A stretch of 64,000 nt of DNA, from contig UWYS01000003.1 in the NCBI GenBank assembly GCA_900291925.1, positions 434,001-498,000 of the forward strand, given 5' to 3'. This document shows, piece after piece, positions 1-64,000 of this stretch. Below the pieces are notes generated by a model that was not told the origin of the DNA, ran no database searches, and saw nothing but the letters and a program-made list of their open reading frames with translations. Position 1 is the first letter of the stretch. Each line of letters starts with the position of its first letter. Source of the stretch: Thecaphora thlaspeos (lineage: Eukaryota; Basidiomycota; Ustilaginomycetes; Urocystidales; Glomosporiaceae). Both the position numbers and the translations under genes were made by a program.

Positions 1-425
1 AGGAATGGGGGGATTTCTGGCGATGCACCTCCAAACTTGCCCGACTATCCCAAATTCACAGACATACCTTCATCAGGCTAATCCATCCCACGGATCGACC
101 CCTACCTCTGCCAGCAAAGCAAGCCCCTATCTCTGATCAGACCGCTCTGATGCACTTAGCCCTCCCCCGTGGCTCCCCTCCTTGTCCTCCTCATCTTTAT
201 GAGCCAGTTGATGTCACATTTAGCTTCTAGTACGTAAACAATCATATCAATTTTTGGAGACACCATCAATCCTCATTGTCGGCGTTGTACCTTTCGAAGA
301 GGACAGTCCTTGCGTTTGTGTCCAGGATTGCCGCAGCGGCTGCACAGGCGGGACTTGCAGTTGGCGTAGAGATGGCGAGTACCGAAGTCGTTGCTATAGG
401 ACTTGCACGAGGAGCAGTAATCGTA
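1..425. other. Intergenic, no gene seen
   Basis: No convincing coding frame was found on either strand. Short overlapping ORFs near 254-493 look like chance frames next to the 3' end of the minus-strand ORF at 426-1166. The stretch probably holds that gene's 3' untranslated region. Confidence 0.4.
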
Positions 426-1166
426 TCAATAGGCGTATTCGAGTTTGTAATCTTCGCCGCCAAATTTGATCCAGCCGGGTAGACTCTTGGCACGTTCCTC
501 GAGCTGGTGAGCCGTGTCTTCGCCGTCCTCTTTCTGTAGGTCGAAGATGAGAATCAGATCGCCCGCCCATGAGCGAAATTCTCGTCCGCTGACCCTCGAG
601 GTTAGGAAGAGATTGCTGGTCCAGGCGTCGATGAGACTGTATGGCACAATCTTGCTAATTGCGAGGGAGAGTGCATGGAGCGACGTCTCTAGGCTTGCGG
701 ACAAGTGGCTGAGCTTGATGGCGATGTACGTGTCGGGAGTGTTGTTTCCGTTTCCAATAAAGGCCAGGTGGCAGTCATCAAGCTTGAGCGGGGTGGCTGG
801 GTCAAAACAGACGGTGGCATTCTTATTCCATTGAATATCAGTGGTCACTTGCTTGCCTCGTTTGTTGAAGGTGACTGTACCGGGTTTGTAACAGTTCGCG
901 TAGGCGGTCTCAAGCTGCTCCACAATTGACTGGATGGCCATTATGGTGATCTCCGCATCATCGTGTCTGAACGTAGCGCCGTATCGAACGTATCCGGCTG
1001 GAATCTTGAATGCAAGGTTCCTTGACTCGGTGATGGGGGGGATTTTGTCGAAGGGGACCCTTGGTCGGATGGCTTCTGTCGGCATGTTTCGGTGACGGCG
1101 TGCACAGGGGATGTAATCGGGCACGATTTTCATCATTGGCGGCGGGGCACGAGGTGTGTTCGTCAT
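426..1166 (-). CDS. Hypothetical protein, 246 aa, no recognised family
   Basis: An uninterrupted frame from ATG at 1166 to TGA at 426. I recognise no domain. The protein opens with a Pro/Met-rich stretch and has ordinary globular composition afterwards, with alternating hydrophobic residues and many charged ones, and a C-terminal LPGW-type Trp segment. Codon third positions are less GC-rich than in the rest of the window (many AAT, ATT, GAT codons), unlike neighbours such as the dihydroorotase gene. That could mean a lineage-specific or acquired gene, or low expression. No signal peptide or membrane segment is visible. A single-exon reading is assumed. Confidence 0.6.
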   Translation of the reverse strand: MTNTPRAPPPMMKIVPDYIPCARRHRNMPTEAIRPRVPFDKIPPITESRNLAFKIPAGYVRYGATFRHDDAEITIMAIQSIVEQLETAYANCYKPGTVTFNKRGKQVTTDIQWNKNATVCFDPATPLKLDDCHLAFIGNGNNTPDTYIAIKLSHLSASLETSLHALSLAISKIVPYSLIDAWTSNLFLTSRVSGREFRSWAGDLILIFDLQKEDGEDTAHQLEERAKSLPGWIKFGGEDYKLEYAY

Positions 1167-2259
1167 TTCGGGCTAGCGTTCAGGGGCGGTCTGGCTGGCT
1201 TCGCGGGTGTTAAATGTGGTCTCCATGGTGTGGTCAGTCTCAGTGGCGGGCATCTTGGGGGGAAGGAGAGGGTAGATGTAGTTGAGCGAGTCAGGGCAGA
1301 TTGGCGGTTAATGGTCGCGGATTTTTATGTGGCTAGGCATGCTGTTCTGATAGCATCGAGGACTGTGAACTACAGGTCTGGTGAGCCGGCACTGACCAAT
1401 CGATCAGTTGGATCCATTGTGTCTTGGATAAGGGTATTGCCTTGCTGGCAAATAATGGGATGGTGGACGGGATGAGGGAGGGGTCCGTGGGTTTTGGGAT
1501 CGTTGGGTCAGATTCTGGTCTGGACGAGCATAATCCCCCGAGTTGACCAGTTTCTGCCAGTTTTAAGTCCCCTTCCAATCGAAATGGAGTTCTCGAGTCG
1601 ACTTTGGTCCTTTACCATCACCATTCGTCGTCAAGAACGGTCTTCGTCAAGTTCAGCAGTCGTAACGCGTCGCGTCAAAGAGAGTAGCACGTCATTCGTA
1701 TCGCAGAACCTCAGGATCATCAGCTCGCCGTTACTCCAACTCTTTGGCGTATCTGTGCCTTGTTCTACTGAGAGGGACAGCGGATGCTCCGGAATGGTAT
1801 CCGTGGCTTCCCGATCCGGTCACGGACGGGCTACCGGCGGCGGGGTTATCGTGTCTTAAGCGCAGCCCGTCTGCTCAGAGACGTCCGGACCGAGGAGTAG
1901 TCGTCATCAAGAGGAATTATTGGATGAGAGCAGGACCAGGAGCCTGTCTGCCGATCCAGGACTTTCGAGGAGTACTGGCCCAATTTTCCGCTCCGGCTTC
2001 GCCATGCTCCGCTCGCGATCATGGTAAGGCTATCGCTGTTGCTGTGGTGACTCTGTCGTTGTCGTGGTCATGTAGATGTAGTTTCCTCGTCCTTCGGAGA
2101 TACGGGTGCTGTGGCCGCCATCCCTTAGCGAGCGGCCCAGCTGTAGACGCCTGTCAAGCACACCAAGCTCCGGGCCAAGAACAACCATAATGGTCTGTCC
2201 ACATCACCATAACCGATATTGATCTATGTATTTACCGTTTATAGATGCAGATATCCGTT
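1167..2259. other. Intergenic, about 1.1 kb, no supported gene
   Basis: Only short frames are open here, on both strands, and none resembles a family or shows convincing splice chains. It separates the orphan ORF from the tRNA gene. A spliced gene of the kind found at 5829-8582 cannot be excluded, but I could not assemble one. Confidence 0.35.
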
Positions 2260-2378
2260 GGCTCTTTGGTCTAGAGGCATGATTTCTCTTTCGGGTTGAG
2301 GATGTTCGCATTTGACCCCCTCGCAAGCATGCGAGGGTCCATTAGAGGAGGTCGGGGGTTCGATTCCCCCAAGAGCCC
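2260..2378 (+). tRNA. tRNA-Pro (anticodon CGG) with a 47-nt intron
   Basis: The 7-bp acceptor stem pairs 2260-2266 (GGCTCTT) with 2371-2377 (AAGAGCC), discriminator C at 2378. The anticodon stem is TCTCT (2285-2289) with AGAGG (2344-2348), the anticodon CGG is at 2292-2294, and the T-arm is GGGGG-TTCGATT-CCCCC. The cloverleaf closes only if 2296-2342 is removed, which places the intron one base 3' of the anticodon as usual for nuclear tRNA genes. A-box (TGGTCTAGAGG) and B-box (GGTTCGATTCC) Pol III promoter elements are present, and a T6 run at about 2414 can serve as terminator. The intron carries a perfect 8-bp hairpin at 2318-2337. Confidence 0.93.
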
Positions 2379-3036
2379 TTCCTTTATGTTGGTAGACCCT
2401 TTAATTGGGCTCCTTTTTTCGTCGCCCTTTTACCCGAGTTCATCCTGAACTCTATTCGGAACTTTTCAATACACACTCTGTCTGCAGCATAACCAATCCA
2501 GTCAAGGTTCGTTCGCCAAGTGTGACTGTCGTCCTATATGTGAGCTCATTGTAGAAAGGCTCGCCAGCGCCTCGAGCCAAGGTGCAGAAGCTTGCCGAGT
2601 GCCTCAGTGTCGGTGAAGCTCCCAGCAAGCCACACAGGTGCTCCATTCAAGCGTCGTCGAAGCGGCTAAGTCTTTGTAGCCATTGACGAAAAACCCCGTA
2701 CGGCGGCCGCCTGGATGGGTAGATCGGCGGCAGAAACAGGGTCGCATAGCGATGTCGACGAGGACCTGACGAAGAGGCAAGGTGGCGAGAGGGAGAGCAA
2801 GCTTGTGCGGTATTGATGGAGCCGGCATGACGCGTTCCGGCGGTGGGTGGAGGTTTACGAGCGCACCGCTCCAGCTCACCGACAGTCGCCGGAAGCACAC
2901 AGGGTCAGGTGCAGGGCGCCGTCCTCATCGTTGGCCCTCGCCACCACCACCACCATCACCACTAATTCGCCCACCCACAATTTCCTCCACCGCTTAATCT
3001 TCGCAGAACCACAATCTCTGACCCCGCTGCACCACG
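2379..3036. other. Intergenic between tRNA-Pro and the FUN14 gene
   Basis: It contains the T-rich Pol III stop near 2414 and, toward 2940-3036, a CCA/CAC-rich stretch that is probably the 5' leader of the FUN14-family gene. No coding frame is supported. Confidence 0.4.
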
Positions 3037-4083
3037 ATGGCGACCTTTTCCATCTTCCGCCCCGTAATGCACTCGGGCCTCGTACGTCTCCCTCCGGCGG
3101 CGGCAGCAACGGCTTTCGCTCGTGTATGCTGACACCTTGTCCACTGTTCCGTTTGCCTACCTACTGCATCCATCGCCCATCGCAGAGCCCGATGGCATCC
3201 GCGTCTCGCCTCGGGCTCGGTATCAAGCCCGCCCAGCTGCGCACCTACTACGGCAAGCGCACGCTCCCCAAGGCCTTCCAGAAGCCGCAGCCCCAGGCCG
3301 TAGCCAAAGCCCGGGCGGCCCCCAGCTCCCAGTCCAACGTTGGTCTGATCGTCGGTGGCTCCATCGTCGCTGCTGTCGGTCTGTCGGCCTTCAGCGGAAA
3401 GACGCTGCACCTTGGTGAGTTGGATGGCAGCCCCCACCAGGGGTAATCTGCAACGTTGATGGGGATCAGACGCCGAACACGACGGCTAACCGCCTGGGTT
3501 CCTTCCCGCGGATTGAACAGACTCGTCAAGATCATATGCTCAGTCTGCACCCGGCATCGGCAATGCCAATGGGCCCCTCCTTCGGGAGGAGCCCCAGAGC
3601 AGCGTCAACGTCTACCAGCTCTCCTTTGGCACCGTCTGGTGAGAAGCTGCCTTGGTCCTCTACCCCCCTCTCTTTTCCGTCCTATCCGCTCTTCTCTGAC
3701 CGCGGCTATCCCACTTCTCTCTCTCTCTCTCTCTCTCTTTCACACACACACACACATATTTGTCCACGTTCAGCGGTCTCTGCGCCGGCGTGTTCATCAA
3801 GAAGGGCGCCAAGTTTATCGCCTTCCTCCTGGGCGGCATGTACATCCTGCTGCAGTACCTCAACACCCAGCGACTCGTCACGGTCAACTGGTCGGCCATC
3901 AACCAAGGCTACGACAAGCTCGTCAACAGCGCTGCCGGACCTGGCGGTAATGCCTCTGCTAGCGGCTTCAGAGGCAGCACGGCGCAGAGGATCTGGAACA
4001 GGAGCACGCATTTCCTCATGGCCGACTTCCAACCCAGGACGACATTCATGGCCGGCCTGCTGCTCGGACTCAGGCTGGGCTAA
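3037..4083 (+). CDS. FUN14-domain mitochondrial membrane protein, 232 aa, 4 exons
   Basis: Exons: 3037-3081, 3186-3414, 3521-3638, 3774-4083; phases agree and the joined frame is 699 nt. The C-terminal half carries the FUN14 signature: QLSFGTVCGLCAGVFIKKG, a hydrophobic segment ending in LLQYLN, and a second hydrophobic stretch at the C-terminus (FMAGLLLGLRLG). The N-terminal 60 residues are basic and Ala/Pro-rich with a SKA-type motif set and one further hydrophobic stretch (VGLIVGGSIVAAVGLSAF), which fits a mitochondrial targeting/anchor region. FUN14 proteins sit in the outer mitochondrial membrane; the mammalian member FUNDC1 recruits LC3 in mitophagy, but that role is not shown for this fungal protein. 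Intron 3 contains CT and CA microsatellites directly before the acceptor. Confidence 0.85.
3716..3756. repeat. (CT)n followed by (CA)n microsatellite
   Basis: About eleven CT units run into about seven CA units inside intron 3 of the FUN14-family gene, acting as part of its polypyrimidine tract before the CAG acceptor at 3773. Likely length-polymorphic between strains. Confidence 0.9.
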
Positions 4084-4444
4084 GCAGTGTGTGTAGATTC
4101 ATGGGCGAGGGGTCCCGTTGATAGTACGTGCAATACCATTCTTGATGCGAAGAGCTTGATTGTAGCCTGGGGAGGTTGGGATCGACTGTGCCGTTTTGCG
4201 AGCGTGTCGTGTGCGTACGTGTGCGCTGTCGTAGGGATGACCGCGCCTTTTTGGACGCTGATGCTCGCGCTGGTCGAGTCCGCCGGCCGGCGGATGTATC
4301 GGTGCTTCGCTGCAGCTGCAGGCGCAGTGTGGTTCAAGTGAGCTTGCCCTTCTCGACCCTTGCCTCCTCGACTCTTGCCCGACGACCACTCTGAACTCTA
4401 CCACCACCTCACCTCATACCCTCGCACCCGCCACTTCTTCCAAC
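4084..4444. other. Intergenic, promoter/leader of the dihydroorotase gene
   Basis: No gene seen. The last 60 bases before 4445 are CA/CT-rich (CACCACCTCACC style), typical of a fungal 5' leader. Confidence 0.45.
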
Positions 4445-5723
4445 ATGACGCAAGCGCCTTCGGAACTGACGATCCCATCGCCTGCCGACTTCCACGTGCA
4501 CCTGCGACAGGGCGCCATGTCGTCTCTCGTGACGCCGCACGTCTCCGAGGGCGGCATCACGTTAGCCTACGTGATGCCCAACCTCGTACCCCCCATTACA
4601 TCCACCTCTTCTGCCCAGTCCTACATCTCGGGCCTACAAAAGCTTTCACCCTCCACCACTTTCCTCGCCACCCTCTACCTCTCCCCGACGCTGACGCCGG
4701 AAGAGATCCGCACCGCCGCCGCTACGGGCATCGTGCGAGGCGTCAAGTCCTACCCTCGCGGCGTCACGACCAACTCGGACGGCGGCATTGAGGACTACGA
4801 GACTTACTACTCCATCTTCGAGGAGATGGAGAGGTGCAATATGGTCCTCAACTTGCACGGAGAGCTGCCGAGCGACATCGATAGGGGAATCTGCGTCATG
4901 AACGCCGAGGAAGGGTTCCTCAATCATTTGCACAAGATTCACAAGCGCTTCCCCAACCTCCGCATCGTCCTCGAGCATGCCACAACTGCCAAGGCCGTGG
5001 AGGCGGTCAAGCAGTGTGGCGACACGGTGGGTTGCACCATCACGCCGCATCATCTCCAGCTCGTCGTCGATGACTGGGCGGGCAAGCCGCTCAACTTCTG
5101 CAAGCCCGTCGCAAAGCTCCCGAGCGACAGGCAGGCGCTGAGGGATGTGATTCGCTCCGGTGAGTACACCCTGCTTGAGTCGATGACGATGGCGACGGCA
5201 TCAAAGCGCTGATCTGACCTTTTCCAACCGTCATCTGACTCGCATCTGCACGGCACTACCAGGACACCCTCGATTCTTCCTTGGCTCCGACTCGGCGCCC
5301 CATCCGCTGGCCAACAAGTATCCCTCGGCCGTCACCCACGGTGCGCCCGCCGCGAGACAGACGTCCACCGGCGACGACCTCGAGCCGACCGGCGTCATCG
5401 CGTGCGGCTGCGCAGCCGGCGTCTACACTTCGCCCATCCTCGTGCCCCTCTGCGCAACACTGCTCGAGAGCTTCGGCGCCCTCGACCGGCTGGCCAACTA
5501 TGTCAGCCTCAACGGTCGCAGGTTCTATGGCTACGACGCGCCAGAACAACTCGAACAGGGCACCATCAAGCTGCGCAGGACGCAGGCGGGAAGCTCGGCC
5601 GGCGTCGTGCCGCCCGTCTACGTCCACCCGGACTCCGTAGCGCTCTCGGAAGGCGAGGCGTCCAAGATCCAGATCGTACCGTTCTGGGCCGGCAAGAAGC
5701 TTGCCTGGGAGATTGTCAACTAG
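4445..5723 (+). CDS. URA4: Dihydroorotase (URA4/PyrC type), 391 aa, 2 exons
   Basis: Catalyses the reversible cyclisation of carbamoyl-aspartate to dihydroorotate in de novo pyrimidine synthesis, in the cytosol. Exons 4445-5159 and 5263-5723, joined in phase 1 (G/GA). The zinc ligands are visible: DFHVHLRQG near residue 17 (HxH), the carboxylated lysine in GVKSYPRG near residue 98, His in NLHGE near 139, EHATT near 178 and the catalytic Asp in FFLGSDSAPH right after the splice junction. Length matches the roughly 350-390 aa of the type II homodimeric enzyme of fungi and enterobacteria rather than the CAD-fused form. The first ATG lies eight residues before the conserved core. The gene is convergent with the HEI10-like gene, whose stop is at 5829. 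Confidence 0.96.
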
Positions 5724-5828
5724 GAGCAGGGCTCGGATCGCGGCCAATAGTACACCAAAGGGTCGTCATGACGAAGGCCAGGCCTGTACTGCCGTGCGCC
5801 CCTCGATCGCAAGGGCTGACAGCTCCCT

Positions 5829-8582
5829 TCAAAGCCCAGTTGTATAGCGGAATCCTTCGCTGCCTGCTTTCGTGACGGCCGATCCAATGCCAAAAATGTC
5901 GGAGGCACCAGGGCTGCGTCAGAGATGACCTCCTCACGCCAGCTCGCGCTCTGGCCGTGACTCACCGGGCAGCGTCGAGAGGAACCCTTGCCTCGGTCTC
6001 GCCGGCTTACGCTCTGTATCTCGCAACGGGCCCTCCCTCGCCTGGTCAGGTGTGAGCTTAGGACGATGTCGATGATGATGGTGATCATGATGGTGCTGGT
6101 TACGGCCTCCGCCGCTGCGCGAGTGACCCTGGCCTTGAGACACGCCCTGGTTTTGATGACTGGCAGGCCCGGCGACCTGTTGGCGACGATCGCGATTGTC
6201 GACGCCTTGTCAGAGACTCAGGCAATGAAGCCACGCGAGCTCTGCAAAGTTGAGCGCATTACTCACCCAGCCGACGGCGACGCTCCCGCCGAGGGTATCC
6301 TTTCCCGCAGTCACGGCGGCGGTCACGTCCCTGCCCAAGCCCGCCTTCAAGGCTGGTCCGTAGACAGCCTCCTTCCGAGCGCTGGGGAGACCTGCGCCCC
6401 TTCCCGCGTTTTGCCAGAATGGTTCCGGCTTGCGACCTCGTTTCTCTCTCAGATCGCCCTAACATGAAGGATCCGGTTCGACCTCTGTGGTGAGCGAGGC
6501 TGTGCACAGGCAAGATTCTCCTAGCATTTTGCTCAGACAGGCGCTGTACCACCTACCTGTGGAGAGAACATCTGTTCGGGTGCCGAGCCTACCGACGCGG
6601 TGCGGAATCGTGTGACATCGCGTTCCTCCGGCGCAGAGCCGGTGCTGGTGACGGTGCCGAGCAAGCGATCGTGCTGCGTCTAGTCTCAGGGATTCGGTAT
6701 TGAGCACCAAGTGAGACCCGTGCTGAGGCTGGTGGAAGAGGAAGAGAGGGAGCTCGGAGTGACCTGCTCTAATCCGCGCCGGGGACTCACCTTGAGCTTA
6801 AGGTAATCCCTCTGCGAGCTTCTGACGGTTTCCTCAAGCTGCTGCGTCTTGACTCGCTCGAACCGCAACTCTGTCCGGAAGTCCCGAAAGTTCCACTTGC
6901 ATCGGGTCAGCAGAGCTTGAAAACAGCGGCCGTAGGCTAATAATGGCTTTCGAGCGGGCTCACCGTCCTCCAGGCCTGTAGACACCCGGCCGGTGGGGGG
7001 GTGGGGTGGGGGTGGGGGGCAACCCGAAGGCAGAAAAGCGCGACCAGATCAACAGGGTAAGTGTGACTCGGCAGCCCTGACGTTGAGCGAGTGAGGTTTT
7101 CCGTGTAACGCTCACGTCTGACTCTCTCTTGCGCTCGTTCGACCTCGGTGTTCGCTGTAGTGCTTGAAGGACGGCACAACAGTTCGAGTCGTCACCTGTC
7201 TCTTTAGCTCGACGCGTCCGGCGAGAGACATTGTAGCCATTAGTGGATCCATGGCGGGGGCAAGGCCCAGCTCTTTGACTTGCCTTCCAGCACGAGACTA
7301 CAGCCGTACGGACAGTTCCGCAGTAAGATCTCAGCCTAAAAAGCAAGCATCACCCGTTCCTAGTGGCGCGGGGGGCCGTGACATGTACGAACCTCTGCAT
7401 GCGCTTCTCCAGCACGGCGTTCCTCTCCTGGGCGTTTTTGAGTATCATCGCCTGGAACGCTGCCTGGTGTGTTCGAAGCAGCCACCGGACAAAGTTGCAT
7501 AGTCGCAGGCGCAGAGGGTGAGAGTGTATCTCTGTGCGTGAGGCATGCATGCTGCTGTCGTCCAGTCCTTCGGGCTTCGAGCTTGCATACCTCTTGAGAG
7601 CACTGGGCGGCGGCAACGGAAAAGCATCGTTCACGGCGCGATTGAAGCTTCAACAACGAAGCACATGGCCGGAACATGATTTGCTCGAGCTGAGCTCGGC
7701 AATGCAGAGCTGTCCCTCTACACACCTGATACTGCCAGAACTGAAGGCTGCGTGCCGCAATCTCCACGACGATGGAAGGTGCAAGTCCGGCCAGGACAGA
7801 CTGTCGTTGGTTCGGCGCCATCCGGTTGCAACCGTCGACGAGCATGAGTTAGGTGTACTCTGCGAGTCAGCGGCTGCAGCGTCTCGACGATGTTCTCGTA
7901 ATCGGTGCGAGCTATTCACGGAGCGGTAGTCTGCAGACGGATTGAGCGAGCTGACGACCACATCGTCTGGGCGGTCCAGTACGGCGTCGCACGCCGGACA
8001 CGTCCGATCGTTGGTGAAGAGCTCATTGGCGCAAGAGACTGGATGCAAGCCGAGCAAACGAAAGGGCGTTCGGAGATTATAGCGTCGGCTTGACCGTTGT
8101 TCGGTGATCTTGTCATGCTGAGATAGAAAATAGGCATGGCGATGCGATGTGGTCGAGTCCTATACGTACTGCAGAAAATGTCTGGACACCCCAAAGCGTA
8201 AAAAATATGGAGCTTTCAGTAACGAACAGCATGACGCCATATCACCGCTCATAAGTTCCCTCCCGGGTCTCTGGGTGCCACTCACGTAAACAGGTCGTTA
8301 CCACCGCTTTCCCTGAAGGATAGCAAAGGGACGTCGGCAATTGTGGACCCTTGAGGTTTTGGACGATCGTCTCCGATGTGTGGGTCACCGCGTACTAACC
8401 TTCGAGGTGCAACGCTTTCCTGCACTTGAGCCCTGTACGTGACGAACACAGGTATCATTGCTGACGTCTTGAGCATCGTCGGCTCGGCTTCGAGGTGGGG
8501 AAGGCTGGGTCGGAACTATGTAGTCTCCGCATTACCGACGCAGCCGTTTCGACTTACAGTTGCAATGGAGTGCCTCCTCCAT
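5829..8582 (-). CDS. HEI10: HEI10/CCNB1IP1-like meiotic RING protein, 16 exons, about 340 aa
   Basis: Family role: putative E3 SUMO/ubiquitin ligase that marks and stabilises crossover-designated recombination intermediates on meiotic chromosomes. Exons (high to low coordinate): 8558-8582, 8400-8432, 8286-8312, 8170-8181, 7920-8038, 7726-7800, 7591-7602, 7389-7463, 7314-7335, 7116-7154, 6964-6975, 6791-6870, 6593-6684, 6267-6391, 5966-6205, 5829-5863. All phases agree. The spliced RING reads C-N-W-L-K-C, then TTCLHIFCISCANELF and TCPACD, the same Cx4C and CxHxxC layout as human CCNB1IP1. It is followed by NPSADYRSSVLAGL and SLQFWQYQ, which align with the family-specific region after the RING, and then a coiled coil (QERNAVLEKRMQRF, LRFERVKTQQLEE). 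The C-terminal tail is basic and His-rich. Exons 1-12 are well supported by conservation; exons 13-16 rest on splice consensus and phase only. No long ORF marks the locus. Confidence 0.85.
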
Positions 8583-8956
8583 TTCTTCCGCGCGTTTTTG
8601 GTCGGACGTGTCACAAGTCGGGAACACGACGGAGTGTGGCAAATAAGACGGACCGGCGACCTTGCGCAGCTGGGAGTGCAGCTCAGCAGTGATGAAAGTT
8701 AGACGGTATGGGTCTTGATGGTGGTGGTAGCGGGTGGAAGCAAATCGGCGGCCGCAAGCAGCCCTTAAAGGCGCTCCTTTATTTCGGTGAAGGCTGGACC
8801 GCACCGGGCCAGCACTGCATCAGACAAAAGGAGCAGATAGGCTCTGAATGAGAGCCCTACAAAGCCATTGTAGTAGAGTGGTTGTCAGGCTCGCCCTCTT
8901 CCAGCACACTAAGAACCAAAGCGGTGGGACAGGCTGTTGCGCGAGACAGACACACA

Positions 8957-10142
8957 CTAAGATTCGGCGAGCTTTTGGGACATTAATCCGGGGCGCCAGG
9001 TAAGAGAGGCATTGTACGGGGCCACACTTAGTCCAAAGCTGTCTAGAGGAAGCAGGGGCGTCTTCTACAAACAGCGAAGCAAGCGAAAGGCTCTAGGTCT
9101 AGGGATTGCCCAAACACATATTTCTTCCAAGAGCAAGGAAGCTGAGCCAGTCTTGGGGTGGGCGAGACGTCACCGGTGCAACCCTTCGGAAGGCGATCCG
9201 ATCCTTCCTTTCGGGGCATCCGAAGCCAGAGATGTGGAGAGCAAACCTTTCTTAGCCGACTGGTGCGAGGAGCGCTTCTCATTGTTCAGCTGGGACAGAT
9301 TGCCCAGAGTCATATGCCGGTGGTCTGGCCGGTCCAAGCTAAGGAAGCTAGAAAGGAGCGGCCTGTTGACCGGCAGACCTCTCCGTGCGTAGTCAGCAAC
9401 AAGCTCCTTTCGGGTGAATCCGAAGGCGTGTAGTGGTTCTCACCTCATCATGCTTGGCTCCTCGGTGCGCGCCCATCGGTTGCAGCGAGGCTAGTGGCGC
9501 CGGAGCCTTCCCCTTTCGATGTTCTCCTAGCTGATTGAAAGGCAAGTGATGGAAGGGTCAGCTACGGCTACGCCTGCCAATGTGGGAGAGGCTGCATTGT
9601 TGAGCGTCGCCAACAAAGGACCTGCCTTGCGCCGTCTTCTCGCCCCTTCACCCGGCTCGTTTGGCTGCCGACCGTGTCCCGCGCCTCAGAGGGCTTATCA
9701 GGCAGGATTGTACCATAGGTAGCCTGCCTGTAGAGCAAGCTGCTCATTGGCACTACGATGACTAATCTCACCGAGCGGACCGGGGACATCAGAGAAAGGC
9801 ACCAGAACGGTCCATTCTTTCGAACGTGCCCCCTAGACCACCACCACAGCGGACGAGCGACTCACCACTGACACAGCGGGCTTGCGGTCCGGAGTAGCCG
9901 CTTCGAGCCCACGGAGCTTGACAAACACAGGGTGCCCTACTCCCGAGCCTGCCTTCGTAGGGTCTTGATTCTCGGCGTCCACCTATTTCGTTCCGAAGAC
10001 GCTAGTAAGAGACTGGCCTTGTGCCAGGCTCGGCCGCCGATCAAGAGCCTGTATAAATGCCTCACCCTTCTTCCCTCAACTTAGCTCCAGCACTCCCGCC
10101 ATTACCTTCAGAGCCCACAGAACTCAACTGCTGCCGTGTCAT
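8957..10142 (-). CDS. Probable intron-dense gene, unidentified product
   Basis: Not recognised. Five putative exons chain in phase to a stop: 9866-9982, 9652-9723, 9444-9530, 9247-9289, 8957-9042. Each is bounded by GT donors (GTGAGT, GTGAAG, GTGAGA, GTTTGC) and AG acceptors, the first acceptor following a CTTACTAG-like branch site. They give 134 residues, including GHPVFVKLRGLEAATPDRK and ATYGTILPDKPSEARDT. The first exon is uncertain: an ATG at 10142 opens a frame that can leave at GTGGGC (10118) in the right phase. If so, its start lies only about 30-150 bp from the forkhead gene, sharing a divergent promoter. The composition is protein-like, but because short exons can be assembled by chance, existence of the gene is only moderately supported. 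Same strand and same architecture as the HEI10-like gene directly downstream. Confidence 0.42.
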
Positions 10143-10174
10143 TTCTACTCCAAACGCACAAACTCGCCTAAGCA

Positions 10175-11261
10175 ATGTTGCCCATGGGACCAAACAGCCC
10201 GCATCACTACGCGTCTACGTCAACGGTTGCCAACACAGCCCAGAGCCTAGCGGCAGCCATAGACCGCCACACGCTCTGCGATAACAACACAATGGAGCCT
10301 TTGGAGACGATCTACGAGTGCCACGGCTGGGACACCTCAAAAGCGCGCAGGTTCTACCTCGAGGAGTGGCAGCGCATGGACCCCGGCACCGCACACAAGC
10401 GCCCGCCGTATCCCTACACCGAAATCATCAAGGTCGCCATCCTCAAGTCGCCGAACCGCCGTTTGACGCTATCGCAACTCTACTTTGACTGCAATTCTAA
10501 GTTTCCTTATTTCGCCAACAACGACTCGACCGACAGCTGGAAGGTGAGAGGGGGCTGTTGCGCTTCGGGCCCAGAGGCCAGGCTCCTGGTGACAGACACA
10601 GCGGCTGACCTTTTGGGCGGCTCCACCTTGCCCACCTCTTCGCTCGCCTCGTCGCCTGCCTATCCTCCCCTCTTTCACCCCTTTGCTTCTCCAGAACACG
10701 CTACGACACAACCTCAGCACACAGCGCTACTTCGTCAAGCTGAATAGAGAGGTCTCCCAGCCGGGAAAGGGCCACTACTGGACCTACGATGCGCAAATTG
10801 AGCTGGCGGGGATGTCGACCCGCCGGCGTCGACAGTTCGGGACGACGCAACCGTACGGGCTGACGGTGCCGGGCCCAATGGGAGAAGAGGACCTCCTCCG
10901 CCTCCGCCCTCGTACCGAACCGTCCAGCCCCATCCACCCAGGTGGCCTCGCTCATCGCGGCAGCATCGCCGGACCGTACCCTGCGGCAGTTGAGGTCAGG
11001 CGGAGACGTTCCAGCTCTCTCTCATGGCAAGAGGAGCTCTTCCGCCGCCGACTCAGCTTCCTGGGACCGAGCACGGACACGGCACGGTGGGACCAGGGCC
11101 GACAACTTCCTTGTCTCGAGACGCTGCCGATGCTTCCGCTTGACCATCCATCGTCGCCTCTGACGCCCATCCGCAGCCTCAGCGACCACTTCCTCTCGCA
11201 TCCCATCGGGAAACGGAGCAACGCTGTGTCGTACGCTTCAAGGCGTCGCGGGACTCGCTGA
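10175..11261 (+). CDS. Forkhead transcription factor, 311 aa, 2 exons
   Basis: Exons 10175-10543 and 10695-11261; the intron (phase 0) splits the domain between TDSWK and NTLRHNLS. The winged-helix domain spans about residues 70-155: KRPPYPYTEIIKVAILKS, LTLSQLYFDC, then the recognition helix NTLRHNLSTQRYFVKL and wing segment GKGHYWTYD. The rest is Arg/Ser/Pro-rich and probably disordered. No FHA domain is present, so it is not an Fkh1/Fkh2-type protein. The N-terminal 39 residues before MEPLETIYE are low in conservation value; a start at 10292 is equally possible and would leave room for a divergent promoter with the minus-strand gene ending exon 1 near 10142. Sequence-specific DNA binding in the nucleus is expected; targets cannot be told. 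Confidence 0.88.
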
Positions 11262-11984
11262 GCGGGCGGTCACGCTTCGGGCTCGGTCAGGGAGGACGAC
11301 CAACGACCTACAAGTTGGCCTCGCTTTTAGCTCCATCGCGAGTTGGATCTCGCGGATCGCGGATCGCTGCACTCGAAACGCCTCGACGAGACCGAAGACC
11401 CGTCAACCTCACAGGGACGTCTTCCGACCTCGAAATGCCCAGGCAAACCCTATCCATATCCATCTATACACGCTTGAACCAGTGATCCGGTCCATGTAAG
11501 ATCCCTCTTCCCTCCATCCTCTCATGGCAATCTGCATCGCACAACCGGGGCCAACCAGACAGTCAAACCGCGACGCTATGGTGAATATACACTCAAGAGT
11601 TCGATTTACCCGTCTAAGCCATCATCATCGCCCGTCGCCCATCGGCAGGGTAGGGGTCGGAGAGGCAAGGGAGCTACTCTAGTAGCGCCGGAGCGACAGG
11701 ACTGCATGAAGCTTTGGTGGAAAAACCCCACGACGAAAATCGTAGATGAGACGAGGAAGAACGACAAAGGAATAGGAACCGTGACAATTTCTAGACATGA
11801 CAATGAACCACGAGAGACAAGGATGAGAGACAGGGAGAGGGAGCAGGATGCCTTCTTTGTCTAGAACGGGGATGGACCTAGATCCGGGATGTGAACGATG
11901 CAAGTACTTGACGACGGAGAAGGACAGGATGGAATTCAAGATCTAGGCCAAGATCTACACGATGCAAACCTTAGGCGAGTGCAT
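11262..11984. other. Convergent intergenic region
   Basis: Lies between the 3' ends of the forkhead gene and the large coiled-coil gene. No coding frame supported; the 11400-11900 part is probably the two 3' untranslated regions. Confidence 0.5.
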
Positions 11985-14900
11985 CTAGAGCGCAAAGACA
12001 GGACCGCCGGAAGACGATCGCGTGAAGTCGAGCTGCCAGACAGGCGTCGCCATGGGTGGCGGGATGGTCGCCGGCTCAACGAAAGCTCGAGGTCCGCCAC
12101 CCTTCCTCATCTGCCCCTGTCCCGACGACGAAGCGGCGGACCACGAGGCAGGGTGGCTCGAGACCATCTCGCGAGCCTGAGGCGTGCCGGCTGACCTAGG
12201 GCCAGCCGAGTGAACCTCGCCGTCGTCTTCGTCGTCGAGCGCTCGTCGCTCGGCGGTCCAGCTGAGGCTGGCGTGGACGCTGTCCGACTCGAACGGCATC
12301 TCGCCCGGCCCGCACATCTTGGTCGCAGCGGCGGCAGCGGTGACGGTGGCGCCGCTCTGATTGGTCAGATAGCTGCTCAGGCCGGTAAAGGCGCTGGTCA
12401 GGCCCTGCAGGCTCATCCGGCTCAGCGCGCGAGAGCCAAAAGCGGCGGCGCTCGAGGTGGTCGAGAACGAATTGTTCTCGCCGCGCGCCTGGAAGCTGCC
12501 GTACCTAGGGCTGCCGCCGCTCTCGGAAAAACTCTCGCGCGTGTAGGCGCTCCTGGCCACCGGCGGTCGTCGGCCGCCGGTCGCGGAGGCGACGCGGGCA
12601 GCGTTGCGCGGGACGATGGCGGCCTCGCCGCGTGCATTGAGGCGAATCGGAGGCATGTCGATCGGCTCCTCGGACGTCGTCAGCGGAGGAAGGCTGCCCT
12701 CCTGCATGATGCCAAAGAAATCCTCGATCGCCGCGTCTTCGTTTTTGGAGCGTGAGAAGCGTCCGCGTCGGATCGCCATGTCAAAATTCCAGTCGGGGAT
12801 GAACTCGGGCCGCGGGCTAGGGCATCGGCTCGAGACCGTGCTGGCGTCGTCGCCGCCGGCCCCGGCGCCGCCGTGGAAGCTGCTCTGGTGGTGGTCGAGC
12901 GGCGGCGTCGCCGGGCCCTCGTTGCTCTCGAGCGAGCTGCCGGTCGATCGGAAGCCATGGCTCGTCGGACTGCCGTGGACGCCGGCGGCGGCAAGTGCCG
13001 AAGCGTTCGGGCTCTGCATCGGCGACGAAAACTTTTCCGAATGAAGCGGTCTGGGCGAGTGAGCGTCCTCAAACTGTCGGTCTCCGAAGCTCGACTCGGA
13101 CACGTCGATGCTGGGACGAGCGTCGATACCTCCGGCCTCGAGGTCGGCCGAGGACGCGTCCGTCTCCATCTCGACGGGCTGACAGTCGTCCTCGCTCATG
13201 GCGATTGTGCTGCTGTCCTCGGCGCCGCTCTCCGAGACTTCCTCAATCTCGTCGAGGGTCTGCAGGGCGCCCATGCCCAGGCCGACGGCTTCGCCTTCGA
13301 GACCGGGCGCCTTCGACCTCGGCGGGCTGTGGCTGCTTTCGTCGTCGTCGGTCGTGGGCTCGTCGGTCATCATCGACATGCTGGCAGAGCCGAGGCTGGT
13401 GGTGCTCTGGCCGAAACTGCCCATGCTGCTGTCGTAGGCGAACACGTGCCGCTTGAACTTACCGACGACCGAGGCGCCGCTGCCGGTCCGCCTCCTCTCG
13501 GGCGGAGGGTCAGAGAAATGCGGCTCGCCCTTGCTTTCCCGGCTCTCGTCTGCGATATCGGTGGTGGTGAAGCTGGTGCTGGTCCACGACTGGCTTCTGT
13601 GCAGCTGCTCTTCCTGCAGCCGGGCTAGCTCATCCTTGGCCTTGAGGTGTTCGGCGCGCTCGTGCTCGAGGCTGCCAGCGAGGTTGATGATCTGCTGGCG
13701 CATGTCACCTAGGAGCTTGATCGTCATCGGCGGCGGGTCGGCCGCCGCGAGCGAAAAGTAGCCACCGCCCACGACGGGGCTCGAGGAGCCGAGCGCAGGG
13801 CTTCGCACGGCGGATGCGATGTCGAGCTGGGCTTCATCGAGCGCCTGAACGACGTTAATCTCGTCGGTGGGGATCGCGATATCGTGGTGCTCGAGGATCG
13901 CGGTGAGCTGCTGGATGCGCAGCTTGGCGGCGTTCTTGAGCTTGCGTTGATCGCCGAGCTTGAACCGCTCCGAGCGAAGGCTCTTTTCCGCGTCCTGGCA
14001 ACGCGACCTCCATCCCTCGACGTCATCGCTGAGGACGTCCCTCTCGGCCTCGAGGTCCGCGATGCTCTCACTGCTGGTGCGGAGATCCTTCTCGAGCTCG
14101 GCAATCTTCTGCGCGGCCTCGCTGGCGGCGTCCTCGAGTCCTCGCAGGCGCGAGGATAGGGCCGCTTGCTCCTCGGCGCTGGCGTGTTGGAGCTCGGCCA
14201 ACTCGCGACTGTTACGCTGGGTCTCGAGGACCAGCTCGCGTTGTACGCACTCGAGTTGCTCCTTTGTGCTCTCGAGGAGGGCGGCGTCGCGGCTGGCCTT
14301 GGCCTTCAGCTCGTCGTGCACGGCCAGGGGGACACCCCCGAGGCTGGCAAGCGAAGGCGTGGCGCCGTGCCCGCTGATGGAGCTCGTAGGGCCGTGCTGG
14401 CCGGACGGCTTGTAGTGGATTGAGCTGCGGCGCGCGCTCCTCGGCGTGACGTGGCTTGGAAGTCCATTGCCTAGTTCCTCTTGTGTGAGAGTGACGGAGT
14501 CGGACTCGGCGCGGACAATGCTGCGCCGCCTGTTGGAGGCGATCATCGAGCTGCTGAGGCTGTCCGTCGAGCTGCTCGACTCTGCGACGGAGCTGAGAGA
14601 TGTCAGCGAGGATTGGTGACCCCCCAGCCTGAGCGTGCGCATTCCTGGACGCTCCCGAGGCGCCGGCGGTGCAGCGTTGAATCCGTTGGCCATGGGCGGG
14701 CTGAAGGCCGGCGAGGCGCGATGGGCGCGCAGGCTCTCGGGCTGCGAGGCGACCGAGGTGGGCGTTGCATCACCGCGGGGTGCGGTCGAGGCACCCCAGT
14801 CGGCCAGCCTCTGCTGGGCGTTGGCAAGCGACCAGCTCTTGACCACGACGGGCGAGTCGGTCACCCGCGGGCTGTCGAATGTGGGTGTCGGCGGCTCCGA

Positions 14901-16737
14901 CGTCAGGGCGGCGTCCGTCTCGAGCCGCGGCGTCTTGTCCGCGTCGAACGTGGACGTGTTCGGCGAGACCGGATTGGAGTGGCTCAGGATCGGCAGGGAC
15001 TGGCTGGTGGACATGCCCCCACCGAGGCTGGGAGCCAGGTAGAGGCTCGGCGGTCTGGATTTGAGCTTGAGCGGCCGCGGCGTCAGGCTGGCTCGACGAT
15101 TCCTCTTGATGGTCTCCTCTTCGGCCAGACGGCGCTGACGGCGCATCTCGTCGCTCGACGACGAACCGCTGAGGGGCGTGTCCATGCTCTGTCGCTCGCG
15201 AACGGGCGATAGCGATTCCTCTTCCTCCTCCTCCTCCATCAAGGTGCCAAGGCCCTCAGGCTGGCTAGCTTCCGAGTGGATGATCATCGAGTCGGGGCGC
15301 TTCGACGTGACGAGCATCAGCGGCGAAGTCGGCGACTTGGGCGGGTTTGCGTTGCCACAGCTGGAGCTGGAGGACTTCGGCGGGTTGAGGCTTCCGTGCC
15401 AGCTGTCTCGTGGACCAGACGAAGAGATTTCGGAGGTCGTCTTCTCGTTCTTCTCGAGGAGCTGACTGCTGGCGCGACGGTCCATGCCCTCGGAGCCGTG
15501 CATGTCGTCGAAGCTCGGCAGCTGAACACTGCTCTGCCGTTGGTGGCCCGAGATGCGGCGGGACTGCCTGGACTGGGAGCGAGAGGAGACGGTGGAGGGA
15601 GTGTCGGCGGCGGTCGCGGGAGCAGCGGCGGCGGGCGGTACGCGCCCTTCGAGCTTCTCCAAAGCCGTTAGGCGCCCCTCTTCGCCTTCCTGCTCCTCTG
15701 GCCCGTTGCTGGCAAAGGCCGACTTCCAGTCCCAAAGGTGCTGCTTGGCGTCCGGGACGCCGAACAGCACGCTGGCCGACGGCAGCCCGGACATCCGCGA
15801 GCTGCGGCGGCGGCTGCTGGCGAGGGAGTCGAACGTGCTCGATGCCGTCATGCCAAGACCGATGCCTCCCATGATCTCCATGCTCTCGCGCTTCGTGGCA
15901 ACGCTTGTCCTGCGAGCGTGCCGGCTCTGTCGTCGCTCCTGGACCGGCGTGTGGGTTACGGATGAGGATGCGCTGCCGGAGACCTGCTCGGCTGCGGTTC
16001 CTGGCGATCTAGGAAAGAGCGACGACACATCCGCGAACGTATTCTGCTCGGGCTGGCCAGCAGCCGTTTTGACGAAAGACTGAGTAACAGAGTCGGCCGA
16101 GGGAACGTCGCGCCACTCACCGAGCGGGCTGACGCCGGCAGGGTGCTCGACTGCGAGCACGATTGGCTCTTCCTTGCGGCCGCCGAGGAGGAGGCTGCTG
16201 GGCCTCGGACGGTTGACCGAGCTCCGTGATCCCGAGCGCGAGTGGGTTCGGAGGTGGCCGCCGGAAGCGGTGTGTGCAGAAAACGGCCTGGCGCTCGTCG
16301 ACGCGATGCTCGAGGCGACCACCTGGGACGCCAGGGCCTGCGGCGTGATCGAGATCGAGCCGGCTCGAGAGTGGCCGCGACCGTGGCCGCTCCGCGAGGC
16401 GGTCCTGCTGTGCCTGCGGGTGTTTTCGGTGCTCTGCATGTCGAGCTCCGCCATCAGCGGGCCGGCGACGTCGACGACGCCGGCTTTGGCACTGGTAGAG
16501 GTAGAGGCCGACTTGGCTCGCGCCATCTGCGCCTGCTTGGCACGAAAGCTCTTGAGCTGGCAAGCGGGGAGCCAGGGAGCATAAGAGAGGGCGAAGGGGT
16601 CGGACGTCAGCATCTTACGCCGGCCAAGCGTGCTACAAAGCTGGACTTGATTGATGGTCTCAGCTCACCTTCTTCTTGGCGGACAGGATCTGCTCGTCGC
16701 GAGCTCGCGCACCGTCTGATGTCGTCGAGGAGTTCAT
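11985..16737 (-). CDS. Large Ser-rich coiled-coil protein, 1546 aa, GM130-like N-terminus
   Basis: Two exons: 16669-16737 and 11985-16556, phase 0. The first exon adds a short N-terminus ending in ILSAKKK that joins LKSFRAKQAQMARAKS. This AKKKLKxFRxKQ pattern resembles the N-terminal p115-binding segment of the golgin GM130 (AKKKLREYQ). The following 770 residues are Ser/Thr/Pro/Arg-rich and probably disordered, with many SP/TP sites. A coiled coil spans roughly residues 770-940 (ELKAKASRDAALLESTKEQL and further heptads), with a second short one near residue 1000. The C-terminal third is again Ser/Glu-rich. No enzymatic domain is visible. A Golgi or cytoskeletal scaffold is a reasonable guess from architecture only. 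The long pyrimidine-rich leader upstream (16740-17700) is unusual in length. Confidence 0.8.
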
Positions 16738-19329
16738 AGTGTTTCCGCGAGTGTGGTTGGTGGAAAGAGGCAAGGCTCAGAGGAGCGTGTCGCAATCACC
16801 CGGAGTGCGATAAGGGAGACGCGGGGGGGATGGCCGAAAATCGACCGAACGGGCCAGAACAGAACTCGGTGTGCAAGCCCGTGTGACGGCGTGTCTACCG
16901 TGCCTGCTGTCGAAAGGGCGAGGTCGAGCGTCGATCTGTGCCGGGAGGCGTGTAGTACGCTCAGTGTGTCGTTGAGGGGACTTGCGGCCTCGACCCTGGA
17001 ATGGTGGTGGGGCGGAACAGACTGAAGGTGGGGGACCTTTTGAGGAGATTGATATGGGCGACGACAAGATCCGTCCGCGGCGTGGTGTCGGAGAGTGGGA
17101 ATGAAGAGAACGCCGGGGCTGACAATGCAGTAGGTACAGTTTCCTCGGCTGCCCGGTTGCGAGGGTGGGGCGGGCAGAGTTGTGGGAGAGGCCAGTCTCG
17201 AAGCGCCGTGGGTGCCAAGAGCAAGAAGGACGGTGGTCGTATGCGAACGTCGGGGCAGGAATGGATGGGTGAGGTCAAGGTGAACAAGATTGGCTGATGG
17301 AAGGGCAGTTTGGATTCGACCAGTTGACCAGCAAGAAGGTGGAACCCGAGAAGGGAAGAGGAAAAGGATCGGATTGGGCTGCAACGAGGGCAGAGGGCGG
17401 AGGTCGGAGGTCGGAGGCGTTGGCGAAGTGAAGCAGCAGGGAGGTGGACGTGGACAAGGCGAAAGGGGGCGAGGAGATGGGGTGGGGATCTGCGGATGGA
17501 GAAGAGATGAAGGGGACGCCAGAATGAAGGGGGAGGAGGTGGAAAGGGGACAAAAGAAAAGGGGCCGAGGGGTTGGTGTGGACCGGGACGAAGCGTGAAG
17601 GCGGGCGAGCAAGGAGGAGGCGCGCGGACGAGCTGAGCTCCGTCGAGCCTCCGACCGAGTCGCGGGCGAACCAGGCCAGCACATCGCAGGGAGGCGCGCG
17701 AGAGGCGACGCACGAAGAGGGGCGCAGGGCTGGGGCACAGGGCTGGGGCGCAGGGCCAGGGGCCTCTCTCACCGGAGGGATCCGCGCCCCGCTAGGGCGC
17801 GTCAGCCCGGCTGGCGGGCTGGCAGGCAAAGGTAGGCAACCGGTGGGCAGCCCTTCGCGTCGGCGGGTCGGCCGACTGAATTACGACTTAGAAAGGCTAG
17901 TTTGAGACGCCCTCGATGCATTACAGAGTAAGTCGGTTGCAAGACGACCCTTCCCGTCCTCAATACAAATCAGCCAGCTGGCCTTAAAAAGATGAAATCT
18001 TGAATGTCAGCAGCAAGCAGGGGCCGAGGGGCTGCACGCGCTCAGCAGGGCGGCGGCGCGTGTGTGCGTGTGTGTGGGAAAGCCGCAACCAAGCGCGAGC
18101 CAAGCGCGGGCGCGCGGGCGGGGAGGGCGCACAACGACGGCGAGCAGGTCGGCGTCTACTCTGCAGTACAGTACGCCTGCCGTCCAGCTCAGATCAAGGC
18201 AAGCCAGCCAGCCAGCCAGCCAGCCGCCGCCGCCCCGTCTGTACGCCATCGTATCCGCGTACACGCGCACGCGCTTCCACGTCGTACCGTACGTGCTCAG
18301 CATTCAGCGAGAGGAGGAGCAGAAGGAGGAAGCGAACCGACGAAACAAGGTCCAAAGGAAAAAGAGGTGCGGAGAGAGCGAGGTGGTGCTGTAAGCGGGG
18401 GCAAGGCAAGGCAAAAGGCAACGCGAGTTGGAGCACGCTTTGGGACGCTACATGCAGTTACACAGGTCGATCCTCACGGGTCTTTGTCCTGCTTTCGAAA
18501 AAAGGGGCGACTATGGCGACCACGTCCATCGACGCCCGCCTAAGCTACACTCACATTGTACTACGCTGCGACGCCATCGCAATGCGCGGTCTCTTTGATC
18601 GTCGCGACCTCATCCTCGTCGTCTGAGCAGCCGCATCAAGGCAGGCATAACGTAATCAGCTATGTAGGCTTATTTATGTCCGTGGCGAGGGCAGATGGCG
18701 TGTCGATCCGACTTCCCTGACCGGCCGGCAGCCGGGGCGAGGGGCGAGGGGCGAAGGGGGCCATGCAGAAATCAAATCAATAAAAATCAATAAAAATCCC
18801 ACAAAGAAACACTAGTTAAAAGCCTGCTTGCAGGGGGTTGGTACGCAGGCAAATCATCGACGATCCTAGTTAAGTTAGCCGCGTCTAGTCACGTACGATC
18901 TCACCGTGCACATCGCACAACGCTATCAGTCGCCAAGTAGCTTACCTGTACCACGAAACGAGGAAATAAGAAGACCTGCTGGTCTGCGTGCATGGTTCGC
19001 AAGTCATTCGGGGTCGGAAGTTCGTTGCTAAGTCGTATGAAATGAAAAGTTTGAGCCGAACGCCTTCATCATCCCCGGCAGTCTCCGTCCGCCTCATCAA
19101 GGCAAATCGCATGTCCGGTTCTTTGACCTAACATCACAAAGGGCGAACGGTCCAAGCAGGTAGAAAAGTAGCGTAGCGTTCAGGCAGCACCGTACCTCCT
19201 CGGCGTTCCGCCCGCCACGGATATAGAGCCCGGTATACCGACTGCAAAGTTCGGCGGGGGCGCTTGCGGATCGTGACCCATCGATGCGTGCGCTGCGGGT
19301 GGTATGGCGTCTCCTCCTCCCTGGTGGAC
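16738..19329. other. 2.6-kb intergenic region, long pyrimidine-rich leader
   Basis: Upstream of the coiled-coil gene the minus strand is strongly C/T-rich over about 16950-17750, giving a stop-free but low-complexity frame that I do not believe is coding. Near 18780-18810 there is a short tandem repeat of AATCAATAAA type, possibly poly(A) signalling for the Zn2Cys6 gene ending at 19330. No RNA gene recognised. Confidence 0.45.
18202..18226. repeat. (AGCC)n tetranucleotide repeat
   Basis: About six AGCC units followed by GCC triplets, in intergenic DNA. Confidence 0.85.
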
Positions 19330-22300
19330 TCACCCGATATCGTCCAGGAACTGTACAGCCATCGACGACACGGTGACAGGGCAAAAAATCAGTCGCAGGT
19401 CCCCCACACGCTCGCCGGTCGACTCGGATGCAGCCTGGTCGCTCACCTTGGAAAAGTATTCGGTCCAGGTCAGATCCTCGAGCTGGTGCGTAGTCGACCT
19501 CATGTCGTCCGCTGCAGGCGTGAACATGGGCATGATGCCTCTGCAGGAATCGCCGACGTACGCCATGTTCCTACCCTCGCCGTCGTTGGTCGACCAGTTC
19601 GACGCCGTCGCCGATGCCGCCGTCGCTGTGGCCATCGTAGAGGAAGCGGCGGTGCCATCGTTGTTAGACGACATTCTTCCGTCGTTGCCTACGTCCATAC
19701 CCTGCTGCGTTCCGAATGGGCTCATGCCGCCGCCGCCACCGCCGCCGCTGCTGTAGTCGATGCTCCCTCGGGCCGGGGACTGCGCTCCAGGTCCCCAGGG
19801 AGACCACGAGGGGATGATGGAAGAAGTGACGCTAGAACTCGCCCAGGGTTGCGGCAAGTGCTTTGGAACGGCCGAGGCGGCCGAGGCAGAGTTGGCGTCG
19901 CCGCTGGGTAGACGGTTGAGCCGGACGGCGGCTGATGCCAGCCCTCCGGTCGAGCTGCTGGGCGGCATCAGACGCGTCGAGGGCCCCAGCAGCATCGAGC
20001 TGGCAAACATCGACGAAGGCATCGTCTCGGCTTCACGCTGCAGCAGCCGGCTGACGCGCTCCCGCTGGTCTGAGTTCATCGTGTGGATCGTCCGCGTGGC
20101 AATGTCTCTGTGGTCAGTCGGTGAGGCAGAGAGGGTACGTCAGCGAGGCGAACGAAACGACAGAACAGCGCAGGAAGGGGGGAAAAGGTGGACGTACCTC
20201 AGGATACGGTGCGCTCGTCGGAAGATCTTGGAGAAGAAGCGATCGTCGAACGACCCAAAGGTCCGCAGCGTGGCCTCGATCAGATCGTTGTCTTCAGCGA
20301 GCCTTTCAATCTCGCGGCACTCGTGCCAGACGGTGATCATAAACGTCGCCGTGCTCATCAGCGCCTGCTGGAAGATGAAGACAAGGTCGGTGACGTGGCC
20401 GCCTTCATACAGCTCGAGCACCACCTTGAGGCACTCTCGCGCATGGTGCGAGCACTGTGGGTGTAGGATCTTCTTGAGAGCCGTGTGCTCCAGGAAGGGC
20501 TTGAGGATGTAGAGCCGGACGTCGTGGGCTCCGCACTGCACCAGCCCTGCCTGCAGCTTGTACGGGCTGTCGAGCGAGCGAAGGTGTTCGGGGATGCTGG
20601 CGCACCACTCGTCGAGACGCTTCGAGAGGATCGCCATGTCCTTGTAGTCCGGCGAGCGCCTGACGTTGGCGTTGTGCGGATACCTCTTGCTGCCATCCTG
20701 CCGACAGCGCGGAGTGTAGAGAATGTTGACGATGTCGTTGACCAGGATGTTGAGCTTGATCATGTGGTTGAAGCCGGAGCAGATCGTCGGCTTCTCCGAC
20801 GGCTTGTCGACCACGATGGTTCCGCCATGTTCGAACCGCGACAGAGTCTCATCCTGGTCGGGCCGACAGGCGCGATCCGGTCAGAAGGAAGCACGGACAA
20901 AGAAACGATCAGCGAAAAGCGAAAAAGGATCACCACCACCCGAGATGCTTCTGTCGGTCTCTGCGCACTCACACCGACGTCGATCGGTATGCGCACGTCG
21001 CAGTCCTCCAGCCTCACACCGGGCGGCCTCCCCATGTTGGTCGAAAAGATGCCGTCGAGGATCATGGCGCCCCAGAACGTGCGCCGCCGGAGCTCTTGGT
21101 CGAACGGCGTGAAGTTACGGTAGGCGCGCTCCTGGTGCAGGCCGATATCGTGGATCGCGCGGATTGCGACGCCGAGCACCGTCCAGCTGGCGCCAGGGCC
21201 GATCGCACCGTGCATGAAAGTCGCGGTGAGGATCATCACCTGAACGTTGGTCAGGCTGGCCGCATAGACCTGGTGGTAGAGGCGGCTGGCGGCGGCGAAG
21301 TGGTCGCCTGCCGAATCCGGATCGTTGGGGTCAGAGTAGACGCGCGGGTCGTGAGAGTGGCGCGATGCGATCGTTAGAAGCATAAAGACCATGCCGCGGA
21401 AGGCTACGTCCTTGTCGGCGCGCCCCGTCGCAATGTCGCGCTCCAGCGAAGGGCGGTGGATGATCGGCATCAGCGGGTGGAGCCGCTCAAAGTAGAGGTT
21501 GAGCAGGTCCGTCACCAAATCGGGGGCCGGCAGCGTGTAGCGAGTCATCCATTCCTCGGTGTTGAGGTCGTCGCGGCCGACGGCGACGGTGTTCTTGCGG
21601 CGCAGCAGCTGTATCCACTCCTTCGAGTTGGTCGGGTGGAGCGGCCACGGCATCTCTTTTGAGAAGCGAACGCTCTGACTGATGCCACCGCCGCCGCTGT
21701 CGTCGGCGCCCGGCGTCCGGGTCTCTGCAATGCTGGCCTCGTAGCTGTCAAAGATTTGGGGGCGGTTGCCCGGGTAATGCGGGCGCGAGCTGACTCTTCC
21801 TGGACTCGGTGGCCGGCTGTGCTTGCCGGCAGGCATCGAGTGGAAGAGGGAAAAGGTGGAAGAGTGGCCAAAGTATCGCGGCCGCCCTTCCTCGACGTCC
21901 GGAATCAGGACACTGCGATCGACCTCCTTCCGGGCAGCGGCGTCCTCGCTCGACTGCAGCTCGCAGTCATCGGAACTCTGGCGCCGGCCTGCTCCCGCTT
22001 CCTCCTGGCCGCCCTCAGCTCCTCGCGCCGATCGATCCCTGCCCACTTTTCCATCGTGGCCGCCGATGACGGCACTCCCACCGACGTCGCCGCCGGAAGC
22101 GTCCAGCTTGTCGTAGTCGCCGTCGGTCGCGCTCTGTCGGTCGCGCCAGGCGTCGGCGTTCTGTGGCGGCGCGCTGCCCCCGATGGGACCGGTGATGGTG
22201 AGCTCGCCCTTGTCGTACTGGGCGGCGATATGAGGCGCCACGGACCGTAGGGCACTGAGGAGAGTCTCTACCTTGCTCTCGAGGATCTCATACTTTCCGC

Positions 22301-22787
22301 GAGAGCGGTCTGGCTCGCTGGAAAAGGTGCAGCGGTAGTTGTATGCGCTGCAGTTGTTGCAAGTGTTGACCGGGTTGGGGAGACCCTCACATTTGACCTT
22401 TTTGCGGCGGCAGGTGTCGCACGCCACCACGACCCTCCGGCGCTTCCTGCTTGACTTGGAGTCGGCGGCGGTGGCGGAACCATCGTCGTTCTTCCCGGGA
22501 CTCCCTTTGGAAGCGTTGGACTTCTTGCGGGGCGCCTTTACCGATTTTGGCTTGGATGGACCGGCTTCTGCTTCGGCTGCAGCTGGTGCTGGTGCTGTGG
22601 AAGAGGCGGCTGCGGAAGAGACGGCTGCGGTACCGCCCAAGGAGTGGAAGCTGGTATAGGCCGAGTCTGAGGGCGACGAGAGGTCGAACTTCAACGACGA
22701 TGAAGCATCGCCCATGCTGCCGCGGAGGGTGGCGAGCTGTGCGGCGGCCCTGGCTTCGTCCTCGGAGGTGTAGCTCTGAGTCTGCAT
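19330..22787 (-). CDS. Zn(II)2Cys6 transcription factor with fungal_trans domain, 1050 aa
   Basis: Four exons: 20973-22787, 20198-20853, 19447-20107, 19330-19350; the joined frame is 3153 nt. The binuclear zinc cluster is at about residues 119-150, ACDTCRRKKVKCEG with the second half NTCNNCSAYNYRC, followed by a short linker and a likely dimerisation helix (YEILESKVETLLSALR). The middle homology region is conserved: LYFERLHPLMPIIHRPS near residue 430 and FDQELRRRTFWGAMILDG near 570, continuing after intron 1 in DETLSRFEHGG. The C-terminus is Gly/Ser-rich and ends WTEYFSK-FLDDIG, the last six residues coming from a tiny 21-nt exon. Nuclear regulator; target pathway unknown. The architecture is that of the XlnR/AmyR-like basidiomycete regulators, which is family resemblance only. 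Confidence 0.88.
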
Positions 22788-23535
22788 CGAGACAGGAGAG
22801 GTAAGCTACGCAGCTTACCAGCCGCGAGCTACCGCTACGGTCGAAAGCGGTCGAGGTCAGGCAGGGCTGAGTACGGGGATGGGGACACGGGCGCTAGATG
22901 GAGCCAATGCCGGAGTGGTGGGGAGCGGGACTCGGTGGAAGGGCAAAGCAGGTCAAGTTCTGCGAGGCGAGTAGCGGGTGGCGAGGGGTTGAATGCGTGA
23001 TGGTTTCGGCGGGCGGATGGGGAGCGAATCGATAGACACGGCGAGCGATGATGATGATGATGATGGCGAGGGTGAAGATGATGGAGGGGATGTGTGGGTG
23101 GAAGGCACGAGATAAGTTAGGACGGGGCAGCGAGCTTCGCCCCGCGATTTCCTTATTTTGCGGGGTAACGCCTGCGAGCGCGCGACGGCCGCCGTGTCTT
23201 GGTCTGCGAGGCCCACCGAAGACGACCGACCCCCATCCCCCTCGTCCTGGCCCCTCCTTGTCCTGCGCTGGATGCCTTTTCCTGCACCCCCCACCAGCTC
23301 CGCCCTTTCGGGCGTGCCGCATGGCCTCGAGGTGTCGTTCGGCGGGCCCAGTTGGCCGGGCGTCGTTCGGGACACCAAAGGGGCTTCGCACGCATGCACA
23401 CTCTGTGCCTCACTCACCACCTTACACTGTATCTCCTCGGTGCGTTGTATCGAGGCTAGACCACAGCAGCCGCTGGCTCATCCCACAGCACGAGTGTGGT
23501 TGCAAGAGTTGCGTATCGTACAGGCGTCTTCCCCG
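22788..23535. other. Intergenic, promoter of the Zn2Cys6 gene and 3' end of STN1
   Basis: Contains an ATG/CAT trinucleotide run near 23046-23066 and C/T-rich leader sequence on the minus strand. No gene supported. Confidence 0.45.
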
Positions 23536-25987
23536 TCACACCGCCGTTGCCTTTGCTGTAGTCCACCGTCCAGACGACGATCGCGACACCAAGCTGTGCG
23601 CCATCAGCTCGTAAAGCGCCGCCTCGACCGCTTCCGTCGTCAGGCTCGAAAAGCTATTGTCGCGCTGCGACAGACGCCACAAAATCGTCTCGGCGTCGTA
23701 CGCAGCATGGCCTTGCACCGACGTTGCTGGACGCAACACCGCCAGCAGAGGCTCCGCTAGCACCTTGGACGTCACCAGCTGGTACATCTCTTCGTTCTGC
23801 CGCCCTTCCCTCCTCCCATTGTTGCCGCCCAACAGCGGCAAAGAGCCGGTGAGGTCGATCACGCTGCTGACTGGGCTCAAGAAACCACAGTCGTAGTCTG
23901 CGGCGGCGGTTGCTAGGATGATGAAGCCGTCCGTCATCATCTGGCGGACCGTCCACTGGAACAACCGCGTGACCTTGTCCGAAATCGGCTCGGATGATGC
24001 AGTCGACGACGCCGTCGAGGCCAGCGATTCCGCCGCCATCGTCGTCGTCGCGCTCGCCTTCTGCGCCCGACGCGCCAGCTTGATCCGCACCAACCTCTCC
24101 GCGAGCTCTCGGAGGTTCTTTTGCGCCGCCAAGTCGGAGACCGAGAACGCCTTGCTGCGACCCTTCGTGTCGATGCTCTGAGAGGAGAAGCCGGCGCCCG
24201 GGCCGAACTCGTCTACGAGGTGCTTCTGCACTTGTAGCCGAAAGTACGAGTCGGTCACCTTGGAGTCAGACAGCTTCTGATGCTTCCGCAGCCTGCGCGA
24301 AGTCGAACCGGGAGAAGATGCGAAGCTGGCCACCGACGGCTGGCGGCTCCTGCTGATGTCGATCGAAATGCTGGCATCGTGACGCCGGTGGCTTTCAGTG
24401 CCTCTGTAGCCGATCCCGTTGCGGGCGATGAGGCCGCGGTCGGATGATGGGTGCGAGGCCACCGTCGCTGCGCCCTCGACGTGCGAAGAGTCAAGCAAGA
24501 TGAAGAGCGCTTTGGCAGACGACCTGGTCGAGAGTCGCTTCTTTGCCCTGGATCGGTGGTCATTTCTTTCGCAGCCGTGTGAGGGCTGGCAGTCATCGGC
24601 AGCCTCTCCGTCCGAGAGAGGGTCGGACTGGCTTGAGAGCAGCTTGCGAGCCTTTTGGAGCTTCTTGCTTTGCTCCAGGTAGCGCCTGTCGTCATCCGGC
24701 CGCCGTAGCTCGTCTTCTGGCTTTGCGACGGTTGTCGGCGTCGCAGACACTTGGGATGTCGGCGGCGAGATGAGCCGCCGGTGAGACTCAACGTCTTCAC
24801 CGGTCGGGGTGTAGACACGCGACTTCTGCTTGCCGTGCCTGCCATGGTTGCCTTTATTAGTGAGATGGCCAGCTCCGGCCTCGTCCGCATCGTGCGCGTT
24901 GGTGTCCCAGGGCGTCGTAGTGGTGCGATCGTCCTGTGCAGGCATTGTTGACGGAAGCGATGCAGTCAAATGCTGAACCCGCTCAGGCGTGAGAGGTCTG
25001 CCATACTCGCCCTCGGCCAGGCCTATCGCTTCGATGAAGTGCCGGCTCTCGTCGTTTGCATCGGACAGTAGCGCTATCGTGGCCAATGACGATGGCAAGA
25101 GGGTGTCGGAGCGCGAGATCAGCTTTTGTACCCCCTGTCCCGAGAGCATTGCTGATCATTGACCGACTAACCTAGCTTGCCAGGCGAGAGGATGCGATCG
25201 CCGTCAAAGTCGGGGCGTATCCTGCCAGTCGCCCGGACCAGCTCCCCGACTGCATGCTTAGGTGTGCACTCGAATGACCAGCTGGCTGACGAGAAACTGC
25301 TGAGATCCCGAAGAGCCCCTGCGGCGGTGCCAGTGGTCTGGTACTTGCTTCGTTTCGGCGAGGGAGGTCGGACGTAGCAGCTCGGTATCCCGGTAGGCCG
25401 CTGTTCGGCCTTTGAGGCACGCCGCTCTGCTGGTTTCTGCTCTCGATACGCATCGCCCTCGCGCCCGGCTACGTGCACCCGCAGCACCGCCGTCCCATCA
25501 TCGATTTCGTAGATGACCTTGCGCTCCTTTGCGGTGACGCCTACGACGATGCCGCATATTGTCGCGTTGAGGCAGGGTGTGTTGAGATGTCGGTAGAGCG
25601 GCAGTCCTAGACGATTACGGTCACGAGGCAGGCACCAGGCGGCAAGTGAGTCAGCGTCATTGGGTGATGCTCAGAGTCTGATTTGAGTCAGTTCGCGCCT
25701 TGCTCACCTCCCAGCGCCATGCCGACCCCTTCGAGGAGCGGCATGCGCCTAACGTCGCGAGCAAAGCATCGTACGGCCGACCTCGCGTGCCCGGCCCAGT
25801 CGTAGAGACGTGTGTAGTGAGAAGGCTCGAGTGGTGCGGGTGGCGGGCGTGGTCTGCGATGGTCTTGGTCTGCATGCGATCGGGATGGTCGTTGGTCGGC
25901 GCCTCGTTGCAGCGTGTACGACGGGTGGCGGGAGGAGGTGGTGGCTTCGACCAAAGCAGCAGCGTGTGAGCCCCGCTGCCGCGTCAT
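23536..25987 (-). CDS. STN1: CST complex subunit Stn1 (telomere capping), 750 aa, 3 exons
   Basis: Stn1 with Cdc13/Ctc1 and Ten1 forms the RPA-like CST complex that caps telomeres and recruits polymerase alpha. Exons 25708-25987, 25172-25606 and 23536-25073. The N-terminus reads LYDWAGHARSAVRCFARDV then GLPLYRHLNTPC, and the OB fold follows: CGIVVGVTAKERKVIYEIDD with GTAVLRVHV, a Pro/Ser-rich loop insertion of about 60 residues, then HAVGELVRATGRI and RILSPGKL. Exon 3 begins LLSDANDESRHFIEAI, which matches the Asp-Pro-Asn-Glu segment of the family only when intron 2 is spliced 25171-25074 (acceptor GATAG). After a disordered middle, residues about 540-750 form the C-terminal winged-helix part (KVTRLFQWTVRQMMTDGFI, AAYDAETILWRLSQ). 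Longer than yeast Stn1 (494 aa). Confidence 0.85.
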
Positions 25988-26256
25988 TGGGGCGGCGTCG
26001 ATGGAGTTGGCGCTGTTTGACGCTTGGCGGACATGCCGAGACGGTGGCGGCGAGATGCAAGAGGGACGCCCTCGTGCTCGTGGTGGCTAAAGAGGGACTA
26101 GGGAGGGATACGAGAGCGGCGGAGTGAGGTAGCCGTGCAAGGTTTAGCTCGCCCGTCTCGGTGGACGCGGGCTGCAATCGATAAATGAATTACATTGTGA
26201 TTTCTGGATGGCTTTCCGGCTGTTGGTGTCAAGCAGGCAGGCAGACAGGCCGGCCA

Positions 26257-26285
26257 GGCGTGGCGTGGCGTGGCGTGGCGTGGCG
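26257..26285. repeat. GGCGT pentanucleotide tandem repeat
   Basis: Nearly six perfect GGCGT units in the STN1-CHZ1 promoter region. Confidence 0.9.
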
Positions 26286-26367
26286 CCGCCTCTTTCTTTG
26301 TGCCGTCGCGTAAAAGTGGCCGCGCAAAAAAAAAACACGCACAAACCGCGCCCTCTCGCCCGCGCAC

Positions 26368-26390
26368 AGAGAGAGAGAGAGAGAGAGAGA
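26368..26390. repeat. (AG)n microsatellite
   Basis: About eleven AG units about 110 bp upstream of the CHZ1 start codon. Confidence 0.9.
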
Positions 26391-26498
26391 CCAACACACA
26401 CCGCCCCGCCTCTCTCCGTCTTTCTCAAGCGAGTGCGCTTCCTTCCTTCTAGACCACCTCACTTCACATCACCTTCCCCCAACCTTGCCTTCGCAACA

Positions 26499-27381
26499 AT
26501 GGCGACAACGCACACAGAAATGTCCGACCAGACCAAGTGAGCATTCACCCCTCCCTCCCTCGACGATAGCAATGACCCCTTGCTGGCAGATTGCTGCTCT
26601 GCCTCTGGCCTGCTGACCTGCCCTTCGTCCACATCGCACTCAGCAGCACCACACCCGCCGTCGAGCAGGCTGGCTCCTTGCCTGCCGCCGGTAATGTCTC
26701 CGCTGCTACCACCGCTGCTCCTGCCGACGTCGTCGAGCATTACGTCCCCACGGCCAACAAGGGGAAGGGCAAGGCTGTCGCCTCCGGTCAGTCGCCCCGC
26801 AGCCTCTCAACCCCGCCGAGGAACACGTCCCCGATTTGACCTCGCACTTCCCTGCTCTTGCTGCTCTACCTTACCGCCCTCGCCCAACAGTCGAAGATGA
26901 GGAGGAGGAGGACGATGACGACGATGACGATGATGATGACGATGACGACGACGACGATGAAGATGAGGACGACGTGCGTTGACCAGGCATGCTCTCGTCT
27001 CGCTGCCTTGACCTTACCGTCACTGACGAGACGAGCCGACTTGACTGCATATACCTTGCCTGCGCCAGATCGACGAGAGCATGGACGCCGAAGAGAACAT
27101 GTCCGCCCTCGACATGGGCAACATTGTTTACAGCAGTCGTCGGCGTGCCGCTGGACCCATCGACTACAGCTCCGAGGAGGCGATGAAGAAGGCCGGTCTC
27201 ACCAAGGACGCCGAGGCGTCGGCCGATGCCGAAGACGAGGACCCCGAGTTCAAGGTGCATTGTGCTGAGCCGCTGTCCCGAGGCATTGCTTGTCCAGGAG
27301 ACGACGCTAACCTGTGCCCCGCCTGTATTTGATGCTGTTGCTCTTCTCTTCATGTAGGCTGCCGAAATGGACGAGGAATAG
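26499..27381 (+). CDS. CHZ1: Histone chaperone Chz1 (H2A.Z-H2B), 157 aa, 5 exons
   Basis: Chz1 binds H2A.Z-H2B dimers and helps SWR1 deposit them in chromatin. Exons 26499-26536, 26644-26786, 26891-26973, 27069-27254, 27358-27381; the joined frame is 474 nt. The CHZ signature is in exon 4: a Met/Asp-rich lead, then MGNIVYSSRRRAAGPIDYSS, comparable to the SNIV-xRRTRGxxIDY core of the family. Exon 3 encodes almost only Asp/Glu (a run of about 25 acidic residues) and the C-terminus is acidic again (AAEMDEE). The Ala/Pro-rich N-terminus is probably disordered. Length agrees with yeast Chz1 (153 aa). Introns flank the acidic exon exactly. Confidence 0.88.
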
Positions 27382-27671
27382 AGCCTGCCATCCCGCATGA
27401 GGTGTGCTGATTACCACACTACTACTCTCGGTCCCTCTGGACTAGCCAGCGCGCATCACATTCTTGACGAGGCCAACCCCGGGTCTACTCGGACCGAGCA
27501 GAGGGTGAGCGATATGGGGTTTGCCTGCGATGTTGATATTATCGACGAAGGAGAGAAGAACCAATAATGTCAGTCAATGTGCTAGAATACAACAAGTAGG
27601 AGCGCAATATGCAAGGGCGAGGAGCAGACAAGGACACCGTGGGGAGGGATCAGGGACGACGGGCAGACGTC

Positions 27672-28585
27672 CTAGTCTTCTGGCTCGACGTCTTCGACCC
27701 CTGGCCCACCGAAACCCTCATTGACGAACTCGTCCTCGTCCATCTCAACGGCCGGATCAATCTCGTAGGCGTCGTCTTGCCCCTCGAGCTCTTCGTCCTG
27801 TCCAGGCACGACCGCCAACCCGTTCTCGTCCCCTTGTCCCAAGTCCGCCGCCGCTGTGTCTTGGTGTCCGTAGCCGTTGAGCGCCATCGCCTCGTTAGCC
27901 GCCGTCTCCTGGCCCAAACCGTTGACCGTTGCCGCCAGCTCATCTTGCCCTGGGTTTCCCTCGGCGTAGGCGTTGACGCTGCATCCGGCGGATGCGGGGA
28001 TGTAGCTCTGGACCAGCTGAAGAATCTCTTCGACCTGGTCGTCGTAGAAGCGTTCCGAGAGTTCTTCGACCAGCGTGTGCAGCTCGACGACGCTGCTTGG
28101 CGAGTGGTTGACGATCTGAAGGCGCTCCGATTTGTTGAGGCCCAAGCCACCGCGTCGCGCCTCGGCATCGGTGAGAGAGTAGCCGCGCGCCTTGAGGGCG
28201 TCCATAAGACCGGTGATGGCGTATTCCGTCTGGTGGGCGCAGGGCCTCGCTACATCGGAGAGGAAGGCGATCGTCTGGGGCGGGAGGAAGACGTGTTCCG
28301 ATAATGCATCAGCGACCGGCGCTGGGGTTGCGATCGCAGGAGCGACGGTTTGGGATCTCATCTTCTGCTTCTCACCTCGTACTGTATCGTCCTGAGGTTT
28401 TCTGGCACCTGTTCCAGCCATTCCTCCTGGTCCTGGTACACGCTCTCCTGCACCTCCTCTGCTGTGGCGAACTTTTGCGCCTTGAGCTGCTGGGAGCGCT
28501 GGATCTGATCGGCCTCCATGTCCTTGAGGGCCACGAGCACCTCAAAGTCGGAGAGAAGAGCTGCGCGCAGCTTGACCACCTTCAT
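27672..28585 (-). CDS. RPC9: RNA polymerase III subunit Rpc9 (C17/CRCP), 270 aa, 2 exons
   Basis: Rpc9 pairs with Rpc8 in the Pol III stalk, the counterpart of Rpb4. Exons 28376-28585 and 27672-28274, phase 0. The start at MKVVKLRAALLSDFEVL matches the family's N-terminus exactly (yeast begins MKV); the in-frame upstream ATG at 28630 is probably not used. The conserved core continues with PENLRTIQYE across the intron, SLTDAEARR and LNKSERLQIVN, then VVELHTLVEELSERFYDDQV, the HRDC-like end. Beyond residue about 165 there is a 100-residue acidic, Gln/Gly-rich tail absent from the 161-aa yeast and 148-aa human proteins. The 430-bp gap to SOF1 is a divergent promoter linking two growth-related genes (Pol III and ribosome biogenesis). 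Confidence 0.88.
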
Positions 28586-29015
28586 GCTGCGCGTGTGCGG
28601 GCCGGGTGCAGACGAGACGTCGGTGTGCAAGGCAAGTGAATGCGATGGGTGTGAGGTTTGAGGGGTGAGTCGGAATCGAGGAGTGAGGAGCTAGGAGCTA
28701 GGAGCTAGGAGCTAGGAAGGGAGGGAGGGGTGGATTCGAACGAGAAGAGAGAAATAAAGCCAAGCAGCACAGAGAGAGAGAGCGAGAGCGAGAGCTGGAA
28801 TCCAACATAGCTTACCTAAGCGTGCACGGAGGTGGCCAAAAGAAGTCAAAAGAGCAAGCCGCTCGCGTCAAAAATCAGAGAAATTCTCTCCGTCCCCGGC
28901 ACAGCAGCCCCCGGCGCAGCAGCGGCAGCTTGCACCCTGCTCCTCGACCGCCACTGGCCTCCCCCACCTTCGCTGCCACCACCACCACCGCCGGCACACC
29001 GACGACACACCCAGC
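28586..29015. promoter_or_regulatory. Divergent promoter between RPC9 and SOF1
   Basis: Head-to-head gap with a 7-bp tandem repeat and a GA-rich run (about 28770-28796). The last 100 bases are CCA/CCG-rich leader of SOF1. No TATA element recognised. Confidence 0.5.
28686..28718. repeat. GGAGCTA tandem repeat
   Basis: Four-plus perfect copies of a 7-bp unit (GGAGCTA) in the RPC9 upstream region; the unit contains the palindrome AGCT. Confidence 0.9.
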
Positions 29016-30618
29016 ATGAAGATCAAGGCACTCTCCCGCTCACTCGACGCCCACGCCCCCGCCAGGCAGGGCGACCCCGCCCCTATCTCGCGCAACCTCG
29101 ACCCGGCGCTCCACCCCTTCGACAAGCCGAGAGAGTACACCCGCGCCCTCAACGCCGCCAAGCTGGACCGTCTCTTTGCCAAGCCATTCGTCGCCGCGCT
29201 CGATGGGCACATCGACGGCATCTATGCACTCGCAAAGGATTACAACAGGCTCAACGTCGTGGCTAGTGGCAGCGGTGACGGAGGTGAGTCGCAGTCGGCC
29301 CGGATGGCGGCCACGGTCCTGGGCGACTTCTTACTGATGGCAGACGCCTCTTCGTCCCCCCTCTCTCACCCGTTCCCCCGCAGAGATCCGACTGTGGGAC
29401 CTCGCACGCCAGAGGCCCATCTACGTCTACCCGAAGGCGCACTCTGGCATCATCCAGTCGCTCTGCATCTCGCCCCTCACCTTTGCCTCACCCAGCAATG
29501 CCTCAGCGCTGGGCCGGAGGATGCTCTCCTGCTCGACCGACAGGACCGTCAAGTTGTGGGATGCCGATCCTCGACCGGACGGCATCGGCCTCAGTGGCGA
29601 GCCGGGCGGTGCGGAGGACGACGAGGACGACGATCTCGACATGACGGCATCGGGGAGCGCCCGCCGAGGCGGCCTGCTCAGCACACGGGACAAGGACGTC
29701 CCGGCCAGCGAGCCGCTGACCGTCTACTACGGACAGTCGGCCTTCAACTCGCTCTCGCACCACGCCACGTCGGCCGTATTCGCATCAGCCTCGTCGTCGA
29801 TCCAGACGTGGGACCTGGAGCGCGGCGGCTCCTCGGACCCGCTGCGCACCATGACGTGGGGTCCGGACGCCATCAACGTCGTTCGCTTCAACCAGAGCGA
29901 GAAGGAGGTGCTGGCGAGCGCCGGCACGGATCGGAGCGTGGTGCTTTACGACCTGCGCAGCGGCAAGCCGCTGACCAAGATGACGATGGGGATGCGCGCC
30001 AACGACCTCGCCTGGTCGCCGATCGAGCCGACGGTGTTTGCGGTGGCGAGCGAGGACCACAACATCTACACGTTCGACATGCGCAACCTCAAGCAGGCCA
30101 CGCAGATCTACAAGGACCATGTTGCCGCCGTCATGTCGGTCGACTTTTCGCCCACGGGGCAGGAGCTCGTGTCGGGTTCGTACGATCGCACGCTGCGGAT
30201 CTGGGACGTTGGGCGCGGCAACCACTCGCGCGACGTCTACCACACCAAGCGCATGCAGCGCATCTTTTCGACGTCGTTCAGCATGGATGCGCGCTTCGTC
30301 CTTTCCGGGTCGGACGACGGCAACGTGCGCATTTGGAAGGCCAAGGCGAGCGAGAAGCTGGGTATCCTGAGTACGCGCGAGATGGCCAGCAGGGAGTACG
30401 CCGAGTCGCTGCGGCAGAAGTGGGCGGGCGTCGGCGACGTTGCGCGCATCGAGAGACAACGACACACGCCCAAGGCCATCAAGCATGCGCAGAAACTCAA
30501 AAAGACGATGCTCGATGCCCGTCGCGTCAAGGAGGAACACCGAAGGGGTCACTCCAAGATGGGAGACAAAAAGCCAAAGGCGGCAAGAAAGGCCGCCGTA
30601 CTCGACATCAGGGAGTAG
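29016..30618 (+). CDS. SOF1: Sof1/DCAF13 WD40 protein of the U3 processome, 500 aa, 2 exons
   Basis: Sof1 is a U3 snoRNP-associated WD40 protein needed for 18S rRNA processing in the nucleolus. Exons 29016-29283 and 29384-30618, phase 1 (G/AG). The N-terminus MKIKALSRS and the segment REYTRALNAAKLDRLFAKPF are diagnostic. Seven WD repeats follow (for example DRTVKLWD, DRSVVLYDLRSGKP, DRTLRIWDVGRG, DDGNVRIWKAKASEKLG). The C-terminal Sof1 domain is basic: STREMASREYAESLRQKW, KAIKHAQKLKKTM and a Lys/Arg-rich tail. Length is close to yeast Sof1 (489 aa). Repeat two has an acidic insertion (EDDEDDDLDM) not typical of the family. Confidence 0.95.
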
Positions 30619-31242
30619 TCGTCGCACCGAGCCCACGCACGCTCGGCCTTGCGGTTTGGGCGTTTTAACTTTGCGTTTCCTTTTCTCGGTCTTGTGTCGC
30701 TCCCTGAGCACTTGTGTTTCCTTCCCCGTTCCTCTCCCCGTCCCCGTCCCTTGTACTTGTACCACGTCCGCATCCGCACCCGAATCGACGGACATATTTC
30801 CAACTCGCCACGATCTGCCGACCGCATCACCACCTATCTGCCCTATGTTCTTTTCCGACGAGCGACTTGCATCACCACGAACGACAACCTCAACAGAGAA
30901 GCTTCGTCAAGGCCAAGCCAAACTGTGTGCAGCAGCTTTGACCCTAATGGAGTGTGATGGGAAGGGATGGGAATGGGATTAAACAAGGTTGGTTGACTGC
31001 TAAGGTGGACGATAGTGGTACATACTGTTACACAGCAGAGGCAGCGAGAAGGGCGGGTGGTCGACATGGACGAGCGAGCGAGAGAGGAAGAGAGAGAGAG
31101 TACAACTTACGAGATTGTTCGGTAGGTGGAGAAAGGACAAGGAATTCGTGGTTAGGAATACAACAGGTGCGAAGGCGAATGGCGTGTAGGTCGAATCACG
31201 GCGTGATCCAGAGAGATAGCGAGATAGCGGTGGAGCGACAGG
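30619..31242. other. Convergent intergenic region SOF1/HAP2
   Basis: 3' flanks of two convergent genes. Pyrimidine-rich after 30660 and purine-rich near 31060-31110. No coding frame supported. Confidence 0.5.
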
Positions 31243-33069
31243 CTATGTCGTAGTCGGACTCCTCTGCAGGAAGCGTCCGCCGGGCCCTCTAGGCCTCCTG
31301 ACGGCGTGGCGGTGTCGACTCTCGTGGAGGTACGGCTTGCGCCCGTCTTCGTCGAGGTTCTCGCCATCGATGCTGCCAGAGTGCTGTCTCTCGCCGTTCT
31401 GCAGCTCGGCGAGCCAGACCTTCTTGCGGGACTCTTCGATACACGCCCGCGCCGCGCGCCGTTTCAGGATGCGCTGATACTGCTTCGCGTTGACGTAGAG
31501 CGGCTCGTCCTCGGTCACCGCGCCGCCCAACGCCGACGTCGTCGCGTCGCCGTCTCCGGCGAGTACGTTTTCGGCCGAGGAGAAGGCACTATGGCCCGCG
31601 GCAGAATGTCCCTCGGCACCCTGGTCGCTGGTCAAGTCTTCGCCTAACTGGACGCTGAGGCCGAGGTTGGAAGGCGCACCGCCGTGGCCATGTCCATGTC
31701 CGTGGATATGGTGCGCAGCGGTGCCGTAGCCGAACTCTTCTGGAGATGCGACGGCAGAGGCCGAGGCCGAGGCGGACGGATGCCGCGACCCAGGCATCGA
31801 GGCGCTGAAGCCTCCCTGCTGGTGCGCGTGCTGGCTGCCCGGCGTATCGGTCGATAGTGACGGCGAAAAACTGGACCACAGCCGGTGGTGTTCGGTCGCC
31901 GCCGCCGCCGCTGCATTGGACGGATGCGAATGAAGCGCTACTCCGACGTCGTCGCCGTCGCCCGAGTGGATCCACGCGGTGATGTCTGGCTCATCATAGC
32001 CGCCGCCATCCGAAGTCGTACCATAGTCTGCCATCGACTCTCCGCTTTGTACATGGGCGAGGTTGGTCTTCTTGCCCTTAACTGGCCTCCCCCTCGGTCT
32101 CGGGCCATCAGCAGTGGATGCTGCCTCGGACCCCTCCGCCTCTGGTCCGACGCCCCTCGGTCGTTTCCTCTGCCTCGGCCTGACGTTACCTTCGGAGCCC
32201 GAGTCATCCTCGGGTCGCGTCGGGGCCACAAGGGCCGAGGCCATATGGCTGTAGTCGGTTGCCGAAGAGGGCGAATCGACCAGACCGTAGCTTGAGTGTG
32301 GCGTGCCGCCCGTCGAAGTGGTGGCGAACGTCGTCTCCCATGGCATGCGCGCACCCACGACAGCGCTGTAGTCGGCGGCTGGATGTCCGATGTGGCCGTG
32401 GCCGTCATTGGAAGCGAGGGCATAGTACGAGTCGGCCGGAGAGTTGGCCCACCTTAGGCGGCCGCTGTGCGAGAGGGGTGCCACCGAGCCGCTGGACGAA
32501 GATTGGTGGTCGGCCGAGGGCGAGAAGCGGTGATGGGGCGTGCTTCCGGCGCTGTTGTACGGGTCGAGGTAGTGCTGGTGATGTTGATGGTGCTGCTGGT
32601 GGTGGTGCGGGTGGTGGACGCTGGCGGAATGCGAGGCGTGGAAGGGCTGGTGGTGGTGCGACGAGGAGGCGGCGTGGCGCGACGAGGGCGGTGTGCCCGC
32701 TGCGCTGTTAGTGTTCGCGTGCTGGATGTAGAAGGCGCCCATGGGGAGCGTCGGCGTGTGGGCGGATGCCGAGAGCTGCGGACTGGCGATGTTGGCGTGG
32801 GCGCTGCCATAGGAAATGGCCATACCTGCAGGCGAGGAGCTGTGCGGCGAAGAGGTGGCCGAGCTGCGGTGATGGCCGGCCGCGGTGGCGGCGGCGGCGT
32901 AGTCGTAGAGGTGAGGGAAGGCGTGACCGCTGTGCGGGTGGCTGTTTGACATAGCGCCGTGCGTGTGGGCCATGCCGGCAGCGCCGAAGGTGTAGCCGTG
33001 GGGCTGCGTGTGGTCGTCGATGACGATTGTCGCCGCGGCGCCGGAATACGGCGTCTCCCGTAGACTCAT
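31243..33069 (-). CDS. HAP2: CCAAT-binding factor subunit Hap2/NF-YA, 608 aa
   Basis: NF-YA binds the Hap3/Hap5 histone-fold dimer and contacts CCAAT boxes. The core lies at the extreme C-terminus: subunit-interaction helix [20 protein letters not shown] near residue 525, and DNA-binding segment [20 protein letters not shown] ending [11 protein letters not shown]. Between the two there are about 30 residues ([15 protein letters not shown]...) where the family normally has about a dozen, so roughly 20 residues are inserted. The insertion has no plausible intron inside it. The 500 residues before the core are His/Ser/Ala/Gly-rich and disordered, with [15 protein letters not shown] runs. The start at [10 protein letters not shown] (33069) is the first ATG of the frame; a further 5' exon is possible. 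Confidence 0.88.
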
Positions 33070-34159
33070 GTCGATGTAGTTCGACGAACGGCCTGACCCC
33101 GGCCAAAGTCTGCGCCCTGAGACCAAAAACAAGCTTACACTCGGTGCGGCGAATCACACCGTGGCTCAGCAAAGTCTGCCTATTCGCCCGCCTGAGGCTG
33201 CGCTCGTCCGCAGGACGACTCCTGCGGGCTGTCTGGTGGGTGTGCCGACTTCGGAAAAGCCGAAGACCAGCTGACAAGTGTAGTGGTGAGTCGCTCGGAT
33301 GATGCCGCGAGCCGTTCAGGCGAGCACTGGCCTTTCTGCGGGTGACCAGGGGGGCGGCGTCGGCGAGGCGGGATGGTCGGGGCAGGGAAGATCTCGGCGA
33401 GCTGTAGGATACCGGCAGCGTTGATCAAGGCGGAAGGTGTGATGATGGCGAAGAGATGGAAAGGCGGAGGATGTCGTCGAAGTCGTACATAGGGCGTCGT
33501 CTGGAAAAGCGGGATGAACCGGCTGCTGCTGAGGGAAAAAAAAAAACAACTCCACCCACCAGCCAGCGCGCGCTTGTTCGCAAACCTTTTTTTCTTTCTG
33601 CTAAGTCCCGTCATTTCGCTGCTTTCACTGGGGGGGCCAGGCCTCGCCTCGTGTTTCCCCCGGAGCCGCACCGTCTGTCCCTGCACCAGCGGGTGGCCCT
33701 CGCCGTCGTGATCGTGGTCCTTTGCGCATTGTTGCTGCCAGGACCTGCTCCGTGGTTCCTGTGTGGTTATCGATAGATCGTCTTTCCTCGCCATACGGCC
33801 TCGCGGCATGGTCAGGATGGCATGAATGGGAGGGTCGCCGAGCCGATCTCGGTCCCGCTCTTGACTGACGCATGAGGCCTCCGGAAACAAAGGGGTGGAG
33901 GGATTCGGACCCGACTGAGGCCGGACCCTGTTGATGTGGCTCTAGCGTGGGACCTCGCAAGCGTCCTTGGTGTTTGGAGAATCGAAAGAGCACGGGCTCG
34001 ACGGCAGCAACACATTGAGCTGCGGAAAGCCGCGAGGGTGGCGCTTAGCCAGAGGGGCTGGCGAGGCCACATCAGCGATCAGGCAGGTCTACCATCTTCC
34101 TCTCGCCCTACCTGCCCAACCCTCCCCTCGCCATACACCGACCCCCACCAGCTCGTATC
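33070..34159. promoter_or_regulatory. Divergent region between HAP2 and the ThuA-like gene
   Basis: About 1.1 kb separating two outward-reading genes. It includes an A-run near 33535 and a CAC/CTC-rich leader just before 34160. Antisense frames (for example 33180-33890) look like chance reading of leader sequence. No RNA gene could be closed. Confidence 0.45.
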
Positions 34160-35302
34160 ATGAAGTGGCTCGCCGTGGCAGCAATCGGCTCGGCGCTGTT
34201 GACCGAGCAGGTCCTCGCCGTTCCGCGCATCCTGCTCTACACGAAGTGCACCGGCTACTACCACGAGTCGATCCCTACGGCCGTCGAGACCATCACCGCG
34301 ATCGGCAATGGAAGCCTCAGCATCCCTTCGGCCGACATCGACGCTTCCATCTCGTCGCTCCGATGGCAAGCGGTCACCAGCAACGACGAGTCAACCTTCC
34401 GTAACGCCACCTACTTGTCCGAATTCGATGCGATCGGCTTCATCATGACGACCGACGTCGATCCGCCGGGCGCCGGTACCGTCCTGGATAATCAAGGCAT
34501 CCGCAACTTTGCCGCCTACATCCAGGACGGCGGTGGCTTCTTTGGCGTCCACTCGGCCGCGGCGACCCTGTTCGGCGCCCCCTTCTTCGGGCGCCTGTTA
34601 GGCGCCTTCTTCGACTACCACCCGTCCATACAGAATGTGTCGATTAAGCCGGTAACGCTCGACCATCCTTCGACCTCGAAGCTTCCCGCTGATGGCTTTG
34701 AAGTCTACGAGGAGGTCTATAATTTCCGCTCGGATCCTCGACAGCTTCCCACGCCGGCGCAGCTGCTGCTGACCAACGCATCGAGCTACAATGATGGGGG
34801 GCTGAACCCGCAGGGTTTCCGGAACGGGACGAACGGCCCGGCGCCGCATCCGCTCGCCTGGTTCCGCGAAGGTGGCCTGCTCGACACCAACGCCGAGACT
34901 GACACGAGTGTCAGCGGCGGCGGAGGCGCCAATGTCGACCCCTCGGGCGGGCCTGGACGGTCGTGGTACACGTCGCTGGGCCACGACGTGACGACGTGGC
35001 GGCAGGACTACTTCCGAGGCCACATCGCTGGTGGCATCGGATGGGTCCTGCAGTCTTCGACAATCAGGTCCAACAACGCGAGCGCCTCGGTCGGACAGGC
35101 CTCCGCCACGCCGCGAGGTGGCGGAAGCGTCACTTCAGCTAACGCAGGCCCGAGCGCCACAAACAAGGATACGTCACCAAGCGCCACTGGGACCAGCGCC
35201 AACGCCGCTGTGAAAGCGACCTTCGCTCCGGCTTCCTTGCTGCTGCCTTACTGTCTGACCGCCCTCGCCCTCGCGGCAGGCGCCGTCATGGCTTCCATCT
35301 AA
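34160..35302 (+). CDS. Secreted, GPI-anchored ThuA-like protein, 380 aa
   Basis: Single exon. Residues 1-20 form a signal peptide (MKWLAVAAIGSALL, cleavage after VLA). The ThuA-like domain, a glutamine-amidotransferase-like fold named for a bacterial trehalose-utilisation protein, spans about residues 22-300: RILLYTKCTGYYHESIPTA, EFDAIGFIMTT, GGGFFGVHSAAATLF, PLAWFREGG and SWYTSLGHDVTTW. A Ser/Thr/Ala/Gly-rich stalk follows (about 310-355) and a hydrophobic C-terminus (LLLPYCLTALALAAGAVMAS), the arrangement of a GPI anchor signal. Several NxS/T sites (NGS, NAT, NVS, NAS) fit secretion. Fungal ThuA proteins are of unknown function; an enzymatic role in sugar metabolism is only inferred from the family name. 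Confidence 0.85.
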   Translation: MKWLAVAAIGSALLTEQVLAVPRILLYTKCTGYYHESIPTAVETITAIGNGSLSIPSADIDASISSLRWQAVTSNDESTFRNATYLSEFDAIGFIMTTDVDPPGAGTVLDNQGIRNFAAYIQDGGGFFGVHSAAATLFGAPFFGRLLGAFFDYHPSIQNVSIKPVTLDHPSTSKLPADGFEVYEEVYNFRSDPRQLPTPAQLLLTNASSYNDGGLNPQGFRNGTNGPAPHPLAWFREGGLLDTNAETDTSVSGGGGANVDPSGGPGRSWYTSLGHDVTTWRQDYFRGHIAGGIGWVLQSSTIRSNNASASVGQASATPRGGGSVTSANAGPSATNKDTSPSATGTSANAAVKATFAPASLLLPYCLTALALAAGAVMASI

Positions 35303-35828
35303 TCAGGTTACCGTCCTCAAGATACGCCAACGTCTTCTTGCTTTATCTTAACTCTGCCCTGATCCCGTCGAGCCGCCGTACGCATGCACACTCTGCCACA
35401 AAGAGAAATCCATTCGCAAACGATGAGCTCTGCACTCCTGTAGCCTGCTGAAGCGTGCCGGTGACGCCTCTTTTGCTCGTGTCTGTGTCGTGTGCTGGCA
35501 TGGCACTCTTGACTGTGTGGCATGGCGCGGCGTCGCAGGGGCGGCGGGATCAGGGTGGGGTGCCTGTATTTTTGTTTTGTTTTTTTTTTAATTTTTATTT
35601 ATTTGCACGTTGGTGTGGAGGCATGGGCGGGGCGGCGTTCTTCTGGCCGCCGTCTTCCGAGCCTTTTTTCCTATTTTTTGAGGCCCAGAATTTGGCCGCT
35701 AACAATACCATCTTCTTTCTCGATCTCAACCCGCCCTTTCGACCCTCTTCTCGCACTCCAGCTTCGCCACAGCTACCCGCCACCGCCTAGCCCATCACCC
35801 TGTGCCTGGTCGCGGGAACTCAAACACC
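35303..35828. other. Intergenic, promoter of the Kelch gene
   Basis: Contains a long T-rich stretch (about 35574-35605, TTTTGTTTTGTTTTTTTTT style), likely a promoter poly(dA:dT) element, and a CCA/CAC-rich leader before the ATG at 35829. Confidence 0.5.
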
Positions 35829-38630
35829 ATGGGCAAGAAGAAAGCCGGAGCTGGCAAAGCCGCCGCCAAGGCGGCCAAAAAGGAAAAGGCCGAGAAGCTC
35901 TCGAACAAGAAGGCTACCAAGCAGGCCAAGAAAGAGAACGCACTCGTCGGCGGCGCTAGCTCGTCCAAGGGCAACCAAGGAGACAACAAGAAAAAGGGCG
36001 CGAAGCCGGAAGCCGACGACGAAGAGGACCTCGACCTGCTGCTGGCGCGGTACCGCGAAAAGTGGGAGGCCGAACATGCCGTCAGCGAGGACAAGATCGG
36101 CGGTCCGCCCTCGAGGCGGGCCAATGCCACCCTGACGCCCTGTCCACTTGGCAACGACCTCTACCTCTTTGGTGGAGAGTACTTTGACGGAGAGCGGGTC
36201 ACCTTCTACCAGGACATGTTCCGCTACATCCCGGAACGCAACGAGTGGAGGAGCTATGCGTCGCAGAACCAGCCGGGCCCTCGCTCGGCCCATCAGGTGG
36301 CTGCCACGCCGTCGCAGGGAGGTATGCTGTGGCTCTTTGGCGGCGAGTTCTCCGGAGCGCGGCAGAATGCCTTCCACCACTATCGCGACCTCTGGGCGTT
36401 CAGCATCGAGAGCAAGGCGTGGGAGCGGGTCGACACAAAGGTCCGGCCGTCGGCGCGTAGCGGCCACCGGATGACGTTCTGGAAGCACTACCTCGTCCTC
36501 TTTGGCGGCTTCATCGACACGGGCGTCAAGACACAGTACCTCAACGACCTGTGGATCTTCGACACGCAGAACACCTTCAAGTGGACTGAGATCGAGCAAA
36601 ACGACCTCCGCCGCCCCGCGCCTCGAAGCGGCTTCTCGCTCCTGTCGACCGCCGACGGCATTGTCTTGCACGGCGGCTACTGCAAAAAGTACGTCAAGGG
36701 ACAACGCACGCAGGGCGTGGCGTTGGAGGACACATGGTTCCTCAAGATGGACGAAGACCTAAGGAACCTCGACTGGGTCAAGCGGAGGAAGGTCGGCTAC
36801 GTGCCCTCGGCTCGGTCAGGCTGCACGATGGCCCTGTGGCAGGCCAAGAGCATGGGTGTTCTGTTTGGCGGCGTCACAGACACAGAGGCAGACGAGGAGT
36901 CGATCGAGAGCACATTTCACAAGGACCTGTTTGGCTACCAGCTGCCCGGGACGGGAAGGTGGATCAGCCTCAACCTCAAGCGGCCAAAGAAGATGGGCGG
37001 CGGCAACAGGCGCAAGAAGCAGAAACAGCAGCAGGAACAGCAGCAGAGGCAGCGGCAGGCCGAAGAGGCGGCGCGCAAGCGTCAGGAGCAGGAGGAGGAA
37101 GGGGAAGGGGGAGACGAGTCCGATCAAGGCGACGATAACAGTGACGGCGAAGAGGAGCACGATGAAGACGATAACGAGAATCTGGACGAGGTCGGAGAGC
37201 CGAAACGGAGCAAGGTCAGCAACGGCAGCAAATCAAAGGCACAGAACGCTGCACCAGAAGCGTCATCTGAGAAAGCAGCCGTCGTGCCGCCACCAGCACA
37301 CGCAGCTACAACGCCAGAGCTTGCACCGGAAGAGGACGCGGAAGACGACGATCCGGACGACCCTGAGAAGTCGCGACCGATGGAGAGATGTGAGTTCGGC
37401 TGACGGAAGTCTCCTTCCACTTCATGAGGAGAGAATTTTTGGACTAAAAGACTTGGCTTCTCACTACCTTTGTGCCTCGTCTAACAGACAACACGATGCT
37501 TGCGGTTCAGCGAAATGTTCTCTACCTCTACGGCGGCATCTTTGAGCAGGCCAACCGTGAGTTTACGATGGACGACTTCTACACGCTTGACCTAGCGAAA
37601 CTGGAGAAGTTCATCTGCCTAAAAGAGTGTCCCATCGACAGCGTACGTAGTCGACCGCCATACTGCCACCGTTCCTTTTGGGCTCAACGACAAGCTGACA
37701 TCGCAATCCTATCTTGTTCTCTGTTTTCTCTGCTTCTTCTGCAATGACGGTCCCATAAAGCTCGAATGGAACGAATCGGAAGACGAAGACGATTCGGATT
37801 CCGAGGACGGTTCGGACGACGATGGGTCGGATAGCGGCAGCAGCAGCGGCGAAGAGGGCGACGAGATTCCCGAGGGCTACGAGTACGGCGATGACGATGA
37901 CGAAGAAGACGAAGAGGCAAAGAGGGCCAAGATGTCGCAGGCTGAGAAGGTGCGTCTCGTCCGGCCTCTTCCCTCTCTCCACGTCCCAGCGACACATCTT
38001 GGGTATGAGCGAAGTACGCATTCAAGCTGAACCACTACTTTCTTTCTTCTACTTGTCTGCGATCGCTGAAGGATGAACTCCGAGCAAAAGCCAAGATGTT
38101 CATGGGTGTAGCGCAGGACAGCGATCGTTCGGAAGCGGAGCAGCTCTCGACGCCCAACCCTGGAGAAAAGCTGCGAGCCTTCTACGAAAGAAGCAAAGCG
38201 CACTGGGCCAACGTAGCCTTTACACAGAGTGAAGGCAAGTTGAGGGGCAAGGAGACGAGAAAGGCCGGCTTCGCTGTGAGTTTGCTTCTCCCTCATTCCC
38301 CTGTTCGGACGTGAGCTAATGACTACCGGAGCGCTGATACTTGAACGACATCAAATTTCTTTCGACGTCGATTAGTTGGCAGAAGAAAAGTATTCAGAGT
38401 ACAAGCCGATCCTCGAAGAGGTACGTCCCGACCCTTCTTCCCCGAGTCTTCTATCTTGTATCCCCGATACCGTTGCTGACCGGCATATCTTTGCTCTTCT
38501 TTCGTCGGAACGTTCACAGATTGAACGGATCCAGGCAGAGGCAGGTCTCGACGAAGCGGAAAAGAGCGTCAACGAGTCCGGGGGTATCGGCGCGGGTGCT
38601 GTTGGTGTTGACTCGAGGAATAGACGCTGA
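35829..38630 (+). CDS. Kelch-repeat / DUF4110 protein (KLHDC4, yeast Kel3-like), 754 aa
   Basis: Six exons: 35829-37389, 37488-37642, 37761-37949, 38072-38275, 38376-38420, 38520-38630; the joined frame is 2265 nt. A Lys/Ala-rich N-terminus (MGKKKAGAGKAAAKAAKK) is followed by kelch blades from about residue 100 to 380 (NDLYLFGGEYFDGERV, GGMLWLFGGEFSG, HYLVLFGGFIDTG, DGIVLHGGYCKKY, MGVLFGGVTDTE) and a last blade after intron 1 (NVLYLYGGIFEQANR). A Gln/Glu-rich insertion interrupts the propeller. The C-terminus has DUF4110: KMFMGVAQDSDRSEAEQLST, LRAFYERSKAHWANVAF and KPILEE. This is the domain order of KLHDC4 and yeast Kel3; the molecular role is not established. The start at 35829 rather than the upstream in-frame codon is chosen for the MGKKK beginning common to the family. 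Confidence 0.9.
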
Positions 38631-38849
38631 GCGAAGCCCGATGCCGTCCCTCTGTCGTTCATCTACCAGAGGAGAAGCTTTTCCTCAACCGGTCTATCGT
38701 CTGTGTCGGCTGAGCTGTGGCGTGGTTTGCTGTTGAGATCGATGCACACCTCCACACGTTGCAACCGGCAGAGCGAGGATGGTAACGGAAGACCCTTCGG
38801 TTCGCAGCGGTGACGACGATCCGACGAGGTTCATTACTTCCTCTCCAAC

Positions 38850-40022
38850 TTAGCGAATGAAGGGTAGGTACGTCCCCACATCCTTCTTGTACTGAACATA
38901 CTCGTCTTTGAAGAACTCGATGAGATGCTGTTCCTCGACTGTCGTTGTCGTCGCAGCGAGCAAAGAAAAGGACTCGAGCCGGTCAGATGAAGGCGTAGCG
39001 ACCTGGCAGACGAGGAAGGAGGATCCGACGACGTACCTTCGATCCGGCTGGAGAAGAAGCGCCATAGGACAACGGAAAAGGCCAGACATCCTGCCATGTT
39101 GCCAAGTAGGATCTGAGTTCCCAAAGCCCAGTAAAAGAAGCCGAAGTAGGAAGGGTGGCGGGTGAAGCTGACGGCGTCGAAAGGTGCAAGGCGGGCGAGG
39201 AGAGTGAGTACAAACAAGGCTCAGAGAGCGAGAATTGGGCTCTGTCTGTGCAACTCACGAGTATACACCTGTCTTTACGAGCTGATGATCTTCTCTCTTC
39301 TTGAACGCGACGATGTGGCTGAAGTTGTTATGGGCATGGATCATCGCCAGACTTCTGATCGCCTGCCCCATCACGACCAGGAGAAGACCAACGACAGTCG
39401 ATAGACCAGCCTGCTTTGCCTGCGGATTGATGAATGCTGCGGTAAGGATGAACTCGAACAGACCGGCGAGGTGGGCGATGTGGTAGGCTATCCCGTTGTT
39501 GAGCAGGAACGAATCCGAGTAGAGCCGAGTAGGGTTGTAGGTTGCGGTGATGACGAACTCGAGCAGGTGGAAGATGCACCATGAGAGGAGGTAGAGGTGG
39601 AGCTGAGGGAGACTGTACCAACTGCCGGAGGGAGAGGCTGATGTCGCTGCATCGCTGTTGTTGAACGAGGCGAGAAGAGTAAGACTTTCGGAGAAGAGGA
39701 ATCCAAGGGCGCGAGGCAGGACGAGCCCCGCGAGAAGGCCGAGTGGGAAGGCAGTGATGCAGATTTGTAGAGCGGCTGGGGCGAGATGGGTGGGGATGAC
39801 ATATTGGTCGCCATACCTTTGGAAGAACGAGGTGAGCGTCGAGTCCGGTGTCGAGGTAGTTGTGCTCGAAGAGGGCGGTGCTTGCGGTATGTATCCATGG
39901 TCCAAGTCCGATCTGACCGGACCAGTGGCGGGACAGGGCGCCGAGACCTCGGGGGTGGAGACCATATCGGATCCTTTGGTCGCGGTCGTGGTCGTGGTAT
40001 GTGTGGTGGTGGTGGACGACAT
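38850..40022 (-). CDS. STE14: Protein-S-isoprenylcysteine O-methyltransferase (Ste14/ICMT), 327 aa
   Basis: ER membrane enzyme that methylates the C-terminal prenylcysteine of Ras, Rho and mating-pheromone precursors. Exons 39259-40022, 39037-39167, 38850-38938; the joined frame is 984 nt. Several hydrophobic segments lie between residues 95 and 235. The conserved catalytic part is clear: HNNFSHIVAFKKREDHQLV with GVYS, then after intron 1 FTRHPSYFGFFYWALGTQ, and in exon 3 EEQHLIEFFKDEYVQYKK with TYLPFIR. The N-terminal 70 residues are Thr/Ser-rich and not conserved. Start at the first ATG, 40022. In basidiomycetes this step is needed for lipopeptide pheromone maturation, so it is relevant to mating. 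Divergent from MED21. Confidence 0.95.
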
Positions 40023-40672
40023 GGTGTCAGCGTGTCCGTGGTACGACAAGGTAGGCGGACCGAGGGGAGCGCCGGTCCCTTTTGGCCCGGGCCCTATTAG
40101 GGACTTCTCCGTTACCCACGGAGCTTGGCTTGATCCAGCGACGGTGAGACGGCGACAGGTAAGTAACAGTCCCCTTTGTGGCGGCGTGTGAACGTGTGTC
40201 TCTTAAACCGTCAGAGGGCTCTCGAAAGGAGGGCAGGGTACAATGGTTGCGAGCCCCTTTGTTCGGAGCACCCTGGGTGATTTGATGGAAGCTAGAAACA
40301 GGGTCCAGGCCGCACCGCACCCCGTCCGACCTTTTTCCTGAAGTCACACCGGAAGCTGGGCCGACTTGGGGCGAGGGCGTCGGCATCCATCCGCTCCCGC
40401 TCCCTCGTCCACATCGCTCGATTACAGTATCTCCCCTCCAGCACAGCGACAATCCTCCTCCTCCAGCGCAGCGCAAGCCAATACATCCGACTCAGCCACT
40501 CGCTCGCCGGCGTACGCCGAAGTCAAGCCTTACCCGCAACAACCGCCTCCCCGCATCTCCTGGCCTCAGCTGTACTGCCCTCGCTCGTCCCGCTCAGCAC
40601 CGACTGCCCTCCGGCCTCACCTGTCCACTCGCCAGACTGCGCCACAGCCGAATGCATCCTCCTCTCTCCAAC
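40023..40672. promoter_or_regulatory. Divergent promoter between STE14 and MED21
   Basis: 650-bp head-to-head gap without a supported gene. The part from 40400 to 40670 is C-rich leader for MED21. Confidence 0.45.
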
Positions 40673-41325
40673 ATGGACCTCTTGACGCAGTTGGACAATG
40701 ATATCGACCTCTTGCTCAAGATCATGTCTTCTTCGATCGCATACGTGTCCAGGAAGGCAAAGCACCAGCAGCTTCCCGACTCGCTCATACCCCTCACAAT
40801 CACCGGGAGGACCGAGGCTGTCGAGCCACGGGAGATGAGCGAGTCGATAGAGGAGCTGGTAGACGATCTCGTCTTAAAGGCAAAGCAGATCCTCGAGATC
40901 ATATTGCATCTGCCAGACGACAAGCTGCAGGAGGAAGAGGCGCTGGTGAGTTTCAACGGACGGCTGCCTGCGAGCGTTGCTTTGAGGTGAAGCTTACCTG
41001 GCGGGAGTAAGCTGCTTGTCGTCTTCGTTCTGCGTCCTGCCTGGCAGCAACGGGACCTGGCTCAGCTGGAAAGCGAGATGCGAGTGGCCAACAAGGACTA
41101 CCGACAGGCAGTCAAGGAAGCCGGTGAGTAAGAAAGCACTCGATGGCTAGGAGGCTGTCTGCGCTCGCCCCTTCCATAATCACGCAACACGACGATGCTG
41201 ACGCTTGACATACAGCTTCTCCCTCATTGAGACTAGAGGCGCTGCGAGATCAGGTGAAGGCCCTCACTCGCCAGCTGTGCGACGGACAGGCTGAGCTACG
41301 AGCTTCGCTGGCCGCCGATGACTGA
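40673..41325 (+). CDS. MED21: Mediator subunit Med21 (Srb7), 152 aa, 3 exons
   Basis: Med21 pairs with Med7 at the hinge of the Mediator middle module, required for Pol II transcription. Exons 40673-40945, 41048-41123, 41216-41325; the joined frame is 459 nt. The N-terminus MDLLTQLDNDIDLLLKIM is the family hallmark, followed by SSSIAYVSRKAKHQQLP, then EELVDDLVLKAKQILEIILH and LPDD. After intron 1 comes a coiled coil (QRDLAQLESEMRVANKDYRQ), continued in exon 3 by LRLEALRDQVKALTRQL. Length is the same as in other fungi (about 140-170 aa). The start at MDLLTQL is preferred over the upstream in-frame ATG at 40652. Confidence 0.93.
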
Positions 41326-41736
41326 CGGTCCACGCCGATGCTGAACCCGGCCGCTACCCTCATCATTATACCCACCCGTGCCTTTGTAACAGTACCTAGC
41401 CATGATCGACCCTAGCCTTCAATAAATAACATATCACTAATCCTCCTCTGGGCAAAGCGGCATGCCCACCGAATCTCGTGGAGAAACGTAGCTGAGTGCC
41501 AGACCAACGAGTCGAGTCTCATGCCCGCCCAGCTGGGGGAACTCCACTTGTGTCTGACGCGCGAGCCTGCCAGCGTTTCCGTCCAGATGGCCAAAGCACC
41601 TTCCAGCGCAACGGGGAAAAAGCCCCTTCACCTTTCTCCACCACCACCAATCACCACCTTGACGACCCACAATCCACGCGCACCCCTACCTTCTGTCTGC
41701 ATCATCGTGGCGGCAGCACGCGCATCACCACCAACG
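41326..41736. other. Leader region of the Sec39 gene
   Basis: The frame of the downstream gene stays open back to 41521, but the encoded stretch is Pro/Thr-rich with no conserved feature and is probably 5' untranslated sequence. AATAAAT near 41422 can be the MED21 poly(A) signal. Confidence 0.45.
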
Positions 41737-44700
41737 ATGGCATCGGTCCAGACGCCCTCCCGTCCATCAGCCGACACCGCACTGGCCGGCGGATCCTCGT
41801 CGGCCGGTCTGCGAAAGCAGGCCAGGCTACAGCAACGGCGACTTCAGAAGCAGTGGATTAGCCTCATCGACCAGTGGACCACTCTCAGCGGCGAGATCAA
41901 CGAGGCAGGCTACACGCAACACTCGCCGCTCGCAGACACCGTTGACTTGCTGGTCGAGCAGATCTCGCACTATGCCCAGCAGATTTGCAAGGCTATCCAC
42001 GATCGTCACTGGCTCGTATCAGCGTTGCAGATGGGCGTCTCCGCCGTCTTGCTCGACGACACCGACTTGCAAAAACACGTTGACAACGGCCGTCAGGGTA
42101 TACCGGCCTCTCTCTTTGTCCAGCTGGGGCAACAACTTCTGCAGCTCGGTATCCACACCGTCATCCAACCCCTCCTCAATCAGGCCGATCCAACCCCCCC
42201 GGCGCACCCAGCGGAACTGCAAGCATGGGCCACAGCTAAGCCTCAGGCAGCCTTCCTGTTAATGGCGCTCAAGGAGTTCGAACATCTCTCGCAACGGCTG
42301 TCGGATATCCAGCGCCTCGTCGCCTCAAGCCCAGACCTTGAGTTTGATCGACAACTTGTCTCCGTCTGCCTCCACCAGGAGGCATCATCGGTCCTGCTGT
42401 GGTGCTGCCATCTTCCTGAGCCTAGCCAAATTGTTCAGAGGCTTCTGCAGCACGATGTGGAGCTCCGTCGGGAGGCGTATCCCTTCCGACTAACAGTGCT
42501 CGCCAGCCTGCTCCGTGCAGGAGGGGTCGAGGCAACGACGCTCGAACATCTCGACCTACTCGTCGGCTTCAAGCAGGGTCGAGAGACGGGTCTGTGGGCC
42601 TTCCAGGCCGGTGCGGACGGGACCAGCAGCGGAGAGCTATTAGAGGCGCTTACACAGTGCGATCTGCCCCAACCGGCCTTGCTTCCCGGGCTAGCGCAGC
42701 GACAGGGTCGCCCCGAGCCCCTGTCCGGCACCGATGCAATAGTCGGCTTCTATATTGCTCAGATACGCAGCCTGCAGCGCGACTTTGATCTTCCGGAGCT
42801 GGCCCTCGATCTCTGCCAGTCGGTGCGGCGCATCGTCGAGCTCCCGGCCCAATCGCAGGGACAGAACGAGCTGGCCCGGGTGGGAGCAGAACTGGCCACC
42901 CTAAGCGCTCTCAACGACGAGTCGAGCAGCGTTGCCAGCCCGAAGAAAGCACTCAACAGCTCGGCGCTGAGCACCATGGACCCCCTTGACGTCGGCGAGC
43001 ATCTGCTTAGGTCCACGCTCAAAGACATTGACAGCGCTACGCCATCGACAGCGTCCGAGGCCGGCGCTCGAGCGATCGAGCGGATCACGCAGTACAGAAA
43101 GGCTGTTGCAGACGGCGATGACGCTCTTGAGCTGCTCATCTCGTCCCTGCTACAGCTACTCGACTCTGGGGACGCATCGATAGGCGACAGAGCTCGGCTA
43201 CTAGCGGCAGCCGTTGTCCTGAACGTCCCAGCAAGCGCGGCTTCCGGCTCGTCGCGATCGGCAGTTCAGCTCAGGGGCCTGCTAATGGCCGCGCTGTACT
43301 CTCGAGGGGAGGCTGCAGCCGACAGAATCGGAATGGAGACCTCTGCTACCTCGTTGCGCTTCCTTGCCGAGTCCCTCGATACGCTCACTACAAGCTCGGA
43401 AAGCTCGCCCGGCTTCCTACGTGCTCTGCGGGAAGCCATCCTGCGCGACAGGGAGATAACGCTCGGTGCCCGGCAGATTTATGCTTGGACCAGCGGCGCC
43501 GGCGACGCAGCGCTAGCGGCGACAGCGACATCGACGACAAGCAGCCGACAGCACCTGGTCTGGCTCGAGGAGCTTCAGAAAATTGCCCTCGGCAATCCGA
43601 TGCCCACCGGAAACGATGCCGACTCAAAGCTACTCTCCTTGGATATGCGCTGGATGCTGGCCTTTGGCGGTTCGGAAGGCGATCAAAAGTCCCAACGGTC
43701 GCAGCTGACGAGCCTGGTCGAGGTATTCGCGACCTTGGACGTCTCGACGTCTACGAGACGTGGCGGCCGGACCGACGTCGCCGACCTGCGCCGGCGAGCG
43801 AAGTGGGGCGCTTTCATCAAAAGCGTCCCGGAACTTGTTTCTTCCAGCGGTCCCTTTGCCGCTCTGCCTACCGAAGAGGCGATGGAGACTGTGCTTGCAG
43901 GATCCGTCAAGGTCGGAGGTGAGTTGCAGCCCTGTCTGGCTTTCGCGAACCTCTGCAGAGGTCTCGAGCATGGAGCTGACGCCATCTTGATCCGTTATCC
44001 TTCTGTCCTCAGATCTAGACCTCTTCCGCTCGCTGCTGTCGGACTCGGCAGTCACCGAAGGCCTCTCAGACGGGCGGATCGAGCGTCTCGTCCTCTCGGT
44101 GTCGACATCGCTGTTCGACACAGCCATAGTCGCCTCTGTACGCTCTGGCGAGATGAGACTGGCCAGCGAGGTGCTCGACGTCATCTCCCCATCGCCTCGC
44201 ATCCGGCTGCAGAAGAACTTCATCGAGGCCGCCTGCCGCTTCTGCGCGTTCCGCATTCGGTCCCCGCAGGATCCGAGTCAGACGATCATCGCCAAAGAGG
44301 TTCGAGTAACGAAGGATCGAATGGTGCTCGTCTCGCGTCTTCTGGCGCAGAAGGAGGACGCCTACAGGTCCCCTGAGCTGGTGCTCGAGCTGGCGGCTAA
44401 GCTGTGCGCCGTCGGGCCCGCCTCAGTCGGTGACGCCCGCGACGAGGACGCTGACGATGAGGCAGGCCTGACGCCATCGCAGATGACGATGGTCGAGATC
44501 CGCACGCTCGCAATGTTGGCCGATACAGCGACGACGGCCGGCGATTTCGAAGTCGGCGCTGGCTTCTGCGCTCGACTCGTTGACAGAATCGCAGTCTTGC
44601 GCAAAGAAGCCGAGATACATTCAGGACACGTCGCTACCAGCACGTCGTCGTCGTCACCGGGCAGCGCCGCCTCGATCCTCCCCGTCGCAACAGAGCTAGG

Positions 44701-45448
44701 ATGGAAGACGTGCTACCAGCTCAGCAAACATCCAGGCTGGGAGGACACGCCGCAACGCCTGCACCTCCTCTCGCACGTCCTCACCCTTTGTCCAGCTTCG
44801 CGGCTGGCGACGATGTTGAAGACATGGAAGAGGATCGACGAGCAGCTCAACGAAGAGATTAGCGAAGGCAAGACATTTACCTCGACCAAGAAGGCGGTGG
44901 CGGTAGGTGGAGGGGGAGGCTTTAGTGCGCCGCGAGATGCAGCGGCAGCGGCGGCGGGGTTGATGGGTATAGGAGCGAATGCAGCGGTCAACCTGTTACC
45001 GATGGGATTCTCGCCGCTCAGTTTCTTTGGCGGCGGCGGCGGTTCTGCTGCAGCCAGCGGAGCGACAAGTCAAGAGGCAAGGACGGTCGAAGGCACGACA
45101 TCATCACTTCACGGCGGCTACAGTAGTCGCGCAGCGCAACTGTTTGACTTTGACGCTGCTGGGAACAACACCCGCCCATCGTCCACAGCGGGAGGCGGAT
45201 ACCTGGGCGGTCATGAAGCAGCCGAAAGAGCAACCAGAGCAGCCCGAGCGGCCGCGAGGAACTTTCTCGGTGGCTGGACCAACGCCTCGTCGTCTGCAGC
45301 TTCTTCGCCAAGACCTGGCAACGAACCGCTACCGACCAACGAGGATGGTTCGACTAGACAGCAGGAGAGGGAGGGGGAGGGAGCAGGTGGGTTTTCCTTG
45401 ACGAGGGGCGTCGGGTGGTTGATTGGTGAAGACGGAGGAAGGAGGTGA
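41737..45448 (+). CDS. Sec39/NBAS-family Dsl1 tethering-complex subunit, 1205 aa
   Basis: Sec39 (NBAS in animals) is an alpha-solenoid subunit of the ER Dsl1 complex that captures Golgi-derived COPI vesicles. Exons 41737-43918 and 44013-45448, phase 1 (G/AT). Diagnostic segments: RREAYPFRLTVLASLLRAGG, AIVGFYIAQIRSLQRDFDLP with ELALDLCQS (around residue 340), then after the intron LQKNFIEAACRFCAFRIRSP and, near the end, GWKTCYQLSKHPGWEDT with HLLSHVLTLCPASRLATM. The C-terminal 170 residues are Gly/Ala/Ser-rich. The start MASVQTPSRPS is taken at 41737. Larger than yeast Sec39 (709 aa), as usual in filamentous fungi. Highly helical, no membrane segment. Confidence 0.82.
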
Positions 45449-45604
45449 GCGAGCGCGTGTGATACGGTGACAGGTTTGGTACAGCCAAAGGAGAGCGAAA
45501 GAATGAAAATACAACTAAGGTTTGCGTGCGACGAGGCGAGGGACAGAACGGAAGCGGAGCAGAGAGCAACGATGAGATAGATGTAGCGCGCACGGGGCCG
45601 CCTA

Positions 45605-48269
45605 TTAGAGCGACGTAGAAGAGATGCTCTGGAGGAAGGTGATGATGGAGTTGTCGTCGTCGGCCACCCATTGCGTAGGGTATGAGGGCGGGATGAGCGA
45701 ATCCGAGACAAAGTTGATCGCTGAACCGTGGTTCACCCAACCTGCGCCTCCACCGCCGCCACCACCTCCAGAAGCATCGTTAAAGAGGCTGAACGAGTCG
45801 GAAGCGGGCCCACCTCTGCCGTTGCCGTTGTTGCTGTAGGGCCCGTGGGCATGGGCGTGATTGTGGTTGTGGCTGTGTGGGGTAAAGTGATCCGGGAATC
45901 CTGTCCCTGGTGGACGCAAGGACCCAGCGGGAGAGTGAGGGAAGCCATTTCCGCCGTTTCCGCCGGGCCCGTTGTGGTTGTGCACGGGGTAGGGGTGTGG
46001 GTAGGGGTAGGGCGTCGTGCCCTCACCGCTGTGTTCGTACGGACTGGCAGAGGTGCCTCCGCCCGTGCCATCAGAGCCAGGGTGGTTGCCGTTCTCCTTT
46101 CTGCACCGTTTCAGGTGTTCGGGCAGCGATGGACTGCCTGGGCCTTCCCTACCCGGGCCGCCGCCGCCGCCGCTGTGATACATCGCGGTGGGGCCGGCCG
46201 CGATGTTGTGGTAGGACGCCGAGGGCGGCCGCTTGCTATGCATTCGTCCCGGTCCGCCATGCAGGCAGCCGGGAGGCAGGCCGGCCGACAGCCCCATCGC
46301 CCACCTAGCGTCTTCCGACATGGTCAGCTCGTCCATCCCAACGGGCGAGTTCTCGTGAATCGAGAGAGTGCTCGGCAGCTTGGTGCAGCAGAAGCGGAGA
46401 AAGCGGGCAAGGTACGACCCTTGTTCCAGGTGGAAGTCCAACGCCGGCGCCGTCGTGTCGGCTGCGTGGCGGATCGCCGAGGCCGCCTGTACCGCCAGCG
46501 TATTCGGCATCGCCCGCCAGTTGTCGCAGATCCAGACAGCTGCGACCGCGAGGTTGAGAATGACGATGTCATGGACCTTCAAGCGACAATCGAAGCGGAA
46601 CGCGGGTTAGAAGGGCGTCAGCAATGCCATTGCAACCAGGAGCACGCTTGGCGCTATCAACGGGGACAACTCACGAAGCGATAGTAGTTCTCCTGTCCAT
46701 ACGGCCCTTTGAACAACTCGAACAGCTCGACGCTGAGCTCTGAGCAGCGCTGAAAGGCCGCTTGCCGGTCCTTTGAGAAACTCGGCCCGGAAAGGAATGG
46801 CGAAGAATAGATCGAGTAGAGGGCGCGGTGATAGTTGAAGAGCGTGTTGGTGGTGTGGAAAAGGAGGCAGGGCCGGCCCGAGTGCTGGCAGTTGATCTCG
46901 CTGTCCGGTGGGTTCATCCACACCTGCATCGCCGACGTCTCGGCGGTGATTGTCATTTTGATCAGCCGGGCGTTGCGCAGGCAGGTGGCACGCGAAGGCT
47001 GGGCCGGATTGCTGCTCTTTGCGTTCGACGTCTTCAGCGCACCGATGAGGTCACGCTTGATCAGGGCATTTTCGCGCGAAGCGGCAAGGCGGACGTCGAT
47101 GTCCTGGACCATGTCGCCCAGCGAGTCGATCCACTCCCGCGGGTCCGGCAGCAGCGATGGGTCGATGGCGGGCGGGAGGTGCCTCTGGTCCCTGTAGCCG
47201 TCTTCGAAGCAGGCGAGCTGGAGGAAGGTGCGCTGCAATTGGATGAAGGCCCTCGACGGCGGGTGCTTGGAGCGTTTCTGCGGGCTGAAGAGCTCGTGCA
47301 GGCCCAGCTCGAACGACTGCGTGATGGCATATCTCACCTTGCGCCAGCTGCTGCCGTCCTTAGGGTGCTTCCACATCGCCAGAATCGACAGCGTCTGGAT
47401 CGTCTCGAGCTGTGGCGCTACGTCTTCTGCGGCGATCCGCGCCAGCGCCGGCTTGAGGAACTCGAGGCTCTCTAGGTACCGATCGGGCTTAATGAACTTA
47501 GCGGCGACGGTGCAGATCCCGGCAAGCAGGAGGCGGTTGTCGGGGTTGCTCCTGAGCGCCTTGAGGGTGTAGATGTGTGTGTCCAGCAGGGCGATGATGG
47601 GATTGAGCTTTTCGTAGTAAAATTCGACGACCTCATTGACTTCGGTCTCGGTAAAGAGACCGATGGCGACGACATTCTCGATCAGAGGCCGGCTGGCGGA
47701 GTGGGTCGAAACCTTGATGCTGGGCATCTGCTGGAGGTGCGAGTGGACGGTCGAGGAGAGCAGCGCCTTGGAGGCTGTCGTCTCGGACGAGGTGGTGTCG
47801 AGCAGCGACTGGACCGAGAACGGGTTGTTGCTAGAGCTAGGCGGCGACTCTGTCGGCGGGGGCGAGGGTTCGCGCATCGATTCAGCGTGGCCGGTGGAGC
47901 TCCTGCTGCTGCTGGCGCTGCTCATGGTCGGATGCGACGAAGCGGACTGCTGCAGCCCTTCACTCTTGACGCCGCGATGATGGGTCGGGATGGTGCACTC
48001 TAGGCTGAGACGAGCGCAGCGGGTGCAGATGGCGGCCTCCGGAGGGATGATACACCTTGACTGTGGGCGCGTGCATCAAGCGGCGGTGTGCAGACCGGGA
48101 GAGAGAGTGGAACGGCAGTCGGCGGTAAGCATGGCAAGGGTGCGGGGAGGATGGAGAGCGGGGAATAGTGAAGACTCACCTTGATCTTTCTACAGCCGAT
48201 GCAGGCCCTCTTTTCGGCATAAGGGGTAAACTGCTCCTTGGGGACGACATCGCACTTTGCCGGGGGCAT
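45605..48269 (-). CDS. Zn(II)2Cys6 transcription factor, 815 aa, 3 exons
   Basis: Exons 48180-48269, 46675-48060, 45605-46576, all phase 0. Intron 1 splits the zinc cluster: exon 1 ends KRACIGCRKIK and exon 2 starts SRCIIPPEAAICTRCARL, giving CX2CX6C plus the second CX2CX6C (CTRCARLSLEC). The middle homology region follows (VEFYYEKLNPIIALLDTHIY near residue 160, RKVRYAITQSFELGLHELF near 290). The last exon encodes HDIVILNLAVAAVWICDNW and then a long Gly/Pro/His/Asn-rich tail, probably disordered. Exon 1 start is set at MPPAK (48269), the only ATG close to the cluster; the open frame upstream to 48779 is likely leader. Nuclear regulator, targets unknown; no neighbouring biosynthetic genes suggest a pathway. 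Confidence 0.86.
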
Positions 48270-49932
48270 GCTCACTTGGGTCACAGGCGTCTCTGTGCAA
48301 TGCTCCCAGCTGGGGGTGCAGCGCTGCGGGATAGTCGTTGAGTGTGTGAAGAACGGTGCAGAGCAGGCGGTAGAGGGGATTTGTGTGTTGGGAGCTGTCC
48401 AGGAGGGAGATGGGAAGGTGGTCGATGCTAAAGCAGATGAGCCGTCCGCTCCCCCCGCTGCTGTGGTTACAGCGCAGAGAGGGAGTTGCGCGGGACCGCT
48501 GGTGGGGTTGGCTGGGCGGCTGGATAAGTTCTCCGGCGAGCGCTCTGAGTGAGGACAATGGCAGCGCAGTGTCGTGGTGAGAAGAGAAGGACGGAGGGAA
48601 GTGGACGGGGCAAAAGAGGAAGCAGGCGACGGGTCTTCCCGGTGGAGGATCTGGTGTGGGTGTATGGGCTCGACCTCGAGGCGTACTGTAAAAAGTGTGC
48701 TGCGCAGCCTGGGCCGAGCAAGGGAGCGGAGGAGCCGAGCGCGCCACATGAATCCGCGCCGCCTTCTTTCCATCTGCAATACAGATCAGAGTTTGATTTC
48801 GCTTCCATCTTCGGGTGTTCCGCTTTCCCCACCTTGTCCCGCCTTAATGTACTGTACTGTACACTCACGACTGTTACCGTAGATGACCGACCCACCTTTT
48901 ATTTTATACACTTGCACGGTACTTTCTTCGCCAGCACCGCCCTCTTCCCTTCGCCAACCGCGGACAGAGACCTCATACCAAGCATGTTCCCCGCCTGCTG
49001 CGGCTGGTAAAAGAACCTGTGCACGAGCTACGTGCTCCGACGATGCCCGCGTAGACGCTCTTCATCCTCGACCTCGTCGCCATGGTCATTGTAGCAAACC
49101 TTTCAAGTAGCAAGGATGGCCACAGCCGTTCTCGCAGTCGACGGTCGGTCTTGTCCGACGGATTAGGGCCCGCTAGAGCGAGGGAAGCTCTCGGCGACGC
49201 CTTCGGGACCAACTCCGAACACCTTCGGGACCAATTACGGAAGGTTGCCTTACTGTCCCACCGAGCCTGGGCCATCATATACAGTACCTCTGACTGTGGA
49301 GTAGTTAGTGGTCAGTAGTAGTGGCATACAGAGCATGTAGTCTTAGTAGAGAATGTAGGTGTGTAATTGTGTAGTAGTTAGGGTACGAACCCGATGCAAT
49401 GGATCGTGGGTAGTAGATCGATCATGAACCTCAGAGAGTTAGTAGTACACGTCTCTTGCAGGTAAAGCTTTTAGCTTGTCGTCAGTTCCTGCATCGCAAG
49501 CAGCCTTGCACTCTACGGCCCGGAAGCACGTACCACTACTCTCATGCTAGGCTTCAAGTACTGTACGGTACCACTCTGGCTGGAGCGCTGCGCTTTTTTC
49601 CCTCGTCGTTGTCGTGATCGTGACAAGATCCCGAGCTCTGATCCGGACTCTCACCAAAGCAGTCGAGCTGAATTGCTATTCATAGTCCATATGTTCACGA
49701 GTCCTGCACTCGGACCGAAGGCTAAGCCAAGTCACCTCTACCATCTCCACTAAGTACGTACTCGATGCTGCGCCGTCAACGAGACTCAGGGGCGACGAGA
49801 CTTCTACCCCACTTATAGCTGATGCGGCTTGTGCCAAGAAGTTGACCACGTCTCGCTCTTTTTGCAGGTAGTATCTGTAGCGGCGCCTCGAAGAACACCT
49901 CACACTCTGGTATCGGAAGACACCAGCCGTCA
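48270..49932. other. 1.7-kb intergenic region, partly AT-richer
   Basis: Between the start of the Zn2Cys6 gene and the stop of the FUSC-like gene. About 49290-49460 is rich in GTAGTA/TTAGTA motifs and less GC-rich than its surroundings. Short frames near 48973-49318 overlap on both strands; none is convincing. Confidence 0.4.
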
Positions 49933-52900
49933 TCACGGCTTCGCCTTCTGCGTTGACCCACGCACGGAGCCATGGGGCGTCGGATCGGCCGACTCGGGGC
50001 TAGTGCGAAAGTGTCGCTCAAAGTTCTCGCGGCTCTGGCCCCATACGCCAAAGTTGTGCTGCGTTAGTCGACCCAGCTCCTCGAGCTGCTCAATCACGTC
50101 CTGTAGGGGAGGATGAATAGGGAACCGGGCAAAAAGGTCGGTCGACGTAATCGTGTTAGTCAGAACGTAAACCTCGAGATTACCATCAAAGGGGCAGGCC
50201 TCTTCCGGACAACGCTGGTCACTCACCCCCATTGCCAGGGCATACGAGTAGAATAGCAGGTACGCGCTCGATCCGCGCACCGCTCGCCTCTTGACGGCCG
50301 GCAGCTCGCGGATCTTTTGCAGCAGCCGCAGCCTGCACTCGGACGCTGGCGGAAAGTAGGGCGGAAGCGGGATCTTGAGGTGAAACGCCGAGCCGAGCGT
50401 GTAAAAGTAGAGGAGAACGTTGCCGACCATCTCGCGCTGCTCCGGGTTGACGGGGATGACAAAGTCACGCCGCACCTGCTGATACCAGTCGTCGCGCGAC
50501 GTTACGCAACGCATGCTGTGCAGCTTGTCCAGGATATTTTGACAACAGCCCAGCATTGCTCGGTACGTTGCCACGGGAAAGGGCCCCTTGAGGCGCGGCT
50601 CGTGCTTGGTCTGCGCCAGCAGACCTTCCAGCTTGATGATGGTCAGCTGCAGGTGCAGCTCGATTGTCTGGAACTCGTCGCCAATCGGTGTCTGGCGGGC
50701 ACGCAGCAGAGGCTGCCTCTCGACGTCGCCACCATTGGCCGGGCCCAGCCCATCTTCATCTTCGTCGTCGTCGCTTGCTGTGCCGTCTCCCTCATGCAAA
50801 CGCCGTGCTGCATCCTTCGACTGGTCCTCCGAATACGACACCACCAGACGCTGATAGAGCCAGGCGAGTTTGAAGAGGAGATCCGACACGCCGCGTGCCA
50901 GCTCCCTGCGCGCTTCGAACGGCCAGACGAGCTGGTTGAGCACCGTCGCCCACAGGACACCGATCAGGACGGAGACAGTCCGCTGAAACGCGATTTGCTC
51001 AACCTCAATGCCCGTCTTGCGCAGGTTGTAGCTGTACAGCGCCGTCAAGTTGTACGTCAGCAAAACAAAGCGACCGCTAGAGGCGAGCTGCGGCTTTGCG
51101 ACGATGTAGTAGAAGCACGGCAGCGAGAAGAGCACACCAAAGAGCGGCAGGACGACATTGTTGTCCGGGAAGAGGTTGTAGATGCCCACGGCGGCGCCGG
51201 CGCCAAGTATCGTGCCGAGGAAGCGGTGGAAGCTCATCTGGTTCGATTGGCCCAGCGTTGGGCTTAGAACAACCATGAAGCTGACGAGAGCCCACTGCAT
51301 CTGGTACTTTTTGAAAGTCGGCCGGGTCGACTCGAAGAATGCCGGGCTCGCTAACAACGCGCTGCCGGCCCCGGCCTTGATCGCGAACTTGGTGTCAGCC
51401 TCGCGAAGGAACTCCCCAACCGACCAGACGAGGCGCTGGAAACGCTGCTTGAACGTCAGCGCGACCGGCGTCTGCGCGGTGTTGACCGTGTGCCTACGGT
51501 TCGAGGGGAAGTCGAGTGCGTTTGCGACCCTGCATCGGCTATCGCTGTGCGTCGTCTTGGCTGCGGAGGAGCGGCGGCGGCGTTTCAGCTGTCTCGCCAG
51601 CCGCCTCCACGATGGCACCATCGTCGTGAAGAAGAGCCTGACTGGCGACCAGATCGACGTGGCGCGAGCCTTTGCGAGGCGCTCTTCACCCCGTCTCAGC
51701 ACCTCTAGCGTCTCGACCAGGACCTCAAGCTCTCGGGCGAACTCCTCGAGGTTGAAGACCCAGAAGAAGATGAGGAAGATCTCCTCGTCCGGGTGAGCCC
51801 GCGAGATGAGATCGGTCGGGAGCCCGACGGTCGCGCTGCTGCTCGTCTCCGGCCGTCGAAAAGCGTACTCGGCAGCCTCGCGCTCGGCCTCCGACTTCTT
51901 GGGCTCCATCGTGTAGATGCGCTTAATGGAGACCGTTTGTTCGTGCTGGAACCTCCGCAGTGCCGATGAGACATCGCTCGCGAGGATGTCGAACGAGTCT
52001 CCGGGCCTGAAGCGCGATCCCAGAGGGTACTCTGTGCCTTGATCTGGCCGCGCCGACGAGCCGTCGAATGATGCAGCCTTAGGCGCGCGCGGAAGGAGCT
52101 GATGGCGGGTCACGAATGTCGTCCGCAGGTTCTTGAGCGTCCGGCTGCAGGTGAAGACGAGACTGCGCATGTGCGGGCCGACACTCTCGATGAAGGCTTC
52201 GAACGCGCGAGCACGCTGCTCCGCCTCTGCGTCGTCGTCATCGTCGCCGCCCAAGCCGGTCGGATTGGCAGCGGGCCTTTTGAATCCTTGCTCGCCATCC
52301 CTCAGCTGCGTGACGGCCTCGGCGACGCCATCTACCTTGCGATCGCGCCCCGCCGCCTCGGAAAAGGAGACCGCAGCCTCAGCCTCGGGATGGTCTTGCG
52401 CCTCTCTGGCTTTGTGCGACTGAACTCGGGCCATCATGATCTGGTGCTGCAGGCCGCAAGAGCTTCGGAGGCCCGCCAGATGCTGGGCCAGGCGGTTCAT
52501 TGAGCTGGTGGCCGCGACGTAATGCCCGCGCTTGCCTCGCATGCGCAGGTCGAAGAAGGACTCGAGCATCGCCTCGCCGAGGTCCTTCTTCAGCGACGTG
52601 AAGCTCTCGTGGTGGTCGTCGATGGCCTTCTTGATCTTGTCGCCTTGGAAGTGAAAGTTGGAGGGGTCATCGAGCAGGAAGGTTTTGGTCAGGACCCGCA
52701 GCAGCGTCGCAAAGCCCTGTAGGTTCTTGTCGATGTCGTTCTGCAGATTTGTGGTGGCGCTCTGCGGCCAGAAGAGGAAGCATACGGCGTTGCTTATGAG
52801 CGTTCCGGCGATGACGACGAGCGTAACTTGGAACGTCTTATCGACGGAAAAATGTCCAAGGTGCTTCGAGCCTTCCTTGACGACGACGGTGAAGACGATG

Positions 52901-54354
52901 ATGCTGACGAGCGAGCAGGCAGTGTTGAACTGCGCCTTGCCCACCTTCACCTTGGCGTACCCGACGAGGGCCATGCCGAATCCGAGAAAGACGAGAACGC
53001 TTAGGACGTCCGAGACGAACAGCATGTCGGCGTTGTGGAGAAAGACAGCAATCGCCATCGACGTAAAGCCGAGCGTCACCGAGAAGATGAAGGCAATCAG
53101 CGCAAAGAAGTCAGCCTCCAGCATCGATCCGAGCGTCTTGGCCGGGTGGAAGTAGGTCGCCACCGTCGCCACCATGTGCAGGGAGGCGAAGGGCACTCTT
53201 GCGTCGGGGTCGTGGTTCGGCAATAGCTGAGCCATGCGCGAAGAGAGCGTCGGGGAGAATGTGAAGAGCGAGGCGACCAGGTAGGCGATGGCGCACTTAG
53301 CGATGTTCCGGTGCAGCGGGGTCAGCTGCACCAAACGGCCTAGTCTAGCTGCGTAGCTGCGGAGACGATCCGGAAAGAAGTATGTCGATGAGGACGATGC
53401 GGTAGCCACTTCGTTGGCCCCGCCGTGCTCGTCTATGGGTGCCAATCGACGATTCACCCGCTTGAGCTCGTCTCGATCGGAATCGTCGGTATCGGAGTCG
53501 GTGCTGTCGGAGTCGCTGTCGAGCAAGGTGTCCTGCAAAGTGTACAGCAAGGGGTCTTCACCTTCGGGTGCATCTTCAGGGTCGTTGTGGAGCCAGCTCG
53601 ACGGCTCTTCGCTCAGCGAGGACATGCTCGCCATGCCCAACCTGTCGTCGGCGGCACGAGGCTTCGGCGGCGGCGAGACCATCCGAGTCCACGAGATGGC
53701 ACTCTTTCGCTTCTCTGGAGGCGACGATGTCGGCTGCCGCTCGGTAGACGTCCGACCGAAAGGGTAAGCCCCCACAACGATGCTGTTTCGTCCGCGCTGA
53801 GGGGAGGTGGATGCCTGGCTCGAGGGCCGGCCGTCGGAGCTGGGTGTGCCGGACCTTGCCCTTGCGGTGTCGGGCGACGACATGGCTGCTGTCTGCTGGC
53901 CGGTCCTGTGGCGCGTGGGCGAGCCGCACCTGTTCGACGACGAGGCCCTTTTCCTCCTGGTTCGAGCGTCCTTCGCCGAGGCTTCGGTCTCGTCTTGATC
54001 GAACAGGTGCGCCAGAGATTGCCAGTGGCCGGCGTGCTGACCAGGTCGCACAGTGCCGCTACCATGACCCCCAATGGTGTGGGAAGAGAGGCCCTCTGCA
54101 TCGATCTGGACGTTCTGGTCTACCTGGCTGCCCCTGCTGCTGGCCTGCTTCAGGGCGGCGGACACCTGAACTCGGTCCCTGACGGCCTTCCAGAGGCTCG
54201 TGCCGAGAGTGCCGTCGGTAGGCAGCGACTGCGTGCTGATGTGATGAAACTGGTGGGGCTCGGCGGCATCTTCAAACTGCCATCGCCTGGAAAAGGTGCC
54301 GTCGCTCCGGGCGCTGCGCTCTGCCTGCTGTGTGGTGGTCGACATCTCGTCCAT
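49933..54354 (-). CDS. FUSC / aromatic-acid-exporter-like membrane protein (ArAE_2, DUF2421), 1473 aa
   Basis: Plasma-membrane or vacuolar protein of the fusaric-acid-resistance/aromatic acid exporter superfamily; fungal members include Bre4 and are linked to drug tolerance. The first 350 residues are Ser/Arg-rich and cytosolic. A first block of hydrophobic helices lies at about 355-560 (NIAKCAIAYLVASLFTFSP, LIAFIFSVTLGFTSMAIAVF, TLVVIAGTLISNAVCFLFWP), a soluble linker to about 975, and a second helical block at about 990-1150 (WALVSFMVVLSPTLGQSNQM, FVLLTYNLTALYSYNL, VSVLIGVLWATVLNQLVWPF), the two-block layout of the family. The DUF2421 part ends the protein. Positions 50226-50101 look like a stop-free 126-nt intron (GTGAGT, branch CTGACTAAC, CTACAG), so the true product may be 1431 aa. 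Confidence 0.86.
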   Translation of the reverse strand: MDEMSTTTQQAERSARSDGTFSRRWQFEDAAEPHQFHHISTQSLPTDGTLGTSLWKAVRDRVQVSAALKQASSRGSQVDQNVQIDAEGLSSHTIGGHGSGTVRPGQHAGHWQSLAHLFDQDETEASAKDARTRRKRASSSNRCGSPTRHRTGQQTAAMSSPDTARARSGTPSSDGRPSSQASTSPQRGRNSIVVGAYPFGRTSTERQPTSSPPEKRKSAISWTRMVSPPPKPRAADDRLGMASMSSLSEEPSSWLHNDPEDAPEGEDPLLYTLQDTLLDSDSDSTDSDTDDSDRDELKRVNRRLAPIDEHGGANEVATASSSSTYFFPDRLRSYAARLGRLVQLTPLHRNIAKCAIAYLVASLFTFSPTLSSRMAQLLPNHDPDARVPFASLHMVATVATYFHPAKTLGSMLEADFFALIAFIFSVTLGFTSMAIAVFLHNADMLFVSDVLSVLVFLGFGMALVGYAKVKVGKAQFNTACSLVSIIVFTVVVKEGSKHLGHFSVDKTFQVTLVVIAGTLISNAVCFLFWPQSATTNLQNDIDKNLQGFATLLRVLTKTFLLDDPSNFHFQGDKIKKAIDDHHESFTSLKKDLGEAMLESFFDLRMRGKRGHYVAATSSMNRLAQHLAGLRSSCGLQHQIMMARVQSHKAREAQDHPEAEAAVSFSEAAGRDRKVDGVAEAVTQLRDGEQGFKRPAANPTGLGGDDDDDAEAEQRARAFEAFIESVGPHMRSLVFTCSRTLKNLRTTFVTRHQLLPRAPKAASFDGSSARPDQGTEYPLGSRFRPGDSFDILASDVSSALRRFQHEQTVSIKRIYTMEPKKSEAEREAAEYAFRRPETSSSATVGLPTDLISRAHPDEEIFLIFFWVFNLEEFARELEVLVETLEVLRRGEERLAKARATSIWSPVRLFFTTMVPSWRRLARQLKRRRRSSAAKTTHSDSRCRVANALDFPSNRRHTVNTAQTPVALTFKQRFQRLVWSVGEFLREADTKFAIKAGAGSALLASPAFFESTRPTFKKYQMQWALVSFMVVLSPTLGQSNQMSFHRFLGTILGAGAAVGIYNLFPDNNVVLPLFGVLFSLPCFYYIVAKPQLASSGRFVLLTYNLTALYSYNLRKTGIEVEQIAFQRTVSVLIGVLWATVLNQLVWPFEARRELARGVSDLLFKLAWLYQRLVVSYSEDQSKDAARRLHEGDGTASDDDEDEDGLGPANGGDVERQPLLRARQTPIGDEFQTIELHLQLTIIKLEGLLAQTKHEPRLKGPFPVATYRAMLGCCQNILDKLHSMRCVTSRDDWYQQVRRDFVIPVNPEQREMVGNVLLYFYTLGSAFHLKIPLPPYFPPASECRLRLLQKIRELPAVKRRAVRGSSAYLLFYSYALAMGVSDQRCPEEACPFDGNLEVYVLTNTITSTDLFARFPIHPPLQDVIEQLEELGRLTQHNFGVWGQSRENFERHFRTSPESADPTPHGSVRGSTQKAKP

Positions 54355-54721
54355 CCTTCATTGATAGGGTACCTATACGGGCCGGGCCGACATGGCGACA
54401 GAAGAGCTGGTTAGAGGTAGTGCGAGTGTATATAGCGCGAAGGGGTGCGGATGGGGGAGAGGCGATGATGTTGGTGCGGATAACCTGCGGTGGGGTTGTT
54501 TGCTGGTCAATTCCGGCGCCTAGGAGGTGGGAGGAGGTCGATGGAGGTGAAAGAGGAAGGCTTGAAGGGGGCCGTCAACCAACACCGACGGCGGGGCTGC
54601 GCAAAAGGGCTGCTGCAGTGTGATGCTTGCAGCCAGCCAGGTCAGGGTCCAACGTTTGCACGTCGCTGCTCCCATGCTGCGAGCCAGATCCTAGCTAACT
54701 AGCTTCTTTGTTCCGAGCTTC

Positions 54722-56563
54722 TTGGTTGCGGACCCCTGCATCTCTCGCATCGTCCAAGTAAATGGCCCGAAAGTTGGCGTCCTCTTCGACGTTGCCACCA
54801 GAATAACAGGGCCGGACAACAGAGCTGCGACATCGATACTGCTCGAGGACGGCGATGACCACCAACGCCACCAGTCGATTCCAGTCCAGCCATCTCCCAC
54901 CTCGTCCCCTCAGGCCTCGCCGCCGTGGAGCGACAGCGGCAGCGAAGAAGGAGCATGGCCTACGTTCACCCTCGATACCAGCCCCACCGCTCTAGAGGAC
55001 TCTGATCCCGACCAGTCGATTGAGGCCAACGGCTACGCTTTTAACCGGGAGACAGGCCGCCGCAGCGACGGCGTCGGACAGGCTCCGACGTTCGAGATTG
55101 CAGCGCTCGGAGACCCCATCGAGAGGGCAGCTCAATTCGCTGGAGACGCCTCGAACCGCCCTTCGGCTCGGGCCGTGCGGCTCTGCTTCAGCTGTGGAGA
55201 GCAAGGACACTCGCTCGCCGCATGCCCCCATCCACACGACCCGCACACCATCCGGCAGAGCCGAGACGAGTTCCGGGCGGAGAAAGAGGAGAGGGTCGCC
55301 AACGGGGAGACCGGAGGCGATCGAACAGAGGCGGGCAGGATCCACGAACACCTTGCGGCCGCTCTACAGCAGCTGAAATGGTTGCAAACGATCACGCCTG
55401 GCCAGCCTTCAAGGCGGCTCTTGAACGCGCTAGGCTATGGCCAGGCGGTGGTCGACGCAACAGCCGACACTGCTCGCGGAGGGTCTCGAGGGGAGGACGC
55501 GACTGAGCGATGCTCGGATCGCATACCGCCCCTTCCGTACCTTTACAAGATGGCGGTGTGGGGCTATCCGCCCGGCTGGATCTCAAAGGCAAATCCCATG
55601 GAGACGAGTCGGGCGTGCTTGTTGCAGGACCAGCAGTGGGATGAGGCCGGTGTCATAGAAGGCTTCGACGTCGCTCCTCTGGGTGGCAACTCCGCCGCTG
55701 CGTATGCCGAAGCCACAAAGGCGTTCTCCGGGTCCCCCAGGTCGGCGACTACGCCGACACCATATGTCGATCAGCCTGATGACGACGAAGACGACCACGA
55801 CGTCCACCGCGAGCCAGCGATGCGGCGCTGGGTCGACTTCTGCACCGGCCTGTTCGACAGCATGACGCTGCAGCCCTTTGACGTCGAGTTTCGCCGACCG
55901 CTACCCCCCATCGACGACGGCTCTGCGCCCGAGCGACATGATGGCTGGAGTGCTATGCACAAGGATGAGAGAAACGAAGGACTTTCCGGCGCGAGAGAGC
56001 AGGAGCCCAACACCGCCGATGCTCGCAAGGCTCTGTGGGAGAGCTTGATCGGCAAGGTAAAGCCGCCACCGGCTGCGAGCCATCCACGAGACAGCAGCGA
56101 CTGGCCCGCTCGACGTTACCATCCATACACGCGCCCGTTTCAACATCGCCACGGACAAACGGTCCGCCCTTCGCGCGATGTTGGCTACCACCGGAGCCAG
56201 CAGCCAGCAGCACAAGGTTTGTGGCAGCAGCACGGGCGGGATGGAATGGACGGCCATGCTATGAGCTGTGCACTGCAGGGTCGGCCGGCGTCAGAAGCTT
56301 GGCTACCTCTGCCGCCGCCGCCACCGCCGCCTCTTTCGCCTCCCCCTCCTCCTCCTCCTCCTCCTCCTCCTCCGCCTCTGGAACCGCCACCGCCACCACC
56401 GACTTCCCCTCCCACGATGCCACCTTTCCCGCCGTCGCCAGCCCCCAAAACGCAGTTCAGCGATGAGGCGGAGATGCAGATGTCGGAAGGGGAGGCTCAG
56501 CCCCAAATCCTCTCTCTTGTCCCTTCGCACCTGGGCATCAAGCTTCGATCACTGTACTTTTAG
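54722..56563 (+). CDS. ZCCHC8-like zinc-knuckle protein, 5' end incomplete
   Basis: The frame is open from 54722 to the TAG/TGA-type stop at 56563, but no in-frame ATG precedes the conserved part, so at least one 5' exon is missing; an acceptor after TTGTTCCGAG near 54716 is likely. A CCHC zinc knuckle (LCFSCGEQGHSLAACPHPHD) lies at about residues 155-175, followed some 110 residues later by PPLPYLYKMAVWGYPPGWI, a PSP-type proline-rich motif. Knuckle plus PSP is the layout of ZCCHC8, the scaffold of the nuclear exosome-targeting (NEXT) complex. The C-terminus contains a poly-proline run of about 40 residues encoded by CCT/CCG repeats, ending in a short conserved-looking tail (SLVPSHLGIKLRSLYF). 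Nuclear RNA-surveillance role is an inference. Confidence 0.68.
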   Translation: MVADPCISRIVQVNGPKVGVLFDVATRITGPDNRAATSILLEDGDDHQRHQSIPVQPSPTSSPQASPPWSDSGSEEGAWPTFTLDTSPTALEDSDPDQSIEANGYAFNRETGRRSDGVGQAPTFEIAALGDPIERAAQFAGDASNRPSARAVRLCFSCGEQGHSLAACPHPHDPHTIRQSRDEFRAEKEERVANGETGGDRTEAGRIHEHLAAALQQLKWLQTITPGQPSRRLLNALGYGQAVVDATADTARGGSRGEDATERCSDRIPPLPYLYKMAVWGYPPGWISKANPMETSRACLLQDQQWDEAGVIEGFDVAPLGGNSAAAYAEATKAFSGSPRSATTPTPYVDQPDDDEDDHDVHREPAMRRWVDFCTGLFDSMTLQPFDVEFRRPLPPIDDGSAPERHDGWSAMHKDERNEGLSGAREQEPNTADARKALWESLIGKVKPPPAASHPRDSSDWPARRYHPYTRPFQHRHGQTVRPSRDVGYHRSQQPAAQGLWQQHGRDGMDGHAMSCALQGRPASEAWLPLPPPPPPPLSPPPPPPPPPPPPPLEPPPPPPTSPPTMPPFPPSPAPKTQFSDEAEMQMSEGEAQPQILSLVPSHLGIKLRSLYF

Positions 56564-57068
56564 GCATCAGCATCATACCCATCGAAATTTCAGATATCGA
56601 AGTGTGGGCGGGCTGCGAGGGCGCGACGTGAAGCGGGCTGCTGTCCGTGGCGACCGGTGTTGGTTGCGAGGCCGTGCTGAGCGCGTCTCCGAAGAAAAGT
56701 CAAAATGCGCCTCGCGCCTCCTGCCATTTTCCCCCCACCCGCCGCTGGGCGCGCTGGGTCCGCTCCAGCTTGCCAGCGCTGAGTCGCGGCAGAGGGTGGC
56801 GTTCCCGTCATCTGTTCTTCCCCGCTACCATCACCCCTACACTCTCGCTATCCTCGTCCCCTCCCCTTCTTCTCGTAGAACCATCCAGACGACGTCGAGC
56901 ACCTCGCCGCTAGCCATTGGCTCGCTACCAATTTCGGCGAGGACCGCCGTACCGCGCCACTCCTACGCCCTGCAACGCAACGCTAGCCCTCCTTCGTCGG
57001 TGACTGGGCGAGCGCCAACCCGCGCCTTACACCACCTATCATCTGACTTCGTATAGGCCGCGGAGGAC
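56564..57068. other. Intergenic, leader of the following gene
   Basis: No independent gene seen. A frame on the + strand is partly open but Ser/Arg/Pro-rich and without ATG context; taken as 3' and 5' untranslated sequence. Confidence 0.4.
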
Positions 57069-59854
57069 ATGTCGCTGCGTAGCGAAGCTCGCGAGTTGGA
57101 GAAAGCCATGCAGATGTCCAAGGTAAGTCCCTGTCCTAGCCCTCGTGATCGCGATCCTTACTTTTCGAGGCTTCCGACCTTTAACAGGATCGGCACTTCG
57201 GTCCCTGCCGCCAAGGCTGGTACCCCTTCCCAATCCAGTACAGCTGTAGCATTAGGAAAGGAGAACGTCCCTGCTGGAACCGCCTCTACCGGGTTCGCTC
57301 CTCCGCCAGGACCACTCTATCGCTGCGAGACGGAGAGGAGCGCGTCCGGCGATCCTTTCGGCACCGGCACCAGCCGGACCAGCTCGGTCTCGCCCTCATT
57401 CCGGCCATCTTCGACCGGCCTTGACGCTATCAGCACGCCTCCGCCTGCGTTCTCTTCGTCTCCCACCACCGCACATGCATCGTCGGCGTCTTTCTACGGT
57501 GCCCCACCACAGCCGCCAAAGGACGGCGTCCGGTTATCCTCTGCAAGGCAGGCCGCCTCTTCGCCCCTCAAGGAGATGCTAGTGGCCGCCTCCAAGCCGA
57601 GACAGTACACGAGTGCTGGCGCCAAGAAGTGGGACCGCGCAGCTCGGATTGGAGACAGCGAGGACGAGGATGACCACGCCGGGACGAGCTCGAGAGACGC
57701 CTCTGTTGAGCTCGCCATCGCAACGCCGTCAGTCTCTTCGGTGAAGGGAGGAGAAGGGTTCTCTAGCGCGAATCGAACCCAGAGTGAGTGCAGTGCAACG
57801 GCAAGGCTCGCAATGCTAGGCTTCGTTCAGACTCGCTGATCGACCGATACCCCTCTCCCCGCAACCCCAGTCTTCGTCGAGCTTCCTGCATCGACGACGA
57901 AGCGCAGCCGGACCGACTTGTTTGACGTCTCGCCCGAACCATCGAGCTCGCCCCCCAAACGCGGACGGAGCGACGGCGGACGTACCATCCCGCCAGACTC
58001 ATCGGGCTCGTGGAAGCGGAGACATAGCACCGAGGCCGACGATGCCGCCTTCGCGGCCGCTCTGGCAATGCAGGGCGAGGGCGTGGCGACCCGGCGAGCC
58101 TCGAGGAACACCACCAAGTCGGTCAGCTACGCTCCAGCTTGCGACAAGGACGGGCGGCCCATCAAGTCGTCATCCGCTGCTTCCGCCTCGTCCACAAAGA
58201 ACGCTCGCACGAATGAGGCCGAGCGCGCGAAGCGAACGGAGAATAAGGTCGCGGAACCTGCCCCTACCACTTCTGGACAAGCAAAACCGAAGAAGGATCG
58301 AACCTCCAAGATACGCGACGAGAACGAGACGGACGAGGACTGGCAGAGCTCGCACAGCCTCGACAGTCCGGCGAGGCAGAGGAGCCCGAGCGCCAAGGAC
58401 TTGGAAGCGCAGGCAAGCAGTAAGGCGACGCCACCAGCGAGCAAGAACGTGTCCAAGCGACTGCAGGAGGTGACATCAATGCGGGCCGAGGCCGAAGGGC
58501 CTCCCGAGGCATCTGCTGCTGCATTTGTAGCCCCGACATCCGACCCCATTGCTGCAATCAACATCGTGCCCGAGGACGGCGAACCGACAGTGCGGAAGAG
58601 CAAGAGGCAATCGGACAAGCTGCAGAGGGAGGAGGAAGCCGAGGCAGCGAGGCGGAAGGCGCGGGAAGAGAGGAAGAGGAGGGAAGCAGAGGAGCGCGAA
58701 AAGGCCGAAGCCGAAGCGGCAGTTCCGCCACGCGCTTCAAACAAAGACGGGAGGAAGGAGACGAAGACAGCCATCGAGGCCAAGACGTTCGACCTGTCGA
58801 CATCGCCGACCCGAACGAGCAAGGCAAAGCAGAGAAGCCTCGGCATCGAAGACGAGGCGCCGTCCGCTGACGAGGCAACAGCGACGGCGGGCGAAGAGCT
58901 GCCGCAGCAGATCAAGAGTCCACGGAAGAACAAGTCTCCTAGCAGCGCGACAGGCGGCCGAGGACGCCAGCAGAGGGTGATAGAATCGGAAGAGCCTCCG
59001 ATCTCCGAGAAGCCTACATCAGCACGGGTTCAAGCGAACGACCAGGAGGCGACAGCTGCAAAAGAGCCAGAAGCGGTCGAGGAACAGGCACAAGAGGACC
59101 GCAAGGATCAAGAGGCGGTTCAAGCGGCGCCCGATGCTGCTACGATCTCGTCTGAACCGGCCACCCCGATGAAGATCGAAATCAAGGGGAAGGAGGCGGT
59201 GGTGTCGACCACAGCGCCCGTGCAACAGCGAGCGGTAAGTGTGCTTCTGCAGCGCCCCTCTCGTCACCTTGGACCAACGGTGACCGCCGCCGTCCCCTCA
59301 ACTCCCTTCGCGCGTTCGCAGTCGACGAGCGTACGACCTCAACCCTCCGCTGTCCAGACGCCCACCGTGTCGATTGCGCATCGCAGTAACTCGACGCCTT
59401 CATCGACTTCTCGCGCCTCTACACCTAGTTCGTCTTCGTTCATGGGGAAATGTGAGTCTTTTCCCTTCACCCTTCCCCCTTCCTCCGCCAGGGACCGGCT
59501 CTCACACTGTCCACATTGTTCCCCTCTATATCTCACCGCACAGCACTGAGCACGCTCCTGACACCCGGCGCATCGCGGTACGGCGCCGTCCGTCGACCCG
59601 GTCTTACACGGAAGACCAACATTCCCTCTTTGCTCAACAAACGAGGACCGCTCCCACCACCTCGACCTCCTGCTCCGCCAAAGAAGAAAAAGAAGGGTGA
59701 CGAAGACGACTACGAGTACGACGAGGCGTATGAACGCTTGATGGGTCGGCTCAAGGATGAAGAGGGGAGCGATGCGGAGCGGGAAGACGAGACCGAGGAG
59801 GTGGGAGAGGAGCCGCTCGAGGAGGCGTTGGATGAGGTCGTTGACGACTACTGA
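57069..59854 (+). CDS. Basic disordered protein with possible RAD51-interacting C-terminus, about 870 aa or less
   Basis: Exons as open frames: 57069-57783, 57871-59451, 59544-59854 (868 aa). Two further stop-free introns are likely inside: 57123-57215 (GTAAGT...CCAAG) and 59235-59321 (GTAAGT...TTCGCAG), which would shorten it to about 808 aa. The protein is Lys/Glu/Ser-rich and mostly disordered, with a charged coiled stretch (EEEAEAARRKAREERKRREA) near residue 490. The C-terminus reads RYGAVRRPGLTRKTNIPSLL followed by Pro-rich and acidic segments. RPGLTRK-x-NIPSLL resembles the RAD51-interacting motif of RAD51AP1 (GLSRxxxxKPLH), and the N-terminus (ELEKAMQMSK) and ADDAAFAAALAMQ recall its short helical repeats. 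The assignment is tentative; no catalytic domain is present. Confidence 0.7.
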
Positions 59855-60021
59855 ATTGTGCGTAGGCAGAGGAGTCAAAGACGATGGGATGTGTATTTGT
59901 ATCGTGCTTCTGGATGGGTTAAGGATCTGTCGACGATCTCGTCGTTGTTGTGTGAGCGTGTCGCCAGTAGCTTCTGGAGCCAAGTACCTTCCGTGGACGC
60001 ACACTCAGCAGGCTCGACGCT

Positions 60022-62328
60022 TTATGAACGCAAAGACTTACCCGCCGCCCTCGTTTGCCCTTTTCCTCTGCCTTTCCGCGCCTTCTTTCGCCCCTCCTTG
60101 ATTCTCCCGATCCACTCCTTGAGACACTTTGCCAACGCCACGAGGAGCGGGACGAGTAGGGGCCCAAAGAGGGGCGTGTAGACTGCATACTTGTGCTCGT
60201 CAGGGAAGTAGAGGAGGCCGAGCATCGTCGGGCTGAAGAAGGCGCGCGAGGCCAGCGTCGAGGCGCGGCAGGAGAGGTCGAGAGCTTCGATTAGGTACGC
60301 GCGGCGGTCGTATGGCGATGAGTTGGAGAGGTGTGTGTTTAGCTGTGTCGCGGCGAAGGATGGTGGGAACTAGTAGTGGTCAGTGTGAGCGTCGGATGGA
60401 AATCAAAGCGGGAAGGGAAGAGGAGTAGAACCCACAGATGCAAGGATGGCAATCGCATTGTCGACGTCCTGCCTGATTTCTTGACCGACGCCGAGGTTCT
60501 CGATCTTGTCGACCAGGCGGACAATCCCGCCGAGCGTCTCTACGGTTTCGCGGGCGTTTTCCAGTGTACGCTTCGAGAGCAGGGCGTCCAGCCTCATCTC
60601 CCTCTCTGCCGTATAGGACCGGTCCCCATCGCGCCGCGAGAAGCCGACGAGGATCTCGAGCTGCTGCGCGAATAGTTCCATGGCTTGAAGCAGCTGCTCG
60701 GTCGGGATCTGCTTGACCGCTGGTACTCCTCGTTCGCCTCTCACCACGTTGGACGCAGTCGTTGGCGAGGGCGAAGGCGACTCTGAGGGATTGAGTAGCA
60801 CGACTCCGCCCCACTGTGGAATCAGCCACGCGGTGCTGTCGCTAGCTCCGCCGGTCTCCGGGTCGCGGATTTGCATCGGTCTATGCGAGGCTGAGGGGAC
60901 GTAAATGATAAAGTGCAAATCGTGCGTCTGGCCCGCTACATCGGTCGCATTGGCGCTGCCGCCGGTCAAAGACGGTCGATGCTGCGGTGCGACGGTCGAG
61001 GAGAGGCTCCACTCGGCTGAGTTAACAAAGACCTTGAGGTCGTCCCACTCGACCAGGTGGCGGACGTGCTTGTGCACCGTAGTGTGCGGCACCAGCCTTG
61101 TCCGCGCAATGCGGCGTGTGACGGTCTCTTTGCGTTTCTTGGGCGGGGTGCGGCGCCGTTGATCTTGCGGCGGCGTCGGCGGTGTCGGAGACGAGGGCGG
61201 GCATTTTGCCTTGCCGCCAAGGATGGCATCAACCTCGTCTTCTTCGCACTCGGCGCCATCGGCCATCTTGACCAGAGCTTCGACCTCTGTCTCGTCTCGT
61301 TCATCAACGCGGCTGGCTGACGCTGCGCTAGACGCCTGCTCCTCGTAGTTGTCGTCCTCCTCGACCTCGACCTCAACCTCGATCTCTTCGTCGATCTCCT
61401 CCTCGTACGCTTCCTCCACCATGGTCTCCTTCGTCACTTCCACTTCGTCCATTGTTGGCTCGAAGTGGAGCGGTGCAAACCACTGCATCTGGCTCTCGAT
61501 ATGGAAATCGTGCAATCCCCGCAGCTCATCGGCGAGGTCCATGATCGGCTGCAGTGCCTCGGGGATGTCGGCTAAGCCATCTTCGCTCTTGCCGCTCAGA
61601 CGCTGCAAGGTCGAGCTGCTCCACACATCGCCCTGCGAGGCGTCCTCGTTCATCAGGCTGAAGACTAGACGGACGTTTCTGGTGTACTGGATAACACGAG
61701 GGTCCTGCTCCACCGTGTTGGCATCCGCCGCCTCTTGTCCCGATGCGCGTGGCGGTGTGGTAGCAGTGGAAAGCGCGTCCTGGCCTGTAAGTTGCAGCAG
61801 CCGCTCGACGACGGCGGTGCTGATGCTGTCGGGAGTCGCTCTCGCATCATCCTCTAACGTCGGTAGAGTGATGACGAAGCCTTGGTCAGAGACGTGGTTG
61901 GCTGGGCTCTCCGGTATCACGACAAAATCGTAGTCGCCAGTCTTTCGGAAGGTGTCAACAGGAGCCTGCTTCACGGTGACCTGCCAATCTGTGCAAGCGA
62001 GGCTGTGACTGCCAACGCGCCTGGTCTTGAGATCTAGGCTATCGAGAAGAAGCTGCTGGATCTCTTGTGTGGCGGGGGTGGAGTTCGGAACATTGTCGAG
62101 AGAGCCAAGCAGGCCTCCTGCGACCTGGACGTTGAGCGACGCTTGGAAGTGCACGGGACAGGAGCGCTCCCTTTCTAGCTGTGCAACGGCCTCGACAGGG
62201 AGTGGAAGGCGGGTGATTGTGGTCGTCTTGAGCCAGAAGGGGACGGCGAGCAGGATGGCCGACCAGAAGGAGAGGACGATGGCCGTCCTCGTGCCGAAGC
62301 TCTGAAAGGCGAGGGGAGGAGGTGCCAT
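60022..62328 (-). CDS. GPI17: GPI transamidase component PIG-S (Gpi17), 737 aa, 2 exons
   Basis: Subunit of the ER-membrane complex that transfers preassembled GPI anchors to proteins. Exons 60436-62328 and 60022-60342 (donor GTGGGT, phase 0). The N-terminal membrane helix and following motif are typical: TAIVLSFWSAILLAVPFWL then KTTTITRLPLPVEAV. The luminal domain contains VVIPESPANH and TAWLIPQWGGVVLLNPSE. Exon 2 supplies AFFSPTMLGLLYFPDEHKYA, YTPLFGPLLVPLLVALAK (second helix) and a basic tail, the conserved end of the family. An acidic low-complexity insertion (EEEIDEEIEVEVEVEEDDNY) near residue 330 and an RRR-rich loop are lineage-specific. A strong GTAAGT 20 bases before the stop suggests an alternative 3' end. 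Convergent with the preceding gene. Confidence 0.92.
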
Positions 62329-62790
62329 GGCGGTGCCGTCGGTGTGGGGGCGACGATGGGGAGGATCAGCTCCGAGTCGCAAAGAGAAGGCGAAGCGGGG
62401 ACAGAAGATGTCGGTCGAGCGGAAGGAAGGGCCAGCTCGGCGCAGCAAAGGGTCCTTCTCACGGCCTGGCCCCGACGGCCAGGGAAAGAGGAGAAAGGGC
62501 AGCCAGTCCCTCGGTTCCGCCTCGGCCTGCCAGCTCTCGTCACCACCGCCGGGGTACGTTTCACGCGGGGAGCCGCCGACCCGAGAGGCGGACCCCGCAC
62601 GCCGGATTCTGGAGAGAGCGTCATGGACCTAAGACCGCTCTCCTTCCCTTTCCCCCGGTAGTCCATCCGCCATCCGCCATCCGCCATCCGCCATCACCAT
62701 CACCTCCTCCCTCTCTCCTCAAGATCACCATCACACGAGCCCGAGGAGCAGACGCACCATCAGCCAATCTTTCTCTATTTCAGCCAATCC
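62329..62790. promoter_or_regulatory. Divergent promoter between GPI17 and the last gene
   Basis: 462-bp head-to-head gap containing the CATCCGC tandem repeat. No coding frame supported. Confidence 0.45.
62664..62694. repeat. CATCCGC tandem repeat
   Basis: Four perfect copies of a 7-bp unit followed by CATCACCATCACC, in the divergent promoter. Confidence 0.88.
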
Positions 62791-64000
62791 ATGGCGGCGT
62801 TTGAGCATCCCGTGAGTAGCTCTCGGGAAGCCTCCGATTCTAAATCGGGCCGTTGCTCCCCATGCAAGCCCGCGCAGCCCTCGTCTTCTTCGGAATTAGG
62901 CATCCGGCTCAGACCGTGCATCCTTCTCTTGTCCCTCTTCTGATCCCTCCTAACAACGCTCAATACTCTACTGCGCTACCCTCCCTCTTAACACTCTTCC
63001 ATCCAGCTCACCGACCCTTACCTCTCGCTGATTCACCGGTCGCGCATCGAGGCCAAGCAGCAGCGTTCGTCGATGGCGTCACATTCGGCAGGCGGCGCGG
63101 CCCCTTCCGCTTCTTCGGCGCGCAGGCCGAGCGGTGACCTCAACCCAGGACCGGCCATCGTCAGCTCGTCGGCCCAGACTCTGTCGACCTCGCTGACGAG
63201 CTCTGGCTCTAGCTCGCTCGCCTCGTCCTTTGAGCCGCTCTCATCGGCCGAGGTGCTGGAGCGGGTCCCGTCATCAGTGGTCCGCGTCCTGGCCGCCCTT
63301 GGACCGGCCATCAGCCTGGCCAACCGCTTCATCCGCCTTGCCACATGGACCGGCAGACCCGGGTCGGGCGGCTCGTCGATGCTGCTCCTGCTCGCATGGT
63401 GGCTCGTTTGCGCCTTTGGCTATGAGCTCATCCGCTACGCCCCTCAGGCCCTGGTCCTCGGCTACATCGCCTTCACCTGGGCGCGCAAGCAGCTCGGCGC
63501 CACCAAACCTACAAAGAGCGCCCGGAGGGTCTACGACAGGCACGACGTCGTCTCGGCCGCAAAGATCAACGTCACCCTGCTCGAGCTCTCGGAGCTGGCC
63601 GACTTCTTTTCGGTCGTCAGGCGATCGGTGCTGGTCCCGACGGTGCAGCTCCTTTCCTGGGACCCTTCGCCCAACAAGACAAAGGCCGTCGCGGCCTTTG
63701 TCTTCTTTTCCTGGCCCGTTTGGCTGCTCGCCTTCCTTCCCTGGGACGGCCTCAAGCTTCCCCGGCTCGTGCTCCCGGTATCGGGCACCGCTGTCCTCGG
63801 ATCGTGCGCCGCTCTGGCTGCCGGGACGAGGGATCTCGCGATCAGAGTCGTCGGCGCCGATCATGCGGCCGCCCTGTCGCAGCGAGCAGCGCCAATCCTG
63901 GACCGCTATGACAGTCTGGTTGCGGTCATCGCGCGGACGCCGTTGCCCTACGTCTACCGCTCGATCTGGGGCGCCATCGGGCTGCTACGCCTCGAGCGCT
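62791..64000 (+). CDS. Membrane protein, possible Pex23/Pex30-family peroxin, 3' truncated by window end
   Basis: Exon 1 62791-62811 (MAAFEHP), exon 2 from 63007 and open to the window edge, so about 338 residues are visible. After a short lead (LTDPYLSLIHRSRIEAKQ) and a Ser-rich region, two hydrophobic segments appear: SMLLLLAWWLVCAFGYELI with YAPQALVLGYIAF (around residues 125-155) and AVAAFVFFSWPVWLLAFL (around 225-245). This helix-pair pattern with a conserved WW and Arg-Tyr (LIRYAPQALV) resembles the N-terminal reticulon-like part of integral peroxisomal membrane peroxins of the Pex23/Pex30 group, which shape the ER at peroxisome exit sites. The expected C-terminal dysferlin (DysF) domain would lie beyond the window, so the call is tentative. 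Confidence 0.6.

What the first reader, a model, noticed from the sequence alone, without database searches (positions are those of the whole stretch)
5829..8582. A complete HEI10-type meiotic crossover gene hidden in an ORF desert
Seen: no ORF over about 160 codons exists here, yet 16 exons chain on the minus strand in consistent phase into a RING-coiled-coil protein. The spliced RING has C-N-W-L-K-C and TTCLHIFCISCANELF, and the region after it (DYRSSVLAGLAPS, SLQFWQYQ) aligns with CCNB1IP1/HEI10. Known: HEI10 proteins designate crossovers in plants, animals and Sordaria. The smut Ustilago maydis is reported to lack a typical synaptonemal complex, so a HEI10 gene in a related lineage would bear on how crossovers are controlled there. 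ORF-based annotation would miss it entirely.
Basis: partly seen in the sequence, partly recalled or inferred. Interest (0 to 1): 0.88.

Follow-up and report, generated by a model that had tools for sequence, protein, structure and literature searches.

The report
Intron-riddled smut-relative HEI10 crossover gene
This stretch holds a real, apparently intact gene for HEI10, a protein that helps choose where chromosomes swap pieces when sex cells form, chopped into at least 13 small exons in a smut-like fungus; the protein family is well known, but the gene is easily missed and comes from a group whose chromosome pairing is an open question.

Summary
On the minus strand at 8582-6557, 13 exons (three of 12 nt, one of 14 nt) join in phase into the RING plus long-helix core of a HEI10/CCNB1IP1 protein. 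100 of 103 database homologues hit this place by tblastn, none hit elsewhere in the window, and the reversed window gives nothing. The best solved structure is human CCNB1IP1, E 6.6e-22. All eight zinc ligands are present. Several relatives carry insertions, probably retained introns, at the same borders. The 3' tail is not settled, so 'complete' and '16 exons' stay open (15 to 17). The family is not new: near-full-length basidiomycete members are in databases, and fragments in Pseudozyma flocculosa and Thecaphora frezii, the closest relatives seen (88-89% identity). The same genome holds MER3, a SPO11-type domain and two extra MutS genes (probably MSH4/MSH5), but gave no DMC1, MND1, HOP1-type or ZIP4 hit; most of these negatives are weak. 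Most likely a working class I crossover factor. Whether it acts here without a synaptonemal complex is untested.

The parts
8558..8582 (-). exon 1, start codon ATG, 25 nt
   Evidence: in phase, donor GTAAGT
8400..8432 (-). exon 2, 33 nt, RING cysteine 12
8286..8312 (-). exon 3, 27 nt
8170..8181 (-). exon 4, 12 nt, codes for part of HIFC of the RING
7920..8038 (-). exon 5, 119 nt, rest of the RING and the SLNPSADYRS block
   Evidence: tblastn best single HSP 2.7e-21 from P0056
7726..7800 (-). exon 6, 75 nt, SVLAGL...FWQYQ block
7591..7602 (-). exon 7, 12 nt, codes CSQE
   Evidence: matches CSQE/KSQE of relatives; the relative P0103 has insertions on both sides of its KSQE
7393..7463 (-). exon 8, 71 nt, start of the long helix
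7284..7297 (-). exon 9, 14 nt, followed by a GC-AG intron (GCAAGT donor)
   Evidence: model with it 284.7 bits, without it 273.4; insertion at the same place in P0005
7116..7154 (-). exon 10, 39 nt
6964..6975 (-). exon 11, 12 nt
6791..6870 (-). exon 12, 80 nt, end of the conserved helix
6557..6679 (-). exon 13, 123 nt; only its first part is covered by the homologue profile
   Evidence: profile match runs to residue 195
6267..6458 (-). probable exon 14, 192 nt, with an FWQN motif like those of relatives
   Evidence: open in phase with canonical splice sites; weak homology only
5829..6176 (-). tail region, structure unsettled: one exon to a TGA at 5934 (15 exons), or exons 6176-6104, 6005-5966 and 5913-5829 with a TGA at 5829 (17 exons), or a 16-exon form that runs on to about 5720
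   Evidence: three models compared, none chosen

Best explanation
It is a HEI10 (CCNB1IP1-type) gene of a Ustilaginomycotina fungus close to Pseudozyma flocculosa and Thecaphora; a search of the genome with the core protein found no second copy. Shown: a core intact over 13 exons, intron-dense, coding for an N-terminal C3HC4 RING, the HEI10-specific block after the RING, and a region aligned to a helix of about 100 residues. Inferred from the family: the protein self-assembles through the helix, uses the RING as a ubiquitin or SUMO ligase module, and gathers on recombination intermediates held by MSH4-MSH5 and MER3, so that a few of them mature as class I crossovers. Partner genes seem to be present in the same genome, with RAD51 as the only strand-exchange protein found.
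For: Pfam zf-RING_5 at E 1.8e-9 (early 150-aa version) and 5.2e-9 (358-aa version), above cut-off. Best solved structure human CCNB1IP1 at 6.6e-22, matched over residues 2-103; next is RNF4 at 3e-7 (early version). 81 homologous proteins, best 6.1e-50 (early 233-aa version). Profile of 67 homologues 284.7 bits. 100 of 103 homologues hit here and none elsewhere in the window; all 8 zinc ligands present. Fold prediction of the relative P0001: RING plus helix 80-181, best PDB matches two chains of the HEI10 crystal structure 9ges, 2.0e-8 and 5.9e-8. 11 of 22 insertions in relatives lie within one residue of my junctions against 15% expected. Partners in the same genome: MER3 75% identical to P. 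flocculosa and 72% to the T. frezii protein named MER3; six MutS loci, three best matching MSH2, MSH3 and MSH6, one taken for MSH1 by recall, two intron-rich ones left for MSH4/MSH5; a SPO11-type TP6A_N domain.
Against: No expression or splicing data. No DNA of relatives, so no selection test. MSH4/MSH5 were named by exclusion, not by a direct match, and the best MutS piece at C16 was reported with one TGA inside its frame, which may be intron. The SPO11 piece rests on one Pfam domain and found no solved relative. SPO22/ZIP4 gave no hit. Only two MutL loci showed, which I did not identify, so MLH3 is not shown. The tail is unsettled. RING activity and binding to intermediates are inferred from the family only.
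Confidence: 0.88

Rival explanations
1. It is a HEI10-family gene that no longer works in meiosis, a recent pseudogene or a gene reused for another task, in a lineage that has given up much of the meiotic kit.
For: No DMC1, MND1, HOP1-type or ZIP4 hit in the genome, with the caveats given there. P. flocculosa is known as a yeast without an observed sexual cycle (recalled).
Against: All eight zinc ligands kept, no stop or frameshift in 13 exons, 88-89% identity kept with P. flocculosa and T. frezii. MER3 and two extra MutS genes are still there.
Confidence: 0.08
2. It is a RING-helix protein of the related Zip3/RNF212 branch rather than HEI10 proper.
For: Zip3 and HEI10 families are said to group together (passages of PMC3405992); I built no tree with Zip3 or RNF212.
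Against: The match runs through the block after the RING that is shared with CCNB1IP1, and several homologues are named CCNB1IP1 by their sources.
Confidence: 0.03
3. The exon chain is a chance reading of non-coding sequence.
For: Very short exons and many junctions leave much freedom to choose.
Against: 100 of 103 homologues hit the place without any splicing assumed; none in the reversed window; E 6.6e-22 to a solved protein.
Confidence: 0.005

Closest known systems
HEI10 / CCNB1IP1 family (human CCNB1IP1, PDB 9ges; Arabidopsis HEI10)
   Same: N-terminal C3HC4 RING, the shared block after it (SVLAGL...FW.YQ), long helix; a disordered tail in the modelled relative P0001
   Different: cut into at least 13 exons with three of 12 nt and one of 14 nt; tail not conserved at the level I could test
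Basidiomycete HEI10 proteins already in databases (Microstroma P0001, Tilletia P0082, Trametes P0004 and others)
   Same: 52.8% and 50.5% identity of aligned residues to P0001 and P0082; insertions of some relatives fall at several of the same borders
   Different: those entries are near full length; the closest relatives' entries (P. flocculosa 154 aa, T. frezii 74 aa) are fragments
Yeast Zip3 and animal RNF212
   Same: RING plus coiled coil, pro-crossover role (PMC3405992, passages)
   Different: no sequence comparison made here

Membership tests
HEI10/CCNB1IP1 | N-terminal RING with eight zinc ligands | tested here: met
   C7 C12 C27 H29 C32 C35 C46 C49; the same columns invariant or nearly so in an alignment of 36 relatives; zf-RING_5 above cut-off
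HEI10/CCNB1IP1 | conserved block after the RING shared with CCNB1IP1 | tested here: met
   alignment to human CCNB1IP1 over residues 2-103
HEI10/CCNB1IP1 | long coiled-coil helix after that block | tested here: met
   by way of a relative: helix 80-181 in P0001, high confidence, and the profile match runs through it; the window's own spliced protein was not folded
HEI10/CCNB1IP1 | groups with HEI10 rather than Zip3/RNF212 in a tree | not tested
   no tree built; only the best-match evidence
HEI10/CCNB1IP1 | expressed in meiosis and forms crossover foci | not testable with these tools
   no RNA or cytology
class I (ZMM) crossover pathway | MER3 helicase in the genome | tested here: met
   L028, Sec63 E 3.3e-25, 72% to the T. 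frezii protein named MER3
class I (ZMM) crossover pathway | MSH4 and MSH5 in the genome | tested here: inconclusive
   two extra intron-rich MutS loci with domain III and V pieces (C16, C21), named by exclusion
class I (ZMM) crossover pathway | ZIP4/SPO22 in the genome | tested here: inconclusive
   no hit; no eukaryote control, and an exon-wise search can miss an intron-rich, fast-changing gene
synaptonemal-complex meiosis | HOP1-type HORMA axis protein | tested here: inconclusive
   only two HORMA hits, best matching MAD2 and MAD2B
DMC1-dependent meiosis | DMC1 gene | tested here: not met
   two hits to the Rad51 family, neighbouring pieces of one gene, which scores as RAD51 (1.8e-86) and not DMC1 (8.9e-52); exon-wise search, so not proof of absence
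DMC1-dependent meiosis | MND1 and HOP2 genes | tested here: inconclusive
   no hit for either; no working positive control for either

The most novel reading that the evidence does not exclude
This lineage runs HEI10-guided crossovers with MSH4-MSH5-MER3 but with RAD51 alone and without the usual axis and synaptonemal complex, so HEI10 would be shared out through the nucleoplasm rather than along the complex, a natural counterpart of the Arabidopsis zyp1 mutant model; the Ustilago-Sporisorium branch would then have lost HEI10 while keeping MER3.
Probability: 0.15. Interest if true: 0.7.

Novelty: new member of a known kind. Interest (0 to 1): 0.42.

Why it matters
HEI10 is the protein whose growth into few large foci is thought to space crossovers. 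Models exist both with and without a synaptonemal complex (PMC10036115, abstract). A fungus from the wider smut group with HEI10, MER3 and probably MSH4/MSH5, but no DMC1 found, is a place where that question could be tested in nature. For Thecaphora thlaspeos, a possible but unproven source, the timing of meiosis is named as open (PMC7826943, passages). The practical point is that exons of 12-14 nt seem to break gene prediction, so absence of HEI10 from smut annotations should not by itself be read as loss.

Tried and rejected
Rejected: an exon at about 7283-7196 (reading QVKELGLAPAMDP...). It was in my first queries, fits no relative and no phase into the next exon. Rejected: a model without the 14-nt exon, 11 bits worse and two residues short. 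Tail: three models scored against the ends of eight relatives with 300 shuffles each. The highest z was 3.7, for model B against one Rhodotorula tail (model A 2.7 and model C 1.4 against the same tail); the other 21 values were all below 1.3. None is chosen. Identity of the source: close to P. flocculosa and T. frezii. Size 20.59 Mb agrees with the 20.5 Mb given for T. thlaspeos (passage), but I did not prove it. Loss of HEI10 in Ustilago and Sporisorium: only a weak negative. One search scored a capped candidate list and failed to list even some members of its own query alignment (P0058, P0077); one search takes only proteins of 0.55-1.75 times the query length; and many entries carry no name. 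(120 of 290 hits listed) shows that the same engine does find MER3-like proteins named from Pseudozyma hubeiensis, Sporisorium graminicola and Ustilago loliicola. The first search of the genome used the window's own protein, so its match here is circular and is not used as evidence; I use it only for finding no second copy. zf-RING_5 in the whole genome gave 16 places; none of the 16 is the window's split RING, which shows how an exon-wise search misses such genes, and so how weak the other 'no hit' results are. Literature: no study of a basidiomycete or smut HEI10 was seen in the listings of searches (17 of 17 papers listed; 2 of 2; 20 of 26; 8 of 14); passages were read in PMC3405992, PMC7299967 and PMC5897033. 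In PMC3405992 and PMC5897033 the one Ustilago mention is a 1949 Perkins citation.

Full report
Observation. The stretch 5829-8582 has no open frame longer than 169 codons lying wholly inside it. On the minus strand, exons joined at GT-AG borders give, in one phase, MEEALHCNWLKCRKALHLEGKAVVTTCLHIFCISCANELF... and on through SLNPSADYRS-SVLAGLAPS...SLQFWQYQ. A 12-nt exon (CSQE, 7602-7591) was missing from my first chain and was found by comparison with relatives. A 14-nt exon (7297-7284) with a GCAAGT donor, the only GC-AG intron of the model, improves the fit through the helix: an HMM of 67 homologues, holding no window sequence, scores 284.7 bits with it and 273.4 without. The 12 introns of the settled part are 87-140 nt long.

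Chance. I ran 103 HEI10-type proteins against the window by tblastn at E<=1e-3: 200 HSPs, all inside 5829-8582 and all on the minus strand, from 100 of the 103 queries. The reversed window gave none. The queries were found with the window's protein, so they are related by selection, but the lack of any hit elsewhere and the solved-structure result do not depend on that: human CCNB1IP1 at 6.6e-22, next best RNF4 at 3e-7. The queries were early versions of the spliced protein that lacked CSQE and held a wrong piece after residue 121; the match used lies in the correct part (residues 2-103, of which only the last few follow the missing CSQE).

Exon borders. If annotation of a relative keeps an intron, its protein carries an insertion at the border. 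Among the 103 proteins a script found 22 insertions of six or more residues (with at most three model residues skipped) in residues 1-190. 11 of 22 lie within one residue of a junction of my model, against 15% of positions expected (binomial 1.3e-4; by distinct positions 7 of 15, 0.004). The proteins are related, so these are not true probabilities. The other 11 lie elsewhere: five at residues 60-62 or 31, four at 179-183, one at 126 and one at 153. P0103, an unnamed entry, shows insertions on both sides of its KSQE, so that micro-exon is probably not peculiar to this species. P0056 of P. flocculosa carries a 43-residue insertion exactly at DYRS.

What it is. The family is HEI10/CCNB1IP1: zf-RING_5 above its cut-off, eight zinc ligands, the CCNB1IP1 block, and the helix. 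A fold of the relative P0001 with 36 sequences gave a confident RING and a helix from 80 to 181, and a disordered tail (mean pLDDT 69.2, pTM 0.39). The best PDB matches, and the only two at E<=0.001, are two chains of the HEI10 crystal structure (2.0e-8 and 5.9e-8); TM-scores are low (0.25-0.27 by query, 0.45-0.47 by target, rmsd above 9), so the overall pose does not superpose. Identity over aligned residues is 88.0% to P. flocculosa (81 of 92), 88.9% to T. frezii (64 of 72), 65.7% to Violaceomyces (65 of 99), 73.8% to Jaminaea (76 of 103), 52.8% to Microstroma (115 of 218) and 50.5% to Tilletia P0082 (138 of 273).

The genome. G000 has 20,591,595 bases in 32 contigs. MutS domain V gave nine matches at six loci. 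Three match MSH2, MSH3 and MSH6 best, the last by a small margin over MSH3. The C9 locus I take for MSH1 by recall. C16 and C21 are intron-rich, carry domain III and domain V pieces, and are the candidates for MSH4 and MSH5. The C16 piece matches bacterial MutS (4.6e-17) rather better than any solved MSH. A helicase with a Helicase_C and a Sec63 domain on C11 is MER3. A TP6A_N domain on C4 is the SPO11 candidate (no solved relative). The Rad51 family gave two neighbouring matches, one gene, RAD51 rather than DMC1 (1.8e-86 against 8.9e-52). HORMA gave two, best MAD2 and MAD2B. SPO22, MND1 and HOP2 gave none, without a eukaryote control; for HOP2 the tool itself warns that nothing rang anywhere. 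MutL gave two loci, not identified further. These negatives are from six-frame searches of an intron-rich genome and can be false: the window's own RING was not among the 16 zf-RING_5 places.

How it works. From the family: HEI10 loads on recombination intermediates, grows at a few and marks them as class I crossovers. In Arabidopsis without a synaptonemal complex, a model with exchange through the nucleoplasm explains the pattern (PMC10036115, abstract). U. maydis is reported without synaptonemal complexes by cytology and in silico (PMC7299967, passages, citing Fletcher 1981 and Donaldson and Saville 2008, neither of which I saw). If the present lineage also lacks one, its HEI10 would have to work that way. 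That is inference; nothing here shows whether the complex exists.

Known or new. Proteins of this family from mushrooms, rusts, red yeasts, Microstroma and Tilletia are already in databases, some named CCNB1IP1. No paper on a smut or basidiomycete HEI10 was seen in the listings of searches. So this is a new member of a known kind. What adds interest is the setting and the four 12-14 nt exons. Identification of microexons in fungi is described as relatively limited (PMC11121469, passages).

Noticed in passing
7284-8181 (exons 4, 7, 9) and 6964-6975 (exon 11): Four exons of 12-14 nt in one gene, one of them before a GC-AG intron; an unnamed relative (P0103) has insertions on both sides of the residues of exon 7.
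   Followed up: partly
4322-5723, + strand: Gene for an amidohydrolase, by its sequence probably dihydroorotase (Pfam just under cut-off for its first 296 aa; the name is recalled), ending tail to tail with the HEI10 gene.
   Followed up: partly
10172-10744, + strand: Open frame with part of a forkhead domain (PF00250, 4e-9).
   Followed up: no
11988-16664, - strand: Open frame of 1559 codons with no Pfam match at E<=0.001.
   Followed up: no
8600-10000: Stretch upstream of the HEI10 gene with no obvious coding frame; its content was not worked out.
   Followed up: no
L028 (G000:C11:831971-832951): MER3 helicase gene, 75% identical to P. flocculosa; proteins named from Pseudozyma hubeiensis, Sporisorium graminicola and Ustilago loliicola match it at 42-45%.
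   Followed up: partly
L015 and L016 (G000:C11): RAD51 is the only Rad51-family gene found; no DMC1.
   Followed up: partly
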